Assembly: GCA_913055155.1 (NCBI GenBank) | Contig: CAJXJR010000004.1 | Location: forward strand, 1-64,000 | Direction of reading: 5' to 3' | DNA: 64,000 nucleotides | From: an uncultured Erythrobacter sp. | GTDB lineage: Bacteria > Pseudomonadota > Alphaproteobacteria > Sphingomonadales > Sphingomonadaceae | Shown: one piece after another, positions 1 through 64,000 of the stretch | How the letters are laid out: each line of letters begins with the position of its first letter | How positions within the stretch are numbered: position 1 is the first letter of the stretch | Position numbers and translations under genes: made by a program | The notes under the pieces: generated by a model | Databases searched by the model: none | What the model saw: only the letters and a program-made list of their open reading frames with translations | Told to the model about the DNA's origin: nothing

Positions 1-292
1 TTCAGGCCGCCCAGCAGGGCGACCATAACCGCCGGAACTCTAACTTAACCGGTGGACCACCCTAATGGGGCAGGTCATCTCGCCTTCCAGTGCGCCCGAC
101 TCAGAATTCTCACGGCGGTGCGCACAGGCTGATGCTACTTGGTCTTGATGAGTTTGCTGGCCTTGATTGGCAGAAACACCTCTCGAGCATCGGCGCATGC
201 CTCGCAGCGCCGATGACAGCATATCGCGGCAAGGGCGAGGATGTCCCCGAGGTGCTATAAAACCTTCTGTATCGGCCTCCAGTCGGCGCGCT
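1..292. other. left edge, no recognised gene
   Basis: I see no convincing gene here. The open frames are short and none resembles a family I know. The segment may be the decayed edge of something that continues to the left of the window. Confidence 0.3.
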
Positions 293-1351
293 TTAGTCGC
301 CGACAGGACCCAACAGCCGATTGAGAAATAGCTTCACGCTAAGCCAAATCAGTAGCATTCCCGCTGCTCCAACAACACCGTCGAGCGCATAGTGCCAGCC
401 AAGGTGCACCGAACCTACCAAGATGATCGAGAAATATGTGAAAGACAGGATCGCCAACCAACGTCGATCAGGAAATTGATCCCTTACGACAAGCACGACG
501 AGGGCAGCGATTGCAACGTGGAGGGAGGGCATAGCGGAAATACCACCTCCAATGGCATCGGTGCCTGCGGAGGCAAGAAGATATTGCATTGCCGAGAGCG
601 AGTGTAATCCTTCACTGCCGCCGATTTCCTGGAGGCGGAGCATTAGCAGGACAAAATCATCGTGCTCGAAGAAATATTCGTAAAAGCAAGGGCCAACTGA
701 GGAGAGCATGGTAGCAAGTGCCGCGCCGAGACCAAGCCAGGCCAATTGATAGCTGATACCCACCTGCAGTTGCATGCGTCGGTCGGTGCTTAGACAGATC
801 CAGCATAGGAGGCTGATATTCACAAGGTGCCAAAGACCATAAATGGCATCGATAATTCTTGTGGCAGTAGGGCCAAGGACTGCGTGCGTGTATCTCCACG
901 CATCCATGCCGATGAGATCTCGCTCGAGCTCCACCAAAAATGGATCAAGATAAAAGGGCACGATCTGCGGGATCAATTTCTTGAACCGCGAAGCCGCTTC
1001 GAGGGTTTCCGGCACTGCCAGCAGCATTACGACCATACAAAGCAAAGTTGGCCAGTACTGCTGAATATCCTGAATAAGTTGGCGGGTTGGGCTGGGGTGC
1101 CGTCGAGCGACGAGATAAAGCGGCCGGATCATGGCGATCATGAAGGCGATCGTCACTGAAAAGACTACGAATGGAAAGCTGGCCTCACCCCATTCGGGCA
1201 AGACATATTGGTCGGCGAGTAACCGAAGCACAAGCATTGGCAAGATCGCCAAAGCGACAACAATTGCGTAGCCTGTAATGAACCGCCAATTTAAAGAAAT
1301 CAGGCTGAGCACTGTTGGCCACGGAGGCCGCCTGGTCTGAACCTCGGTCAC
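293..1351 (-). CDS. PAP2-superfamily membrane phosphatase
   Basis: This 352-residue polytopic membrane protein has the PAP2 signature late in the chain: a C2-type stretch GGGISAMPSLHVA near residues 265-280 and a C3-type stretch GSVHLGWHYALDGVVG near 312-328, supplying the two catalytic histidines and the aspartate. The N-terminal half is about four hydrophobic segments, as in PAP2 proteins of the inositolphosphotransferase/aureobasidin-resistance type. It probably removes or transfers phosphate on a lipid or polyprenyl carrier in the inner membrane; the substrate is unknown. The start lies 13 bases past the stop of the M23 peptidase gene, so the two are probably one transcript. Confidence 0.8.
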   Translation of the reverse strand: MTEVQTRRPPWPTVLSLISLNWRFITGYAIVVALAILPMLVLRLLADQYVLPEWGEASFPFVVFSVTIAFMIAMIRPLYLVARRHPSPTRQLIQDIQQYWPTLLCMVVMLLAVPETLEAASRFKKLIPQIVPFYLDPFLVELERDLIGMDAWRYTHAVLGPTATRIIDAIYGLWHLVNISLLCWICLSTDRRMQLQVGISYQLAWLGLGAALATMLSSVGPCFYEYFFEHDDFVLLMLRLQEIGGSEGLHSLSAMQYLLASAGTDAIGGGISAMPSLHVAIAALVVLVVRDQFPDRRWLAILSFTYFSIILVGSVHLGWHYALDGVVGAAGMLLIWLSVKLFLNRLLGPVGD

Positions 1352-1364
1352 GATTTAAGCCCAG

Positions 1365-2093
1365 CTACCTGTCCAGTGGATCGACTGCCGTTCCGTCTAC
1401 CCGAGTTTCGTAATGAAGATGTGAACCGCTGGAGCGCCCCGTCGAACCAACATACCCAATCACCTGCCCACTGGTCACTCTCTCGCCAACGGAAACGGCC
1501 ACACCGGACATGTGCGCATATCTCGTTTCCAAGCCTGATCCATGATCCAACTCAACCATTAGGCCATAACTACCCGCATCACCCGCGTGAGTTACCGTTG
1601 CATCACCGGTTGCCATGATAGGGGTCCCATGCGCGGCACCATAGTCTACGCCAGCATGGTGCCGCCTCACCCCATCAACCGGGTGACGCCTCGCCCCAAA
1701 TGAACTTGTTAGGCGCAGGTTTGTCAGGGGTGCATTCGCGAGCACAGGCGCAGCGCCAATTATCACGATGGGCTGATCCGAAAAGGAAGAAGTGACAACA
1801 TCCTCGCCGAACTGCTCCCTGACTACCGTCGCGGGTGTCCCGACAAGATTCGAAGCACGGCTTATGGAAATTGCCGTACGGGCATCATTTTCCACCGCGT
1901 CACGATCGTCATGCAACAGAGGTTCGTCTTGGGGCGCGTCAAAATTCGCATCATAAGTGGCATTTATCAGAACCACATTTGTGCGCCCAGTTTCCATATC
2001 CTGGGCGAGCGCGGTAGCAACGCAGGGGGCGCTGTGAATCCCGATTGCGAAGGAAAAAACCAAACAGGCTTTCTGCAAGAACCTCGACGCCAT
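1365..2093 (-). CDS. M23-family metallopeptidase, secreted
   Basis: The C-terminal third is an LytM/M23 domain with the zinc motifs HHAGVDYGA (HxxxD) and HLHYE, typical of peptidoglycan DD-endopeptidases or their catalytically competent relatives. I chose the ATG at 2093 because it begins a signal peptide (MASRFLQKACLVFSFAIG, then ATALAQ) and is preceded by an AAGGGGG ribosome-binding site. The frame continues upstream to 2249 but that part is not secretory in character. The mature protein has about 100 uncharacterised residues before the peptidase domain. It likely acts on cell wall in the periplasm, with the PAP2 protein encoded just downstream. Confidence 0.85.
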   Translation of the reverse strand: MASRFLQKACLVFSFAIGIHSAPCVATALAQDMETGRTNVVLINATYDANFDAPQDEPLLHDDRDAVENDARTAISISRASNLVGTPATVVREQFGEDVVTSSFSDQPIVIIGAAPVLANAPLTNLRLTSSFGARRHPVDGVRRHHAGVDYGAAHGTPIMATGDATVTHAGDAGSYGLMVELDHGSGLETRYAHMSGVAVSVGERVTSGQVIGYVGSTGRSSGSHLHYETRVDGTAVDPLDR

Positions 2094-2447
2094 CAAAGCC
2101 CCCTTTAACGTCGGATGCAGATAGCATCCTTTCATGATCTGAGAAAGTATCGCCCGCCCACAGAACTTTTTCGAAGCGGGGGCGCAGGCAAAACGAAAAA
2201 TGCAGAACCTTCCTTCTGATGAACTTGAAACAGACAGGCAGCTACGCACGCGTTAAGACAATCTTTACCAAGATTTCCCAGAAAAGGTTGCACTCGAAGT
2301 GCGAGCATCCATTGCACAGGCTTCAGACAGAATGGAGAGTTCCAATGCTTTTCCACCTCACGCATCCGGCGCTGTTTATTCGCCATTATTACCGGGTTCG
2401 CGAAGAACTTGGCAGAATGAAGAGCCTTACAGCTTGAGCACGAGCTC
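2094..2447. other. intergenic gap, no gene seen
   Basis: This 354-base gap separates the AAA+ gene stop from the M23 gene start, both on the minus strand. Nothing in it looks coding. It should carry the M23/PAP2 promoter, but no clear -35/-10 pair can be fixed by eye. Confidence 0.4.
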
Positions 2448-4310
2448 TTAAGCGAATTCCAGGATCGCTCGATCGCCCTCTCTCCGGACAGCGCTGATCC
2501 GCACAGTCTTCTGCGGCTGGTGGGCAAATATTTGACGTGCCAGAGGATTGATAACATGGGTTTCAATCCGGTTGGCGATGCCCCGCCCCCCTTCAAACCA
2601 ATCTGACATGCAAAGCGTTCGGAGTTCTTCCAAGGCGTCGGTCGCAATCTCGACCTTGATGCCATGCTCCGCTTGGACAGCAGACTTCACTCTCTCCAGG
2701 ATCGCGTAGAATATTTCGGATCCGACGACGCCATCGATGAATTCGAATGAAATGATATTCTGCCCGAGGCGGTTGAATAGCTCGGGACGGTTCAATTCGA
2801 GCCTGAAATGATCACGCACAGCTTGAACCAACTTGCGCTCTAGCTCATCGTAATCGTCTGACGGCAAGATATTCATGCCGGCGTTCTGAGTGTGATCGGA
2901 GCTAATCATACCGATATTCGAGGTGAATATGATCAGGGCTTCCGAAAAATAGCCGGTCGACCCGCGAGAGTCTGTCAGGCGCCCCTCATCCAGTATCTGT
3001 AGAAACATATCGAGAATTCGTGGATGCGCTTTCTCAACTTCGTCGAAGAGCACGACACTGAAAGGCCGCTTGTGCATGGCGTTGACCAATTCGCCGCCGC
3101 GCTCGTGGCCAGGATGACCGGGAGGCGCTCCAATCAGACGTCCTATCGCATTCTCTTCCATGAATTCGGACATGTCGAAACGATGGCAAGCCGTGTCATC
3201 TCCGAACAACAGTTCCGTGATTGCCTTGGCCAATTCCGTCTTTCCGGTTCCGGTTGGCCCGACAAGAAACAAAACACCGCGCGGGCGCGAGTGGCGCGAG
3301 CTTGTTTGAGCACCCGAGAGCCCAGCAATAGAGCGGGTCAAGATATCGAGTGATTTCTCGATAGCGTGCTTCTGCCCCTTGATCCGCCGCGTTATGATTT
3401 CTTCCGCACGCATCATGCGCGCCCGCATCACTGGCGATTTCCAGGGGTTTCGGCGCGTCCCAAGTCGATCAATACGAATAGCTTCGGCGATTTGGGAGCA
3501 AGCTAATTGCTCGTCGTCAGCCAAGAAGGCGACGTTGCGCATTCCAACCAGAGACATCCCATCGGCCTGCAGAGCGAACTGTTCGAGGAACTCTGCTCTC
3601 TCCCCCTCATCAAGCCCCTTTGCGTCGGCAAAATGTTCAATTAGTGTTTCTGCGAAGACGTACCGATCCTCAAGATTCGGCAACTCAACGACGATTTCGC
3701 GTAGACCGTCATTTCCTTTCGTGAACCACTCAGGCAAATCACCCGGTCTGTCGACAAGCCAAAGCGTTGCACTGGATGGTCTGTTGTCGTGTCCTTGCAG
3801 GTAGGCTTGCCTCGACTCCTGATCCGCTGCGATAAGCGTAGCATTGATGTCAGCAGGCTGGCCATCGAATAGGTGAGCAGCATAATCGAAAACCACCGCG
3901 ACCCGGAAACCTTCGATCGTTATGAGATTGTGATGAGCCTCCGCAAGCTCAACTCCCGACTTCAACGGTTGACCGAGCACGATGCCGGCTTCCTTCAAGG
4001 CACCGGACGCCTTTGCATTGCATTCAGAATGGAGTTCGAAGCCAGAATCTGGAGAATAGTTGAGGAGCGCGGAAAACCCCTTTCCTTGAGCAATTCGCCA
4101 GAGCAGCTGCGGAAAAGTCAGGAACTCGACCTCTTTATCGGCCCCCTGATGGGGATACACATCCCTGACATTGCCGCTGATGACAAAGTGACTGCGCCGA
4201 GTGAGGCCGGTATGTAATTCATCCACCCAGACTGGTTCGTTCAGAATTTTATCAGAAGCTGGGTTCTGTCCCGTGTCGTTTGCCATCTGCCATTCCCGAC
4301 GTTCTTGCAT
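2448..4310 (-). CDS. ClpB/ClpA-like AAA+ ATPase with degenerate N-terminal module
   Basis: This is a 620-residue (or 612 from the ATG at 4286) AAA+ protein. The C-terminal module is of the ClpA/B D2 type: Walker A GPTGTGKT at 351-358, Walker B VVLFDE at 419-424, sensor-1 FTSNIG at 462-467 and a C-terminal helical domain with GGRGIANRIE. The N-terminal ~290 residues (motif ISGNVRDVY, then VAVVFDYAAHLFDG and LWLVDRP) look like an AAA fold without a Walker A, so probably a non-hydrolysing partner module. The pore-loop region reads GAPPGHPGHERGG where ClpB-type proteins have a tyrosine (GYVGYEEG), so the usual translocating aromatic is absent. It follows a J-domain gene, suggesting a dedicated chaperone pair. 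Substrate unknown. Confidence 0.8.
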   Translation of the reverse strand: MQERREWQMANDTGQNPASDKILNEPVWVDELHTGLTRRSHFVISGNVRDVYPHQGADKEVEFLTFPQLLWRIAQGKGFSALLNYSPDSGFELHSECNAKASGALKEAGIVLGQPLKSGVELAEAHHNLITIEGFRVAVVFDYAAHLFDGQPADINATLIAADQESRQAYLQGHDNRPSSATLWLVDRPGDLPEWFTKGNDGLREIVVELPNLEDRYVFAETLIEHFADAKGLDEGERAEFLEQFALQADGMSLVGMRNVAFLADDEQLACSQIAEAIRIDRLGTRRNPWKSPVMRARMMRAEEIITRRIKGQKHAIEKSLDILTRSIAGLSGAQTSSRHSRPRGVLFLVGPTGTGKTELAKAITELLFGDDTACHRFDMSEFMEENAIGRLIGAPPGHPGHERGGELVNAMHKRPFSVVLFDEVEKAHPRILDMFLQILDEGRLTDSRGSTGYFSEALIIFTSNIGMISSDHTQNAGMNILPSDDYDELERKLVQAVRDHFRLELNRPELFNRLGQNIISFEFIDGVVGSEIFYAILERVKSAVQAEHGIKVEIATDALEELRTLCMSDWFEGGRGIANRIETHVINPLARQIFAHQPQKTVRISAVRREGDRAILEFA

Positions 4311-4489
4311 GATCTTAAATAAGTGAGGCGATCGCCATCATCATTGACCAAGATCATCATTTGCATTGAGGGCCATAATTCGCGCAACTCCCAGCCTTCA
4401 CTGGCGAGGCGAAGGGCAGTAACCTCAGTTCGATTCCGAAAAGGCAGATATAAGACCGATCGGCTGCAACCTTCAGCCAGCAGGCTCAT
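4241..4489 (-). CDS. small protein between J-domain and AAA+ genes, unknown
   Basis: This frame encodes about 82 residues from the ATG at 4489 (91 from 4516). It fills the 162-base space between the J-domain stop and the AAA+ start and overlaps both. The overlap is 17 bases with the J-domain gene and 46-70 bases with the AAA+ gene. The residue mix (NRTEVTALRLASEGWELREL, then MILVNDDGDRLTYLRS) looks like real protein. I recognise no family. It could be a translationally coupled third component. The alternative is an incidental open frame. Confidence 0.45.
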   Translation of the reverse strand: MSLLAEGCSRSVLYLPFRNRTEVTALRLASEGWELRELWPSMQMMILVNDDGDRLTYLRSCKNVGNGRWQTTRDRTQLLIKF

Positions 4490-5081
4490 CCGGGCGATTT
4501 GACCCCGCCTCGGCATCCCTTGCTTTAGTTAGGAAAAGCTCCTCGGCAACTTCCGCGCGGCTGTGCTCGATCACGTGATCGACCCCGGCGATAGTGATTG
4601 CCAAGGTTCCCTTTTCGGTAAGTTCGATGAAGCCTTTCGATTTCAGATACCAGATATGAAATTCGAACAGGTCATCCTGGCAATCGATCGTCTCTTTCAG
4701 CAACCACTCGACGACCCCGGCATTTTCCGCATCTTCCCTCCGGTTCTTGTAGAGAAGCAGGAGAATTTTTTCGTGCGCCTCTGCATCGCTGACCGCCGTT
4801 TTCGAATTGATGCCAGAGACAGCTCCCAGACCTGCATTCGGTGGCTGCCGCCCTCTTCGGGCAAAATAGACTTCGTCATATTGCGATCTACGATCGGGAT
4901 CTTTCAAAACCCTGTAGGCCTCCAGCACTCGCTGAAACTTATCGATGTCCGAGCCTTCCGAATGATCCGGGTGATGAAGCTTGGCCAAATGGTGATATAC
5001 CACCTCGAGAGTGCGCGGGTCACAATCCGGCTTGACCTGCAGGATTTCGTAATAGTCGACGAAGTCTTGCTCTTCTGCCAT
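4473..5081 (-). CDS. J-domain (DnaJ-like) co-chaperone
   Basis: Residues 8-72 form a J domain: DYYEILQV, then HHPDHS holding the essential HPD motif, then EAYRVLKDPDRRSQYD. The 130 C-terminal residues carry no G/F-rich or zinc-finger region, so this is a type III J protein. They include a winged-helix-like stretch (LLYKNRREDAENAGVVEWLL, then GFIELTEKGTLAITIAG). J domains stimulate DnaK/Hsp70; the attached domain probably chooses the client. It heads the unit with the small ORF and the AAA+ ATPase. A perfect 8-base inverted repeat sits 47-65 bases upstream of the start. Confidence 0.85.
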   Translation of the reverse strand: MAEEQDFVDYYEILQVKPDCDPRTLEVVYHHLAKLHHPDHSEGSDIDKFQRVLEAYRVLKDPDRRSQYDEVYFARRGRQPPNAGLGAVSGINSKTAVSDAEAHEKILLLLYKNRREDAENAGVVEWLLKETIDCQDDLFEFHIWYLKSKGFIELTEKGTLAITIAGVDHVIEHSRAEVAEELFLTKARDAEAGSNRPDEPAG

Positions 5082-5127
5082 GCTCCTCCCCTTTCCGATA
5101 ACCGGTCAGTAGTCATTTATATACCGA

Positions 5128-5146
5128 AATGAAATTACATTTCATT
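5128..5146. promoter_or_regulatory. inverted repeat upstream of the J-domain gene
   Basis: AATGAAAT-TAC-ATTTCATT is a perfect 8-base inverted repeat in an AT-rich stretch about 50 bases upstream of the J-domain ATG. It is placed where an operator or promoter element would lie. The binding protein is unknown. Confidence 0.4.
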
Positions 5147-5199
5147 ACCATCAGCAGGGAGTTTATGGGGTGGGTGAATGATCCGGAATGGCTGACGCA

Positions 5200-5249
5200 T
5201 ACTGCTTGCGCATCGGCGATTGAAGAAGTTGCGAATTGGTCAAGCAGTA
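5200..5249. repeat. long-loop inverted repeat in the J-domain upstream region
   Basis: TACTGCTTG at 5200-5208 is matched by CAAGCAGTA at 5241-5249, nine perfect bases around a 32-base loop. It lies in the gap between the J-domain gene and the methyltransferase stop. It may be a second control site or an RNA stem in the tail of the upstream transcript. Confidence 0.3.
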
Positions 5250-5531
5250 ATATTTGAAACCTATCACTGATAAATCGATAGTTCCGCCAAATACAGGCTA
5301 AATATTAGAGATTTTTTCTCAATATTCAACGGTAAATACGGTTACAACCAAAACGCCACGTTATTCGCAAGGCTCTCTTCCTTTTTCCGAGAAAGCAGGA
5401 ATGCCCCTGATGCCAGGGCAAGTCGACGGCCAGGTCCCGGCGCGAACGCCGCTGAAACAAGCGAGGGCAGCCAACCTGCGACCGCCCCACCGCATCACAG
5501 TACCGCTCGCCATGCAGCTGAGCCGAATTAC

Positions 5532-6131
5532 TCAGCCAGTTTTCGTCAGCAAGGTTACGAAATGCAGACCGTGTCCAAAGACGAGATCGAATGGCATGGG
5601 ATAGATTCGCAATGACTCGCGACTTTGAACCGGTTTCAAGTCGAGTCGCTTCCATATGACCCGCCATTGGTTTCGTGACAAATAGTTATAGGGAAGGCGT
5701 ACGCCGTGTGAAGCGTTGCCAACCCAATCCATGAAGCGAAGAAGCAAACCGGCGATCGGACCATCCTTGTAGTGGTCTTTGATGAGAACTCCTTGTGAGG
5801 CCACGCGAGCAGCCTCTGCCAATGTAGCAGCCGGGTCGTCGGTGTGATGGAGAACGTCCACAAGCATGGCGATGTCGTAAGCATCGTCGGCGAAGGGCAA
5901 GGTCTTTCCATCGTAATCCCTGACCTCGATAGTAGCTTCCGGCCGAACTAGCACATCGACCCCGTCGATAGTGACGTCAGGCCTTTTATCCATGATTGCT
6001 ACGGCAATCTCCCCGCTACCACATCCGATATCCAGGACCTGAGCATTCGCCGGTAATCGATCAGCGAGATTATCGGACAAAACGCGCACTCGGCGATTGA
6101 AAATTAGTCTGTTGTGGATCTTTCCCATCAC
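5532..6131 (-). CDS. class I SAM-dependent methyltransferase
   Basis: The 199-residue protein has the Methyltransf_11 core: SAM motif I VLDIGCGSGEIA near residues 34-45, an acidic residue after strand 2 (IDGVDV), and the post-motif DIAMLVDVLHHTDDP. The C-terminal part (RFMDWVGNASHGVRLPYNYL) matches methyltransferases found beside lipid-linked glycosyltransferases. The start overlaps the GT2 gene stop by 4 bases (ATGA), so translation is coupled. The acceptor is probably a lipid or sugar made by the neighbouring enzymes; this is inference. Confidence 0.8.
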   Translation of the reverse strand: MMGKIHNRLIFNRRVRVLSDNLADRLPANAQVLDIGCGSGEIAVAIMDKRPDVTIDGVDVLVRPEATIEVRDYDGKTLPFADDAYDIAMLVDVLHHTDDPAATLAEAARVASQGVLIKDHYKDGPIAGLLLRFMDWVGNASHGVRLPYNYLSRNQWRVIWKRLDLKPVQSRESLRIYPMPFDLVFGHGLHFVTLLTKTG

Positions 6132-7339
6132 ATCCCCCTGCGTCGCGGATGGCCCATGAGTTCGGCCAAGAAGCCCGTGAACGCGATCTGCAGGCCCGCC
6201 GCGCAGGCGAGCACAGAGGGAACGGTGATGCGCGCCAGTGCAGAGGTGTCCATGTCACCGAAGTTTTCTCCGCGCCAAATGAATAGGGCGTAGACTGCAC
6301 CAGACAGCCCGGTAAAGAACAAACAACCGCCAACAATACACGCGCGATCGACTGTCAGCCAATGGCGTATGAAGCGGATACGCTTCGTCTCAAGCCAGAA
6401 TCTTTCGCGCGTTCCAAAGAGTTCGGCGAGCAAACCGAAGCAGGAAATTTGCAGACCCAGCAGAACCGCAGCGCCGCTGAACAGAAGTGAGTTTTCAGCA
6501 AGCCGGATATCGCCGATAATAAGAGTACCGGGTAACATCGCCAGCATAGCGGCCAAGCCTACCAACAAAAGCAAAAACCCAGGATATAAATAGAGCCATC
6601 GCGGTGCAAAGAGCAGTAGAAACTTAAGGTGTCGCCAGCCATCGCGGAAGCTCCGCAAATGCGGGGCGCGGCTCCGCCCGTCGGGCGACAACGTCGTTGG
6701 AACTTCGGTCATCTTCAAGCCTTCGAGATGCGCTTTAACCACCATCTCCGAAGCAAACTCCATACCATCGCATGACAAGTTCAAGTTTTGGATCGCCTCG
6801 CGCCGGAAACCGCGCATGCCACAATGGAAATCCCCGATTGGAGCGCCGTAGAGAACACGGCCGGCCGCGCTGAGGGCCGGGTTCCCGATCCACCGGTGGA
6901 GTCTAGGCATGGCCCCCCGACCGATTCCGCCCATGAAGCGGTTACCCATGACCAGTTCGTAACCCTCTCGCAGCTTTTCAACAAACGGCATCAATCCCAT
7001 AAAGTCGTAGCTGTCGTCTCCGTCAGCAATGGCGACGTATGGCGTTTCCGCAGCTGCAATTCCTGCCCTCAGTGCAGCGCCGTAACCCCGTTCCTCCACA
7101 TCGACCACTCGGGCACCGGCAGCGAGGGCAACACGTTGCGAGCCATCGGTCGAGCCGTTGTCGGCGACAATCACCTCGCCCTTGACGTCGTAGGCACGGA
7201 AGAAGCGATGAGCTTTTTCAATACAAACCTTTAAGGTTTCAACCTCATTCAGGCAGGGGATAACTACTGTCAGTTCATCCCCTCGGTCGCTCTTTACGTA
7301 TGCAGTTGTCCCGCTAAGAGTATCTTCTCTTTGCTTCAA
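6128..7339 (-). CDS. GT2 family glycosyltransferase with membrane anchor (DPM1-like)
   Basis: The catalytic GT-A domain spans about residues 20-230: VVIPCLNEVETL, VADNGSTDGSQ and the metal-binding stretch IADGDDSYDF, then GNRFMGG. It is followed by four hydrophobic segments between about 235 and 395. This layout is that of polyprenyl-phosphate sugar transferases, which load a sugar on undecaprenyl phosphate at the cytoplasmic face. It is followed by the methyltransferase (4-base overlap) and is divergent from the GT-C-like gene 64 bases away. The sugar donor is not predictable. Confidence 0.85.
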   Translation of the reverse strand: MKQREDTLSGTTAYVKSDRGDELTVVIPCLNEVETLKVCIEKAHRFFRAYDVKGEVIVADNGSTDGSQRVALAAGARVVDVEERGYGAALRAGIAAAETPYVAIADGDDSYDFMGLMPFVEKLREGYELVMGNRFMGGIGRGAMPRLHRWIGNPALSAAGRVLYGAPIGDFHCGMRGFRREAIQNLNLSCDGMEFASEMVVKAHLEGLKMTEVPTTLSPDGRSRAPHLRSFRDGWRHLKFLLLFAPRWLYLYPGFLLLLVGLAAMLAMLPGTLIIGDIRLAENSLLFSGAAVLLGLQISCFGLLAELFGTRERFWLETKRIRFIRHWLTVDRACIVGGCLFFTGLSGAVYALFIWRGENFGDMDTSALARITVPSVLACAAGLQIAFTGFLAELMGHPRRRGM

Positions 7340-7403
7340 TTGGATTGCTCCCTCTTCACAAGCCAGCAGCGCTTCGACCTACCTTAATGCGGGATGGTAA
7401 ATT

Positions 7404-9239
7404 TTGCGAAAATTCCAGATCTTTCTCAAGGGAATTGAACGTTCCAATGACTGGAGGCTCAGCTGGTTTCTCAATCTGCTACTGGTCGGGGGATTGACGT
7501 GCTGGTTCCTGACCCTGCCAATACCAGATCGGGCAACGAGCCTAATGCTCAATGACCCCGACAATTACCAACGGCTCGTCCAAGTTCGCGACTGGATGGG
7601 TGGCCAGTCTTGGTGGGACACAAAGCAACATCGTATCGATCCGCCGACTGGACTTCAGATGCACTGGTCCCGCCTAGGCGATCTTCCACTAGGGCTCCTG
7701 ATCCACTTTTTTTCGCTCTTTGCCGAGCATACCAAGGCGGAAATGCTAGCGGTCGTAAGCCTGCCCCCTTTATTACTCTTCGTCACCATCATCTTCCTCT
7801 GCCGAACTGCAAGGAACATCGGTAGTGTGCCAGCTGAGAGATTTCTGCAACTTTTCGTCATTGCCACCTCTTTCTTCCTTGCCCAATTCATTCCCGGACG
7901 CATCGATCACCACGGATTGCAATTGCTCTTGCTTTCAGCCGCCCTTGCCGCGGCTACTGCGATGCCGACGAAGCGTAGCGGTTTGCTAACTTCCCTCTCA
8001 GTTGCCATCGCGCTTCTGATAGGCTTGGAAACTGCTCCGCTCTTGCTCGCGATACCGGCCTGGATGGCTCTCAATTGGCTTTGGAAGGGAGAAGCGCAGA
8101 AAGCACAATTGCAGGGCTTCCTAATTGGAATATTGTTTTTTCTGCCTTTTTTGTATATGATTTCCGTGGCACCTTCCGATTGGAACAGGCTCACAAATGA
8201 TCAGGTTGGCATTGGTCATCTTGCCATTATCGCCATGGCGGCGGCTTCGCTTGCCCTTATCCTTCAGTTCAAATTGCGATCGCTTGAACATCGCTTGGCC
8301 GGTCTTGCGATATTCGCTATTGCCACTGCCCTTCCTGTGCTGGCTTTCCGAGAAGTGCTCGCCGCTCCATACTCCGCAATCGATCCACTGCTTCAGCAAC
8401 TTTGGATAGGGTCTATCGCGGAAACGCAATCTGCATGGCCAATTGCAGACACTAACCCGTTACGATTGCTTCGTTACCACCTATTCCCCGCCCTCGCATT
8501 GTTAGCCGCGACGGGCGTCTACTTGGCGACAGGCCGTGAGCCCAAATTGCTCTTAATCCTTATGGTAGGACTTGCCGGATTTGCGCTTTCCATCTGGCAG
8601 ATACGGGCCATGGCAGCTGCCTCGATGGTAGCCCTGCTGTTATGCTCCATCACGATTGCGCATCTGTGGCAGAAGCGCAGTGAACCTTTAGGGACTGCAC
8701 GTCTCTTCGCATCCATGTTGATCCTAAACGGGCATTTTGGCTTTATGATCTACCACATGGTTGCGCCCGACGACAGGCAAGGCATGTCTATGGTTGCCGA
8801 AACGACATTGACCAATAGGTGCGAAACCCAGTTGCGCGGGGAAGATTATAACCAAGTTCGACCGGGACTGGTCTTAAACGGGATCAGTTCCGGGGCATTA
8901 ATCCTCGCGCGGACCCATCATTCTGTACTCGCAGCTGCCAACCACCGCGGGATCGAAGGCAACGGCAAGGCCTATCGGATATTGCTTGCACCTTCTTCCG
9001 AGGCACATGTTGCACTTGCCCGAAACGGCGTCGACTACGTGCTGACCTGCCGTGATTCCGAATTAGAGCGTCTCGCGCAATATGCCCCCGATAGCCTAGC
9101 GGCAGACCTCGTTCGCCAGCACATTCCGGAATGGCTTCTTCCGATTTCGCACGAGGGGGGTGAAGCCGTCCTTTTTTTCGCGATATCGCCCGACAAGCCC
9201 CTCAGCGAAACACCCAAAACCGGCCAGCACTCCATGTGA
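7404..9239 (+). CDS. GT-C-type polytopic membrane protein
   Basis: This 611-residue protein has about eleven hydrophobic segments and a soluble C-terminal tail. An early periplasmic loop carries DPDNYQRL and HWSRL, and a later loop has PGRIDHHGLQ, a layout shared with STT3/PglB-like and ArnT-like GT-C transferases. I take it as a membrane sugar transferase or oligosaccharyl-transferase relative, not assigned further. The frame starts at a TTG (7404), with GGGATGG just upstream; the ATG at 7394 is out of frame. Its 3' end overlaps the convergent GtrA-like gene by 38 bases. Confidence 0.7.
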   Translation: MRKFQIFLKGIERSNDWRLSWFLNLLLVGGLTCWFLTLPIPDRATSLMLNDPDNYQRLVQVRDWMGGQSWWDTKQHRIDPPTGLQMHWSRLGDLPLGLLIHFFSLFAEHTKAEMLAVVSLPPLLLFVTIIFLCRTARNIGSVPAERFLQLFVIATSFFLAQFIPGRIDHHGLQLLLLSAALAAATAMPTKRSGLLTSLSVAIALLIGLETAPLLLAIPAWMALNWLWKGEAQKAQLQGFLIGILFFLPFLYMISVAPSDWNRLTNDQVGIGHLAIIAMAAASLALILQFKLRSLEHRLAGLAIFAIATALPVLAFREVLAAPYSAIDPLLQQLWIGSIAETQSAWPIADTNPLRLLRYHLFPALALLAATGVYLATGREPKLLLILMVGLAGFALSIWQIRAMAAASMVALLLCSITIAHLWQKRSEPLGTARLFASMLILNGHFGFMIYHMVAPDDRQGMSMVAETTLTNRCETQLRGEDYNQVRPGLVLNGISSGALILARTHHSVLAAANHRGIEGNGKAYRILLAPSSEAHVALARNGVDYVLTCRDSELERLAQYAPDSLAADLVRQHIPEWLLPISHEGGEAVLFFAISPDKPLSETPKTGQHSM

Positions 9240-9588
9240 ACAGGGGTATGATCGCCGCGATAATGACTACGACCATCGGGCGAGGCCATTGGAGTAGCGC
9301 AATACCGATGTAGGTAGCCCCGAAGCTTAGGACATAGACCGCAAAGGAAAGAACGATGAATCGCAGTATATAAATGCGCGTGATGAAATTTTTCTGGAAC
9401 GAGTAGTATGCATGTCCGAGAAATGAGAAAACAGTGCTTGTAAAGACCCCCACCAAGTTTGCCGACTGAGCCCCAAGACCTAACCGTGCTCCCAAGAGAG
9501 CGACAAGGATGTATGTCACACAAGCTCCAAAGCCGACTACCCCAAAGCGTCCTATACTGGCCAGTTCGGCTTGGAGACGAGATTTCAT
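9202..9588 (-). CDS. GtrA-like membrane protein
   Basis: The 128-residue protein has four transmembrane helices and the GtrA signature (FGVVGFGACVTYILVALL, then VFTSTVFSFLGHAYYSF). GtrA-family proteins are thought to flip polyprenyl-linked monosaccharides across the inner membrane for surface glycan decoration. It is the first of two GtrA paralogues in the window and probably works with one of the nearby GT2 enzymes. The last 38 bases overlap the convergent GT-C gene. Confidence 0.85.
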   Translation of the reverse strand: MKSRLQAELASIGRFGVVGFGACVTYILVALLGARLGLGAQSANLVGVFTSTVFSFLGHAYYSFQKNFITRIYILRFIVLSFAVYVLSFGATYIGIALLQWPRPMVVVIIAAIIPLFTWSAGRFWVFR

Positions 9589-10215
9589 AGCCCTAACCTA
9601 GATTACTCTGTGAATATAGTCCAAGCGGCACCTAGTGCTTTGGTGCCGTTATCCCGCTCGTCTTATTGAGCAATCAATGATTTGGCCAAATACGGGCTAT
9701 GAGGTGCCGCCCAAAGGCCTTTCTGAGCAATATGTTATATTGCGGTATGGTTGACGATATATAGCTCTCTAAATTACAATGAGGTACAGCGGGTGAATTG
9801 AGCCCTAAGAAGGCGTGGACAATCCAGAAGATCCTAGGCCGTGTTGACAAAAGACTTCAGCCATAGGCGCGCCGCATGGGGACCAGCGCTTTTATGAGAG
9901 TGTTAACTTTTCCACGCAGTTTCAGTTGTTAGGCTCGGCTTGGACGCTTCCCACTGCTGACTGAGTGCTTTACGCCGATAATGACCCAGAGCAGACCAGC
10001 CGTTAACGACCCATTGGGGACATTCCTTTCCTGCGGCAGGTTTGGCAGATGAAGGGCAACAAGATATTCGCAATTAGCTGGTGGACATTTGCCTACATCT
10101 TACTTGCAGGGCGAAGGGGCCGCCAGTTTTCCTCCATCTGACCGACCGCCTTGCTTCAATCGAATGAATTCGTGGCCGTGCTAAGCTTACAGCGCCTCCA
10201 TTTGGGAGACTCGGA
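9589..10215. other. 627-base intergenic region
   Basis: No supported gene is present. A 30-codon open frame begins at the ATG at 10049, but nothing else supports it. A hairpin (listed separately) lies near the GtrA-like start. The promoters of the divergent GtrA-like and GT87-like genes must lie here. Confidence 0.4.
9626..9648. repeat. 7-bp stem hairpin upstream of the GtrA-like gene
   Basis: CGGCACC and GGTGCCG form a perfect 7-base stem with a 9-base loop, 38 bases upstream of the GtrA-like start. It could be a leader hairpin or an operator. There is no T-run on the minus strand to make it a terminator there. Confidence 0.3.
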
Positions 10216-11430
10216 ATGATGTCAGTCGTCGGTGTTAAGGCTCTTGCCCGTTATATGCCGTCATCGCGCACAGATCCTTGGCTGCTGGCTGGTGGCCTTC
10301 TCTCACTGACTTACTTGCTCTTTGATAATGTCAACTTTCTAGGGGGCGGGTTGTCGCGGGGCCAAATGTTGGGTCGCGATTTCGTAAACTATTGGTCTGC
10401 GGGGCATCTGTTACTCGATGGGCGCATTTCCGATTTGTTCGATTTTGAACGATATCAGCCAGCCTATCGAGCACTGACTGGTCGCAATCTTTCGTTCAAC
10501 ACCTACCCGTACCCTCCACATAGCCTTTGGCTTGTCCTTCCCCTGGGATGGTTCCCTTACATCCCCGGCCTCATTGCGTGGATCTTGGTTACGTTCGGCA
10601 TTTGCGCTTACGTGCTCGTTCGCTTTTCGCGTCGTGGCTGGGAAGCCGTTGCCTTTCTCGCCTTCGCGCCCGCTGCGGCAATCAACATTTCTTCCGGACA
10701 GAACGGCTTTGTCTCAGCCGCGCTTCTGTGTGGAGGACTGCTCTTGGTAGAGCGCCGACCAGTACTTGCCGGGGTTCTTCTTGGCCTTCTCACCTATAAG
10801 CCTCAACTCGGCCTCCTCGTGCCGCTTGCGCTTCTGATAGGACGTCACTGGACGGTCATCGCTTCAGCGACCGCAACCGTCGCGACACTCGTTGGCGGCA
10901 GCATCTTATTGCTGGGGCTTGACCCTTGGCGGGACTTTCTAACCCTTAGCATGCCTCTCCAGAAGAGTTTTGCCGAAGCCGGATCGGGGTTTTATCAGAT
11001 TATGATCCCCACTCCGTTTATGGCTGCGCGCGTTCTAGGTATGCCGTCGAGCGAGGCTTATTATGTTCACTTAGTCGTCGCCTTGCCAGTCGCGATCGTT
11101 TGCACCCTTCTTTTCCGTTCGAACCGATCCCTGACACATCGGGTTGCAGTTCTCCTGGTCGGAACGTTTCTCGTGTCTCCTTACGCTTTCAACTACGACA
11201 TGGTCGCGCTCGGGCTGATCATGTACGTGCTCGCCGCCGTTGAACCTTCGCGACAGGGCGAATGGGCACTCCGGGTCATTTACCTCTTGCCGATTTTGAT
11301 GATCTATGCGGGTCTTATAGGCTTGCCTGTTGGCCCAGTCGGTCTGCTCTTGGCGCTTGCTCTGCTGATCAGGGCCCCAAGACAGTCGTCACTCCAGCTT
11401 CTTCCAAATTTACGACGAGCTAGAATGTGA
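10216..11430 (+). CDS. GT87 (DUF2029) family membrane glycosyltransferase
   Basis: The 404-residue polytopic protein has the DUF2029/GT87 pattern: an early loop GRDFVNYWSAGHLLLDG with an aspartate typical of the catalytic loop, followed by NTYPYPPHSLWL. About nine further helices follow. Relatives are polyprenyl-phosphate-mannose-dependent mannosyltransferases, but the family is broad and the acceptor here is unknown. It stands alone on the plus strand between two divergent glycan-modification groups. Confidence 0.8.
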   Translation: MMSVVGVKALARYMPSSRTDPWLLAGGLLSLTYLLFDNVNFLGGGLSRGQMLGRDFVNYWSAGHLLLDGRISDLFDFERYQPAYRALTGRNLSFNTYPYPPHSLWLVLPLGWFPYIPGLIAWILVTFGICAYVLVRFSRRGWEAVAFLAFAPAAAINISSGQNGFVSAALLCGGLLLVERRPVLAGVLLGLLTYKPQLGLLVPLALLIGRHWTVIASATATVATLVGGSILLLGLDPWRDFLTLSMPLQKSFAEAGSGFYQIMIPTPFMAARVLGMPSSEAYYVHLVVALPVAIVCTLLFRSNRSLTHRVAVLLVGTFLVSPYAFNYDMVALGLIMYVLAAVEPSRQGEWALRVIYLLPILMIYAGLIGLPVGPVGLLLALALLIRAPRQSSLQLLPNLRRARM

Positions 11431-11652
11431 GCATGTCAGCCGCAGCTGCCTCACACCTTGTGGAGTACGATTGGGCCATCAAAGGCTGGATATCGATACC
11501 CCGAAGTGACCTGGGCCCATGACGAAGTTCGCCAGCCAAGTCAAAAAGGCGACATTGTGATTAAGGTATTTCGGAACTTGCAATGCTAGTGCGACCCCGA
11601 CCGCAACCACTGCAATCCATATCTGCAAGTTTAGCCCGGATCAACTCTACCA

Positions 11653-12045
11653 TCAATGCCGTTCCTCATCTCGGAATGCCCAAAGCCTGCTGGCGAGCCA
11701 GCTACCGAACGGCACAATAAACAGGATCACGGCTAACGAAGCCCACGAAGGAAAGTCGAAAAATTCAAATAGCGCGATCACTACATTACTGAACGCGAAA
11801 CCCGTCAAAGCCACCACCATGAACCGCAGAAAATATGACGCCCAACTGCCTTTTGGACGGAAGGTGAACAATAAGTGCCCCACGAAAGAAACAAGGATCC
11901 CCCCGCCATAAGCAACCAAGTTTGCCTGATAGACCGGCACCTGCAGGATAAGCATTGCCGAGCCGAGAAGCCCGTAGGTTAAGGTTGCCAAAAGCCCCAC
12001 CGTGCTAAATCTAAGCACTTCCACGAATATCGGGCGAGAGAACAT
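11653..12045 (-). CDS. GtrA-like membrane protein (second copy)
   Basis: A 130-residue four-helix GtrA family protein (FSTVGLLATLTYGLLGSAML, then GGGILVSFVGHLLFTF). It is the last gene of a minus-strand set GT2 - methyltransferase - GtrA, separated by 11 bases from the methyltransferase stop. With the upstream GtrB-like enzyme it forms the usual pair: GtrB loads the sugar on undecaprenyl phosphate and GtrA flips it. The sequence differs enough from the 9202-9588 copy that they are not a recent duplication. Confidence 0.85.
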   Translation of the reverse strand: MFSRPIFVEVLRFSTVGLLATLTYGLLGSAMLILQVPVYQANLVAYGGGILVSFVGHLLFTFRPKGSWASYFLRFMVVALTGFAFSNVVIALFEFFDFPSWASLAVILFIVPFGSWLASRLWAFRDEERH

Positions 12046-12056
12046 AACGGTTGAGG

Positions 12057-12740
12057 TTACTTCGTGGCTTGAACGAAATACTGGCCACCGATTGGGAGAA
12101 AACCCAACGCCGGCTCAAGAAATCGAAGTGCCGAAAGCATTCTAGGGAAAAAAATCCGGAAGCGGGTCTTAACGGTTCGAAAGCTGACCCCACGAAGTGA
12201 ACGCCGGGCCTGCCGAGAGCTTACGAGTATCGCATCCTTATCGAACTCGCATTCAGACACCGCTTTGCGTGTAAGTGGATTGTACGGGTTGTGCTCGAAA
12301 AGGAAAAATGATCCTCCCGGAGCGAGAATTCGAGACAACTCAGTGATGATTGCACCATGCTCGGCCGGATCAATATGATGAAAGACGCATGCAGCGAGAA
12401 TTAGATCGAACTCATGATCGGCGAACGGCAGCGGAAGGCCAGTGATTTGAACAAAGTTCCCTTGCGTAGGAAACCGTTCCTTTGCGATTTCGAGAGAGCG
12501 AAGAGATGGATCGCAAAGTGTCACATTGCTTTGTGGAAACTGAGCCTTCAGATGGCCAAGTGAATTGCCAATTCCACCCCCAAAATCGAGGATTTTGGCC
12601 GGAGCCCGTTCAACTTGCCGAGCCATCTCTGCCACCTTGTATTGGGCAAAGAAATCTGGCTCCTCCCCGGAGAGACGAATGCTCCTCGCGTGCTGTGCGT
12701 GATATTCGTCCGCAAATTTGTCGAACTCAGCTTCGTTCAC
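12057..12740 (-). CDS. class I SAM-dependent methyltransferase
   Basis: The protein of about 227 residues has SAM motif I ILDFGGGIGNSLG, motif II-like NVTLCDPS, then FDLILAACVFHHI and FLFEHNPYNPLT, a pattern of small Methyltransf_11 enzymes. I chose the GTG at 12740, preceded by AGGAA, because it gives a clean 14-base overlap with the GT2 gene; the frame extends to 12785 without a good start. It lies between GtrB-like and GtrA-like genes, so it may methylate the sugar or lipid they handle. Confidence 0.8.
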   Translation of the reverse strand: MNEAEFDKFADEYHAQHARSIRLSGEEPDFFAQYKVAEMARQVERAPAKILDFGGGIGNSLGHLKAQFPQSNVTLCDPSLRSLEIAKERFPTQGNFVQITGLPLPFADHEFDLILAACVFHHIDPAEHGAIITELSRILAPGGSFFLFEHNPYNPLTRKAVSECEFDKDAILVSSRQARRSLRGVSFRTVKTRFRIFFPRMLSALRFLEPALGFLPIGGQYFVQATK

Positions 12741-13737
12741 GACGATTCTTCCTGAATGATGGGCTGGAGTTCGTCTCGCGCGCACCGTTCGTTATCAACT
12801 CATTGACAAAGTAGAGAGGCCTCCGCTTCACTTCGAGGTACATCCTTCCAAGATATTCTCCAAAAACTCCGAGAATTAGAAGCTGTACGCTACCCAGCAG
12901 CAACACAAGGCCAGCAAGACTAGTCCAACCTTGTACGACATTGCCAGTTATCCAGGCATATAAAGCAAAACCCATCAGCAAGATGCCAAGAAGGCCACAG
13001 ATAGCGCCAGCGAGAGATGCAAATCTCAAAGGCAAGATCGAAAAGCTGGTTATCGCGTCGATTGCCAAAACGAGCATCTTGCGAAGTGGATAGTGCGTCT
13101 TGCCAGCAAATCTTTCGGCGCGATCATAGTGGATCGGAACCTGTTTGAGCCCGAGCCACCCGACCATGCCTCGCACAAAGCGGAACCGCTCCGGCATAGA
13201 ATTTAAGTTGTCGACCGCTCGCCTGGACATCAGACGGAAATCGCCTGCATCAGGAGCAATAGGGGTGGACGAAAGCTTGGATACTAAGCGGTAGAAAGCG
13301 TACGCCGTTCCTAGTTTGAACCAATTCTCGCCGTCTCGCTTTTTCCGGACCCCATAAACCACGTCGTTGCCATCATCCATTAGCGCCATCATCGGGCCTA
13401 CAAGCTCAGGAGGGTCCTGTAGGTCTGCATCGATAATCAGAACCCTGGCACCGCGTGCGGCTTCGAGGCCGGCTGTCAGCGCAATCTGATGGCCATAATT
13501 TCTCGCAAGATCGACGACAACGAGGGCTGGTTGCTCCTGCGACTTGAGAAAATCTAATGAACCATCGGTCGATCCGTCGTTTACGCAAACGATTTCGTAA
13601 TCCTCTCCGACGATTTCTACGCTTGCTAGCTTTAGGCGACGCAGTAGCTCCCCAAGTCCGTCCTCTTCGTTGTAGACTGGTACAACCCAAGACAAACGCG
13701 GTTCTTTTGAATGGCCCCTCGTATCCACCGCTAACAC
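12727..13737 (-). CDS. GtrB-like GT2 bactoprenol glycosyltransferase
   Basis: The catalytic domain occupies residues 14-240: WVVPVYNEEDGL, VNDGSTDGS, the metal-binding IDADLQDPPEL and the acceptor-side GDFRLMSRRAV. Two transmembrane helices follow near residues 240-310, ending with the FGEYLGRMYLEVKRRPLYFV motif typical of the GtrB/ArnC/DPM1-like group. It transfers a sugar from a nucleotide donor to undecaprenyl phosphate. Genes for a methyltransferase and a GtrA flippase follow it with overlap or short spacing. Confidence 0.88.
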   Translation of the reverse strand: MLAVDTRGHSKEPRLSWVVPVYNEEDGLGELLRRLKLASVEIVGEDYEIVCVNDGSTDGSLDFLKSQEQPALVVVDLARNYGHQIALTAGLEAARGARVLIIDADLQDPPELVGPMMALMDDGNDVVYGVRKKRDGENWFKLGTAYAFYRLVSKLSSTPIAPDAGDFRLMSRRAVDNLNSMPERFRFVRGMVGWLGLKQVPIHYDRAERFAGKTHYPLRKMLVLAIDAITSFSILPLRFASLAGAICGLLGILLMGFALYAWITGNVVQGWTSLAGLVLLLGSVQLLILGVFGEYLGRMYLEVKRRPLYFVNELITNGARETNSSPSFRKNRRERS

Positions 13738-13925
13738 CTCGTTGATTTAGTTACTCACTGGTCGGGCGTTTTCCCTAAAGCTAATCTACTAAAACTCCAT
13801 TCAGGAGGCGCAAGCTTTCCGGTCTAAGCGAACCCTAAGATCTGCGCTTGCCCGACCTAGGTCTTCGAAGCGTGGATAACCTATTCGCGTTTTAGCTGAC
13901 CGATTAGACGCTTGACTGCCTTCCT

Positions 13926-14168
13926 TCAGGCCACCGCTTCCTTCGAATGGCAACCATGCTTCCACATACCGTTACGCTCGCCCTTGGGCGCTCCTGAGCC
14001 TTTAGCACCACCGTGCAGCCGGAACTTTGTCTTGCCCTTTACGGCTGCACAGCGGCAGGGCTTCCCCGCTCGGTTGCGAACCTGGCAGAGCGAGCGTTGG
14101 CCAATAAACTGTGGGAGGCCGTTCAGGGGTTGAACGCAATCTACCGTGTCATCGCTGTGCACGCCCAA
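13926..14168 (-). CDS. HGG-motif phage-associated protein, probably 5'-degenerate
   Basis: The conserved part (from CQVRNRAGKPCRCAAVKGK, then HGGAKGSGAPKGERNG and WKHG) belongs to the small HGGxSTG/HGG-motif proteins that sit beside phage terminases. Residues before CQVRN do not resemble the family and the frame has only a TTG (14168) or GTG (14162) start, so the 5' end looks damaged. Relatives usually have a cysteine two residues before the HGG; here it is phenylalanine. It ends the packaging cassette after a gap of 414 bases from TerL. Confidence 0.5.
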   Translation of the reverse strand: MGVHSDDTVDCVQPLNGLPQFIGQRSLCQVRNRAGKPCRCAAVKGKTKFRLHGGAKGSGAPKGERNGMWKHGCHSKEAVA

Positions 14169-14345
14169 GACGGTTAGGTCCGGATTGCACCCAACCTCTC
14201 CATTGCCGGTCGCCTTCTACAATCCGACGAATCCGCAAGCTTCGATGCACCGATCACGGGCAATTATGGGCTCTACAGTCTGAAGGGCAATCCGGTTGAC
14301 CGGGAAGTCGAGGTGAACACTGAGTTATTGGAGCCGCCGTTCTAG
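14069..14345 (+). pseudogene. decayed plus-strand reading frame with internal TAG
   Basis: One plus-strand frame reads as protein-like sequence: SVANLAERALANKLWEAVQG, AIYRVIAVHAQDG, then a TAG (14175-14177), then VRIAPNLSIAGRLLQSDE and FDAPITGNYGLYSLKGNP, ending at TAG 14345. Its left part is antisense to the HGG gene, but the 56-codon right part (14178-14345) lies outside any gene. I do not recognise the family. It may be a nonsense-interrupted phage gene remnant. Confidence 0.3.
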
Positions 14346-14582
14346 CTGGAGAAGGGACCAAGATAGCTGGAGTTGCGGACGGGAAGGCCTGCGGCCTTGT
14401 TGCTTCCGCAAGGTGATTACCGGGGGAGTGTTGCACTCGGCGCCGACGACACGCACTTGTTCGCCGAGGTCTATACCAAATGACTTCGCGTTGGGCCATT
14501 TCCCAACACGGCTGTTGCTTGATCAGATCGGAGACGAGCGGCAAATGCACCGACAAGAGCACTCCTTGAAGCGCGGTGCCAA
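14169..14582. other. gap between TerL and HGG-motif genes
   Basis: A 414-base gap. Its first part holds the decayed plus-strand frame listed above. From about 14346 to 14582 nothing recognisable remains. Normal packaging genes (portal, capsid) are not here. Confidence 0.45.
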
Positions 14583-16067
14583 TTAGCCTTTAACAGTCTG
14601 AAAATTAGCGCCCTTTGGCCGCCAATTGCCTGAAGCACGCTTGGGTGCTGGCCGCTCCGCAGCCATCTCCCGACGCAGGCGCTGCTGAAACCAGTCGAGC
14701 GCCTGGCTTGTACTATCGACCTGATCGTCGTGCCTGGTATTCGGAAATCCGAGCAGTTCCTGCTGATAGGCCGCGAGCCAGGGCGCCTCGCGAGGAAAGA
14801 GCACCTTACCGGTCTCAATGAGGACCGCACGCGCCTGCATGCGCTCGATCTTGGCAAGCCTGGGCTTCACCAGTTGCGGCCGGCAGACCAACGAGTTGCT
14901 GCGCAGCGACTGGACAATCGCCCGCCCAAGATCACCGTCCTCAACCAGCGTCAGATCACTTTCATAACTGCGATGCGTTTCCTCGATCAGGTGGATCAGC
15001 TCGGGGCTTTCCATCTTCTCGCGGATCACGTCGCGCAAGTAGAACTCACCGTCAGCATACCCCCACACGGTTCCCACCGACCAGTCACTGGTCTCGGCCA
15101 GCGTCGAAGCGGTATCCCAGCTCACGACGGTGGTTTCGAACTCTTCAGGCGCCTCGTCATAGTAGCGCAGCCACTGGCGACGGATGGCCACACCCTGATC
15201 GGGAACGGGCTGCTGCTGGTACTGCGCGCTGAACGCAAGACCGCCCATGATGCGTTTCTGCCGCTCCAGTTCTGCGTGATCCATGCGCTCAGGCTGGATA
15301 GGCTCACCCTTGGAGCGCACATGGATCCGACCATTACCGAGGTCCCATTCCTCGTCCGCGACTGCAGTCGCGGAAATGGTGATCTGGCGATAATCCTCCT
15401 GCTTGAGCAAATGCCCGGCAAGGTCATCTTCGTGCAGGCGCTGCATCACACAGATGATCGCGCTTTTCTTCGGATGATTGAGCCGGGTCGAGATGACGTT
15501 GTCCCAGGTACTGATGACCTTCTCGCGCGCCACGCGCGAGAAGATTTCTTGTCCCTTGTTAGGGTCGTCAAGGATGATCACGTCGGCCCCGCGGCCGAGC
15601 ATGCTGCCATCAACCGAGGTGGCGAGCCGGTAACCACCTTGCGTGGTGCGGTATTCCAGTTGACGGTTCTGCGCGGGCGATTGACAGTCCGGAAAAGCCC
15701 GGCGGTACGATGCGGACCGCATGATGCGCTGGAATTGAACCGCTTGCGCCTTCGCCACCTCCTGGCTGTAGGTTACGCACATAATACGCCGTGACGGGTC
15801 TTGACCGAGCACGAAGGCCGGAAAGGCGATACTCACCATGATCGACTTGAGGTTGCGTGGGGGCAGGTTGATCATAAGGCGCAGGTCAATCCCCTGCATC
15901 ACGTTTTCGAGTGCATTCGCGATGACCTCAAGGTGCCAGTTCTCAGTGTAATCGGTTCCAGGTTCGAGCTCTTCCATCACTTGCGCGGTAAAGGTCAGAA
16001 AGTCTTCGCGGCGCATCGTGTCCAGATACTCGACCGGCAGCGAGACCAGCTCAGCCTGGTCATTCAT
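14583..16067 (-). CDS. phage terminase large subunit
   Basis: This is a TerL-type packaging ATPase/nuclease of about 494 residues. The ATPase has the loop INLPPRNLKSIMVS (Walker A-like), the coupling region VTYSQEVAKAQAVQFQRIM, and Walker B VIILDDPNKGQE. The C-terminal nuclease half begins at TVVSWDTAST, with the metal-binding aspartates in that motif and in LVEDGDLGRA. I chose the ATG at 16067; ATGAATGA makes an 8-base overlap with the DUF5681 gene. The protein appears full length, but no portal, protease or capsid genes follow, so it is an orphan. Confidence 0.9.
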   Translation of the reverse strand: MNDQAELVSLPVEYLDTMRREDFLTFTAQVMEELEPGTDYTENWHLEVIANALENVMQGIDLRLMINLPPRNLKSIMVSIAFPAFVLGQDPSRRIMCVTYSQEVAKAQAVQFQRIMRSASYRRAFPDCQSPAQNRQLEYRTTQGGYRLATSVDGSMLGRGADVIILDDPNKGQEIFSRVAREKVISTWDNVISTRLNHPKKSAIICVMQRLHEDDLAGHLLKQEDYRQITISATAVADEEWDLGNGRIHVRSKGEPIQPERMDHAELERQKRIMGGLAFSAQYQQQPVPDQGVAIRRQWLRYYDEAPEEFETTVVSWDTASTLAETSDWSVGTVWGYADGEFYLRDVIREKMESPELIHLIEETHRSYESDLTLVEDGDLGRAIVQSLRSNSLVCRPQLVKPRLAKIERMQARAVLIETGKVLFPREAPWLAAYQQELLGFPNTRHDDQVDSTSQALDWFQQRLRREMAAERPAPKRASGNWRPKGANFQTVKG

Positions 16068-16515
16068 CACCCACTTCTCCTTTGCCGCCGACCCCTCCCT
16101 TGCGCATGAGGAACTGCAGCACTTGCTCCAGGGGAACAGCCGCGTAGTCCGCGGTATCATCGTGCCTAGGAGGCGGAAGCTGTTTCAGCAGGGTGCTGCG
16201 CGCCCTGTGATCTCCCTTGAGCGCATCGTTGACCATGGACTTTGCCAGCGCTTCACGCTTGGTCAGCCTGATAGTCTTGCCCCCTTCGGTGACCGTCATT
16301 TCCTGATCGAGCTCAGCTTCGATGAGTTTCTGGAGCACGCGATCCTTGCGCGGGCGCCCGTTGGGATTGCCCGACTGGCCCGGCTTGAAGCGGGTGTCCC
16401 TGGACGGACCATCTGCGCCTGTCGCCGTGCTGTTCCTGCTGCGCTTGTGCATGGGCTTGGCTGCAGCAGGCTGCTTCCCGTTGCTGGCGGAGGATTTCGG
16501 AGGTTTCCGGGCCAT
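16060..16515 (-). CDS. DUF5681 domain protein (terminase-associated)
   Basis: The 151-residue protein carries the DUF5681 core RFKPGQSGNPNGRPRKDRVL near residues 42-61 after a basic, low-complexity N-terminus. Proteins of this domain commonly sit just before TerL and are suspected to be small-terminase-like DNA-binding subunits; this is inference. It shares one base with the upstream methylase stop region and overlaps TerL by 8 bases, so the three are one coupled unit. Confidence 0.8.
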   Translation of the reverse strand: MARKPPKSSASNGKQPAAAKPMHKRSRNSTATGADGPSRDTRFKPGQSGNPNGRPRKDRVLQKLIEAELDQEMTVTEGGKTIRLTKREALAKSMVNDALKGDHRARSTLLKQLPPPRHDDTADYAAVPLEQVLQFLMRKGGVGGKGEVGDE

Positions 16516-17903
16516 CAGTCATCCTCCTCGTCACAAGGCTGATGACCAACAATATCCACTCCGCGTTCCGCGGCGACATCGGTCCAGCTCTTGCCGCTTT
16601 CGGCATGCATCGCTTCCTGGCCGGTCTTGGCCTGCCAGCGCTCGATCGCCTTGTCGCAGCAGCCAGGATCGATCTCGATCAGCCGTGCCTGCCGGCCGGT
16701 ATGCTGGGCTGCCATCAGCGTCGAACCAGACCCGGCAAAGGCATCAAGAACAATGCCGCCCCGACGCGAGCAATCGCGCAGCGCATCAGCGATCAGGGCA
16801 ACCGGCTTCGACGCCCGATGCTCCGCGAATTCTTCATCGCCGTCGTAGGCCCAGACGTTGGTCCGATACCTACTGGCATCGCCCGATGCGACGTTGTTGA
16901 TCGGCGGTCCGTTACCGACCTGCCAAACGTAAATGAGCTCGTGCTGCGAACGGTAGCAGCTACCCGCACTAGCGTTGTTCTTGTGCCAGACAACGAGATC
17001 ACACAGCCGCGGATAGACCGCCTCTCCAGCACTGAGCATCGCGCGCTGATGGCGCCAGTCCGCACAGTGGTAATGGATCGAACCATCAGCGCTGAAACGC
17101 GACATCAGGGCAAAGATGCTGCTCAGAATGCTGGCAAGCTCAAGCTCGTGGTTCCCGCTGGTGACCATCTCGCTTCCTGCGCGCTCCACGCTCGCAGTAT
17201 CGTCCATGGTCTCGCTGCAGGGCGGTGTGCAGAACACGATCTGCGCTCGTTCCCGCCCCATCAATATCCGATAACTCTGCTCCTCAAGTGCATTGCCGCA
17301 ATAGAGGCGGTGCTTACCCAGCTGCCACAGGTCTCCCCGCAGCGAGACCGGTTGATGAGAGGGTAGGCCAGGAAGCGTGCGCTCAGCCGCTTCGGTCTCG
17401 ATCAGCAGGCCGTCGATCTCGCCCATCGTAAAACCGGTAAGTTCAAGATCGAGATCGACGTTAAGCTCGAGCTCGGCGAACTCCAGCCGCAGCGCCTCGC
17501 GATCCCACTCGCCCAGCTCACCGAGCTTTTCTTCGGCGATGGCATAGATTCGCAGCTGCTCGTCGCTGAGATGTGAAATCGTGATCGTGGGCACCTCTTC
17601 GAGGCCCAGATCGACGGCAGCGCGCCAACGAGCGTAACCGCAGACAATGCGTCCCTCCGGGGTGATCAGAAGAGGGTCAAGATTGCCACATTCCTTGATG
17701 ACAGCGCGAATGGCAGCATCCTGCCGCGTGTTCACCTTACGCAAGCGGCGCGGCGGCGGGGTCAATTCACCGATCGGGCGGTAGACGATCTGGAGAGCGA
17801 GGCCGTGGTTGGGGTCGTTGGGACGGCTCGTCTCGTTGGATTGTGGTGATGGAGAGGATTGCAGGTCGACCTTGCGCCGACGCATACGAACAGGAGTTTT
17901 CAT
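16515..17903 (-). CDS. ParB-like domain plus DNA methylase, degenerate catalytic motif
   Basis: From the ATG at 17903 (462 residues) the N-terminal part is a ParB/Srx-like domain (IVCGYARWRAAVDLGLEEVP), and the C-terminal part is an amino-methyltransferase of the kind often found beside phage terminases. The SAM-binding motif is intact (VLDAFAGSGSTLMAAQ). The catalytic motif, expected as DPPY or NPPY, reads CTPPC (TPPC at 226-229 from this start; bases 17217-17228). The enzyme may therefore be inactive or altered. The gene opens the cassette with DUF5681 and TerL. Confidence 0.8.
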   Translation of the reverse strand: MKTPVRMRRRKVDLQSSPSPQSNETSRPNDPNHGLALQIVYRPIGELTPPPRRLRKVNTRQDAAIRAVIKECGNLDPLLITPEGRIVCGYARWRAAVDLGLEEVPTITISHLSDEQLRIYAIAEEKLGELGEWDREALRLEFAELELNVDLDLELTGFTMGEIDGLLIETEAAERTLPGLPSHQPVSLRGDLWQLGKHRLYCGNALEEQSYRILMGRERAQIVFCTPPCSETMDDTASVERAGSEMVTSGNHELELASILSSIFALMSRFSADGSIHYHCADWRHQRAMLSAGEAVYPRLCDLVVWHKNNASAGSCYRSQHELIYVWQVGNGPPINNVASGDASRYRTNVWAYDGDEEFAEHRASKPVALIADALRDCSRRGGIVLDAFAGSGSTLMAAQHTGRQARLIEIDPGCCDKAIERWQAKTGQEAMHAESGKSWTDVAAERGVDIVGHQPCDEEDD

Positions 17904-18646
17904 GGGGAAAGGATCCCTTCGAATACCGGCAGCCGCTCGAAAGGAAGCACGCTCGCACTGAGGCAAAGCTGCTTGTCTTTCAGCTGCTCTCGGGATCCGA
18001 ATTGATCCGAATGCTGCTCACCTGACACTGCCATGGCCTGTCAGATGCAAGGTTCTATCTGCCTCTGCGCAGACTCGAAGTCAAGCCTTAAGTTTCTGAT
18101 TTAATTGACAATGAATCTGTTGCATGCCGCCAACTGAAGGACAGCCATTCCTGTTTCTCGGAAACAGGAAAAGGATTTCACGGGGGGCAAGTCTCTGTTC
18201 TTTAATCGGAAAGCGCACCAATGTGCATGCAGGACAAGCGAAATGCGCCCTGTTTTTCCGGCCATAACAGGAAACTGCAAAATCGCTTGTCACCACCCCC
18301 TGCACGATAAGTCCATGGAATCCCGATTCATCAGGGTCGCATCCTCGTGAGTTGTCAGCAGCGGGTACGGTTTCGGGTCGGGGCGCTAACTAACGGATAG
18401 TCAGCGATATCAGATATTCGGGATGCTTGAGCGCAGCGGTTGGGCTGCGATGGGCTCGAAGAGCTTCATCTGGCGCCTATTCTTGGCGCCCAACGCAGTT
18501 CGCAACAATCACGAGCCACTTTCAGACGGATCGACCATCCCCCCGTATACGGATATATGTGCAAGAGCAGTCGCCAAACCTTTACGTTGCTTGCGACCTC
18601 GTGCAGCTTGCTGACGAACCTAACCTGAAGGTCCCGATAGATCCTG
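17904..18646. other. about 740-base region with no firm gene
   Basis: Several short frames overlap here in different phases. One plus-strand frame (18427-18654) ends with the protein-like IRIYVQEQSPNLYVACDL and runs into the next small frame, but it has no recognisable family. I see no firm gene and no clear terminator. Confidence 0.35.
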
Positions 18647-18862
18647 GTGCTTAATTCCTACATGCTTCTCGGCGCTGCAACCGGCATATTTATCGGTTTG
18701 ATATACATCGTGCGAGATTATCTTCTTGCTCGGAAGTCCTTGAAGAGCTTTCGAACGACGCTTGCCCGCTTCAGAGCAATTGAGTGGATCAGTGGGATTG
18801 GGAGAGAGCGTCAAAAGAGGCTGATGCACCTGCCGGCAGAAGGCCAAAAAGAAAAACCGTAG
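18647..18862 (+). CDS. small putative single-helix membrane protein
   Basis: A 71-residue frame starts at GTG 18647 (or ATG 18662) and has one helix, MLLGAATGIFIGLIYIVRDY, followed by a basic tail (RKSLKSFRTTLARFRAIEW). The hydrophobic then positive layout is that of a small inner-membrane protein. There is no recognised family and no strong ribosome-binding site, so this is tentative. Confidence 0.3.
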   Translation: MLNSYMLLGAATGIFIGLIYIVRDYLLARKSLKSFRTTLARFRAIEWISGIGRERQKRLMHLPAEGQKEKP

Positions 18863-18999
18863 AAGGATTGAATTCCGGCTCCTGGGCAACACCAGGTGCG
18901 GTGGCCGTGGGAGTGAATAGTATGGAACCGGTTTTCGTGAACTTGCGGGGGTTGTTTCTAGCCGAGTAAGCAAAGCTGCCTTGGCGATCTCGCTCGCTC

Positions 19000-19848
19000 A
19001 TGCATGGTTTTTCGAAAGTCTCTTCAATGTGGCTGCAGAAATTGCTCGTCGCCCTGGCTGCCGCCTATGCTGTCACAGCCCTAGTTGCCTACTTCGCGCA
19101 AACTTGGATCCTATTTCCAGCCAGTTCGTCCGGAGGGGCGTTGGCGCTTCCTGCCGCTGGTGAGCGAATAACCTGCGAGACCCCCGACGGTGAAAGGCTG
19201 CACGGAGTTCGAATTTCGCCTTCAATGCGCACGAGCGCACAACGCAAGATCGTGCTCGGCTTTGGCGGGAACGCTTGGAACGCGGAACACATGGCAGGTT
19301 ACCTCTCTGAGATTTTCCCAGCTCACGAGGTCGTCACGTTCCACTACCGTGGCTACCGCCCAAGCACGGGAAGCCCGAGTGCCGCAGCGCTGCTCAATGA
19401 TGCCCCAGTCGTCTACGATTGTGCAACGGAAGGGGCCGACCCTGCTGGTGTCGTCGCGGTAGGTTTTAGTATTGGGACTGGACCCGCAGTTAGGCTCGCA
19501 CGAGAGCGGCACCTTGATGGTCTTATCCTTGTTACGCCTTTTGACTCGCTCGAGGAGTTGGCGCGCCATCATTATGGTTGGTTGCCTGTACAGCTATTGC
19601 TGCGTCACCAGATGTCCCCGGCCGAGGAGCTTCGAGATGTGACAACGCCCGTTGCGCTTATTGCCGCGGCGCAGGACGGCATCATTACACCCGAACGCAC
19701 ATCTCCGCTGAGGCGATCAGCACAATCCTTGGTCATGGACCGAACCATCGACAATGCTGGCCACAACGACATCTACGGGAACCCGCAATTTGAGACTGCT
19801 TTACAAAATGCGATGAGGTCAATCATGCTTCAACCAGACGGCACATAG
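19000..19848 (+). CDS. alpha/beta hydrolase, membrane-anchored
   Basis: The 282-residue protein has an N-terminal anchor (WLQKLLVALAAAYAVTALVA), then a BEM46-like alpha/beta hydrolase fold. The nucleophile elbow is GFSIGTG, the acid is in AAQDGIITP and the histidine in NAGHNDIY, so the Ser-Asp-His triad is complete. An alternative start at the ATG at 19027 (MWLQKLL) would put the anchor at the very N-terminus. Substrate unknown. It is the last gene before the tRNA-Gln boundary. Confidence 0.82.
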   Translation: MHGFSKVSSMWLQKLLVALAAAYAVTALVAYFAQTWILFPASSSGGALALPAAGERITCETPDGERLHGVRISPSMRTSAQRKIVLGFGGNAWNAEHMAGYLSEIFPAHEVVTFHYRGYRPSTGSPSAAALLNDAPVVYDCATEGADPAGVVAVGFSIGTGPAVRLARERHLDGLILVTPFDSLEELARHHYGWLPVQLLLRHQMSPAEELRDVTTPVALIAAAQDGIITPERTSPLRRSAQSLVMDRTIDNAGHNDIYGNPQFETALQNAMRSIMLQPDGT

Positions 19849-20295
19849 CATCAGACTGTCCGCACTTGGGTCGTCAGCAGCCAGTCCGGTACTGGATTCC
19901 AGTTGCCGATTTGCCGGAGAGCGTTCGGCAGCTGGTGACGCCGGTATTTCTGCCAATTTTCCGGCAATTGCGCCCCGTCGCTACCGGAGCCACTCGTGTT
20001 CGCAGCGCTTTAGTGTTGTAAGTTCTGCAAGACAAACCTTAGCTTCAGTCCGCTCTGCCGCATCTTTTGTGACTCATTCTCTTGTGTTGGTGAGGCCCGC
20101 AGAGTTCGAGGCCGCGGACGCAATCTGCACGCACGGGATATTTGAAAGCAACGTCGCTCAAGGACACCTGCAGGCGCATCCAAGGTGCACAAAACCGCTG
20201 CGAAGATCCTGAGATGTCGGACAACTAGCTGTGATCAATTGCACGCGTGATCGACCAGACAGGATCGCGCGAACATTGATTAGGAGATGGGAAAG
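19849..20295. other. intergenic region next to tRNA-Gln
   Basis: No gene is seen in these 447 bases. They lie directly downstream of the tRNA-Gln 3' end, where an integrase gene or attachment site might be expected. I found neither, nor an obvious copy of the tRNA 3' end elsewhere on the left side. Confidence 0.4.
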
Positions 20296-20369
20296 TGGAT
20301 GCCCCGTGAGGATTCGAACCTCAATTGACGGAGTCAGAGTCCGTAGTCTTACCATTAGACGACGGGGCA
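20296..20369 (-). tRNA. tRNA-Gln (anticodon CTG)
   Basis: The minus strand folds as a tRNA. The acceptor stem is TGCCCCG/CGGGGCA. The anticodon stem is ACGGA/TCCGT around the loop CTCTGAC, giving anticodon CUG for CAG codons. The T arm is TGAGG-TTCGAAT-CCTCA and CCA is encoded at the 3' end (20296-20298). It sits where the low-GC left half meets the GC-rich right half, a usual insertion site for islands. Confidence 0.95.
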
Positions 20370-20427
20370 GTAAGGAGCGCGCCATTAACGCTGGCTCGGG
20401 ATTCGGTCAACCCTTGCAAGACGCGCT

Positions 20428-20844
20428 TCAGTCTGCGGCGGTCCACACACGCGTGCGGCAGAAGAAGGCGACACAGCCCTTTACTTCCAGCGAGCCATTG
20501 GCGGCCGGTCGCACTTCGGTACGATAGGTTTCGCCATCTTCCGGATTGTAAACCTCGCCGCGCCAGGCGCCGTCGTCCCAGCGCAAATCCTTGAGGATGG
20601 TGATCCCCAGGATTGGCCGGTCGCGCAGGGCCGGGTCGTCGTTGTGTACGTCGTTGTCCGGCTCGCCCGGCTTGCGGCGGATGATGCGGGTGATCTGACC
20701 GCAGCGTGCATTGCCGCAGGGAGCCACGGTGATCTCGGTATAGCCGCCCGAATCGACATAGGTGCCATCGATGCTCCGCTGTGCGACCGCGGGCGATGCC
20801 AGCAGAGCGGCGGCTACTGCAGCGCTTGCCAGAGTGTGTTTCAT
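20428..20844 (-). CDS. DUF2147 domain secreted protein
   Basis: After a signal peptide (MKHTLASAAVAAALLASPAVAQ) the protein has the DUF2147 pattern: IDGTYVDSGGYTEITVAPCG, LGITILKDLRWD, AWRGEVYNPEDGETY and CVAFFCRTRVW. The cysteine pairs suggest periplasmic disulphides. I chose the ATG at 20844, with GGAGGGG about 9 bases upstream; ATG 20853 lies too close to that site. Function is unknown for the family. It is the first core gene beyond the tRNA. Confidence 0.85.
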   Translation of the reverse strand: MKHTLASAAVAAALLASPAVAQRSIDGTYVDSGGYTEITVAPCGNARCGQITRIIRRKPGEPDNDVHNDDPALRDRPILGITILKDLRWDDGAWRGEVYNPEDGETYRTEVRPAANGSLEVKGCVAFFCRTRVWTAAD

Positions 20845-20902
20845 GCGTCCCATGCCCCTCCATAGGCCCGAACGGGCTGAATGGCTCCTAATTTCACGGA
20901 CT

Positions 20903-21889
20903 TCAAGCGGAGCAGCTCGCCCCGCCCAGCACGCAGAAGCGGGCGCAATGCGGGTGGTTGAGCGGAACCTCGCGGTCGGCCTCGGCCACCGTGTCGCCAA
21001 GGTCGAAGCCCGGATCGTAGGGCAGCAGGGTGCAGGCAACGACGCGCGGGGTCGGCTCTCCCTTGCGGTGCACCACCATGCGGCTGCTGGCGCACATCAC
21101 CTCGTCCGGCGACTTGCCGAGAATGTCCCAGCAGCCGGTGGTGATTTCGGCAATGTCGGCATCGGCATCCATTTCCGGAAACAGCACCAGCCGCGCCGGA
21201 TCGGCCGTGTCGATGGCGATCCCCTCTGCTGCGAACAGCGCGGCATAGGCAGCGCGCGCCTCTCCCTCGCTTTCGCCCGCCAGGTGTCGCCCGGCCGCCG
21301 CCAGTGAAAAGCCGTGGTCCGACAGCCAGCGCAAGCCCGCCAGCATCGGTTCCCAGCTGCCCGGCCCCCGCTCGGCCTCGTGCACGGCCCTCGTGTGGTG
21401 ATCGACGGAGACGCGGATCGTCAGCTTGCCGCCATAGGCCTCGCGCAAGCGCAGCAGCGCGCTCTCATGGCGGCGCATGGGCGCCATCGCGTTGGAAAGC
21501 ACCAGCACCTCGTGCCCGCGCGACAGGGCATCCTCCACCATCGCGATGATGTCGGGATTCATGAACGGCTCGCCGCCTGTAAAGCCGATCTCGCGCACGC
21601 CCATCCCGGCGATTTCATCGAGGAACCGCGCCACGTCCTGCGCCGCCATGTAGACCAGCGCATCGTTGGTGGGGCTGCTTTCGATATAGCAGTTGGCGCA
21701 AGCAAGGTTGCACAGCGTGCCGGTGGCAAACCACAGGGTATCGAGGTGGCGCAGCCCCACATGCGCGCGCGGCTCTCCCTTGGCGGTCACCAACGGGTCG
21801 GTGAACTTGGCGGGCAGCAGGCGCTTGCCATCAACCGCGAATGGCGAAGGCCCGGCAGGCGCGTTGCGGCTTTTCGAACGGCTCGCCAT
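20903..21889 (-). CDS. radical SAM protein in arsenic-type cluster
   Basis: The 328-residue radical SAM enzyme binds the [4Fe-4S] cluster through CNLACANC (CxxxCxxC), followed by GFTGGEPFMNPDI (GGE motif). The C-terminal portion holds further cysteines (TTGCWDIL, VMCASS, VVACTL, HCARFCVLGGASC), which could bind auxiliary clusters. It does not look like ArsS, the radical SAM enzyme of arsenosugar synthesis, whose core is different. The ATG at 21889 shares one base with the stop of the flavoprotein gene (TGATG), so the two are co-translated. Reaction unknown. Confidence 0.82.
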   Translation of the reverse strand: MASRSKSRNAPAGPSPFAVDGKRLLPAKFTDPLVTAKGEPRAHVGLRHLDTLWFATGTLCNLACANCYIESSPTNDALVYMAAQDVARFLDEIAGMGVREIGFTGGEPFMNPDIIAMVEDALSRGHEVLVLSNAMAPMRRHESALLRLREAYGGKLTIRVSVDHHTRAVHEAERGPGSWEPMLAGLRWLSDHGFSLAAAGRHLAGESEGEARAAYAALFAAEGIAIDTADPARLVLFPEMDADADIAEITTGCWDILGKSPDEVMCASSRMVVHRKGEPTPRVVACTLLPYDPGFDLGDTVAEADREVPLNHPHCARFCVLGGASCSA

Positions 21890-23304
21890 CAGAGCGCCCG
21901 CCGCATCCGGGCCAGCAGACCGGCCCAGCGTTTGGGCCAGGTGCCGAACACGGTCGGCTCCCAAGCCTTGAACGCCGCCGCCTTCACGATCTCCACCCGC
22001 GTGGGATAGGAAATCACCGCCCCGCCCATGTCGAAGGTGCCGCTCTTGCCAGTAATCAGCTGCGTGAAGGGCAGCAGCAATTCGCCGGCATTGACCCCGC
22101 ATATGGACGCGCCGACAACTTTCTTCCCCTTCAGCATGACCTTGCAATGCCCCTGATCGGTCCCTTCGGCAATGGCCCGGTCATTGTGGTCGAAATGCTC
22201 GGTAACGACGCGCAAGGCATCTCCGTAGGCATCGCGCGCTTCGCTTTCGGTCATGCCGACCTGCGCCACTTCGGGCTCGGTATAGGTGCACCAGGGCAAC
22301 GCTCGCCAGTCGACCTTGGTCGGCATGCCCAGCGCGATTTCCAGCACCACGTTGGAGCCTTCGTAGCCCGAGACATGGGTCAGCCGCGGCCCTTCGCGGC
22401 AATCGCCGATGGCATAGATGTGCTTCAGGTTCGTGCGCCGCCGCGCATCCACCTTGATGCCGTTCCCGCCCAGTTCGATGCCCAGTTCCTCCAGCCCGTA
22501 ACCCTTGGTGCGCGCCTTGCGCCCCACGGCCACCAGCAGGTGCGTGCCGGCAATCGCTTCGCCGCCTCCCGTGGTTACAGTGATTGCGCCGGCTCCGCCC
22601 GAAACCTTCGCGGCCTTGCCGGTGACAAAGCGCACGCCCTCGCCTTCCATCACCGCCTTCACCAAAGCCACGCTGTCGCGATCATCGCGGCTCATCAGTT
22701 CGCCCGGCTCGATCACCGTGACCTGGCTACCAAGCCGGCGGAAGCTCTGCGCCATTTCCATGCCGATCACTCCCCCGCCCACGATGACAAGGTGGTCCGG
22801 CTGCTCGGTCAGTTCGAACAGGTTCTCGTTGGTGAGGTAAGGCACTTCGGCCAGCCCCTCGATCGGCGGCGCCGCGGGGCCGGAGCCTGTGGCAATGACG
22901 ATTCGCGGCGCGGTCAGCGTGCGTCCGTCCACCGCGACCGATTTCGGCCCTGTCAGCCTGGCCCAGCCCAGGATCACCTCGCAGCCCATGTCCTCGAACC
23001 GCTCTACCGAATCGTGCGGCTCGATCCGTTCGATGGCGTGGTGCACGTGGCGATGCACCGCGCTCCAGTCCACCACAGGCGCGGCCAGTTGCACCCCGGC
23101 ACGCTTTTCCTCGCGCGCTTCGGCGGCGCGCCGGGCCGCCGCGATCAGCGCCTTCGACGGCACGCAGCCGTTGTTCAGGCACTCGCCGCCCATCTTGTTG
23201 CCCTCGATCAAGGCAGTCTTTAGGCCAAATAGCGCGCAGCCGCCGGCTGCGGTAAGTCCTGCAGCACCGCCGCCGATCACGATCACGTCATGCGTGTATT
23301 CCAA
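21889..23304 (-). CDS. mercuric-reductase/lipoamide-dehydrogenase-like flavoprotein
   Basis: The protein of about 471 residues has the pyridine nucleotide-disulphide oxidoreductase layout. The FAD site is VIVIGGGAAGLTAAGG and the redox-active disulphide is GGECLNNGCVPSKAL. The NAD(P)H site is LVIVGGGVIGMEMAQ, with TNLKHIYAIGDC and a C-terminal dimerisation domain. The usual HxHPTxxE motif is replaced by ISYPTRVEI. I chose TTG 23304 (preceded by GGGGAG) because the longer frame to 23376 adds residues outside the fold. Upstream lies the divergent arsM-like gene, about 100 bases away. Its electron acceptor is unknown; a metalloid or disulphide is plausible. Confidence 0.85.
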   Translation of the reverse strand: MEYTHDVIVIGGGAAGLTAAGGCALFGLKTALIEGNKMGGECLNNGCVPSKALIAAARRAAEAREEKRAGVQLAAPVVDWSAVHRHVHHAIERIEPHDSVERFEDMGCEVILGWARLTGPKSVAVDGRTLTAPRIVIATGSGPAAPPIEGLAEVPYLTNENLFELTEQPDHLVIVGGGVIGMEMAQSFRRLGSQVTVIEPGELMSRDDRDSVALVKAVMEGEGVRFVTGKAAKVSGGAGAITVTTGGGEAIAGTHLLVAVGRKARTKGYGLEELGIELGGNGIKVDARRRTNLKHIYAIGDCREGPRLTHVSGYEGSNVVLEIALGMPTKVDWRALPWCTYTEPEVAQVGMTESEARDAYGDALRVVTEHFDHNDRAIAEGTDQGHCKVMLKGKKVVGASICGVNAGELLLPFTQLITGKSGTFDMGGAVISYPTRVEIVKAAAFKAWEPTVFGTWPKRWAGLLARMRRAL

Positions 23305-23405
23305 GGAGTTCTCCCCAGCCCGGTAATGGGCGTAACCTTTCCAGGATGGCCGACGAAGCTTCCAGCGTCCATGCATCCTTTCGGACCTGAGGGAAAAACA
23401 GTTTC

Positions 23406-24455
23406 ATGAACCTAGAGAATTCGCAGAATTACTACGGCAAGGTGCTGGAAGGATCGGGCGACCTGCGCACCGATGCCTGCTGCACATTCGAAATGCCTTC
23501 GCCTTCGGTGCGCGAGGCGCTGCGCAACGTGCACGAGGAAGTGAAGGCGCGCTACTACGGCTGCGGCCTGGTCGTGCCGCAGGCGCTGGAAGAGGCCCGG
23601 GTGCTCGACCTGGGTTCGGGCAGCGGGCAGGATGCCTACCTGCTGGCGCAGCTGGTGGGCCCGAACGGCAGCGTCACCGGCGTCGATGCCACGCCCGAAC
23701 AGTTGGCCGTGGCCAATGCCCACAAGCAATGGCACGCTGATCGCTTCGGCTTTGCCAATGTCGATTTCGTCGAGGGCGATATCGTGAAGCTCGACCAGCT
23801 GGGGCTGGAGCCGGAAAGCTTCGACGTGATCGTCTCCAACTGCGTCATCAACCTGGTGGCAGACAAGCCCGCCGTGTTCGCCGCCGCGCACAAGCTGCTG
23901 AAGCCGGGTGGAGAGCTGTATTTCTCCGATGTCTATGCCGACAGGCGGGTGCCCGCGCAGCTGCTGAACGATCCGGTGCTGCACGGCGAATGCCTTTCCG
24001 GCGCGCTGTACTGGGGCGATTTCGACCGCATCGCCAAGGCTGCGGGCTTCGCCGATCCGCGCCTTGTCACCGACCGTCCGATGGCGATCAACGATGCCGA
24101 AATTGCCGCAAAGCTGGCCGGCATCAACTTCGTCTCCGCCACCTATCGCCTGTTCAAGCTGGCCGGCCTGGAGCCGCAGTGCGAGGACTATGGCCAGGCG
24201 GTGGTCTACAAGGGCACCGTGCCCGAGAACGAGGCCATGTTCGAGCTGGATGCCCACCACGCGATAGAAGCAGGGCGCGTGTTCCCCGTGTGCGGCAACA
24301 GCTGGCTGATGCTGGCGGAAACACGCTTTGCCCCGCATTTCGACTTCATCGGCGATTTCAGTCGCCATTACGGCGTCTTCCCCGGCTGCGGCACTGCCGT
24401 GCCCTTCGGCCAGTCGGACGCCAATCCAGCCAAGCCGGAGGCGCCGTGTTGCTGA
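23406..24455 (+). CDS. arsM: ArsM-like arsenite methyltransferase
   Basis: The 349-residue methyltransferase has SAM motif I VLDLGSGSGQDAYL (residues 67-80). It also has the cysteine positions characteristic of ArsM: YYGCG (C53), SNCVINL (C146) and GECLSGALYWGDF (C196), plus an N-terminal pair DACC (C25, C26) and a terminal CC. Cys53, Cys146 and Cys196 correspond to the As(III)-binding thiols known from algal ArsM. The enzyme would methylate arsenite with SAM. It divergently faces the flavoprotein gene, and its last 10 bases overlap the SDR gene, so it is translationally coupled to it. Confidence 0.88.
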   Translation: MNLENSQNYYGKVLEGSGDLRTDACCTFEMPSPSVREALRNVHEEVKARYYGCGLVVPQALEEARVLDLGSGSGQDAYLLAQLVGPNGSVTGVDATPEQLAVANAHKQWHADRFGFANVDFVEGDIVKLDQLGLEPESFDVIVSNCVINLVADKPAVFAAAHKLLKPGGELYFSDVYADRRVPAQLLNDPVLHGECLSGALYWGDFDRIAKAAGFADPRLVTDRPMAINDAEIAAKLAGINFVSATYRLFKLAGLEPQCEDYGQAVVYKGTVPENEAMFELDAHHAIEAGRVFPVCGNSWLMLAETRFAPHFDFIGDFSRHYGVFPGCGTAVPFGQSDANPAKPEAPCC

Positions 24456-25495
24456 AGGTTCTTGTCACGGGTGCTGCCGGGCTGATCGGCGGCGAAGTCT
24501 GCGCCCGGCTGGCGGCGCGCGGGCACACGGTCACGGCCATGGTGCGCAAGACCCGCGAGGTGCGCGGCAACGATGGCGCGCAGGTCGAAGGAGTGCAGGT
24601 CCTCTCCGGCGATATCACCCGGCCGCTGATGGGGCTGGACCCGTCAGCCATCGATGCAGACCTGGTGATCCATTGCGCCGCCAACCTGGAATTCGATGCG
24701 CCCCTGCCCACGCTGGCGGCGGTGAATGTAGAGGGAACGCGCAACGCGCTGGCTTTCGCCAAGGCGGCAGGCGCGGGCTTCCTGCATGTTAGCACCGCCT
24801 ATGTCTGCGGCCAGCGAGACGGGCCGATTGCCGAAGGCGCGGTGCGCAGCGGCACGCGCTTCACCAACAATTACGAAGCCAGCAAGGCCCTGGCAGAAGC
24901 GGCGGTGGCGGCCAGCGGCGTGCCATGCGCCGTAGCCCGCCCCTCGATCGTGCTGGGCGACCACGCCAAGGGCGCGATCCGCGATTTTCCCTCGCTGTGC
25001 ACCGTGTTCCGACTGATGGCGCGAGGCAAGGTGGGGGTGTTCCCCACGCAAGATCAGGCGACGCTCGACCTGGTGCCGCTATGCTACGTGGCAGAAGGGA
25101 TCGCGCGGCTGGCCGAACGGTTCGACGCGGCGAAGGGTGGCTATTTCCACCTCGTTGCCAGCCAGCCGCTGCCTGCTGCCGAACTGGCGCACGGCGTGGC
25201 AAGGGTTGCGCATTTCCCCGATCCGCAAGTGGTCGACGCCGATGGCTTCGATGCGGGCAGACTGGGTTCGGCGGAACGGCAGCTGCTCACCCGCATGATG
25301 CGGACCTTCGGCCCCTATTTCACCCGCAACCCGCGCTTCGACGATACAAAATTCCGCGCGCTGACCGGGCTGGACTGTCCGGCGACGGACAGCGCCTGGC
25401 TCGACCGCCTGATCGCCTACGGCATCGCGGTGGGCTACTTGCCCAAAGCCGGGCCTAGCGAACGTCCGGGTAGTGCTTCTCGAGCCGCTGCCTAG
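24446..25495 (+). CDS. extended SDR oxidoreductase/epimerase-like
   Basis: The 349-residue protein starts at a GTG (24446) preceded by GGAGG and overlapping arsM by 10 bases. It has a Rossmann motif VTGAAGLIGGEV, an active-site-like STAYVCG stretch and the catalytic NNYEASKA (YxxxK), as in extended SDR proteins. It probably acts on a nucleotide sugar or thioester; the substrate is unknown. The last 41 bases overlap the convergent glycosyltransferase. Its coupling to arsM suggests a modified-sugar pathway. Confidence 0.82.
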   Translation: MLLKVLVTGAAGLIGGEVCARLAARGHTVTAMVRKTREVRGNDGAQVEGVQVLSGDITRPLMGLDPSAIDADLVIHCAANLEFDAPLPTLAAVNVEGTRNALAFAKAAGAGFLHVSTAYVCGQRDGPIAEGAVRSGTRFTNNYEASKALAEAAVAASGVPCAVARPSIVLGDHAKGAIRDFPSLCTVFRLMARGKVGVFPTQDQATLDLVPLCYVAEGIARLAERFDAAKGGYFHLVASQPLPAAELAHGVARVAHFPDPQVVDADGFDAGRLGSAERQLLTRMMRTFGPYFTRNPRFDDTKFRALTGLDCPATDSAWLDRLIAYGIAVGYLPKAGPSERPGSASRAAA

Positions 25496-26177
25496 TGCCG
25501 AAGGCCCACATAAGGCCCACCTTCAGGTAGATCCAGTTCGCCTTCAGCGCGCCCCATTCGGCAATCCGCCGGTCTGACGTGCGCACCGTGCGCGGCACCA
25601 GTCGCACCCGGCCAAGCTCGGCCATGCGGATGCACAGGTCGGCCTCCTCCATCACCTTTGCCTCCGGATCGCAGCCACCGGACTTGAGGAAGTCGGTCTT
25701 GCGAAAGAACATGGCATGGTCGCCGAACAGCAGCCGTGCGCCCTTGAAGAACAGCCGCGGGCGGAACAGCAGCGGCGCGTACCAGGTCTTGGCCAAGTTG
25801 TGCGCCGTGGTGCCCCAGCGCGTCTTTTCCCCGGTGATGATGGGGGTGAAGCCCGCCAGCGCGACCTTGGGATCGGCCAGCACCTGCTCGATCACCGCCA
25901 CCAAGTCCGGCGGCGGCACGGTATCGGCATGCAGCACGCAGACGTTGTGCGCCGTGGCCACCGCCACGCCCGCGTTGATCTGGCGCCCGCGCCCGCGCTC
26001 GGTCTCGATCACCCGCCAGCCCGCCTCCCTCACCAGCTGCACGGTACGATCGCCGCTGCCGCCATCGACCACCAGCACTTCGGCAGGCGGCGGATCGAGG
26101 CGCCCAACGTTGGCGATCAGTGCCGGCAGCGCGGCCTCTTCGTTGAGAGTCGGGACCAGCAGGCAGGTGTCGCTCAC
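25455..26177 (-). CDS. GT2 glycosyltransferase of the arsenosugar-associated type (TIGR04283-like)
   Basis: The protein begins VSDTCLLVPTLNEEAALPAL and has VDGGSGDRTVQLV and VLHADTVPPPDL, then FGDHAMFFRKTDF and EADLCIRM, all as in the TIGR04283 GT2 family named for arsenosugar biosynthesis clusters. I chose GTG 26177 because GTGA gives a 4-base overlap with the upstream gene stop; the frame extends to 26195. It should transfer a sugar to an arsenic-containing or related acceptor; this is inferred from family and context. Confidence 0.8.
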   Translation of the reverse strand: MSDTCLLVPTLNEEAALPALIANVGRLDPPPAEVLVVDGGSGDRTVQLVREAGWRVIETERGRGRQINAGVAVATAHNVCVLHADTVPPPDLVAVIEQVLADPKVALAGFTPIITGEKTRWGTTAHNLAKTWYAPLLFRPRLFFKGARLLFGDHAMFFRKTDFLKSGGCDPEAKVMEEADLCIRMAELGRVRLVPRTVRTSDRRIAEWGALKANWIYLKVGLMWAFGTRQRLEKHYPDVR

Positions 26178-26755
26178 GGCAGCAGCTCGGGCCACTTGGC
26201 CAGGTCTTCGGGCCTGTCGCAGTCGTCCAGCTGCTCCAGCAGGCGATAGGGCAGGTTAAGTGCCAGCAGGCGCTCTTCGGTCGCTTTCAGCATCCTTTCG
26301 GTGCCCCAAGGCATGTCGCGCCAGATTTGCGGGATTTCTTCCCTGAAACCAAGCAGGTAATAGCCGCCATCGCTGGCAGGGCCGATCACCGCCGGCACCT
26401 GTTCCAAAGCCCTCGCCGCATCGCGCAGGTGCCCCGCTGTCAGCCCCGGAATATCCGCCCCCAGCACCACGCCCGGCGCCGGGACTCGCGCCAGCCGCGC
26501 GCCAAGATCGCCCTCGCCCTGCTCCACCAGCGGCACGTCCTCGCCCAGCCAGGCGGCAAAGTCCTGCGCCGCAGCGCCGGTGAAATGGACCGCGAAGGGC
26601 AGTCCGCTGGCGCGCACCGTTGCCATGGTCCGCTCCACCAGGCGGCGGTGGAGATCGGCTGCGCCTTGCTCTCCCAGCAAGGGGGCAAGGCGGGTCTTCG
26701 CCATGCCTGCACGAGGATACTTCGCGATCAGCGCGATGGTCGGTGCCGTAGTCAT
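26174..26755 (-). CDS. DUF2064/TIGR04282-like sugar transferase of arsenosugar clusters
   Basis: The 193-residue protein has IALIAKYPRAGMAKTRLAPL, GVVLGADIPGLT and IGPASDGGYYLLGF, the hallmarks of the TIGR04282/DUF2064 group of small nucleotidyl/glycosyltransferases. It is co-oriented with the TIGR04283-like gene with a GTGA overlap. The start is ATG 26755; another in-frame ATG at 26785 has no better ribosome-binding site. Both members of this pair occur together in clusters with ArsM. The acceptor is not known. Confidence 0.8.
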   Translation of the reverse strand: MTTAPTIALIAKYPRAGMAKTRLAPLLGEQGAADLHRRLVERTMATVRASGLPFAVHFTGAAAQDFAAWLGEDVPLVEQGEGDLGARLARVPAPGVVLGADIPGLTAGHLRDAARALEQVPAVIGPASDGGYYLLGFREEIPQIWRDMPWGTERMLKATEERLLALNLPYRLLEQLDDCDRPEDLAKWPELLP

Positions 26756-26784
26756 GACGAGGGGTCTAACCGCTGGACGCGGCA

Positions 26785-27618
26785 TTGGCGACGCTTCATG
26801 CTCTGTCGATGGCTTCCCGACTCGCCAAGATCGCCGGTCTCGCCGCCGCAGGCGCCGCTGTCGGCACCCTGCTGCTGGCAGAGCGCGCGCGCCCATTGCG
26901 CAAGCAGACCCGCGAAGCCCTGCCGCGCCTTGCCCGCAACGGCGCCATGGGCGCGGCCTGCCAGGCCGTGATCATGGTGAGCGAGGGGCCGATCACCGAA
27001 GCGATCGCGCAGGAAAACAAGCGCCGCAAACGCGGCCTGCAACACGCCATCGGTGGCTGGCCGGGCCGGATCGCCGCCGTCCTGCTGATGGATTACACCT
27101 ATTACCTGTGGCACGTCGCCACCCACAAGGTGCCCTTCCTGTGGCGCTTCCACCGGGTCCACCACCTCGATCCCGACATGGACATGAGCACGGCGGTGCG
27201 CTTCCACGCCGCCGACATGCTCATCTCCACGCCCATGCGCATGCTGCAGGTGCGGATATCCGGCGCCGACCCGGAAACGCACAACCTGTGGCGCGGCTTC
27301 TTCCTCGGCTCGGTGCTGTTCCACCATTCCAACCTGCGCCTGCCCGAAAGCGTGGACGCGGCCCTGGCCAATGTCGTGACCACGCCCCGGCTGCACGGCA
27401 TCCACCACAGCCAGCGGCTGGACGAGATGGACAGCAACTGGAGCGCAGGCTTCACCTTGTGGGACAAGCTGCACGGCACCCTGCGCACCGACGTGCCGCA
27501 GGAGGAGATCACCATCGGCGTCGACGATCCGCTGGCAGAGCGCGACATTGCCCTGCTGCCCGCGCTGCAGGCCCCTTTCCGCGAGGCCCGCGAAACCGAC
27601 GAGTTCGCGCCCTCCTGA
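26785..27618 (+). CDS. sterol-desaturase/fatty-acid-hydroxylase family protein
   Basis: The 277-residue protein has the three histidine clusters of the non-haem di-iron family: HVATH, HRVHH and HGIHHS, with a further HHS (FHHSNLRL). Membrane segments are limited to the N-terminal part. Relatives hydroxylate or desaturate lipids, carotenoids or sterols. It is read away from the two glycosyltransferases, so a lipid product of the arsenic cluster is possible but unproven. Alternative start at ATG 26809. Confidence 0.82.
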   Translation: MATLHALSMASRLAKIAGLAAAGAAVGTLLLAERARPLRKQTREALPRLARNGAMGAACQAVIMVSEGPITEAIAQENKRRKRGLQHAIGGWPGRIAAVLLMDYTYYLWHVATHKVPFLWRFHRVHHLDPDMDMSTAVRFHAADMLISTPMRMLQVRISGADPETHNLWRGFFLGSVLFHHSNLRLPESVDAALANVVTTPRLHGIHHSQRLDEMDSNWSAGFTLWDKLHGTLRTDVPQEEITIGVDDPLAERDIALLPALQAPFREARETDEFAPS

Positions 27619-27722
27619 AAAGCCGTTTCGCCTGCGACTTGTGCGCCTGCGCACCTTGGTCTAGCCTATGCTCAGGTTCCGTCCGCAAGGGCGGGTGATA
27701 GAATAGACGAAAGTACAAGAGC

Positions 27723-28904
27723 ATGGCGGATATCAATCCGCCGGATCGACGCGAAAAGGCCAAGAACGGGGCGCCGCAAGGGGAAACACGGCGCCACGAC
27801 AAGGGAAACGGCCACAACAGCAGTTCCGGCGACCACAAAGGCAGACCGCAGCGGGAAACCCGCAACTGGCGCCGCCCCCCACACAAAAGCTACAAGCAGG
27901 CCTACGCCGCGATCGACCTTGGCACGAACAACTGCCGCTTGCTGATCGCGCGCCCCAACGAAGAGAATTTCGTCGTGATCGACGCGTTCTCGCGCGTCGT
28001 GCGGCTGGGCGAAGGGCTGGCGCAAACCGGGCGGCTGTCGGACAAGGCGATGGATCGCGCGCTGGGCGCGCTGAAGGTGTGTTCGGACAAGCTGAGGAAG
28101 CGCAACGTCCATCTCGCCCGCTCGGTCGCCACCGAAGCCTGCCGCCGCGCCGCCAACGGCGAGGCCTTTATCGAACGCGTGCGCCGCGAAACGGGCATCG
28201 TGCTGGATATCATCAGCGCGCAAGAAGAGGCCCGCCTGGCCGTGCTGGGCTGCCACATCCTGCTGGAAGACGGCATCGGCCCGGCGATCATCTTCGATAT
28301 CGGCGGCGGTTCCACCGAACTGGTGCTGATCGAACCCGGCGCGCCGGTGCCGCGCATCCTCGACTGGCAGAGCGTGCCGTGGGGCGTTGTCTCGCTGTCG
28401 GAAACGGTGGGCGCCGAACCCGGCGACGCGCACGGTCGCCTCGCGCGATACGGCAGGATGAAGCAACTGGTGCGGGCCAGCTTCGCCGAATTTGCCGACC
28501 GCATCGAGAAGCACCATGCGCCCGACCAGCGCCTGCTGGGTACCAGCGGCACGGTGACAACGCTGGCCAGCGTGCACCTGGGCCTGCCGCAATACGACCG
28601 CAAGGCGGTGGACGGGCTGATCGTACCCTCTGCATCGATGCGCGACATTTCGCAACGGCTTTCGGGCATGTCGCCGCAGGAACGCAGCCAGCTCGACTGC
28701 ATCGGACAGGACCGGGCAGACTTGGTGGTGGCGGGCTGTGCCATCCTCGAGGCGATCCTGGACATATGGCCTGCCGAACGGCTGGGCGTGGCGGACCGCG
28801 GGATTCGCGAAGGCATACTGCGCAGCCTGATGGCGGCCGATGCCGAAGGGGCCGAGGCGCAAGCCGCGCTGCGGCGCCTGAAACAGGCAGGAGCAAACAG
28901 CTGA
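27723..28904 (+). CDS. ppx: exopolyphosphatase/guanosine pentaphosphatase (Ppx/GppA)
   Basis: The 393-residue protein has the ASKHA phosphatase motifs AAIDLGTNNCRLLIA (phosphate 1), FDIGGGSTELVLI (phosphate 2) and GTSGTVTTLA. It hydrolyses polyphosphate and/or pppGpp. A charged, low-complexity N-terminal extension of about 55 residues precedes the domain. The stop shares one base with the rlmE start (TGATG). Confidence 0.88.
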   Translation: MADINPPDRREKAKNGAPQGETRRHDKGNGHNSSSGDHKGRPQRETRNWRRPPHKSYKQAYAAIDLGTNNCRLLIARPNEENFVVIDAFSRVVRLGEGLAQTGRLSDKAMDRALGALKVCSDKLRKRNVHLARSVATEACRRAANGEAFIERVRRETGIVLDIISAQEEARLAVLGCHILLEDGIGPAIIFDIGGGSTELVLIEPGAPVPRILDWQSVPWGVVSLSETVGAEPGDAHGRLARYGRMKQLVRASFAEFADRIEKHHAPDQRLLGTSGTVTTLASVHLGLPQYDRKAVDGLIVPSASMRDISQRLSGMSPQERSQLDCIGQDRADLVVAGCAILEAILDIWPAERLGVADRGIREGILRSLMAADAEGAEAQAALRRLKQAGANS

Positions 28905-29569
28905 TGGCGCGTGCAGGACAGGATTCGCAGCGCCGCCTGAAGAGCGCCAAGAAGCGCAAGGCAAGCAGCCAGCGCTGGCTCGAGCGGCAGCTGAACGACC
29001 CCTATGTGAAGCGCGCCAAGGACGAGGACTATCGCAGCCGCGCGGCTTTCAAGCTGATCGAACTGGACGACCGGTTCGGCCTGCTGAAAGGCGTGCAGCG
29101 GGTGGTCGACCTTGGCATCGCGCCGGGCGGCTGGGCCCAGGTGGTGCGCCGCCGCGCGCCCAAGGCGGCCATTGTCGGCATCGATATCCTGGAGACCGAG
29201 CCGATCGAAGGCGTCGAGATCCTGCTGATGGACTTCATGGACGACGATGCCCCCGCGCGGCTGACTGCCGCACTGGACGGCCCGCCCGATCTCGTCATGT
29301 CGGACATGGCCGCCAACACCGTGGGCCACAAGCAGACCGACCACCTGCGCACCATGGCGCTGGTGGAAGCTGCCGCCTGGTTCGCGGTGGAGGTGCTGGC
29401 GCCGGGCGGTGCCTTTATTGCCAAGGGCTTTGCCGGTGGCACCGACAAGGCATTGCTCGACCTGCTGAAAAAGCATTTCAAGACAGTCAAGCACGCCAAG
29501 CCACCCGCCAGCCGCAAGGGCTCCAGCGAGTGGTACGTCGTGGCGCAGGGATTCAAGGGGCGCGACTGA
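28904..29569 (+). CDS. rlmE: 23S rRNA 2'-O-ribose methyltransferase RlmE
   Basis: The 221-residue protein has the RrmJ/FtsJ signature: YRSRAAFKLIELDDRFG, VVDLGIAPGGWAQ, the catalytic K-D-K-E series (K in SRAAFKL, D in VMSDMAAN, K in FIAKGFAGG, E in SSEWYVVA). It methylates U2552 of 23S rRNA in the family. The basic N-terminus (KSAKKRKASSQRW) is longer than in E. coli. It is co-translated with ppx. Confidence 0.92.
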   Translation: MARAGQDSQRRLKSAKKRKASSQRWLERQLNDPYVKRAKDEDYRSRAAFKLIELDDRFGLLKGVQRVVDLGIAPGGWAQVVRRRAPKAAIVGIDILETEPIEGVEILLMDFMDDDAPARLTAALDGPPDLVMSDMAANTVGHKQTDHLRTMALVEAAAWFAVEVLAPGGAFIAKGFAGGTDKALLDLLKKHFKTVKHAKPPASRKGSSEWYVVAQGFKGRD

Positions 29570-29578
29570 CGCGCGCCC
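29558..29578. terminator. stem-loop at the end of rlmE
   Basis: GGGCGCG (29558-29564) pairs with CGCGCCC (29572-29578) across the rlmE stop codon. It lies between the convergent rlmE and cytochrome genes. The run of T that a Rho-independent terminator needs is missing, so the call is tentative. Confidence 0.3.
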
Positions 29579-29588
29579 GGGGGCGGCC

Positions 29589-30227
29589 TCAGCCTTCGAT
29601 GTTGTCCGCGGCGTCGGCGTCTTCCTCGGCCACGGCCTCGACTACTTCGGCCTCGACGCCTTCTCCGGCCTCTTCACCTTCATCGGCCGCTGCTTCTTCC
29701 ACGACGACTTCGGGCAGGTCCGGGCCGCCGCCATGGTCGCGCAGGTAGAGGATCACGTTGGCGCGGTCTTCGGCGCTGGACAGGCCGGCGAAGCTCATCT
29801 TGGTGCCATTGGCGAAAGCGCGCGGGCTGGTGAGCCAGGCGTCCATCGCCTCGTAATCCCAGGTGCCGCCCTTATCCGCGAGGGCGGAGGAATAGGCATA
29901 ACCGGCAGCATGCTGACCGATGCCCGTGCCCAGCACGCCGTAGAGGTTCGGGCCGATACCGTCGGCGCCGCCCTGGTCGATCGTGTGGCAAGCGGTGCAC
30001 TTGGCGAACACGGCTTCACCCGCAGCGGCAGTACCGGTCTGCAGCAGTTCCGCCAGCGAAGGCCCGGCCTCGGCGGTCGCGCCTTCTTCGGCAGCCTCGA
30101 TCACGTAGCCGAACTCTTCGACATGAGGTTTGTCGGCGTGAAAGAATTTGCCGCTGATCGAGCTCAGGCCAAGGGCGACGATGCCGCTGGCAAGAACCCA
30201 GCCGAAAATGGTGTTGCTGTTGCTCAT
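29589..30227 (-). CDS. membrane-anchored c-type cytochrome
   Basis: The 212-residue protein has an N-terminal anchor (FGWVLASGIVALGLSSISG), an acidic linker, then a class I cytochrome c domain: haem site CTACH and axial methionine in GTKMSFAG. It ends with an acidic tail of about 45 residues rich in Glu and Ala. The layout is that of CycM-like cytochromes that pass electrons between the bc1 complex and terminal oxidase. It is convergent with rlmE. Confidence 0.88.
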   Translation of the reverse strand: MSNSNTIFGWVLASGIVALGLSSISGKFFHADKPHVEEFGYVIEAAEEGATAEAGPSLAELLQTGTAAAGEAVFAKCTACHTIDQGGADGIGPNLYGVLGTGIGQHAAGYAYSSALADKGGTWDYEAMDAWLTSPRAFANGTKMSFAGLSSAEDRANVILYLRDHGGGPDLPEVVVEEAAADEGEEAGEGVEAEVVEAVAEEDADAADNIEG

Positions 30228-30345
30228 GTCGAATAATCTGCCGGTTTGACTCAGTGCGGGTGCGCTCTAGTGCGCAGCGGCGCGGTTCGCAAGACCGTAT
30301 GCAAGCTTGTCGGCAACGCATCGCCTCGCTACCGCCTCTTGCCCT

Positions 30346-31242
30346 ATGGATTCGTATCCCGCCCCCGCTCTCGCCCTGGTCGAGAAGATGCACGCCGCCG
30401 CCGCGCAGGACCCTGCGCGCGCGATTGCCTTCCAGGGCGCGCCCGGCGCCAATTCGCACCGCGCCGTCAACGAGTGGGACCCGGATGCGCTGCCGCTGCC
30501 GTGCTTCAGCTTTGCCGCCGCGATCGAAGCGGTGGAGGAAGGACGCGCGGCTTGCGCGATGATCCCGATCGAGAATTCGCAGGCCGGGCGCGTGGCCGAT
30601 ATCCACTTCCTGCTGCCCGAAAGCGGGCTGTCGATCGTGGGAGAGCATTTCCTGTCGATCGAACATTCGCTGATGGCGCTGGACGACCACGGACCGTTCA
30701 AGGGCGCCTTCAGCCATCCCCACGCGCTCAGCCAGTCGCGCCACTATCTGCTGGAAAAGGGCATCGTGCCGCTGGCCCATGCCGACACCGCAGGTGCCGC
30801 AGCGCACGTGGCGGAACTTGGCGATCCGCAATTTGCCGCCATCGCCCCGAACCTCGCCGCCGACCTCTACGGCCTCAAGATCGTGGAGGAGAACGTCGAG
30901 GACGCGGCCGACAACACCACCCGATTCGTGGTGCTGGCGCGCGAGCCGCTCGATCCCGCCACACTGCAAGGGCAGGAGGTGATGACCACCTTCGTGTTCG
31001 AAGTGAAGAACATTCCCGCCGCGCTGTACAAGGCCATGGGCGGCTTCGCCACCAACGGCGTGAACATGACCAAGCTGGAAAGCTACCAGAAGGGTGCCAG
31101 CTTCTCTGCCACCATGTTCTATGCCGATATCATCGGCCGCCCCGGCGATCCGGCGGTGGACCGCGCACTGGAGGAACTGGCCTTTCACTGCAAGGGCGTG
31201 CGCATGTTCGGCACCTATCCGCTGGCGCGCAAGAGAGGGTGA
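30346..31242 (+). CDS. pheA: prephenate dehydratase
   Basis: The 298-residue monofunctional PheA converts prephenate to phenylpyruvate. The catalytic domain contains IAFQGAPGANSHRA and NTTRFVVL (TRF motif). The C-terminal ACT domain for phenylalanine feedback runs from about TTFVFEVKNIPAALYK, with TKLESY in the ligand-binding segment. I chose ATG 30346; the frame extends to a TTG at 30307. Confidence 0.9.
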   Translation: MDSYPAPALALVEKMHAAAAQDPARAIAFQGAPGANSHRAVNEWDPDALPLPCFSFAAAIEAVEEGRAACAMIPIENSQAGRVADIHFLLPESGLSIVGEHFLSIEHSLMALDDHGPFKGAFSHPHALSQSRHYLLEKGIVPLAHADTAGAAAHVAELGDPQFAAIAPNLAADLYGLKIVEENVEDAADNTTRFVVLAREPLDPATLQGQEVMTTFVFEVKNIPAALYKAMGGFATNGVNMTKLESYQKGASFSATMFYADIIGRPGDPAVDRALEELAFHCKGVRMFGTYPLARKRG

Positions 31243-31249
31243 AGGCGGT

Positions 31250-31732
31250 GTGAACGCGAAGCTTGAACCAGAAGCCTTCGCCATTGCGCCCGACCTGCTG
31301 GATTCGCCCGATGTGCTGGCGCTGCTGGAGCGGCACCTGGCGGAAATGCATGCCAACTCGCCCGCCTGCAAGGTGCATGCGCTGGATGCCACCCGCCTGA
31401 AGGAGCCCGGCGTTACCTTCTTCGCGGCGCGCAAGGGTGGCGAACTGGCGGCTGTTGGCGCGCTGAAGCGGCTGGGCAAGGGCCAGGGCGAGATCAAGTC
31501 GATGCGCGCCGCCGATGCCTTTCGCGGCACCGGCGCGGGCGAAGCTATCCTGCTGCGCCTGATCGCCGTGGCCCGCGCCGAAGGGCTGACATGGCTGGGG
31601 CTGGAGACAGGGCAAGGCCCGGTGTTCGAACCCGCACATGCACTCTACCGCAAGCACGGCTTCACCCCGTGCGATGCCTATGCCGACTACGTGATCGACG
31701 ACTTCAGCCTGTGCATGGGGATGCCCCTCTAG
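31250..31732 (+). CDS. GNAT family acetyltransferase
   Basis: The 160-residue protein has the GNAT core with the acetyl-CoA loop FRGTGAGEAILLRLI and a C-terminal ETGQGPVFEPAHALYRKHGF. It starts at GTG 31250, seven bases after the pheA stop, so it is probably in the pheA transcript. The substrate is unknown. Its stop overlaps the convergent halogenase gene by 4 bases. Confidence 0.8.
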   Translation: MNAKLEPEAFAIAPDLLDSPDVLALLERHLAEMHANSPACKVHALDATRLKEPGVTFFAARKGGELAAVGALKRLGKGQGEIKSMRAADAFRGTGAGEAILLRLIAVARAEGLTWLGLETGQGPVFEPAHALYRKHGFTPCDAYADYVIDDFSLCMGMPL

Positions 31733-33309
31733 GCCATTTCCCCGGTTGTCGTTTCCCGCGCCGCGCAGTTGCGGGCGATGAACTGGTCGTGCGGGGGCAG
31801 CTGGCTGGCGGCCTGGGCACATTCCGCGGCGATCCGGCGCACCTGCTGCGCGATGTCCGCGGGGTCTGCCCGGTCTGCCAGCGCATGCACGCCTTGCGGA
31901 AGGAAGCGCTGGCCGATCAGCATGCTGGCCCAGCTGCCGATCTGGAACAGGTGCCCGCCATCCACCGCCAGGTGGCCGCGTGCGCGCCAGACCTCCAGCG
32001 TCTCGGCCAGCGAATCCGGCACGTCCATGGCCCTGGTGTAACGCCAGAATTCGGAATCCTCGCGCTCGGTCAGCTTGTAGTGGGCGATGATGAAGTCACG
32101 CACCTGCTCCCACTCAGCACGGGTGCGGGCGTTGAACTGGTCGCGCAATTGCGGGTCCATGGCGCGGGTGGGAAACAACTCCACCAGCCGTTCCAGCGTG
32201 GACTGCACGAAGTGGATCGAGGTCGATTCGAGCGGTTCGAGGAAGCCCGACGACAGGCCCACGGCCACCACGTTGCCCACCCATGACCGCTCGCGTCGCC
32301 CGGTGCGGAACTTGACGAGGCGCGGCGTATCCAGCGCCTCGGTTTCGAGCGTTGCCAGCAGCCGCTCCTCCGCCTCGCTCTCGCTGGAAAAGGCACTGGC
32401 AAACACGTGGCCGTTGCCGGTGCGGTGCTGCAAGGGGATGCGCCATTGCCAGCCCACGGCGTGGGCAATGCCTTGCGTGTAGGGCTTGAGGCCACCCTCG
32501 GCCCGCTTCGATGGCACGGCCAGCGCGCGGTCGGAGGGAATCCATTTCGACCAGTCGGTCCACGGCTCGTCGAGCGCATCGCCCAGCAGGAGCGAACGGA
32601 AGCCCGAGCAGTCGATGAACAGGTCGGCCTCCAGCCGCCGCCCGTCCTCCAGCACCACGGCGGCGACGAAGCCGTTTTCGCCCTCGCGCTCCACGCCGGT
32701 AATGATCCCTTCGACACGGTCCACCCCGCGGCTTTCCGCCACCCGGCGCAGGTGCGCTGCATAAAGGTGCGCGTCGAAGTGATAGGCGTGGGTGTAGCGG
32801 TTCTTCAGCTGGGTCTTGTCCGGCCCCGACGGCGCAAAGCGATCCTGCGCGCAGGCGTGCCAGGCGACATGGCAGTGCTGCCATTGGGGATAGTCCGCGC
32901 CGCCATCGGCCTGGCGGCCCAGCAGCCACCAGTGGTGCAGCTTTACCAGCGCATCCAGCTCTCGCCCAACGGCGCCGAACTGGTGCAGGTACCTGTCACC
33001 CACGCGGCCCCAGTTGTGGAACTCGATCCCCAGCTTGAAGGTGCCGTTGGTTGCGGCGACGAACTGCCGCTCGTCCAGCCGCAGGAAGCGGTTGAACTTC
33101 TGCATCGGCGGGATCGTGGCTTCGCCAACCCCGACAATGCCGATGGCATCGCTTTCCACCAGCTGCACCTCAACATCGCGCGACAGCGCGGTGGCGAGCG
33201 TTGCCGCGGCCATCCAGCCGGACGATCCACCCCCCACCACCAGCACCTTGCGCACGTGCTCTTCGCGCGGGGACTGCAGGGCGTATTCGTCTTTGGAAAT
33301 CTGCGTCAT
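31729..33309 (-). CDS. flavin-dependent tryptophan-halogenase family protein
   Basis: The 526-residue protein has an FAD site VLVVGGGSSGWMAAA, a GEATIP box, the catalytic lysine (K92) in TNGTFKLGIEFHNW, the halogenase signature GWQWRIPL (WxWxIP) and FLEPLESTSIHF with the conserved glutamate. This is the PrnA/RebH family; many members in alphaproteobacteria have no known substrate. I chose ATG 33309 because AAAAGGA is well spaced. No flavin reductase or TonB receptor gene sits beside it, so its substrate cannot be guessed. Confidence 0.88.
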   Translation of the reverse strand: MTQISKDEYALQSPREEHVRKVLVVGGGSSGWMAAATLATALSRDVEVQLVESDAIGIVGVGEATIPPMQKFNRFLRLDERQFVAATNGTFKLGIEFHNWGRVGDRYLHQFGAVGRELDALVKLHHWWLLGRQADGGADYPQWQHCHVAWHACAQDRFAPSGPDKTQLKNRYTHAYHFDAHLYAAHLRRVAESRGVDRVEGIITGVEREGENGFVAAVVLEDGRRLEADLFIDCSGFRSLLLGDALDEPWTDWSKWIPSDRALAVPSKRAEGGLKPYTQGIAHAVGWQWRIPLQHRTGNGHVFASAFSSESEAEERLLATLETEALDTPRLVKFRTGRRERSWVGNVVAVGLSSGFLEPLESTSIHFVQSTLERLVELFPTRAMDPQLRDQFNARTRAEWEQVRDFIIAHYKLTEREDSEFWRYTRAMDVPDSLAETLEVWRARGHLAVDGGHLFQIGSWASMLIGQRFLPQGVHALADRADPADIAQQVRRIAAECAQAASQLPPHDQFIARNCAARETTTGEMA

Positions 33310-33395
33310 GCCCATCCTTTTGCGGATTTGTGCGCGGCGATGCAATGCACACCGTTGCGTCGCATGCGTGGCCGTGCAACCAAGGCTTTGTGACG

Positions 33396-34064
33396 ATGGG
33401 CCAAGGCATTGCTGGGCCGCCGGCCAAGGCGGGGGATTTCGAGACGGCGTGGCGAGAGCTGCGGGCCGACGACCAGATCCAGTTTGCCCCCGTCGACATT
33501 CCCGAACCCGATCCGCCGCCCGACTGGCTGGCCGACTTCATGGACTGGCTGGGCGACCTGCTGGCCCCCGTGGGCCGGTTGCTGGTGGATATCTGGCCGG
33601 TGCTGATGTGGGTGCTGATCGCGCTGGCCGTGCTGGCGCTGGGCTATTTCATCTACGGCATGGTCGGTCCCGGTTTCAAACGCCGCAAGGGTTCCACGGC
33701 CGAGCGCGAGGAATGGGTGCCGGCAGAAGGCGAGGCCATGGCACTGCTGGAAGAGGCCGACCGGCTGGCCGAAGCGGGTGACTATGACGAGGCAACGCAC
33801 CTGTTGCTCAAGCGCTCCGTCCGCCAGATCGCCGAAGCGCGGCCCGACCTCGTCGAACCCAGCAGCACCGCGCGCGAACTGGCTGCCGAACCGCGCCTGC
33901 CCGAAGCCGCGCGCACCGCCTTCGGCCTGATCGCCGCACCGGTGGAGCGCAGCCTGTTCGCCTTGCGCAAGCTGGACCGGGACGACTGGCAGGCTGCCCG
34001 CGCGGCCTATGCCGACTTTGCCCTTGCCCAGACCAACCTGGCCGACAAGGCGATCGCCGCATGA
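33396..34064 (+). CDS. DUF4129 domain membrane protein
   Basis: The 222-residue protein has one helix (VLMWVLIALAVLALGYFIYG, near residue 70) followed by the DUF4129 region (EAMALLEEADRLAEAGDYDE, AGDYDEATHLLLKRSVRQI). It is preceded by AAGG and could also start at GTG 33390. It begins the overlapped set that continues with DUF4350, MoxR, DUF58, SpoIIM and RDD genes. Confidence 0.8.
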   Translation: MGQGIAGPPAKAGDFETAWRELRADDQIQFAPVDIPEPDPPPDWLADFMDWLGDLLAPVGRLLVDIWPVLMWVLIALAVLALGYFIYGMVGPGFKRRKGSTAEREEWVPAEGEAMALLEEADRLAEAGDYDEATHLLLKRSVRQIAEARPDLVEPSSTARELAAEPRLPEAARTAFGLIAAPVERSLFALRKLDRDDWQAARAAYADFALAQTNLADKAIAA

Positions 34065-35313
34065 GCCGCCGTGCCAGCCCCTTCAGCGCGAAGACCGTGC
34101 TGTTGCTGCTGGCGGTGGGCTCGCTGGCTTTCCTGCTGTTCCTTTATGCGCTGGGCCAGGGCTGGACCGGCGGCGAAGAAGGGCGCGACGGCGGCAACCA
34201 CGCCGCGGCCAATGGCCTGAACGGCTATTCCGGGCTGGTCGAACTGCTGCAGGCCACCGGGCAGGATGTCAGCCTGTCGCGCAATCCGGCGGACCGGGCC
34301 GACTACGGCATGCAGATCCTCACCCCGCCGCTGTGGAGCAGCGCCGAGGAGATCGACGAGATCATCCAGCAACGGATCGACACCGCAGCCGGGCCGACCA
34401 TGCTGATCCTGCCCAAGTGGACGGCCATGCCCGTGCCCGAGCTGGACAATGGCGACAGCCAGCCCGGCTGGGTGGTGCTTGGCCAGCCGACCTCTCCGCA
34501 GTGGTTCGGCGAACTGGCCATCGGCGAAGGAACCGAGCTGGCCATCGGCAGCACCGGCGGCTGGCAGGGCCTTGGCAGCAGCGGCGACTTGCCCGACGAG
34601 GCCGCAGTGCAGGCCCTGGTCGGCAACAGCGAAAAGTCCATGCACCCGCTGTTGGTGGACAGCGAGGGCGACGTGCTGGTGGCCGAATACGTGCAGCCCG
34701 GCGCGTTCGACGATTACGAGCCTTGGCCGATCGTCGTGGTGTTCGAGCCCGACCTGATGAACAACTACGGCATGGCCGAACAGCAGCGCGCCGCCGTGGC
34801 AGTGCAACTGGTGAACGAAGCGATGCAAGGGGCCGACATGCCGGTTCGCTTCGACCTGACGCTGAACGGCCTTGGCGCATCGGAAAACCTGCTGACGCTG
34901 GCCTTCCGCCCGCCGTTCCTGGCCGCGACGCTGTGCATGCTGCTGGCTGCACTGGTAATCGGCTGGCGCGCCTTTAGCCGCTTCGGCCCGCCGCTGGCAG
35001 AGGCGCCCGCCATGGCGCAGGGCAAGCGCCAGCTGGCGCAGAACGGCGCCGCCCTGCTGCAGCGGGTGAAGCGCTGGCACCTGCTGAAAGAGCCCTATGA
35101 AGACATGATCGGCAGGCGCGTGGCCCGGGCCCTTGGCCTGCGCCCTGCCGATCACGAACACCGCGAGGTCGCCATCGACATGGCCCTTGCCCGGCGCGGC
35201 CACGAAGGCCCGCCGTTTTCCCATCTTGCCGGAGACTTGCGCGAAGCCGAAAGGCCGAGGGAGATCATTCGCGCAGCCCGCGCCTTGCGGACATTTGAAA
35301 GGACGCTGACACA

Positions 35314-35317
<4 letters not shown>
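34061..35317 (+). CDS. DUF4350 domain protein
   Basis: The 418-residue protein has an N-terminal helix ([19 protein letters not shown]) and a second one near 293-310 ([19 protein letters not shown]), the extracytoplasmic part between them matching DUF4350. The C-terminal cytoplasmic tail is about 105 residues. It overlaps both neighbours by 4 bases (ATGA). It is usually found beside MoxR ATPases and may be a membrane partner. Confidence 0.8.
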
Positions 35318-36291
<974 letters not shown>

Positions 36292-36295
36292 TCTC

Positions 36296-37657
36296 GTGAA
36301 CACGCTGCGCGCCCTCCTGGCCAGGCTGCCTGCGATCCCCATCGTGCCAACCGCGCGCACGCTGGTGCTGCTGGTGCTGCTGGCACCGGTGGCCGTGCTG
36401 ATTGCGGCGACCGCGCCCAGCGCCTGGATCGTCGCCCCTGCGGCGGCGCTGGCGCTGCTGCTGGTGGCCGTGATCGACGGCTGGCTGGCGGGTCGCCTCG
36501 TCAACTTCACCTACCACGTGCCGCCCGATGCCGAAGTGGGACAGGCCGCCACGATCCGGGTCGAGGCGGAGATCGCGCGCGACGGCAATGCCGCCCTGCC
36601 CGAAGCCGCGCTGGGCTTCGATGCGCGCCTTGGCGAAGGCGGCGGGGCCGAATTCCTGCTTCAGCCAGCCGGCGAGCCGGGCCTGTTTGCCGGCGACGGC
36701 AAGCTGGTGCCGGTGCGCCGCGGCCCCGGCGAACTGCACGACCTGTGGCTGCGCTGGCGCGGACCGCTGGGGCTGGCGGCGCGGCAGAAACACGTGCCAC
36801 TCGACGCACTCCTGCGTGTCTGGCCCGACCTTTCGGCGGTCCGTTCCCCCACCTTGCAGACCTTCCTGCGCGACAGCCAGTTCGGCCTCGTCGCGCGGCG
36901 TATTCGCGGCGAAGGCACCCAGTTCGAGGCGCTCAGCGAGTTCGAATCGGGCATGGATCGCCGCCGCATCGACTGGAAGGCCAGTGCCCGCCACACCTCG
37001 CTCTACGCCCGCGAGAACGAGGCCGAACGCGACAACCAGATCGTCTTCGCCTTCGATTGCGGCCAGTCGATGTGCGAGCCTGTCGACGGTCTACCGCGCA
37101 TCGACCGTGCGGTCTCTGCCGCACTGACGGCGGCCTACGTGGCGCTGAAGGGCGGCGACAAGGTGAGCCTGTTCGGCTTTGCCGACCACCCGCAGCTGAT
37201 GACGCCGTTCGTCACCGACACCCGCGCCTTCCACCGCCTGCAAAGCGCGGCCGCCGATCTGGATTACATCCCGCGCGAGCCGAACTTCACGCTGGCGCTG
37301 GCCACGCTCACCGCGCGGCTGAAGCGGCGCAGCCTGATCGTGCTGTTCTCCGATTTCGCGGACCCGACTTCGGCCGAACTGATGGTGGAAAGCGTGGAGC
37401 GGCTGGTGCGCCACCACCTGGTGATCTTCGTCACCATGGTCGATACCGAGCTGGAAGAGCTGACCGCTACCGAGCCCGATACCATGGGCGATATCGCCGT
37501 GGCCGTGGGCGCCGATGCCCTGGCGCGCCAGCGGCAGTTGGTGCTCAGCCGGTTGCAGCGCCTCGGCGTCAACGTGATCGAGGCGCCGCACGAGACGATC
37601 GGCTATCGCCTGATCGACCTCTACCTTGAAACCAAGCGCGCGGAGGCGATCGGCTGA
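36296..37657 (+). CDS. DUF58 domain protein
   Basis: The 453-residue protein starts at GTG 36296. Two N-terminal hydrophobic segments are followed by the DUF58 core, including SEFESGMDRRRIDWKASAR. The von Willebrand A-like fold follows, with metal-site-like FAFDCGQSM. It is the expected partner of MoxR. The gap to the moxR stop is 4 bases. Confidence 0.88.
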   Translation: MNTLRALLARLPAIPIVPTARTLVLLVLLAPVAVLIAATAPSAWIVAPAAALALLLVAVIDGWLAGRLVNFTYHVPPDAEVGQAATIRVEAEIARDGNAALPEAALGFDARLGEGGGAEFLLQPAGEPGLFAGDGKLVPVRRGPGELHDLWLRWRGPLGLAARQKHVPLDALLRVWPDLSAVRSPTLQTFLRDSQFGLVARRIRGEGTQFEALSEFESGMDRRRIDWKASARHTSLYARENEAERDNQIVFAFDCGQSMCEPVDGLPRIDRAVSAALTAAYVALKGGDKVSLFGFADHPQLMTPFVTDTRAFHRLQSAAADLDYIPREPNFTLALATLTARLKRRSLIVLFSDFADPTSAELMVESVERLVRHHLVIFVTMVDTELEELTATEPDTMGDIAVAVGADALARQRQLVLSRLQRLGVNVIEAPHETIGYRLIDLYLETKRAEAIG

Positions 37658-38706
37658 TGGTGCTGGACCTGTTCAGGAAGGCGGAAATCGAACCGCCCGC
37701 CGATATCGAGGCAGCAACCTTGCGCTCCGACCGTTTCCGGCTGGAACGCGAAGTGGACTGGCAGCGGCTCGACAACATCGTCACCGCGCTGGAGAAGAAC
37801 CGCCCGCGCCGGATCAGCGACGAGGACCTGCTCGACCTGCCGGTGCTGTACCGCAAGACCGCAAGCAGCCTGGCGGTGGCGCGCGAGACGTCGCTCGATG
37901 CGGCCACCCTCGCCTACCTCGAATCGCTGGTGCGGCGCGCGTGGTTCCAGGTCTATGGCCCGCGCATCGGCCTGCTGGGCTGGCTGCGCCGCTTCCTGGG
38001 TGGCGGCTGGAGCGCGGCGGTGCGCGAAATCTGGCTGGATATCTGCATCGTGCTGGCGGTGATGGTGGCCGGCACTGTGGTCGGCTGGCTGCTGGTGGAG
38101 CAGGACGAGCGCTGGTACTATTCGCTGGTGCCCGGCGGCATGGCCGGGGGCCGCGCGCCCGGTGCCGATCCGGAAATGCTGCGCGAAAGCCTGGGCACCA
38201 CCGAAAGCGCCAGCGGGCTGGGCGTGTTTGCCGCCTACCTGTTTTCCAACAACACCGGCGTGTGCATCATGGCCTTTGCCCTGGGCTTTGCCTTCGGCGT
38301 GCCCACGCTGCTGCTGATGGTCTACAACCTCGCCCTGCTGGGCGCTATGTTCTGGGTGTTCCAGGATGCCGGCATGGGGCTGGATTTCGCCGGCTGGCTG
38401 AGCGTGCACGGCACCACCGAACTGGGCGCGATCCTGCTGTCGGGCGCGGCGGGCCTGCACGTCGGGCGCACCATGGCCTTTCCCGGAGACCGTACCATCC
38501 TGGCCGCGATGCGCAGTGCGGGCGTGCGCGCGGCACAGGTGATGGCGGGCTGCACGATCATGCTGATCGTTGCGGGCCTGCTGGAAGGCTACGTCCGGCA
38601 GCTTGTGGGCGACACGGCCTCGCGCTTTGCCATCGGCGGCGCGATGCTGGCGCTGTGGGTGCTCTATTTCGCTTTCGTCCCCGCCCCAAGGGAGCGCGAG
38701 ACATGA
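37657..38706 (+). CDS. stage II sporulation protein M-like membrane protein
   Basis: The 349-residue protein has a soluble N-terminus of about 120 residues and then five or six helices, including the SpoIIM-like stretch GVCIMAFALGFAFGVPTLLL. In non-sporulating bacteria SpoIIM homologues sit with RDD and DUF58 genes and have no proven function. The start shares a base with the DUF58 stop (TGATG). Confidence 0.85.
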   Translation: MVLDLFRKAEIEPPADIEAATLRSDRFRLEREVDWQRLDNIVTALEKNRPRRISDEDLLDLPVLYRKTASSLAVARETSLDAATLAYLESLVRRAWFQVYGPRIGLLGWLRRFLGGGWSAAVREIWLDICIVLAVMVAGTVVGWLLVEQDERWYYSLVPGGMAGGRAPGADPEMLRESLGTTESASGLGVFAAYLFSNNTGVCIMAFALGFAFGVPTLLLMVYNLALLGAMFWVFQDAGMGLDFAGWLSVHGTTELGAILLSGAAGLHVGRTMAFPGDRTILAAMRSAGVRAAQVMAGCTIMLIVAGLLEGYVRQLVGDTASRFAIGGAMLALWVLYFAFVPAPRERET

Positions 38707-39599
38707 GCACTGTCAGCCGCCCCCGCGCCGTGCTGCAGGCGGACCTGGCCAAGCGCCAGCGCACGCTGGTGACACCCGAAGGGCTGTCGCTGCCGCTGAT
38801 CGTGGGCGCCAGGGGCTCGCGCGCGGGCGCGCTGATCCTCGACCTGCTGTTCCTGACCATCGGCACGGTTGCTTTCCTGATCTTCCTGTCCGCCATCGGC
38901 TTCGGCCTGTTCGACATGGGATCGAACCCCGATACCAACCCCGTGCTGCAAGGCCTGCTGGTTATTGTCATCCTGCTGCTATTCCTGGCGCGGTATGGCT
39001 ATTTCCTGTGGTTCGAGCTGGGCCCGCGCGCGGCAACGCCCGGCAAGCGCATCGTCGGCCTGCGGGTGGCGGCGCGCGACGGCGGAAGGCTGACCGCCGA
39101 AATGGTGATCGCCCGCAACCTGGTGCGCGACGTGGAGGTGTTCCTGCCGCTGTTCTTCCTGCTGGGCGGCGGGCAAGGCGCGGGCGTGGCGGGCTTTGCC
39201 GCCTTCATCTGGCTAATGGTCTTCGTGCTGTTCCCGCTGTTCAACAAGGATGCCCTGCGCGCCGGAGACCTGGTGGCCGGCACATGGGTGGTGGAAGCGC
39301 GGCAGGCCAAGCTGAAAGAGGCGATGTCGCTCGCCCCCGACCGGGCCGACCAGTACCAGTTCGGCGAGGCCGAGCTGTCGGTCTATGGCGAGCACGAATT
39401 GCAGGTGCTGGAAAGCGTGCTGCGACAGAACCGCGCCGAGAGCTTGCGCGAAGTGGCAGAGGCCATCACCAACAAGATCGGCTGGCAGCTGGGCGCCGGT
39501 GACGAGCGCGAATTCCTCGAAGCGTTCTATGCCGCGCTGCGCGGGCACCTGGAAACGGGCATGCGCTTCGGCAAGCGCAAGGCGGACAAGTACTCATGA
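38703..39599 (+). CDS. RDD family membrane protein
   Basis: The 298-residue protein has an RDD-type domain with GSRAGALILDLLFLTIG as the first helix, several more helices to about residue 190, and a soluble C-terminus of about 100 residues. The start overlaps SpoIIM by 4 bases. Transport roles have been proposed for RDD proteins but are not settled. Confidence 0.82.
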   Translation: MSTVSRPRAVLQADLAKRQRTLVTPEGLSLPLIVGARGSRAGALILDLLFLTIGTVAFLIFLSAIGFGLFDMGSNPDTNPVLQGLLVIVILLLFLARYGYFLWFELGPRAATPGKRIVGLRVAARDGGRLTAEMVIARNLVRDVEVFLPLFFLLGGGQGAGVAGFAAFIWLMVFVLFPLFNKDALRAGDLVAGTWVVEARQAKLKEAMSLAPDRADQYQFGEAELSVYGEHELQVLESVLRQNRAESLREVAEAITNKIGWQLGAGDEREFLEAFYAALRGHLETGMRFGKRKADKYS

Positions 39600-40117
39600 C
39601 GATCCTGCGCGATGCGACACCCGCAGATGCCGAAATGCTCGCCCGCCTGGGCCGGGAAAGCTTCTGCCATGCCTTCGAACACCTCTATCGCAAGGCCGAC
39701 CTCGACCAGTTCCTGGAGGAAGCCTATTCGGTAGAGGCCGTCGCTGCCGAAATCGCCGATCTCGGCATTCGCCACCAGTTGACGGAGGATACGCCGGGCA
39801 GCGGGCTGACCGCCTATATCAAGGTCAAATATGCCAGCCCCTATGCCGAACATTCGGATGCGCAGAACCCGCTGTGCCTGGGCCAGCTTTATACCGATCC
39901 CGCGCGCACCGGCGAAGGGCTGGGCGCACGGCTGATGGACTGGTGCCTCGACCTTGCCCGCGCGCGCGGCTGCGATGCCGTGCAATTGTCGGTTTACAGC
40001 GAAAACTACGGCGCGCAGCGGTTCTACCAGCGCTATGGCTTTGCCAAGATTGCCGATATCGGCTTCTGGGTGGGGGAACAGCGCGACGCCGAATTCCTCT
40101 ACGAATTGCGCCTGTGA
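39596..40117 (+). CDS. GNAT family acetyltransferase
   Basis: The 173-residue protein has the acetyl-CoA loop TGEGLGARLMDWCLDLARA and the C-terminal GNAT sequence LSVYSENYGAQRFYQRYGF. It overlaps the RDD gene by 4 bases and ends the operon that starts at DUF4129. Substrate unknown. Confidence 0.85.
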   Translation: MTILRDATPADAEMLARLGRESFCHAFEHLYRKADLDQFLEEAYSVEAVAAEIADLGIRHQLTEDTPGSGLTAYIKVKYASPYAEHSDAQNPLCLGQLYTDPARTGEGLGARLMDWCLDLARARGCDAVQLSVYSENYGAQRFYQRYGFAKIADIGFWVGEQRDAEFLYELRL

Positions 40118-40179
40118 GAGCGGCAAAAACCCAATTGGGTTAAGAGGCCTTTAGGGCTTTTCCTCCATACCTTCGGCCG

Positions 40180-41433
40180 ATGGGAAACCCTGCACTCCAA
40201 TTGCCCGCCTACGACGATGCGCCCGCGCGTCCGCTGGCCGATGAGCTGATCAACGATCCGGCGATCGACCGCATCCTGCAAACCGTGCGCGGGCATCTCG
40301 GCCTCGAGATCGCCTTTGTCTCGCGCTACGTCGAGAACGAACAGCGCGAACTGACGCATGTCAGCAGCGACCTGGAGCTGCCGATGGGCCCCGGTTTCCG
40401 CGAGGACCGGGAAGACAGCTATTGCTGGCACATCCTGCAGGGCCGCCTGCCCGAACTGATCCAGGACCCGGCAGACCACCCGCTGACGCAAGAGCTGGCG
40501 ATCACCGAGTTCCTGCCCGTGGGCTGTCATGTCAACACCCCGCTGCGGCTGGCCGACGGCACCGTGTGGGGCAGTTTCTGTGCGCTGGGGCGCCAGCCCG
40601 ACCGCAGCATGAACCCGCGCGATCTGGCCATCCTGAAAAGTTTTGCCGGCCTGGTCGGCGAACGCATCGAAAGCTCGCTGGAAGAGGACATGACCCTGCG
40701 CGAGGCGCGCAAGCGGGTGGAAGCCATGCTGGACGGCCACGCCGTCACCATGTTCCAGCAGCCGATCCACGACCTGAACACGGCCAAGCCGGTGGGCGTG
40801 GAATGCCTGGCGCGCTTCCCCGATCTCAACAAGCGCGGGCCGCAAGCCTGGTTCGACGATGCGGAGAATACCGGGCTTGGCAACGAACTGGAAATGACCG
40901 CCGTGCGCTGCGCGCTGGAAACCGTGGGTACCGTGCCCGATGGCATCTATGCCGCGATCAACGCCTCGCCCGCCACCATCCTTTCCGGCAACCTGCACCG
41001 CGAACTGGAAAAGGCCGAGCCGGGCAACCTCGTGATCGAGATTACCGAGCACCAGCAGGTTGACGATTTCGCCGCCCTGGCGCGCGAGATCGAAGCGCTG
41101 AAACCCTTTGCCAAGATCGCCATCGACGATGTCGGCACCGGCTATGCGGGCCTCAGGCACCTGATCGAATTGCAGCCCGATATCCTGAAGATGGACATGG
41201 TACTCACCCGCGAATGCGACAGTGATCCCGCGCGCCGCGCCATCGCCGCGGCCATGGTGCAGTTCGCCCACGATATCGGCGCCAGGCTGGTTGCCGAAGG
41301 GATCGAAACCGAGGCCGAGCGCGCGGTGATGCAGGGCCTGGGCGTGGATTACGGCCAAGGCTACCTGTTCGCGCGCCCGCTGCCCGTGGTGGCAGCGCAG
41401 CAGCACCTTCTGGGGGTGGTCATGGAAGAGTAA
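40180..41433 (+). CDS. GAF-EAL cyclic-di-GMP phosphodiesterase
   Basis: The 417-residue protein joins an N-terminal GAF-like sensor (residues about 20-165, with DREDSYCWHILQG and GCHVNTPLRL) to an EAL domain. Metal and catalytic residues are in place: E in VECLARF, N in AINASP, EITEH, DDVGTGYAG, LKMD, VAEGIET and QGYLFARP. It should hydrolyse c-di-GMP, controlled by a small ligand or redox signal. No GGDEF domain is present. Confidence 0.9.
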   Translation: MGNPALQLPAYDDAPARPLADELINDPAIDRILQTVRGHLGLEIAFVSRYVENEQRELTHVSSDLELPMGPGFREDREDSYCWHILQGRLPELIQDPADHPLTQELAITEFLPVGCHVNTPLRLADGTVWGSFCALGRQPDRSMNPRDLAILKSFAGLVGERIESSLEEDMTLREARKRVEAMLDGHAVTMFQQPIHDLNTAKPVGVECLARFPDLNKRGPQAWFDDAENTGLGNELEMTAVRCALETVGTVPDGIYAAINASPATILSGNLHRELEKAEPGNLVIEITEHQQVDDFAALAREIEALKPFAKIAIDDVGTGYAGLRHLIELQPDILKMDMVLTRECDSDPARRAIAAAMVQFAHDIGARLVAEGIETEAERAVMQGLGVDYGQGYLFARPLPVVAAQQHLLGVVMEE

Positions 41434-41454
41434 GCCCCTGTTGTCGGCTACGGG

Positions 41455-43215
41455 CTAGCTCTCGCCCCGCAGCGCCTTTTGCTGGGCGCGCGTCATTTCG
41501 CGCGCGGCATAGATATCGCCGCCTTCGATCTGCACCTGCATGCTTTCGTGGTCGTGCGTGCGGAATACCGATTCCGCACGGTCGATCTCCTCGTCGCTCA
41601 GCCCCACCTTCTGCAGCGCCATCAGGCCCATGTGCACCGCCGATTCCAGCACTTCGCGCACCACCTGTTCGGCAGGCGAGCGGGCCAGTTCTATCACCGT
41701 GCGCCGGTCGTAGCCGCGAACGTACAGCGTCGCGCGGGGAAAGGCCTCGCGCACGGAGGCGAGCAGGTCGGCACTGGCCCCTTCGCGGAAGCAGAACATG
41801 ATCAGCTGGGCATCGCCGGCGCCGGCCTGCCGCAGCACGTCGATCCGCGTGCCGTCACCGTAATAGACCTTGCTGCCGAACTGTTCCGACAGGTCGATCT
41901 GCGACACCTTGCGATCCACCAGAGTCACCGACAGGCCGCCCGCCAGCAGCACCTGCGCCACCGACTGGCCGAACCGGCCATAGCCGATCACGATCGCCCG
42001 CGCGCCTTCGTCGCGCGGCACTTCGCGCTCGCCTTCGTCTTCGACCGGGATCCGCCGGATGCGGCGCGTGGCGACCATCAGCAACGGGGTGGCCATCATC
42101 GACAGCGTGACGATGGCACCGAACAGGCTGGCGGTTTCAGGCGCGATCAACATGGCCGACTGTGCCTGGGTATAGAGCACGAAGGCAAATTCGCCGCCCT
42201 GGCTCAGCAACAGGCCAAGCGCCAGGGCTTGCTGCCAGCGCATTTTCAGCAGCAGGCCCAGCCCGGTGATGATGCCGGTCTTCACCACGATCAGCAGCAC
42301 TGCGAACCCGATGACGAAGCCCGGCCGCGCGGCGATCACGCCCAGGTCCAGCATCATGCCTACGGCGACGAAGAACAGGCCAAGCAGGATGGCGCGGAAG
42401 GGCTCGATATCCGCCTCCAGCTCGTGCCGGTACGGCGTGTCGGCCAGCATCACCCCGGCGATGAAGGCACCCAGCGCGGCGGACAGGCCCAGTGCCTGCA
42501 TCACCGCTGCGCTGGCCAGCACGGTGAACAGCGCGGCGACGATGAACAACTCGCGCTCGCCCAGCCCGCCGATCAGGCGGAACAGTGGGCGGATCAGCAA
42601 TCGTCCGGCCAGGATCAGGCCGACCATGGCGACCAGGGCCAGCAAGGCCAATTGCCAGCCAGCCGGCCCTTCCTGCGCCGCCGGGTTGCGGCTCATGGCG
42701 GCAACGATGGTGATCAGCGGGATGATCGACAGGTCCTGGAACAGCAGGATCGAGAAGGCCCTTTCGCCAAAGGGGGTGCGCAATCGCCCGGCGGATTGCA
42801 GCATCGGCAGCACCTGCGCGGTGGACGACAGGCCCAGCGGCAGGCCAATGGCCAGCGCCGCTGCGGTGGTATAGCCGGTCAGCGCCAGGATCGTGGCCGT
42901 CACGGCAAGGCCGCAAGCTGTTACCTGCGCCAGCCCGAGGCCGAAGATCGCCGATTTCATGCGCCACAGCCGCGCCGGGCTAAGCTCCAGGCCGACGACG
43001 AACAGCAGCATGACGATGCCCAGCTCGGCGAAGGTCGCCATTTCCTCTGCCCCGTCCACCAGGCCCAGCACGTGCGGGCCCAGCAGCGCGCCTGCCACCA
43101 GGTAGCCCAGCGTGGCCCCCAGCCCCGCGCGGCGGAAAGCAAGCACCGCCACCAGCGCGAAGCCGAGCATCAGCAGCGCATCGACCAACAGTTCTCCGGC
43201 GTGCCCGTGGTCCAT
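41455..43215 (-). CDS. KefB/KefC-like monovalent cation:proton antiporter (CPA2)
   Basis: The 586-residue protein has about twelve helices of the CPA2 antiporter type from the N-terminus ([29 protein letters not shown]) and a C-terminal TrkA-N domain with [20 protein letters not shown] and [11 protein letters not shown] for NAD(H) binding. It resembles KefB/C glutathione-gated potassium efflux systems. It follows the ZntB-like gene by 17 bases on the minus strand. Confidence 0.88.
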
Positions 43216-43232
43216 GGTCTAGCCCTTTGCCG

Positions 43233-44273
43233 TCACAGCCATTTCCACTTCCAGAACAGCACCAGCTGCGCCAGCATGATGGCGCCGCACAGGCCGACCA
43301 CGATCCAGAAGGCGTCGGCATCCTCCACGCCGGGCACGCCGCCAACGTTGATCCCCAGCAGGCCAGTGATGAAGCCCAGCGGCAGGAAGATGCCCGCCAC
43401 GATGGTAAGCAGGTAGGTCGCCTGTTCGTTACGGGCGATGGATCGGCCGCGGATGTCGTCCATCAGCACCACCGCGCTTTCCTTGCTGATATCCAGGTCT
43501 TCGAGATAGCGCCGCAGCCGATCGATGGACTCGGCGATTTCGCGGCGGTCGTGCTGCTCGAACCAGTCGGGCGCGTAACGCGATATTGCCTCCAGCGCCT
43601 CGTGCATCGGGCCCATGTGGCGTTTCAGGCCCAGGCAATTGCGCCGGATGACCGCGATCTTCTCCAGCATTTCCTCGGCGTCGCCATCCTGCTCCTGCTC
43701 TTCCAGCGCGTCGAGATGTTCGTTCATGTCGACGATCGAGCGGTTCATGCGGGTGATCATTGCTTCGGTCAGCTCGGTGATCAGCGCGCCGGCATCGGTC
43801 GGCCCGGCCTCGCGCCGGTCGATCATGGCCAGCACCCGGCGCGGGGTCTGCAGCGGGTGGCGGCGCAGCGTCAGCAGCCGCGTGCCGTCGCACCACAGCT
43901 GCATCGACAGCATGTCCTCCGGCTCTGCACCGGGATGGAAGTTGATGCCGCGCAGCGTGGCCACCAGCGTATTGCCTTCGCGAAAGGCGCGTGGCCGGGT
44001 GCGGTCGCTCACCAGCAGTTCGCGCGTTGGCTCTGGTATCTCCAGGTCTTCCAGCCATTCCATCACGCCGGGGCGGTTGCGACACAGATGCACCCACAGC
44101 ACTTCGCCCTTCCTGGACGGCTGCCAGTTGCGCGCCTCCTCCCAATCCAGCGGCCTGCCCGCGCCCACTCCGTCCAGCACGCGGGCGAACAGCAGCGGAT
44201 TGTCCTCGGCGCAATCGGGATTGCCGTTGCCACCGGCGCCGGTTTCCAGTTGTTCGTCGTCAGGATCGTCCAT
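43233..44273 (-). CDS. CorA-family (ZntB-like) metal transporter
   Basis: The 346-residue protein has a long acidic and helical cytoplasmic N-terminus and two C-terminal helices with the pore motif [12 protein letters not shown], the GxNxGG...PG pattern of ZntB/CorA proteins, in which the usual GMN reads GIN. It probably exports or imports divalent cations such as zinc. It is cotranscribed with the antiporter gene. Confidence 0.88.
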
Positions 44274-44345
44274 TGCCCGCCTTCATGCCGCAAATGCGCG
44301 GGCCTGTCATTGCCCCTTCACGCTGGGCGGCCTATATCGGTGTCC

Positions 44346-45509
44346 ATGTCTGCAGACGCCATTTCCAAGGTCCGCCCCTGGCGCATGATTGAGCGCCGCG
44401 AATCCCGCCAGATCATGGTCGGCAACGTGCCCGTTGGCGGCGATGCGCCGATCACGGTGCAGACCATGACGAACACGCCGACGGAGGACGTGCGCGCCAC
44501 GATCGACCAGATCCGTCGGTGCGAGGATGCCGGCGCCGATATCATCCGCGTGTCGTGCCCGACCGAGGAATCGACCGCCAATTTCCAGCAGATCACCCGC
44601 GCTGCCCGCGTGCCGATCGTCGCCGACATCCACTTTCACTACAAGCGCGCGCTGGAAGCCGCCGACAAGGGCGCGGCCTGCCTGCGCATCAACCCCGGCA
44701 ATATCGGCTCGTCAGAGCGCGTGGCCGAAGTGGTGCGCGCGGCCAAGGCCAACGGCTGCGCCATCCGCATCGGCGTGAACGCCGGCAGCCTCGAGAAAGA
44801 CCTTCTGGAGAAATACGGCGAGCCTTGCCCGGAGGCGCTGATCGAGTCCGCGCTCGACCACATCAAGCTGTTGCAGGACCACGACTTCCACGAATTCAAG
44901 GTGGCGGTGAAGGCCAGCGACGTGTTCCTGGCGGTCGCCGCCTACCAGGGCCTGGCCGAAGCAGTCGATTGCCCGCTGCACCTTGGCATTACCGAGGCCG
45001 GTGGCCTTATCGGCGGTACGGTGAAGAGCTCCATCGGCATCGGCAACCTGCTGTGGGCGGGCATCGGCGATACCATCCGCGTCTCGCTGTCGGCAGAGCC
45101 GGAGCAGGAAGTGCGCGTCGGCTTCGAAATCCTCAAGGCGCTGGGCCTGCGCACCCGCGGCGTGCGCATCGTCTCGTGCCCATCGTGCTCGCGCCAGGGC
45201 TTCGACGTGATCCGCACGGTCGAAGCGCTGGAAGCGCGGCTGGAACACATCAAGACCCCGATGAGCCTTTCCGTGCTCGGCTGCGTGGTCAACGGTCCCG
45301 GCGAAGCGCGCGAGACCGATATCGGCATCACCGGGGGCGGTGCCGGCAAGCACATGGTCTACCTTTCGGGCGTGACCGACCATCACGTCGAGAGCGAAAC
45401 GATGCTCGATCACATCGTGCAACTGGTCGAGGCGAAAGCCGCCGAGATCGAAGCCGGCATGAGCGATGCCGGACAGGCCGACGCCGCGCCTGCCCAAGCG
45501 GCGGAATAA
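44346..45509 (+). CDS. ispG: 4-hydroxy-3-methylbut-2-en-1-yl diphosphate synthase (IspG/GcpE)
   Basis: The 387-residue IspG reduces MEcPP in the MEP isoprenoid pathway. Its cluster cysteines are in [10 protein letters not shown] and [15 protein letters not shown], and [13 protein letters not shown] and [10 protein letters not shown] are typical. I chose ATG 44346; the frame is open further left but that part is antisense to the ZntB-like gene and not IspG-like. Confidence 0.92.
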
Positions 45510-45525
45510 GACAGGGGGAAGTACG

Positions 45526-45630
45526 ATGAGTGACGAAAAGAAGGTCGAGAAGCTGACGCCCGAGCAGGAAAAGAAGATCATCGCCGAGAAAGAAGCTGCG
45601 GCGAAGAAGGGCGGAGACAAGGGCAAGTGA
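45526..45630 (+). CDS. 34-residue lysine- and glutamate-rich peptide
   Basis: The frame from ATG 45526 encodes 34 residues: MSDEKKVEKLTPEQEKKIIA continuing with EKEAAAKKGGDKGK. A strong ribosome-binding site (AGGGGGAAG) precedes it and its stop overlaps the next gene start by 4 bases (GTGA), an arrangement that marks real, translationally coupled genes here. It has no known family. It may be a small helical or leader-like peptide. Confidence 0.6.
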   Translation: MSDEKKVEKLTPEQEKKIIAEKEAAAKKGGDKGK

Positions 45631-46166
45631 GCACCTGCGGGGCTGCCCTTGCTGCAAAACTGCGGCTGGCGGCGGCCCCGCTTGCCCTGGCGCTGATGAC
45701 CTCAGCTTGCGCCCATACGCCTCACGGCGGCGGTGGCCAGGCGGAGACGACACATCCCGAAGGCGCCATTTTCGATCCTTCGATCGATGCCCATGGCGCT
45801 GTCGATAACGCCCTTGCAAGGGCAGCAGCCAACGACAGGCTGGTGCTGGTCGTGATGGGCGCCAACTGGTGCCACGACAGCCGCGCGCTGACGAGCTACC
45901 TGATGGAGCCGGATCTCACCGCGCTGCTAGAGGCGCATTACGAGGCGGTATATATCGACGTCGGCCTGCCGCAGACCGGTGACGGCTTCAATCTCGACAT
46001 TGCAGAGCGCTTTGGCGTCACCTCCGAAGGCACGCCCAACGTGCTGGTGATCGGCAGCGACGGCAGCTTGCTGAACACGCAGGAAAATGTCGTGAGCTGG
46101 CGCAATTCCGCCAGCCGCAGCACGCAAGAGGTCTACGCCGAATTGCTGGCATTGGCAGGAGGCTAG
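45627..46166 (+). CDS. thioredoxin-like lipoprotein
   Basis: The 179-residue protein has a lipoprotein signal (LALALMTSAC) and a thioredoxin fold with the active site NWCHDS, where the second cysteine of the usual CxxC is serine, then DIAERFGVTSEGTPNVLVIG containing the cis-proline region. A single-cysteine active site suggests a binding or peroxidase-like role, not a disulphide reductase. Starts at GTG 45627, overlapping the 34-residue frame. Confidence 0.82.
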   Translation: MSTCGAALAAKLRLAAAPLALALMTSACAHTPHGGGGQAETTHPEGAIFDPSIDAHGAVDNALARAAANDRLVLVVMGANWCHDSRALTSYLMEPDLTALLEAHYEAVYIDVGLPQTGDGFNLDIAERFGVTSEGTPNVLVIGSDGSLLNTQENVVSWRNSASRSTQEVYAELLALAGG

Positions 46167-46167
46167 G

Positions 46168-46563
46168 ATGGCACAGGACCCTGCCGGAACCACCCGGAAC
46201 GAGGCCACCTTGCCTGCCGCCCGAGGCGACACCGCTGTTGGCGCATCGGCAAGCGGAGCCGCTGCAACAGGCGCCGTTGCAACCGGGGCAAGTGCTACCG
46301 GGGCATCCGCCATCGGGGCGCTCGCACTGGGGGCATTGGCTATCGGCGCGGTGGCCATCGGCACGCTCGTGATCGGTCGGCTGGCAATCGGACGGCTGCG
46401 TCTGCGCGAGGCACGGATAGAGCGCCTGTCCATCGGCCACATCGAAATCGGTGAAGAATATAGGACCCGGCCCAAAGCTTGCTCCACGTCGTCCACCACG
46501 CCGATTACATGGCGCCGCACCCTGATCGCGGCACTTTCAGGTTCGACAAGTACTACCTGGTGA
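46168..46563 (+). CDS. AxG-repeat protein (pentapeptide-like), unknown role
   Basis: Residues about 28-90 repeat a pentad such as [20 protein letters not shown]. This is a beta-helix-like pattern. It is followed by [20 protein letters not shown]. The last 35 residues (from about RTRPKACS) are of different character and overlap the deacetylase start by 85 bases. Either the gene ends naturally there or a small shift has added a run-on tail. It begins two bases after the thioredoxin-like stop. Confidence 0.55.
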
Positions 46564-47414
46564 TGGAGGAACTGCGCGCCCAGGCGAGCAATGGCGGAAC
46601 CCCTATCACCGAACATGCGCCCGATCCCATGCCGCGCCAATGGCTGGAGGCGGTGCACTGCCCCGACTATGTCGAGCAGGTCTTCACCGCCAGCGTGCCG
46701 CGAGAGAAGGAGCGGCGGATCGGCTTTCCCGTCACCCCGCACATCGCATCGCGTGTGCGCCACACCAATGGCGGCACCTGGCTGGCCGCGCAGCTGGCGA
46801 TGCAGCACGGCTATGCCGCCAACAGCGCGGCGGGCAGTCACCATGCACTGCACCACACCGGTGCGGGCTACTGCGTGTTCAACGACCTCGCCGTGGCCGC
46901 CCACCGGCTGCTTGCCGAAGGCGATGCGGCGCGCGTGCTGATCGTCGACCTCGACGTGCACCAGGGCGATGGCACCGCCAGCCTCACCGCGCTGCGCGAT
47001 GACATTTTCACCCTCTCCATCCATGCCGAGAAGAACTTTCCCGCCCGCAAGGCGCGTTCCAATCGCGACGTGGGCCTGCCCGATGGCACCGACGACGACG
47101 GCTACATGGAGGTGGTGGAACGCGAACTGCCGCCGCTGCTGGACGGCTTTGCGCCCGATCTGGTGCTTTACCAGGCCGGAGTCGATCCGCACGGGCAGGA
47201 CAAGCTGGGCCGCCTCGCGCTGACCGACGAAGGCCTGGAAAGGCGCGACCGCTACGTGATCGCACAGGCCCGTCGGCGGGGCCTGCCCGTCGCCAGCGCG
47301 CTGGGCGGCGGCTATGGCGAGGACCAGCGCGCCGTGGCCCGCCGCCATGCCGCCTCGATGCTGGCCATGGCCGATGAAAACCGCCTTTACCCGTTGGCAA
47401 TGCTTAAGAATTAA
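46479..47414 (+). CDS. HDAC-family deacetylase-like protein
   Basis: The 311-residue protein has the histone deacetylase fold: [20 protein letters not shown], then the zinc ligands in DLDVHQGDG and GVDPHGQDK, and ALGGGYGED near the end. It starts at TTG 46479 because TAG closes the frame at 46461-46463. In bacteria these enzymes deacetylate polyamines, acetoin-like or small amides; the substrate is unknown. The upstream repeat gene overlaps it by 85 bases. Confidence 0.85.
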
Positions 47415-47425
47415 CATGCGCAGCG

Positions 47426-47959
47426 ATGGATATGCGGCTTCCCCTCGCCTGTGTGCTGATCGTCGGCGGCGCGATCGGGTTTGCCATGCCCGTTCTGCAG
47501 GTGGATCAGGCTCTTAACGCCGAGCAGGCGCGCAAGGATAACGATCCGATCACCCTGGGCGCCGCGCAGCAGACCACCACCCCGGAGTGGGGCCACGAAG
47601 TGACCTTGCAGCGCGAATACGACGGGCACTTCTATGCCGACGTCACCGTGGATGGCGTGCCCTCGCGCATGCTGGTGGATACCGGCGCCAGCGTGGTTGC
47701 GCTGACCGGAGACGATGCGCTGGCCATGGGCCTCTACTGGGACGACAGCCAGGTCGCGCCCGTGGCGCAAGGCGCCAGCGGCACTGTCTACGGCGTGAAC
47801 ACCAGCCTGCCGCGCATGCGGCTGGGCGATTTCGAGGCGCAGGACGTGCGCGCCGTCATCATTCCCGAAGGCCTGGGCGTTTCGCTGCTGGGCCAGAGCT
47901 TCCTCGAAACCATCGACCACGTGCGCATCGCCGACGATCGCATGGTGCTGGAGAACTGA
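47426..47959 (+). CDS. retropepsin-like aspartic protease (TIGR02281)
   Basis: The 177-residue protein has an N-terminal anchor (LPLACVLIVGGAIGFAMPVL), then a single pepsin-like lobe with the catalytic DTGAS motif (MLVDTGASVVAL) and the LGQSFLE C-terminal motif of the TIGR02281 family. It should act as a dimer in the periplasm. Start ATG 47426 is 12 bases after the deacetylase stop. Confidence 0.88.
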   Translation: MDMRLPLACVLIVGGAIGFAMPVLQVDQALNAEQARKDNDPITLGAAQQTTTPEWGHEVTLQREYDGHFYADVTVDGVPSRMLVDTGASVVALTGDDALAMGLYWDDSQVAPVAQGASGTVYGVNTSLPRMRLGDFEAQDVRAVIIPEGLGVSLLGQSFLETIDHVRIADDRMVLEN

Positions 47960-47964
47960 CCGCC

Positions 47965-48894
47965 ATGAACATGGGTAACCTCCTCCCGCGCCGCTGGCGA
48001 TCCAAGATGGAAGCCACGCGCCACGCGGAAGCGATCACGGGCATTCTGGAAACCCCGCCGATCGAGCCGAAGCAGGATGGCGTGGTGCTGTTCTCGATGA
48101 TCGGCACGGCGGTACTGCTGCCTTACCTGGTGGCGGTGAAATCGCTGTGGCACGAATTGCGCCGGGGCCGCGTCGCCATTCTCGACGATGGCACGCTGAC
48201 GGCGCAGGACCGCGCGATCCTGGCGCACCATTGCGGCGATCCGCAGATCATGCGCCTTGCCGACGTCACGCTGAACGAATTCCCCGCCGGGGGCACCTGG
48301 GAACGGCTGCTGACCATCCTCGACAACCGCGCGGGTGAATACTGGATCCAGCTGGACAGCGACACGGTGACCATGGGCCCGGTGCCCGAAGTGGCCGCGG
48401 CCATCGCGCGCAACCGCAGCTTCCTGTTCCTGGGCGGCGAGGATGCCCGGATGGGTCCGCTGGCGCTGCAGGAATTTCGCGAGCACTTCTATCCCGATGG
48501 CGCGGCCGAGGGGCACGTGCAGACGCGCATCGAATCGCGTCTCGACACCATCGACGCCGCGCGCGGCTGGAAATACACCCGCGGCTGTTCGGGCTTTGCC
48601 GGGTTCGCCGCCACCGGCAACGGCCGCCCGCTGGCCAGCGCCTTCCTGACGGAAATGAAGCGCATGATCGGCGAGGAGGACGTCAGCATCTGGGGCACCG
48701 AGCAGGTGACCAGCAACTTCCACCTCTCCAACGAACCGGAGCCGGTGGTGCTGCCCTACGATCGCTACATGAATTACTGGAACGAGGCCTGGGGCGATGA
48801 CACCCGCTTCATCCACTTCGTGGGTACGCACCGGCACGACAACGGCGCCTATATCGAAGCCAGCTGCGAGGCGATCGACAAGCTGAAGGGCTAA
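47965..48894 (+). CDS. glycosyltransferase-like protein, unknown
   Basis: The 309-residue protein has YWIQLDSDTVTMGPVPEV, a DxD-type motif (DSDT), after a Rossmann-like N-terminus, so it may be a nucleotide-sugar-dependent transferase. I know no specific family. It is spaced 5 bases from the protease stop, probably in the same transcript. Starts at ATG 47965; the frame is open further left but overlaps the protease gene. Confidence 0.65.
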   Translation: MNMGNLLPRRWRSKMEATRHAEAITGILETPPIEPKQDGVVLFSMIGTAVLLPYLVAVKSLWHELRRGRVAILDDGTLTAQDRAILAHHCGDPQIMRLADVTLNEFPAGGTWERLLTILDNRAGEYWIQLDSDTVTMGPVPEVAAAIARNRSFLFLGGEDARMGPLALQEFREHFYPDGAAEGHVQTRIESRLDTIDAARGWKYTRGCSGFAGFAATGNGRPLASAFLTEMKRMIGEEDVSIWGTEQVTSNFHLSNEPEPVVLPYDRYMNYWNEAWGDDTRFIHFVGTHRHDNGAYIEASCEAIDKLKG

Positions 48895-48911
48895 GGCCCC
48901 TCGCCCACCGC

Positions 48912-49385
48912 TCACATGTAGATGTCGATGTAGTCGGTGAGGTCGTCGCACCATTCGAATTCGCGCAGGCGCCAGTACTGGCGGTTCTGCGTAACGGCGA
49001 AATGCCACAGCTTGTTTTCGCTGCAATACCGCTCGCGGTCCGGCGCGCCCTCGATGGTGATGGTGCCCTGGAAGGTGAAATAGCCGGGGCCGATCTCGCT
49101 GATGTACCCGTCCATCGCCAGGCTGCCCTGGCCATTATCCGCCTGCTGCCGCGCAGTCAGCGTGTAAGTGTCGTCTTGCTCCACGATGACATTGGCCGTG
49201 CCGCGCCGGTCCCAGCCGATCCACTGCAGGGTGACCCCGTCGTTTTCGCGCAGCATGCGGGCGCCGTCGGCGTCGTAGATCGCCGTCGACCCGCTCTGTT
49301 CGTATTCGGAGCTGTCGGCTGCTGCCGGAGCTGCTGCCGCAAGCGCCAGCGCCGCGATGGCAAGCAATTTTGCAGGATTTCTCAT
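48912..49385 (-). CDS. secreted protein of unknown function
   Basis: The 157-residue protein has a signal peptide (KLLAIAALALAAAAPAAA). No family is recognised; the mature part is of mixed composition with cysteine pairs (CSENKL, CDDLTD). The start ATG 49385 is supported by an AAGGA ribosome-binding site. It is convergent with the preceding gene and divergent from the L,D-transpeptidase gene 91 bases away. Confidence 0.65.
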   Translation of the reverse strand: MRNPAKLLAIAALALAAAAPAAADSSEYEQSGSTAIYDADGARMLRENDGVTLQWIGWDRRGTANVIVEQDDTYTLTARQQADNGQGSLAMDGYISEIGPGYFTFQGTITIEGAPDRERYCSENKLWHFAVTQNRQYWRLREFEWCDDLTDYIDIYM

Positions 49386-49476
49386 GCCGTCCTTCCCACC
49401 ACAGATCCGCCGGGTTTTGCATGCCACACAGGTGGTATTGGTGTAAAATCGAGCGCGTTTGCGATAGAAGGCACAC

Positions 49477-50259
49477 ATGGACCGCCGCCATTTCCTTGCC
49501 GGATCGCTGGCTGCCGGGGCCGCGCTGGGCGCCGCGCCAGGCCGCCTGTTCGCGCAGGCCGGGCCCGATCCGCGCACCCGCCGCCTGCTTGGCATCGCGC
49601 AGCAAGAGGTCGCACGCGCCGGGGCGGCGCTGTGGCGGCGCGACCTCGTGGGCATTGCCGATTTCGGCCTCCATTCCAGCCAGCCGCGCTTCCATTTCGT
49701 GAACCTGGAGGCCGGTACGGCAGACAGCGTGCTGGTGAGCCACGGCAGCGGCTCCGACCCGGAGCACGACGGCTGGCTGAACGGCTATTCCAACCTCACC
49801 AACTCGTGGGCCACCAGTCGCGGGGCCTATATCACCTGGGAATGGTACGAAGGCCGCTATGGCACATCGGTGCGCCTTGGCGGGCTGGATGCGGACAATT
49901 CCAATGCCTTCCCGCGCGCGATCGTGATGCACGCCGCGAACTATGCCACGCCCGACCATGTCGCGCGCTGGGGGCGGCTGGGCCGTTCCAACGGCTGCTT
50001 TGCCTTCGGGCCGGAAGTGTTCCCGCAGGCGCTCACCCGGCTTATGGGCGGACGGCTGCTGTTCGCGGATTCGCTGGGGATCGGTGCGAATGGCGAGCAG
50101 GTACAAGCGCCCCCGCAGGAAACCCCCGACTTCGAAGCCATTGCCGCCGAAAACAACCGGCGCGAAGCCGAGGCACAGGCCGCACGCGAAGCGGAACTGG
50201 ATACGGAAGTCTCGCCAGAGGAATTCGACGACGCCTTCGTGATGCCGGACCGCGAATAG
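49477..50259 (+). CDS. murein L,D-transpeptidase (YkuD_2-type), Tat-exported
   Basis: The 260-residue protein has a Tat-like signal (MDRRHFLAGSLAAGAALGAA) and a transpeptidase domain with FHFVNLEAGT, VMHAANY and the nucleophile region SNGCFAFGP. It would form 3-3 cross-links or attach proteins in peptidoglycan. The C-terminal tail of about 50 residues is acidic. It is convergent with the second L,D-transpeptidase gene, 6 bases apart. Confidence 0.82.
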   Translation: MDRRHFLAGSLAAGAALGAAPGRLFAQAGPDPRTRRLLGIAQQEVARAGAALWRRDLVGIADFGLHSSQPRFHFVNLEAGTADSVLVSHGSGSDPEHDGWLNGYSNLTNSWATSRGAYITWEWYEGRYGTSVRLGGLDADNSNAFPRAIVMHAANYATPDHVARWGRLGRSNGCFAFGPEVFPQALTRLMGGRLLFADSLGIGANGEQVQAPPQETPDFEAIAAENNRREAEAQAAREAELDTEVSPEEFDDAFVMPDRE

Positions 50260-50265
50260 CGCCAG

Positions 50266-51621
50266 TCAACTGACCGTGGTGCGCAGGTCGTCGACGATCT
50301 CGATTACTTCCTCGTCGCTTTCGCGGGCGCGGTTGCCCACGCGCGGGGCGTCCAGCGCCGCCAGCACCGGGGCATCGCGGTCATAAAGGTCGTCGAACGC
50401 CCGCAAGGTTCCGTCCACATCCACGCCATAGGTGAAATAGGTGATATAGACGGGCATGGTCCGCTCCACCGGTACACGGGTGTATTCGCCGCTGCCCGAA
50501 ATGTTCACCGCCTCATCGCGCGTGGCACCGCCGCCCAGGATCGCCACCGTCATCGCCAGTTCCAGCGCCCGTTCCACCCGGATGCAACCGTGGCTGCGCG
50601 CGCGGTTGGAACTGTCGAACAGGTGCCGCGCGGGCGTATCGTGCAGGAAGATCGCGTGCGGATTGGGCATGTCGAGCTTCATCATGCCCAGCGAATTGCC
50701 CGGCCCCGGCTGCTGCACCACTGCGATATAGCCGTTGGCACCGCGCGTGGCGCGATAGCCGTTGGCGCGCGCCCAGCGCGGGTTGTTGAGCACGCGGTTG
50801 CCCAGCCCCTCACCGCGCACGATGCTTTGCGGTACCGTCCAAGTCGGGTTGAACACCACGCCTTCCACCGTTTCGGCCAGCTGCGGGGTGGCCGTGCGCC
50901 CCGGCGCACCGACGATGGTGCGATAGGTGCGGATGATCTGCCCGTTCACCATCAGCCGCAGCTGGTATTCGGGCACGTTGGTCAGCAAGTACTGCCCGCC
51001 AAGGTCGCGCGGCAACCAGCGCCAGCGATCCATGTTGGCGCGAATCAGCTGGTGCATCTCCACGTCGCCTTCGGGCGTCGTCACCAGCGCTTCCTTCAGC
51101 GCGGCATAGTCTGCGTGGACGGGCGCCAGGGCCGCAACAATGCCCGCTACATCCCCGCTTTCCAGGACCTCTGCCATCAGGTCGCCCGTGGGCATCAGGT
51201 CGGCATCGGGATCGACTACGAACCACTGCCGGCGCGCTTCCATTGGCGTGCGCCCGTCGCGCAGGTCCTCCACCAGCCAGGTGAAGGCGCCGCTGGCGCG
51301 CACATCCAGCTCGCGGCTTTCCCCGCGGCCGATTTCCGCGCGCAGCAGGTCTGGCCGATAGTCGGCGGGGTCGAGCCCCTCGCTGCCGATCCCTTCGATC
51401 ACCGCCGCCAGCGCCATGGCATTGTCGATCGACCAGTGCTGCACCGCCGCCTCTCGCGGGTCTTGCTGCACGACCTCGTGCGATTCGAAGATGGGTGTTG
51501 AGGTTACCGGAACAGCGTCTTCGTGCTGCAGGGGGTTCTGGGCGAACAGCACCTGGGCGGATGCCGGCGCGGCGGCCATCGCCGCAGCCAGCCCCAACAA
51601 GTAGATGCGCGCCCTGTTCAT
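50266..51621 (-). CDS. YcbB-like L,D-transpeptidase
   Basis: The 451-residue protein has a signal peptide (LLGLAAAMAAAPASA), a long N-terminal region, then the YkuD domain with the catalytic IFLHDTP and SHGCIRVERALELA (nucleophile cysteine). It matches the YcbB/LdtD group. Start ATG 51621 is the first with a signal peptide; the frame extends to 51732. Confidence 0.85.
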   Translation of the reverse strand: MNRARIYLLGLAAAMAAAPASAQVLFAQNPLQHEDAVPVTSTPIFESHEVVQQDPREAAVQHWSIDNAMALAAVIEGIGSEGLDPADYRPDLLRAEIGRGESRELDVRASGAFTWLVEDLRDGRTPMEARRQWFVVDPDADLMPTGDLMAEVLESGDVAGIVAALAPVHADYAALKEALVTTPEGDVEMHQLIRANMDRWRWLPRDLGGQYLLTNVPEYQLRLMVNGQIIRTYRTIVGAPGRTATPQLAETVEGVVFNPTWTVPQSIVRGEGLGNRVLNNPRWARANGYRATRGANGYIAVVQQPGPGNSLGMMKLDMPNPHAIFLHDTPARHLFDSSNRARSHGCIRVERALELAMTVAILGGGATRDEAVNISGSGEYTRVPVERTMPVYITYFTYGVDVDGTLRAFDDLYDRDAPVLAALDAPRVGNRARESDEEVIEIVDDLRTTVS

Positions 51622-51778
51622 GCGACTCGGTCCCTCGTTAACCATGATTTTCCTGCATTTCTGCCCCTCGGCGACCGCTGGATCAAGCACGCGCGCTGAG
51701 CCGGGGCTGAACGGTGCCACGGATGCGAGCAAGCGATTGCCGCGTGACGACGCTGCGCGCGCATCCTAGGAGCAGGCC

Positions 51779-52678
51779 ATGGACCACCCCCAACGCCTCC
51801 TGCTGCCATTCCTTGCAGCCTTTGCCGGGGTCGGTTTCCTCTCTTTGATGGATGCGCAGATGAAAGGCGCGTCGTTGCTGGCAGGCGTCTACACCGCCTC
51901 GCTGCTGCGATCACTGCTCGCGGCAGCGATAATCGCGCCGGTCTGGCTGGCCCGCAAGACCGCCTGGCCCACCGCGAAGGTGATGCGCCTGCACGTGGAG
52001 CGCGGCGTGATCTCGGCCTTCATGGCGCTCACCTTCTTCTATGCGCTCACCAAGCTGCCGATTGCAGAGGCGATTGCCATCAGCTTCGTCGCCCCGCTGC
52101 TGGCGCTGTATTTTGCGCACCTGCTGCTGGGCGAGCAGATCCGCCGCACTGCCATCGGCGCATCGCTGCTGGGATTTGCCGGCACACTGGTGATCGTCGG
52201 CGGGCGGCTGGGCCGCAGCGACATGGATGGCGACGTGCTGCTGGGCCTTGCCTCGCTGTTCGTCTCCGCCTTGCTTTATGCCTACAACTTCGTGGTCATC
52301 CGCAAGCAGTCGCAGCAGGCCGGACCGGTGGAAGTGGCCACCATGCACGCCGGCATCAGCGGGCTTGTGCAATTGCTCGCCGCGCCGTTCCTGTTCACGA
52401 TGCCCGGAATCGAGGCGATGGGTGCGATCGGCGCAGCCGCGCTGCTGACGCTGGCGGGATCGATGGCAATCGCCTGGGCCTATGCCCGGGCAGAGGCGCA
52501 GGTGCTGGTGCCGGTGGAATATACCGGCTTTCTGTGGGCCGCGCTGTTCGGCTGGCTGTTCTTCGAAGAGGCAGTAACCTTGCCCACGATCATCGGCGTC
52601 ATCCTGATCGTGATCGGCAGCTGGATCGCCGCCCCGCGCCGGAAACGCAGCGCCGCTACCGAAGCGGCAAGCGTGTGA
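51779..52678 (+). CDS. DMT-superfamily (EamA) transporter
   Basis: The 299-residue protein has ten helices in two EamA repeats (FMALTFFYALTKLPIAEAIA in the first, VEYTGFLWAALFGWLFFEE in the second). It exports small metabolites of unknown type. It ends two bases before the stop of the small protein gene on the minus strand. Confidence 0.85.
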   Translation: MDHPQRLLLPFLAAFAGVGFLSLMDAQMKGASLLAGVYTASLLRSLLAAAIIAPVWLARKTAWPTAKVMRLHVERGVISAFMALTFFYALTKLPIAEAIAISFVAPLLALYFAHLLLGEQIRRTAIGASLLGFAGTLVIVGGRLGRSDMDGDVLLGLASLFVSALLYAYNFVVIRKQSQQAGPVEVATMHAGISGLVQLLAAPFLFTMPGIEAMGAIGAAALLTLAGSMAIAWAYARAEAQVLVPVEYTGFLWAALFGWLFFEEAVTLPTIIGVILIVIGSWIAAPRRKRSAATEAASV

Positions 52679-52680
52679 AG

Positions 52681-52857
52681 TCAGCCGCCGGGCGTTTCTG
52701 CAGTAACAATCTCATGCTCGGGGTCTTCGTCCAGCCAGCTGGAATTCTGCCACACCAGGCCGACCGCTGCCCCCAGGAAGGCGGCAAAGACCAGCGCGGC
52801 CAGCATCCAGCCAACCCCCAGCGATGCCCTGCGCCTGCGTGGATTTCCAAAAGCCAT
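52681..52857 (-). CDS. 58-residue small membrane protein
   Basis: The frame from ATG 52857 encodes 58 residues with a basic N-terminus (MAFGNPRRRRASLGV), one helix (WMLAALVFAAFLGAAVGLVW) and an acidic tail (EDPEHEIVTAETPGG). A GGGAAG ribosome-binding site lies upstream. The positive-then-hydrophobic layout and the tidy ends make it likely real. Convergent with the EamA gene. Confidence 0.6.
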   Translation of the reverse strand: MAFGNPRRRRASLGVGWMLAALVFAAFLGAAVGLVWQNSSWLDEDPEHEIVTAETPGG

Positions 52858-53034
52858 AAAGCTGCACTTCCCGTTTGCGGCCCCGATCCGATCCGGCGGA
52901 ACAAACCGCTTCGATGCCGCATTGCATCATAGCCCACTTGACCTGACGCGCACAAACGCGCAGTTCGCCCGCAAAGCGGCTGCTGTCTTGCAGGACGGGA
53001 GCCGATCCGCAACGCACAAGAGGACCACTCGCCC

Positions 53035-55709
<2,675 letters not shown>

Positions 55710-55710
<1 letters not shown>

Positions 55711-56138
55711 TGCGCGGCGCTGTCCTGGCCATCGCGCTGGCAACCGGGGCAGGCCTTGCCGCCTGTGCCCCGGTGCCGGCAGCCGAAAGCGCTTCGGCGC
55801 AGCCGGGCGCAGCGGTCGTTACCCTGCCTGCTGCCGAACTGGCGGCACTGATGGCTGCGGGCGACGTGGTGCTGATCGACGTGCGCACGCCTGCCGAGTT
55901 TGCCGAAAGCCGCTTGCCCGGCGCGCTCAACGCGCCTCTTGGCACTTTCGACCCGGCCTCGATCCCGATCGAGGTGGAGCGCGAGACGATCCTCTACTGC
56001 GGCTCCAGCCGCCGTTCGGGCATCGCCGCCACCCAGCTTTCCGAATACCTCGGCACCACGGTGCGCCACCTCGAAGGCGGCATCCAGGCGTGGAACGCGG
56101 CAGGGCTGGAAACAATCAGCGACGAAAGCGCGCAATAG
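55710..56138 (+). CDS. rhodanese-like lipoprotein
   Basis: The protein of about 142 residues has a lipoprotein signal (GAGLAAC) and a rhodanese domain with VLIDVRTPAEFAESRLPGA and the active-site loop ILYCGSSRRSG. It may move sulphane sulphur in the periplasm. TGATG joins it to acnA; a GTG at 55707 is also possible. A Rho-independent terminator follows 13 bases after the stop. Confidence 0.85.
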
Positions 56139-56151
56139 CACCACAAAGGAA

Positions 56152-56177
56152 AAGGCGGCCTCTCGCGAAGCCGCCTT
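56152..56177 (+). terminator. Rho-independent terminator after the rhodanese gene
   Basis: AAGGCGGC (56152-56159) and GCCGCCTT (56170-56177) form a perfect 8-base stem with a 10-base loop, just after the rhodanese stop. The T-run is short, but the stem is strong and its position is right. It could also serve the minus-strand gene that ends at 56237. Confidence 0.6.
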
Positions 56178-56197
56178 CCCCCCGTTTGTCTGCAAGG

Positions 56198-56227
56198 CCC
56201 GTTTTTCTGTGAGCCCCGTTTTTCTGT
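56198..56227. repeat. short tandem repeat near the terminator
   Basis: CCCGTTTTTCTGT occurs at 56198-56210 and again at 56215-56227, a spacing of 17 bases. The intervening bases are similar. No function is evident. Confidence 0.45.
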
Positions 56228-56339
56228 AAGCCTGGCCTAGGCCGCAACAGCTCCGTTTGCCTTGCTGCCCTTGCGACGGCGCCAGAAGACCGCCCCCGCA
56301 GCCGCGCCGAACAGCACCAGCATGCCCGGCGCCGGCACC

Positions 56340-57440
56340 TGCGTGCCCGACGAAGTCCCGCTGGACGTGCCACCAGAAGTGGAGCTGCTGGTCGAACTCG
56401 AGGTAGATGTGCTCGAAGACGTGCTCGACGAAGTCGAGGTGGACGTCGATGTGCTAGTCGAAGTCGAGCTGGAACCGGACGTCGAGCTGGTCACGTTGCC
56501 CGAAGTCGAGCTGGTGGAGGTCACGCCGCCGGTGGTGCTCGTCACCCCGCCCGTGGTGGTGCTGACACCGCCCGTGCTGGTCGAAGTCGTGGTCGAGACG
56601 CCGCTGGTGGTGCTGCCACCTGTGGTCGAACCGCCCGTGCTGCTGCCGCCCGAAGTCGTGGTGGTCGAACCACCCGTCGTCGTGGTCGAACCGCCGGTGC
56701 TGGTGGTCGTGCTGCCTCCGCTCGAGGTGGTGTTGCCACCCGTCGAAGTGGTGCTCGTCACGCCGCCTGTGGTGGTCGTGGACGAGGTTGCACCCGAAGA
56801 GGTCGAAGTGGTCGAAGCCCCGCTGGTCGTGCTGCCCGTGGTGCTGCCGCCACTGGTGCTCGAACCCGTGGTGGTGGAACCGCCGGTCGAGCCACCGTAG
56901 CTGCTGGAGCCGTTACCCGACGAGCCGCCATAGCTGGACGTGCCGCCCGAAGAGCTGCCGCTGCTGGACCCGCTGCTGCTGCCGCTGGTGGAGGAGGAGC
57001 CGCTGGTGCTGCCGCCCGTGGAGGAACTCGTGCTCGAGCTGCCCGAACTGGAGCTGGAACCGCTGGTGGACGAGGTCACGTTGCCCGAGGAGGACGAGGT
57101 GCTGGTCACGCCGCCCGTGGTGCTGGTGACACCGCCGGTGGTGCTGGTCACGCCACCGGTGGAGGACGAGGTCGTGCTGGTCACGCCGCCGGTGCTGGTG
57201 CTCGACGAGGAAGACGAGCCCCCGGTCGAGCTGGTGCTGGTGACATTGCCCGAACTGGTGCTGGTGGACGAGCCACCCGTCGAAGTCGTGCTGGTGAATG
57301 CACCCGAACTGGTCGAGGTGGACGAACCGCCCGAACTGGTAGAGGTCGAGGAGCCCGTGCTGGAATTGTCGTTGTCGATATCGATGTTGATATCGCCGCC
57401 GCCTTCGCCGCCGGTCGTGGTGGTGGTGCTCATGTCGACA
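56340..57440. repeat. low-complexity Ser/Thr/Gly-coding repeat region
   Basis: These bases repeat short units of the type GGTGGCAGC/ACCAGCACC in minus-strand sense, coding for Gly, Ser and Thr. Long direct repeats of this kind are prone to length change by slippage. The repeats are not perfect, and I see no regular spacer, so this is not a CRISPR array. Confidence 0.75.
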
Positions 57441-57797
57441 ACGGCGCTGCCGCCGCCGCCAGAGCCACCGAAGAAACCGCCGAAGAAACCACCGCCGAAA
57501 CCACCGCCGAAGCCACCGCCGCTGCTGCCGCCGATGATGATCGGCTGGCCGCCACCGCCGCCGCTGATCGGCGCGGAGGGAAGCGGAGGCAGGGGAAGCG
57601 GCGCAGCCATGGCAACCTGTTCCTCGCAGCACTCGGTCTCGATCACGCGGCGCAGGCGACGCTGCTCACGCGGGCGCGGCGGAATCTCGCGGCGCGCCGT
57701 CGGCTCGTCCTTGACGGAAACCAGCTCGGGAGCAGCTTCCTCGTCCGTCTTGTAATCCACTTGCGCGGATTGCGGTTCGGCGACATGCACTGCGCCG

Positions 57798-57804
57798 CCC
57801 CCCC
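57798..57804. repeat. G7 homopolymer at the frameshift site
   Basis: On the minus strand this is a run of seven G. The signal-peptide frame enters it, and the rest of the protein is read in the frame one base shorter. Such runs are typical switch points for slipped-strand change. Confidence 0.7.
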
Positions 57805-58098
57805 ACAATCGCACCGCCCGCAGCTGCGGCGGTGAGTTTCGCAATGGCCATACGTACCGACATACGTGATCTCTCTCAGCTTCACCGGAAGGCAGGCAAG
57901 GGCGTCCGAGTGACACCTCCGGCCTTTTCCGGTTCCTGCCAAAGAGACCCGCAAAACCTTTATCCGCAATTGCGTTAACCATCATTTCGAGGGCCAAACG
58001 CCAAAAAAATCGCGGTTTTTCGGGCCTTGTGCGCGGCTTGTCCCACTATGAGACCGAAAAGCGCCCCCGCATGGTTAGCACCGGCTTAACCGCGTGCG

Positions 58099-59139
58099 TC
58101 AGCCATCATCCTCGAACAGCCCGCCTTGCGATGGGCGCCCCGATTCGTTTGGTGGCGCCAGCCCCAGGTGCTGCCAGCCACCGTCGTTGAGGCAGCGCCC
58201 GCGGGCGGTGCGGGCGATCAGGCCCAGCTGGATGAGGTAAGGCTCGATCACTTCCTCCACGGTGTCGCGCGGTTCGGCAAGGCCGGCGGCCAGCGTTTCA
58301 ACGCCGACCGGGCCGCCCTTGTAAGTCTCTGCAATCATGGTGAGATAGCGGCGGTCCATGGCATCGAGGCCAAGGTTATCGATCTCCAGCCGGGTCAGCG
58401 CCTCGTCCGCGATCGGCGCGGAGACCGTGGCCGCGCCCTTCACCTGGGCAAAGTCGCGCACGCGGCGCATCAGGCGGCCTGCCACGCGCGGGGTGCCGCG
58501 GCTGCGCCGGGCAATCTCGCGCGCGCCCGTGGGGTCTATGTCGAGCCCCAGCAGGCTGGCGCCGCGCGTCACCACGCGCATCAGTTCTTCCTCGGTATAG
58601 AACACCAGCCGCACGGGAATGCCGAAACGGTCGCGCAAGGGGGTGGTCAGCAGCCCCTGCCGGGTAGTCGCCCCCACCAGCGTGAAGGGCGGCAAGTCGA
58701 TCCGCACGCTGCGCGCCGATGGCCCCTCGCCAATGATGATGTCGAGCGCGCGGTCCTCCATCGCCGGGTAGAGCACTTCCTCCACCACCGGGTTGAGGCG
58801 GTGGATCTCGTCGATGAACAGCACGTCGTTGGGCTCGAGGTTGGTCAGCAGCGCGGCAAGGTCGCCCGCCTTGGCGATCACCGGGCCGCTGGTGGCACGA
58901 AAGCCCACGCCCAGTTCCTTGGCGATAATCTGCGCCAGCGTGGTCTTGCCCAGCCCCGGCGGGCCGAAGAACAGCGTATGGTCCATCGCCTCGGCCCGGC
59001 CCTTGGCCGCCTCGATAAACACCCGCAGGTTATCGCGCGCAGCCTCCTGCCCGACGAATTCGGTCAGCGATTTGGGACGCAGCGCGGCGTCCGGATCGTC
59101 CGGCTGGCGGGCGGGGGAGTGGATGGGTTGGTCAGTCAT
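58099..59139 (-). CDS. ruvB: Holliday junction branch migration ATPase RuvB
   Basis: The 346-residue protein is a full RuvB. Walker A is [14 protein letters not shown], Walker B FIDEIHRL and the sensor region is [17 protein letters not shown], with the C-terminal winged-helix domain. With RuvA it drives branch migration in DNA repair. The start ATG 59139 overlaps the small protein gene by 8 bases. Frame open to 59241. Confidence 0.95.
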
Positions 59140-59287
59140 CGTATTTACAGGTTTCGCGCTCGTAATCCCATGCTCCGCCCCGGTCGAGGCATCTGTCCCG
59201 ATCAAACCAGTCGTCTGCCCAGCACCCGCTCGCAACTCCACCGACGAAGGTCGTTACGACCAGAGCAAAGGCGATAGAACGCCGCAT
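59132..59287 (-). CDS. 51-residue secreted cysteine-containing protein
   Basis: The frame from ATG 59287 encodes 51 residues: a signal-like N-terminus ([20 protein letters not shown]), then [20 protein letters not shown] and a final cysteine (ETCKYDD). It could be a lipoprotein or disulphide-linked peptide. It is translationally joined to the DsrE-like gene (TGATG) and overlaps ruvB by 8 bases. Confidence 0.65.
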
Positions 59288-59835
59288 CACGGGTTCAGCG
59301 TATAGCCCTGCTGCTGCAACAGCGCGTTCATGGTCATGGCGGACAGCGCCATCTGCACGCCGGGGATCAGGTCTTCCTTCGCCAGGCCCATGCCCGCGGC
59401 GCTCTGGCTGCACAGGTAGATCTGCACGCCGTGTTCCAACAGCGCCTCTATCAGCGGCAGGTTGGCGTTTTCCGCACCGTCCTTGCGCGCGGCATAGGCG
59501 TCTGCCTGCAGCAGGTCTGCGCCCGCACCGCCGTGCACCACGATGGCGACCTGGATGCGGTCCACCGGCACGCCAGCCCGCGCGTGCATGTTGATGAAGC
59601 GCGCCGCGCTTTCGAGGTGGCGGCTGACCGTGCCGGGCTCTGCCGCAGCAGACACGTCGAACACGTGGCGGAAGGCGGCATCGGCGGGCAGTTCCACGTC
59701 CAGCTCCACGTCGGCCACGGGGCCGAAGTCCTCGAACACCGGGCCGTAGGTGAAGCTGTCGGGATAGCCCTGCGCGGCAGCGGGGGCGCTGGTCATCAGC
59801 AGGGCGGCCAGGGCCAGTACAGTGGTTCGCATCAT
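59287..59835 (-). CDS. DsrE/DsrF-like periplasmic protein
   Basis: The 182-residue protein has a signal peptide (LALAALLMTSAPAAA) and a DsrE-type fold (IQVAIVVHGGAGADLLQ, HGVQIYLCSQSAAGMGL). The single cysteine in IYLCSQSA is at the position of the sulphur-relay cysteine of the family. It may be a sulphur carrier or a thiol sensor. It lies between ruvA and the small ORF, 7 bases after the ruvA stop. Confidence 0.8.
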   Translation of the reverse strand: MMRTTVLALAALLMTSAPAAAQGYPDSFTYGPVFEDFGPVADVELDVELPADAAFRHVFDVSAAAEPGTVSRHLESAARFINMHARAGVPVDRIQVAIVVHGGAGADLLQADAYAARKDGAENANLPLIEALLEHGVQIYLCSQSAAGMGLAKEDLIPGVQMALSAMTMNALLQQQGYTLNP

Positions 59836-59842
59836 GTCACTC

Positions 59843-60457
59843 CTATCCTGCGGCCTTCTTCAAGGCCGTGCGTATCAAGTCGGCTTCCCCGGCGCCTTCG
59901 CCCAGTTCGCCCTGCGCCTCAGCCACCGCGCGGGCGGCCACGGCGGGCTTGAAGCCCAGGCCCTGCAAGGCGGCGATGGCATCGGCGCTGGCGCCGCCTG
60001 CGGGCGTTGCCGCCACGCCGCCTGCCGCGCCGCCGCCGGCAGCCGGACCGGGCATCGCGCCTGCCTTGTCCTTCAATTCGTTGACGATGCGCGCGGCCAG
60101 TTTCGGCCCCACCCCGTTGGCGCGCGCTACCGTGGCAGCATCGCCGCCGGCGCAGGCATCGCGCAGTTCGCCGGTCGACAGGGCAGACAGGATCGACAGC
60201 GCCACCTTCGAGCCCACGCCCTGCACCGTATCGAGCAGGCGGAACCAGTCGCGTTCCTCCGCACTGGCAAAGCCCAGCAGGCGCATGTCGTTCTCGCTCA
60301 CCTGCATTTGCGTGCAGATGGTGCAGCTCTCCCCGCGCGCACCAAGCGTGCCCAGCGTCTTGGTGGAGCAATGGACGAGGTAGCCCACGCCGCCCACGTC
60401 GATCACCGCCCAGTCTTCACCGGTATCGTCGAGCGTGCCTGTCAGCTTTGCGATCAT
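59843..60457 (-). CDS. ruvA: Holliday junction DNA helicase RuvA
   Basis: The 204-residue RuvA has an N-terminal OB-fold ([26 protein letters not shown]), helix-hairpin-helix motifs ([35 protein letters not shown]) and a C-terminal RuvB-binding domain after an Ala/Gly-rich linker. It binds four-way junctions and recruits RuvB. No ruvC is in the window upstream of it. Confidence 0.93.
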
Positions 60458-60741
60458 GGGCTTCCCTCTGCGCTATCGCTGCTTGAGCGCGGTTTGTTCC
60501 TGCCCGCAAGCGATCCGGAAAGCCAGCGCAAAGGCGCATTTGTCCGCAAGCGCGCCGCTAATGTGGAGCACATGGAGCACTGTCCTGGAAGCAAAACCGC
60601 AAGCCCACCCGAAGACCTCGATCGGCGGCACTGCAGAGGCGACAAGGCAGGACATGGTGCGGTGCTAGCGGCAGCGACCGGGCGTAGGAAAATGTCCGGC
60701 TACTCGACAGGCGCGCAACTTTCGCGCAAAGGCCCTGTCCC

Positions 60742-61818
60742 ATGAGCTGGAACACATTCGGACGCGTCTTTCGCTTTACCACCTGGGGGGAAAGCCACGG
60801 CCCCGCGCTGGGCGTGGTGGTCGACGGGTGCCCGCCGGGCATCGAACTCAGCGAGGCGGACATCCAGCCTTACCTCGACGCGCGGCGGCCAGGGCAGTCG
60901 AAATATACGACGCAGCGGCGCGAGCCCGATGAAGTGCGCATCCTTTCAGGCGTGTTCGAGGGGCGCACCACCGGTACCCCGATCAGCCTGATGATCGAGA
61001 ACACCGACCAGCGCAGCAAGGACTATTCCGAAGTCGCCAAGGCCTATCGCCCCGGCCACGCGGACTACACCTATGACGCGAAGTACGGCTTTCGCGACTA
61101 TCGCGGCGGTGGCCGTTCCAGCGCGCGCGAGACGGCGGCACGCGTGGCGGCGGGCGCGATTGCGCGCAAGGTGATCCCCGAAGTCACGATCACGGGCTGG
61201 GTGGAGCAGATCGGCGAGGTGCCGCTGCTCTATTCGCGCTTCGACCGCGAGGAAATTGCCCGCAACCCGTTCTTCTGCCCCGACGCCGAGACGGTCACGC
61301 GGTGGGAGCAACTGGTGGACAACGCGCGCAAGAACGGCTCGTCACTGGGCGCGCTGGTCACCTGCTGGGCCGAAGGCGTGCCCGCTGGATGGGGCGCGCC
61401 GATCTATGCCAAGCTGGATAGCGAACTGGCCGCCGCGATGATGACGATCAACGCCACCAAGGGCGTGGAAATCGGCGATGGTTTTGCCGCTGTCACCAAT
61501 ACCGGCGAAACCAATGCCGACCCGATGCGCCCCGGCGCGGACGGCGGCGTCGAATTCGGCGCCAACCACGCAGGCGGCATCGCGGGCGGCATCTCCACGG
61601 GTCAGCCGGTCACTTGCCGGGTGGCCTTCAAGCCCACCAGCTCGATCCTGACGCCGGTGGATACGGTCACACGCGAAGGCGAAGCGACCGAAATCCGCAC
61701 CAAGGGCCGTCACGACCCCTGCGTGGGCATTCGCGGCGTGCCGGTGGTCGAGGCGATGATGGCACTGGTGCTGGCCGACCAGAAGCTGCTGCACCGTGCC
61801 CAGGTAGGGCAGCCTTAG
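60742..61818 (+). CDS. aroC: chorismate synthase
   Basis: The 358-residue AroC makes chorismate from EPSP with reduced FMN. Signatures include [32 protein letters not shown] and [18 protein letters not shown]; the FMN/EPSP site KPTSSI is near the end. It is convergent with the lipoprotein gene. A short palindrome (CCGCACAGTGCGG) lies between them. Confidence 0.95.
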
Positions 61819-61846
61819 CAGGGCAAGGACCGCACAGTGCGGGTGA

Positions 61847-62269
61847 CTAGTCGGCCGCGGTGATCGTTAGATCGCCCAGCGTGACGTTCATGTCCTCGCT
61901 CGTCACCGTCAGGTTGAATTCATCGCCGTTGTCGTTGGTACCACGCAGCGTGCGCTGGTTTTCGCGCGGGCTGGAAGCGGTCAGGTCGAAGCCGCGGCTT
62001 TCGGCCTCCGCGCGGTAATAGTCGAGCATCTGCTCGGCACTGTCGTTGGTGGTGAACAGCGCCATGGACATGCCCATTGCGCCCATGTTGGTCCGCACTT
62101 CGGCACCCGGATAGATCTCGAAGCCAAGCGCCAGTTCGCGGTCGGTATTGCCCGCGCCGACGACGGCCTCGTTTACCGCCTCCATCTCGTCTTGCAGGTC
62201 CGCTTCGCTATCGGCCCCGCCGCAAGCGACAAGCGCGGCGCAGGTCAGTAAAAGCATCGGATATTTCAT
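61847..62269 (-). CDS. lipoprotein of unknown function
   Basis: The 140-residue protein has a lipobox (MLLLTCAALVACGG) and a mature domain with no recognised family (YRAEAESRGFDLTASSP, NLTVTSEDMNVTLGDLTITA). Start ATG 62269 is preceded by AAGGGGGG. Role unknown. Confidence 0.75.
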   Translation of the reverse strand: MKYPMLLLTCAALVACGGADSEADLQDEMEAVNEAVVGAGNTDRELALGFEIYPGAEVRTNMGAMGMSMALFTTNDSAEQMLDYYRAEAESRGFDLTASSPRENQRTLRGTNDNGDEFNLTVTSEDMNVTLGDLTITAAD

Positions 62270-62445
62270 GTTCCCCCCTTTGGTCGCTCGTAGTCGAAGG
62301 CGCAGTAGAACAGTGAGGGGATATGCTCGCAAGCTCGGCAAGCGGGGATGTGGGATACCGTCGACGAGATGAGACGCGATCGGAAAGCAGGTGGATTGCA
62401 AAAACCGCAATACCTGTTGCAGTTTCCGAAACGTGTTCGGCTTTG

Positions 62446-62460
62446 ATCGATTATTTCGAT
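62446..62460. promoter_or_regulatory. palindrome upstream of ahpC
   Basis: ATCGA-TTATT-TCGAT lies about 100 bases before the ahpC start. It may be an operator in the ahpC promoter region. It does not clearly match the OxyR consensus by eye. Confidence 0.3.
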
Positions 62461-62477
62461 GTTAGCAATCGCACAAA

Positions 62478-62493
62478 ATCGCTTTTTTGCGAT
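62478..62493. promoter_or_regulatory. ATCGC-T6-GCGAT palindrome upstream of ahpC
   Basis: ATCGC and GCGAT flank six T, 65 bases before the ahpC start. It is a second candidate control site, or a hairpin of the leader RNA. Confidence 0.3.
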
Positions 62494-62557
62494 GCATCAA
62501 TCTCTATCTGGCGCGTTGAGTTCACAAACACACCAAACCAGAAAAGGGAATACAGCA

Positions 62558-63124
62558 ATGGGTATCATTGGCAGCACCATCAAGCCGTTCAAGGCCACCG
62601 CCTTCCAGGCCGGCAAGGATTTCTTCGACGTCACCGACGAAGACCTGAAGGGCAAGTGGAGCGTGTTCTTCTTCTATCCGGCCGACTTCACCTTCGTCTG
62701 CCCGACCGAGCTGGAAGACATGGGTGAAAAGTACGAAATGCTGCAGTCGATGGGCGTGGAAGTCTACGCCGTGTCGACCGACACGCACTTCAGCCACAAG
62801 GCCTGGCACGACACCTCGGAAAAGATCGCCAAGCTGAAGTTCCCGTTCCTGGGCGACCAGCTGCACACGCTGTCGAAGAACTTCGACGTGCTGCGCGAGG
62901 AAATGGGCCTGGCTGACCGCGCCACCTTCGTGGTCGACCCCGACGGCGTGATCCAGATCATGGAAATCACCTGCGAAGGCGTTGGCCGCAATGCCAACGA
63001 ACTGACCCGCAAGATCAAGGCCGCCCAGTACGTTCGCGAGAACCCCGGCCAGGTCTGCCCGGCCGCCTGGGAAGAAGGCAGCGATACGCTGGCTCCCTCG
63101 CTGGACCTCGTCGGCAAGATCTAA
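62558..63124 (+). CDS. ahpC: alkyl hydroperoxide reductase peroxiredoxin AhpC
   Basis: The 188-residue 2-Cys peroxiredoxin has its peroxidatic cysteine in FVCPTELED (C48) and the resolving cysteine in [10 protein letters not shown] (C167). It reduces peroxides and is recycled by AhpF. Start ATG 62558 follows an AAAAGGGAA ribosome-binding site. The frame extends further upstream but without AhpC-like sequence. Confidence 0.95.
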
Positions 63125-63142
63125 GCCCGACCAATCCCCAAA

Positions 63143-63169
63143 GCGGGCGGTCCTGCACGGGTCGCCCGC
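63143..63169. terminator. hairpin after ahpC
   Basis: GCGGGCG (63143-63149) pairs with CGCCCGC (63163-63169). It is 18 bases past the ahpC stop with no T-run, so it may act as a partial terminator or an RNA-stabilising stem. Confidence 0.4.
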
Positions 63170-63210
63170 ACCCTTCCCGACACCGGTACCTTCCCCCCGA
63201 TTGGCCGGTT

Positions 63211-63264
63211 CGGGTCGCGAAGAGACCCGGGGCATCCCCCATCCCCCCTCCCGCCCCGGGTCTC
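63211..63264. promoter_or_regulatory. two mutually exclusive hairpins before ahpF
   Basis: CGGGTC (63211-63216) can pair with GACCCG (63224-63229). The same GACCC segment can instead join a 12-base stem, GAGACCCGGGGC (63222-63233) with GCCCCGGGTCTC (63253-63264). Both structures cannot form together. They sit between ahpC and ahpF and may set the ratio of the two. Confidence 0.35.
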
Positions 63265-63302
63265 GACGCCGGTTTCACCGTCATTTCCCCAAGGAGACAG
63301 AC

Positions 63303-64000
63303 ATGCTCGACGCCACCATGACGCAGCAGCTCAAGGCCTATCTTGAGAACTTGCGCGAACCGATCGAACTCGTCGCCTCGCTGGGCGATGACGACAAGAG
63401 CGCGCAGACGCGCGAACTGCTGGAAGAGATTTCCGCGCTGAGCGACAAGGTCACCGCCAGTTTCGACGGCCATGACGAGCGCAAGCCCAGCTTCCTGATC
63501 CGCCGCGCCAGCGACGCCACCAAATGGGTGCGTTTCGCCGGCCTGCCGATGGGTCACGAATTCACTTCGCTGGTGCTGGCGCTGCTGTGGGCCGGCGGCC
63601 ACCCGCCCAAGGTGGAGCAGGACGTGCTCGACCAGATCGCCGCGCTGGAGGAAGACCTCCACTTCGACATGTATTTCTCGCTGTCGTGCCACAATTGCCC
63701 CGACGTGGTGCAGGCGCTGACGCTGATGGCGCTCACCAACCCGCGCATTACCGCCACGCTGATCGAAGGCGGCACCTTCAAGGACGAGGTCGAAGCGCGC
63801 GACGTGATGGCCGTGCCCGCCACCTTCCTGAATGGCGAGCCGTTCTACAATGGCAAGATGAGCCTCGAGGAAGTGCTGGCCAAGGTCGACACCGGCGCCA
63901 GCGAAAAGGCCGCGGAAAAGCTTGCCGCCAAAGACCCGTTCGAAGTGCTGGTGGTGGGCGGCGGCCCGGGCGGCGTGGCTGCCTCCATCTACACCGCGCG
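63303..64000 (+). CDS. ahpF: alkyl hydroperoxide reductase subunit F, partial
   Basis: The frame begins at ATG 63303 after AAGGAGACAGAC and runs off the window at 64000, so only about 232 residues are seen. The N-terminal domain has the redox pair SLSCHNCPDVV (C129, C132), and the FAD domain opens with VVGGGPGGVAASI. It transfers electrons from NADH to AhpC. It lies 178 bases from the ahpC stop. Confidence 0.92.
   Translation, partial: MLDATMTQQLKAYLENLREPIELVASLGDDDKSAQTRELLEEISALSDKVTASFDGHDERKPSFLIRRASDATKWVRFAGLPMGHEFTSLVLALLWAGGHPPKVEQDVLDQIAALEEDLHFDMYFSLSCHNCPDVVQALTLMALTNPRITATLIEGGTFKDEVEARDVMAVPATFLNGEPFYNGKMSLEEVLAKVDTGASEKAAEKLAAKDPFEVLVVGGGPGGVAASIYTA

Follow-up and report, generated by a model that had tools for sequence, protein, structure and literature searches.

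The closest described counterpart of the locus studied here is the ArsM–ArsS arsenosugar pathway. In both ArsS clusters that we fetched, which come from one genus, ArsS stands with a TIGR04282 transferase, a TVP38 protein, a flavoprotein, an MTAP-like phosphorylase and a TIGR04283 transferase; when ArsS, the MTAP-like protein and the two transferases of one of them (L158) were scanned, all but ArsS fell below the curated cut-offs. A second system is the three-gene arsQML arsinothricin cluster, which, in the accessible part of its description, pairs ArsM with a radical SAM enzyme, and whose noncanonical ArsL is predicted to transfer an aminocarboxypropyl group (PMC8552651). The ArsS model TIGR04167 itself appears in the accessible part of a further paper only as a radical SAM selenoprotein (PMC13188914). 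A literature search on the radical SAM family described below, or on arsenosugar genes in Alphaproteobacteria, returned nothing on that family.

The window, i.e., the whole 64,000-nucleotide stretch of an uncultured Erythrobacter sp. contig that was analyzed, carries at 20903–27618 seven tightly spaced and in part overlapping genes for a radical SAM protein, a flavoprotein, ArsM, an SDR, a TIGR04283-like protein, a TIGR04282 protein and a fatty acid hydroxylase (Table 1), and profile scans and open reading frames bore out all seven members that the initial annotation had grouped here. With the ArsM–ArsS pathway the locus shares an ArsM-type methylase, a radical SAM enzyme, both transferase families and a flavoprotein, but it adds the SDR and the hydroxylase, and its radical SAM protein does not reach the ArsS cut-off. 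The MTAP-like phosphorylase and TVP38 of the ArsS clusters also occur in relatives. With arsQML, as far as the accessible text describes that three-gene cluster, the window shares the pairing of ArsM with a radical SAM enzyme. The ATG of the radical SAM gene shares one base with the flavoprotein stop (TGATG), the likely TTG start of the SDR gene overlaps the arsM stop, and the probable start of the TIGR04283-like gene, a GTG near 26177, overlaps the stop of the TIGR04282 gene, whose frame is open as far as 26896, with a likely start at 26755. The flavoprotein may start closer to 23304, in which case the gap to arsM would grow to as much as ~100 bp.

Table 1. Features of the gene cluster in window coordinates (paired scores are bits/cut-off)
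Feature	Coordinates	Strand	Evidence
Radical SAM protein	20903..21889	-	CX3CX2C core; Cys-rich C-terminal (twitch/SPASM-like) region; Radical_SAM 65.6 bits
FAD-dependent pyridine nucleotide-disulfide oxidoreductase (PRK06370/MerA-like)	21889..23376	-	NF004991 385.5/620; Pyr_redox_2 211 bits
Divergent intergenic region, flavoprotein/arsM	23377..23405	.	Short; coordinates only
ArsM-like As(III) S-adenosylmethionine methyltransferase	23406..24455	+	PDB 5evj E 6e-102; NF008823 164.2/263; C53/C146/C196
Extended SDR (NAD_binding_4)	24449..25495	+	YxxxK pair Y141/K145 (P0003 numbering); Foldseek 4w4t
TIGR04283-like glycosyltransferase (GT2)	25455..26195	-	171.6/182
TIGR04282 / DUF2064 CofC-like transferase	26174..26755	-	168/134; CofC TIGR03552 34.4/105
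FA_hydroxylase-superfamily membrane di-iron protein	26809..27618	+	PF04116 79.4 bits; His boxes; ORF from 26785

The radical SAM protein had been described as unlike ArsS, and the ArsS profile agreed: it scored 60.4 of the required 300 bits on TIGR04167, over profile positions 5–153 of 303 only, while a true ArsS scores 445 bits. Three proteins of a sister clade were also low (40–52 bits), and the source genome holds no ArsS elsewhere, its only other TIGR04167 match reaching 22.9 of 300 bits; ArsS orthology was thus ruled out by this model. Profile comparison found homology to ArsS over the radical SAM core only (probability 97.7, profile positions 58–206), and that core is common to many families. 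The best NCBIfam score went to the Rv1681 family (NF049973, 96.7 bits, profile positions 73–240 of 326 only), which is alike over the core, but the window and sister-clade proteins (88–108 bits) miss its cut-off of 380, and this assignment was also rejected. In the AlphaFold model (pLDDT 91.8), the nearest folds are BlsE (E 2e-11, TM 0.53), SkfB and SuiB; these and EpeE, all twitch/SPASM radical SAM enzymes, resemble the protein in fold and in a Cys-rich C-terminal region but act on other substrates and are 11–19% identical. Searches of solved structures returned no function beyond the core, and the sole annotated plasmid match is named "radical SAM protein" and nothing more.

The core motif CX3CX2C (C68/C72/C75; numbering of P0001, which begins 8 residues ahead of the likely ATG) is invariant across 69 aligned sequences. 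Further cysteines lie toward the C terminus (C261, C274, C294, C323, C327 and C334), and these had been read as extra relative to ArsS. That claim fell away, since the ArsS of L158 has such cysteines as well (C233, C248, C284, C287 and C295). The pattern of C274, C294, C323, C327 and C334 is similar to this set when paired by eye, the profile comparison having aligned the core only. After the two ArsS clusters, a small sample from one genus, had been fetched, we dropped the C-terminal cysteines as a marker of a variant.

Among the neighboring products, the ArsM-like protein has all three thiols previously assigned to it, and the arsenite methyltransferase 5evj has cysteines at the aligned positions; the window protein stays below the NCBI subfamily cut-offs, scoring 87.5/400 bits on NF038099 and 130/500 on NF040538 in addition to the model in Table 1. 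The flavoprotein has a CX4C redox pair. MerA mercuric reductase has a C-terminal cysteine pair; the flavoprotein has none, and with 307 of 454 bits on TIGR02053 it is not MerA by model. Its presence stood, but its use as a mark of a new variant was dropped, since both fetched ArsS clusters, from the one genus, carry a related flavoprotein. The SDR fold is nearest to thioester-reductase domains (Foldseek 4w4t, E 1e-22, TM 0.80), with which the YxxxK motif agrees, and the longer frame 23990–25495 scored 100 bits against the TIGR01746 cut-off of 213. Of the two glycosyltransferases named at the outset, the TIGR04282 protein passes its model and the TIGR04283-like protein falls just short while covering nearly the full profile; the TIGR04283 partner in an ArsS cluster is also under the cut-off, at 141.5 bits for a trimmed 191-residue stretch. 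The putative di-iron protein proved a real addition: it exceeds the Pfam FA_hydroxylase cut-off of 31 bits, has HX3H, HX2HH and HX2HH boxes (H110/H114, H123/H126/H127 and H204/H207/H208, counted in the frame from 26785) and is weakly OlsE-like (NF052566, 67.8/475), but it is variable, occurring in 17 of 124 related loci.

We then ran tblastn (1e-8) on the neighborhoods of these 124 loci. The zones up to 7 kb from the radical SAM gene (1,544 kb in total) held 60 TIGR04282-like, 60 TIGR04283-like, 30 ArsM and 49 flavoprotein hits, against none of any of the four in the 510 kb further out, so the grouping is not chance. Both transferases lie within 7 kb in 58 loci and each type, counted separately, in 60, in many branches of the tree; 64 loci have no TIGR04283-like gene within that distance, and many have neither transferase. 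In 9 of 11 ArsM-bearing loci compared within the source's own family, ArsM sits between the flavoprotein and the SDR. Sister-clade radical SAM genes in L066, L067, L069 and L070 lie inside ECF-sigma-linked gene runs that hold, unevenly, ArsM, TVP38, a flavoprotein, TIGR04282, the radical SAM protein, MTAP and TIGR04283, with an ArsC-like protein in L066 and L067 and a PHO4 transporter in L067, L069 and L070 (one representative of each scanned). Many other lineages have the radical SAM gene without the window's neighbor genes.

The radical SAM gene was present in 83 of 296 genomes of the source's order. It accompanied 48 of the 49 ArsM-positive genomes (1e-40; Fisher 2e-31, uncorrected for kinship) and 53 of the 56 that were TIGR04283-like-positive (1e-15). 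Within the own family, each of the 48 genomes that carry the radical SAM gene matched the window's TIGR04283-like protein (1e-15); outside it 5 of 35 did, some diverged copies there, such as those of L063–L066, falling under this threshold. In the diverged sister clade, whose radical SAM proteins are at most 40% identical, 14 of 17 genomes carried ArsM, and the three that did not are 62–83% complete. Among 181 alphaproteobacterial genomes, 49 have the radical SAM gene, two have ArsS and none has both, two ArsS genomes being too few to show exclusion. ArsM matches (1e-12) were found in 15 of these 49 genomes versus 4 of the 132 others (p 8e-7), leaving 34 radical-SAM-positive genomes without ArsM at that threshold; of the 19 matches, 7 fall outside both the close relatives of the window's ArsM and a second ArsM type, and two of the seven (L165 and L166), when scanned, both passed NF008823.

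Together, these results make it fairly probable that the locus encodes a pathway of the arsenosugar type and that an as yet unnamed radical SAM family, distinct from ArsS, takes over the step otherwise catalyzed by ArsS. In our best reading, ArsS has a diverged functional counterpart here, the radical SAM protein, and the SDR and hydroxylase provide lineage-specific, perhaps lipid, tailoring. From gene content, order, overlaps, motifs, recurrence and failure of the ArsS model, we infer the following chemistry. ArsM would convert As(III) to dimethylarsenite, and reducing thiols from the flavoprotein would hold the arsenic trivalent. Like ArsS, the radical SAM enzyme would then cleave SAM and attach its 5'-deoxyadenosyl group to the arsenic, and an MTAP-type phosphorylase would remove adenine to give 5-dimethylarsinoyl-ribose-1-phosphate. 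In the two weakest steps, the CofC-like TIGR04282 protein might activate the sugar phosphate for transfer to an acceptor by the GT2 protein, and the SDR and hydroxylase might trim that acceptor, possibly a lipid tail; judged from the hydroxylase and the acyl-reductase-like SDR, the product is perhaps an arsenolipid. The source genome has an MTAP-type gene outside the window (G000:C6:153835-154701), and in 18 of the 124 loci such a gene stands no more than 7 kb from the radical SAM gene. MTAP is common (172 of 296 genomes of the order) and usually present in one copy per genome (1e-25), and therefore probably also serves methionine salvage; being absent from the window as well, it was ruled out as a cluster-specific enzyme.

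The main evidence against an arsenic pathway is that ArsM is optional. The variant route to an arsenosugar proposed in the initial annotation keeps its arsenosugar-type gene set and its non-ArsS radical SAM enzyme, but a strictly arsenic reading is weakened by the many relatives that retain the cluster and lack ArsM. This absence is not decisive, because both ArsS genomes also lack ArsM at 1e-12. Nor does another ArsM account for it in the own family, where 19 of 48 radical-SAM-positive genomes have neither ArsM (1e-40) nor the second type (1e-12), five of them showing weak matches only (1e-8 to 1e-10, in 239–282-residue frames); outside the own family, 9 of the order's 13 genomes that lack ArsM have the second type. 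It is quite possible, if short of probable, that ArsM is a removable front end and that ArsM-free lineages feed dimethylarsenic made by other organisms into the arsenosugar pathway, which is a special form of our best explanation with its likelihood contained in that one's. Consistent with such scavenging, the core cysteines are invariant in the 69 sequences, ArsM-free L034, L079, L082 and L083 among them, and Qipengyuania loci L075–L077, the first of them from Qipengyuania aquimaris, hold the cluster without ArsM. More tentatively, the radical SAM protein, two glycosyltransferases, flavoprotein and MTAP may form an ArsM-independent alphaproteobacterial core pathway for adenosyl-derived sugars, using others' arsenic or a different nucleophile. 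In some lineages, plug-in modules (ArsM, the hydroxylase and the SDR that resembles acyl reductases) would then make of it a complete factory for arsenosugars or arsenolipids.

Alternatively, the radical SAM–flavoprotein–SDR–glycosyltransferase core could place the adenosyl group on another nucleophile and make a non-arsenic sugar derivative or glycolipid, ArsM being a separate detoxification gene settled alongside. The 19 ArsM-free own-family genomes favor this, as do a quick radical SAM tree, on which nearby ArsM changes 13 times versus 9 for TIGR04283, and the sampled Rhodobacteraceae loci, nearly all of which (L103 is an exception) have no cluster gene nearby. We nevertheless consider it unlikely, given the near-complete co-occurrence of ArsM with the radical SAM gene in the order, the recurrent flavoprotein–ArsM–SDR arrangement, the near-constant presence of ArsM in the sister clade and helper genes of the same kinds as in the two ArsS clusters. 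Transfer of the 3-amino-3-carboxypropyl group of SAM to arsenic, as by ArsL, is suggested by the ArsM and radical SAM pairing that also marks arsQML, but it is very improbable: ArsL does not appear in the top 25 of the 46 NCBIfam hits, the arsinothricin ArsM model gives the window's ArsM 130 bits where 500 are required, and sugar transferases have no role in the arsinothricin route as given in the accessible part of PMC8552651.

If the preferred arsenosugar-type reading is true, a second radical SAM family forms the arsenic–carbon bond to ribose, and that family is far commoner than ArsS in Alphaproteobacteria (49 versus 2 of 181 genomes). Surveys relying on the ArsS model would then overlook most of the candidate producers among Alphaproteobacteria. 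The source of arsenosugars and arsenolipids in water is debated, and bacteria of this class would become candidate producers, testable in culture.

The cluster lies in a genome of 3.1 Mb and, as the initial annotation had proposed, forms a compact group of seven tightly spaced genes. A TGATG overlap joins the flavoprotein and radical SAM genes, and the arsM/SDR and TIGR04283-like/TIGR04282 transferase pairs also overlap, so that the cluster consists of three coupled pairs and a separate hydroxylase gene. The nearby phage-type genes and tRNA-Gln point to a possible prophage remnant.

Features of the cluster and its surroundings in the window
Feature	Position	Strand	Content
Phage-type genes	14583–17966	-	Terminase_6C protein; DUF5681 protein; ParB_N/N6_N4_Mtase DNA methylase fusion
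tRNA-Gln	20296–20369		
Cluster	20903–27618		seven genes, in the order below
Radical SAM		-	
Flavoprotein		-	
arsM		+	
SDR		+	
TIGR04283-like transferase		-	
TIGR04282 transferase		-	
Fatty acid hydroxylase		+	
Flavin-dependent tryptophan-halogenase family protein	31729–33345		Trp_halogenase, 580 bits

The radical SAM protein had been judged unlike ArsS, the known arsenosugar enzyme, and the judgment held: it scored only 60 bits on the ArsS model (cut-off 300 bits). It reached the cut-off in none of the best 25 of 46 NCBIfam matches. Compared as a profile against two ArsS sequences, it aligned over its core alone. The Rv1681 family was rejected (97 bits, cut-off 380). Across 69 aligned relatives, C68, C72, C75, C261, C274, C294 and C323 were invariant, and C327 and C334 were at least 90% conserved; the C-terminal cysteines of the ArsS of locus L158 appeared, by eye, to be of the same kind. 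The AlphaFold model (pLDDT 91.8) was closest to BlsE, SkfB and SuiB, and the closest named species among the best 80 of 573 relatives was Aurantiacibacter rhizosphaerae (78%). As for the other proteins, the 349-residue ArsM does carry the thiols C53, C146 and C196 listed for it and matched the solved structure of arsenite methyltransferase 5evj across 331 residues. The SDR model (pLDDT 92.6) was closest to thioester-reductase domains of PKS-NRPS enzymes. The flavoprotein contains a CX4C pair; it missed the model cut-offs for both MerA and dihydrolipoyl dehydrogenase.

The radical SAM gene was found (1e-20) in 83 of 296 genomes of the order, 66 with the window-type and 17 with the sister-type, as split by identity (sister at most 40%). 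ArsM (1e-40) occurred in 49 of the 296, and 48 of these also had the radical SAM gene, the sole exception being 69% complete (G104). Likewise, 53 of the 56 genomes with TIGR04283-like proteins (1e-15) carried it. Within the Sphingomonadaceae, all 48 radical-SAM-positive genomes had a TIGR04283-like gene and only 29 had ArsM; elsewhere in the order, the window's TIGR04283-like protein was matched (1e-15) in only 5 of 35, some diverged copies (L063–L066) falling below threshold. When a second type of ArsM, which occurs outside the family, was included, some ArsM was present in 43 of the 66 window-type genomes and none was detected in 23. This second type (L153–L157) has about 370–400 residues with an internal insert by eye, and the three scanned (L153, L155, L157) scored best on the arsinothricin ArsM model (368–379 bits, cut-off 500). 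Class-wide, the radical SAM gene was present in 49 of 181 genomes and an ArsM match (1e-12) in 19, with both in 15; seven of eight class genomes with the second ArsM type also carry the radical SAM gene. True ArsS was found in 2 of the 181, both of one genus and neither with the window's radical SAM family, and the window's own genome held no other ArsS candidate. Radical SAM genes from assemblies labeled Klebsiella pneumoniae (MAG; L091), Betaproteobacteria (MAG; L095) and Enemella evansiae (L102) group with alphaproteobacterial ones, and these assemblies are possibly mislabeled or contaminated. One class genome (G389) has two copies (L163, L164): one adjoins both glycosyltransferases, and close to the second lie a flavoprotein and TVP38.

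We compared 124 loci, of which 40 were picked from the 83 order genomes, 80 were the top-ranking of the 573 relatives confirmed in named genomes, and 4 came from class searches. Counted up to 7 kb from the radical SAM gene, the neighbors were TIGR04283-like (60), TIGR04282-like (60), flavoprotein (48), SDR (31), ArsM (30), MTAP-type phosphorylase (18), hydroxylase (17) and TVP38 (17) genes, counts drawn from uneven sampling that includes close relatives. Of the 86 loci flanked by 6.5 kb or more on each side, a TIGR04283-like gene was present in 44, 22 with and 22 without ArsM, and 3 others had ArsM but no TIGR04283-like gene. In the 510 kb of the 124 loci that lie further out, none of the cluster families was found except one hydroxylase. 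A rapidly built tree (SH-aLRT support only, without a mixture model; 47 of its 121 forks open) scattered the transferase neighbors over many clades and required 13 changes for ArsM against 9 for TIGR04283, counted over loci flanked by at least 4 kb on each side. Nearly all sampled Rhodobacteraceae loci had other conserved neighbors and none of the cluster genes nearby; an exception (L103, so labeled) has both transferases. Some other lineages have the gene close to a Cys/Met-metabolism PLP enzyme, ApaG and GTP cyclohydrolase I; in L052, L053, L055, L057, L058 and L061, TrkH is there as well and arsenic genes are missing nearby, these families having been identified from one scanned representative each. 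A gene missing from the neighborhood may still be present in the genome: G065 (L043) and G203 (L042) carry ArsM and a TIGR04283-like gene elsewhere. L066 and L067, of the sister clade, have the helper set as a single run. Sister-clade runs also contain an ECF sigma factor paired with a putative zinc-finger anti-sigma protein (L066, L067, L069, L070), a low-molecular-weight ArsC-like protein (65 bits, cut-off 174; L066, L067) and a PHO4 phosphate transporter (L067, L069, L070), which hint at stress-controlled arsenate uptake and use.

Two ArsS clusters (L158 and L159; ArsS at 445 and 438 bits) read TIGR04282, TVP38, flavoprotein, ArsS, MTAP-like phosphorylase, TIGR04283; a flavoprotein is present in both, which, for these two clusters of one genus, speaks against its setting the cluster at 20903–27618 apart as had been suggested. 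On trimmed stretches, the L158 MTAP-like protein and both transferases scored under the curated cut-offs. The same helper kinds also accompany the window-type radical SAM gene, TVP38 with MTAP in L086, L087 and L137 and with ArsM in L160. A phosphorylase for 5′-substituted adenosines beside a radical SAM enzyme fits the needs of an adenosyl-transfer route, and arsenosugar biosynthesis includes adenosylation of arsenic, according to PMC12159101.

From gene content, motifs and recurrence we infer a probable chemistry in which ArsM would methylate arsenic, the radical SAM enzyme would adenosylate it, MTAP would remove adenine, the two transferases would activate and pass on the arsenic-bearing sugar, and the SDR and hydroxylase would tailor the product. 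That the TIGR04282 protein activates a sugar phosphate is guessed from a faint similarity to CofC (34 bits, cut-off 105).

Against an arsenic-only reading, ArsM is optional in radical-SAM-positive genomes. Genomes lacking it may acquire methylated arsenic from outside; alternatively, they may have lost ArsM, with the core serving another purpose, or the core may never have been arsenic-related. ArsM was likewise undetected in the two ArsS genomes of the class, so the same question holds for ArsS genomes. We found no literature on this radical SAM family in a search beyond whose reach most subscription papers lay. The cluster is a recognizable arsenosugar-type gene set whose radical SAM enzyme belongs to another, as yet unnamed family.
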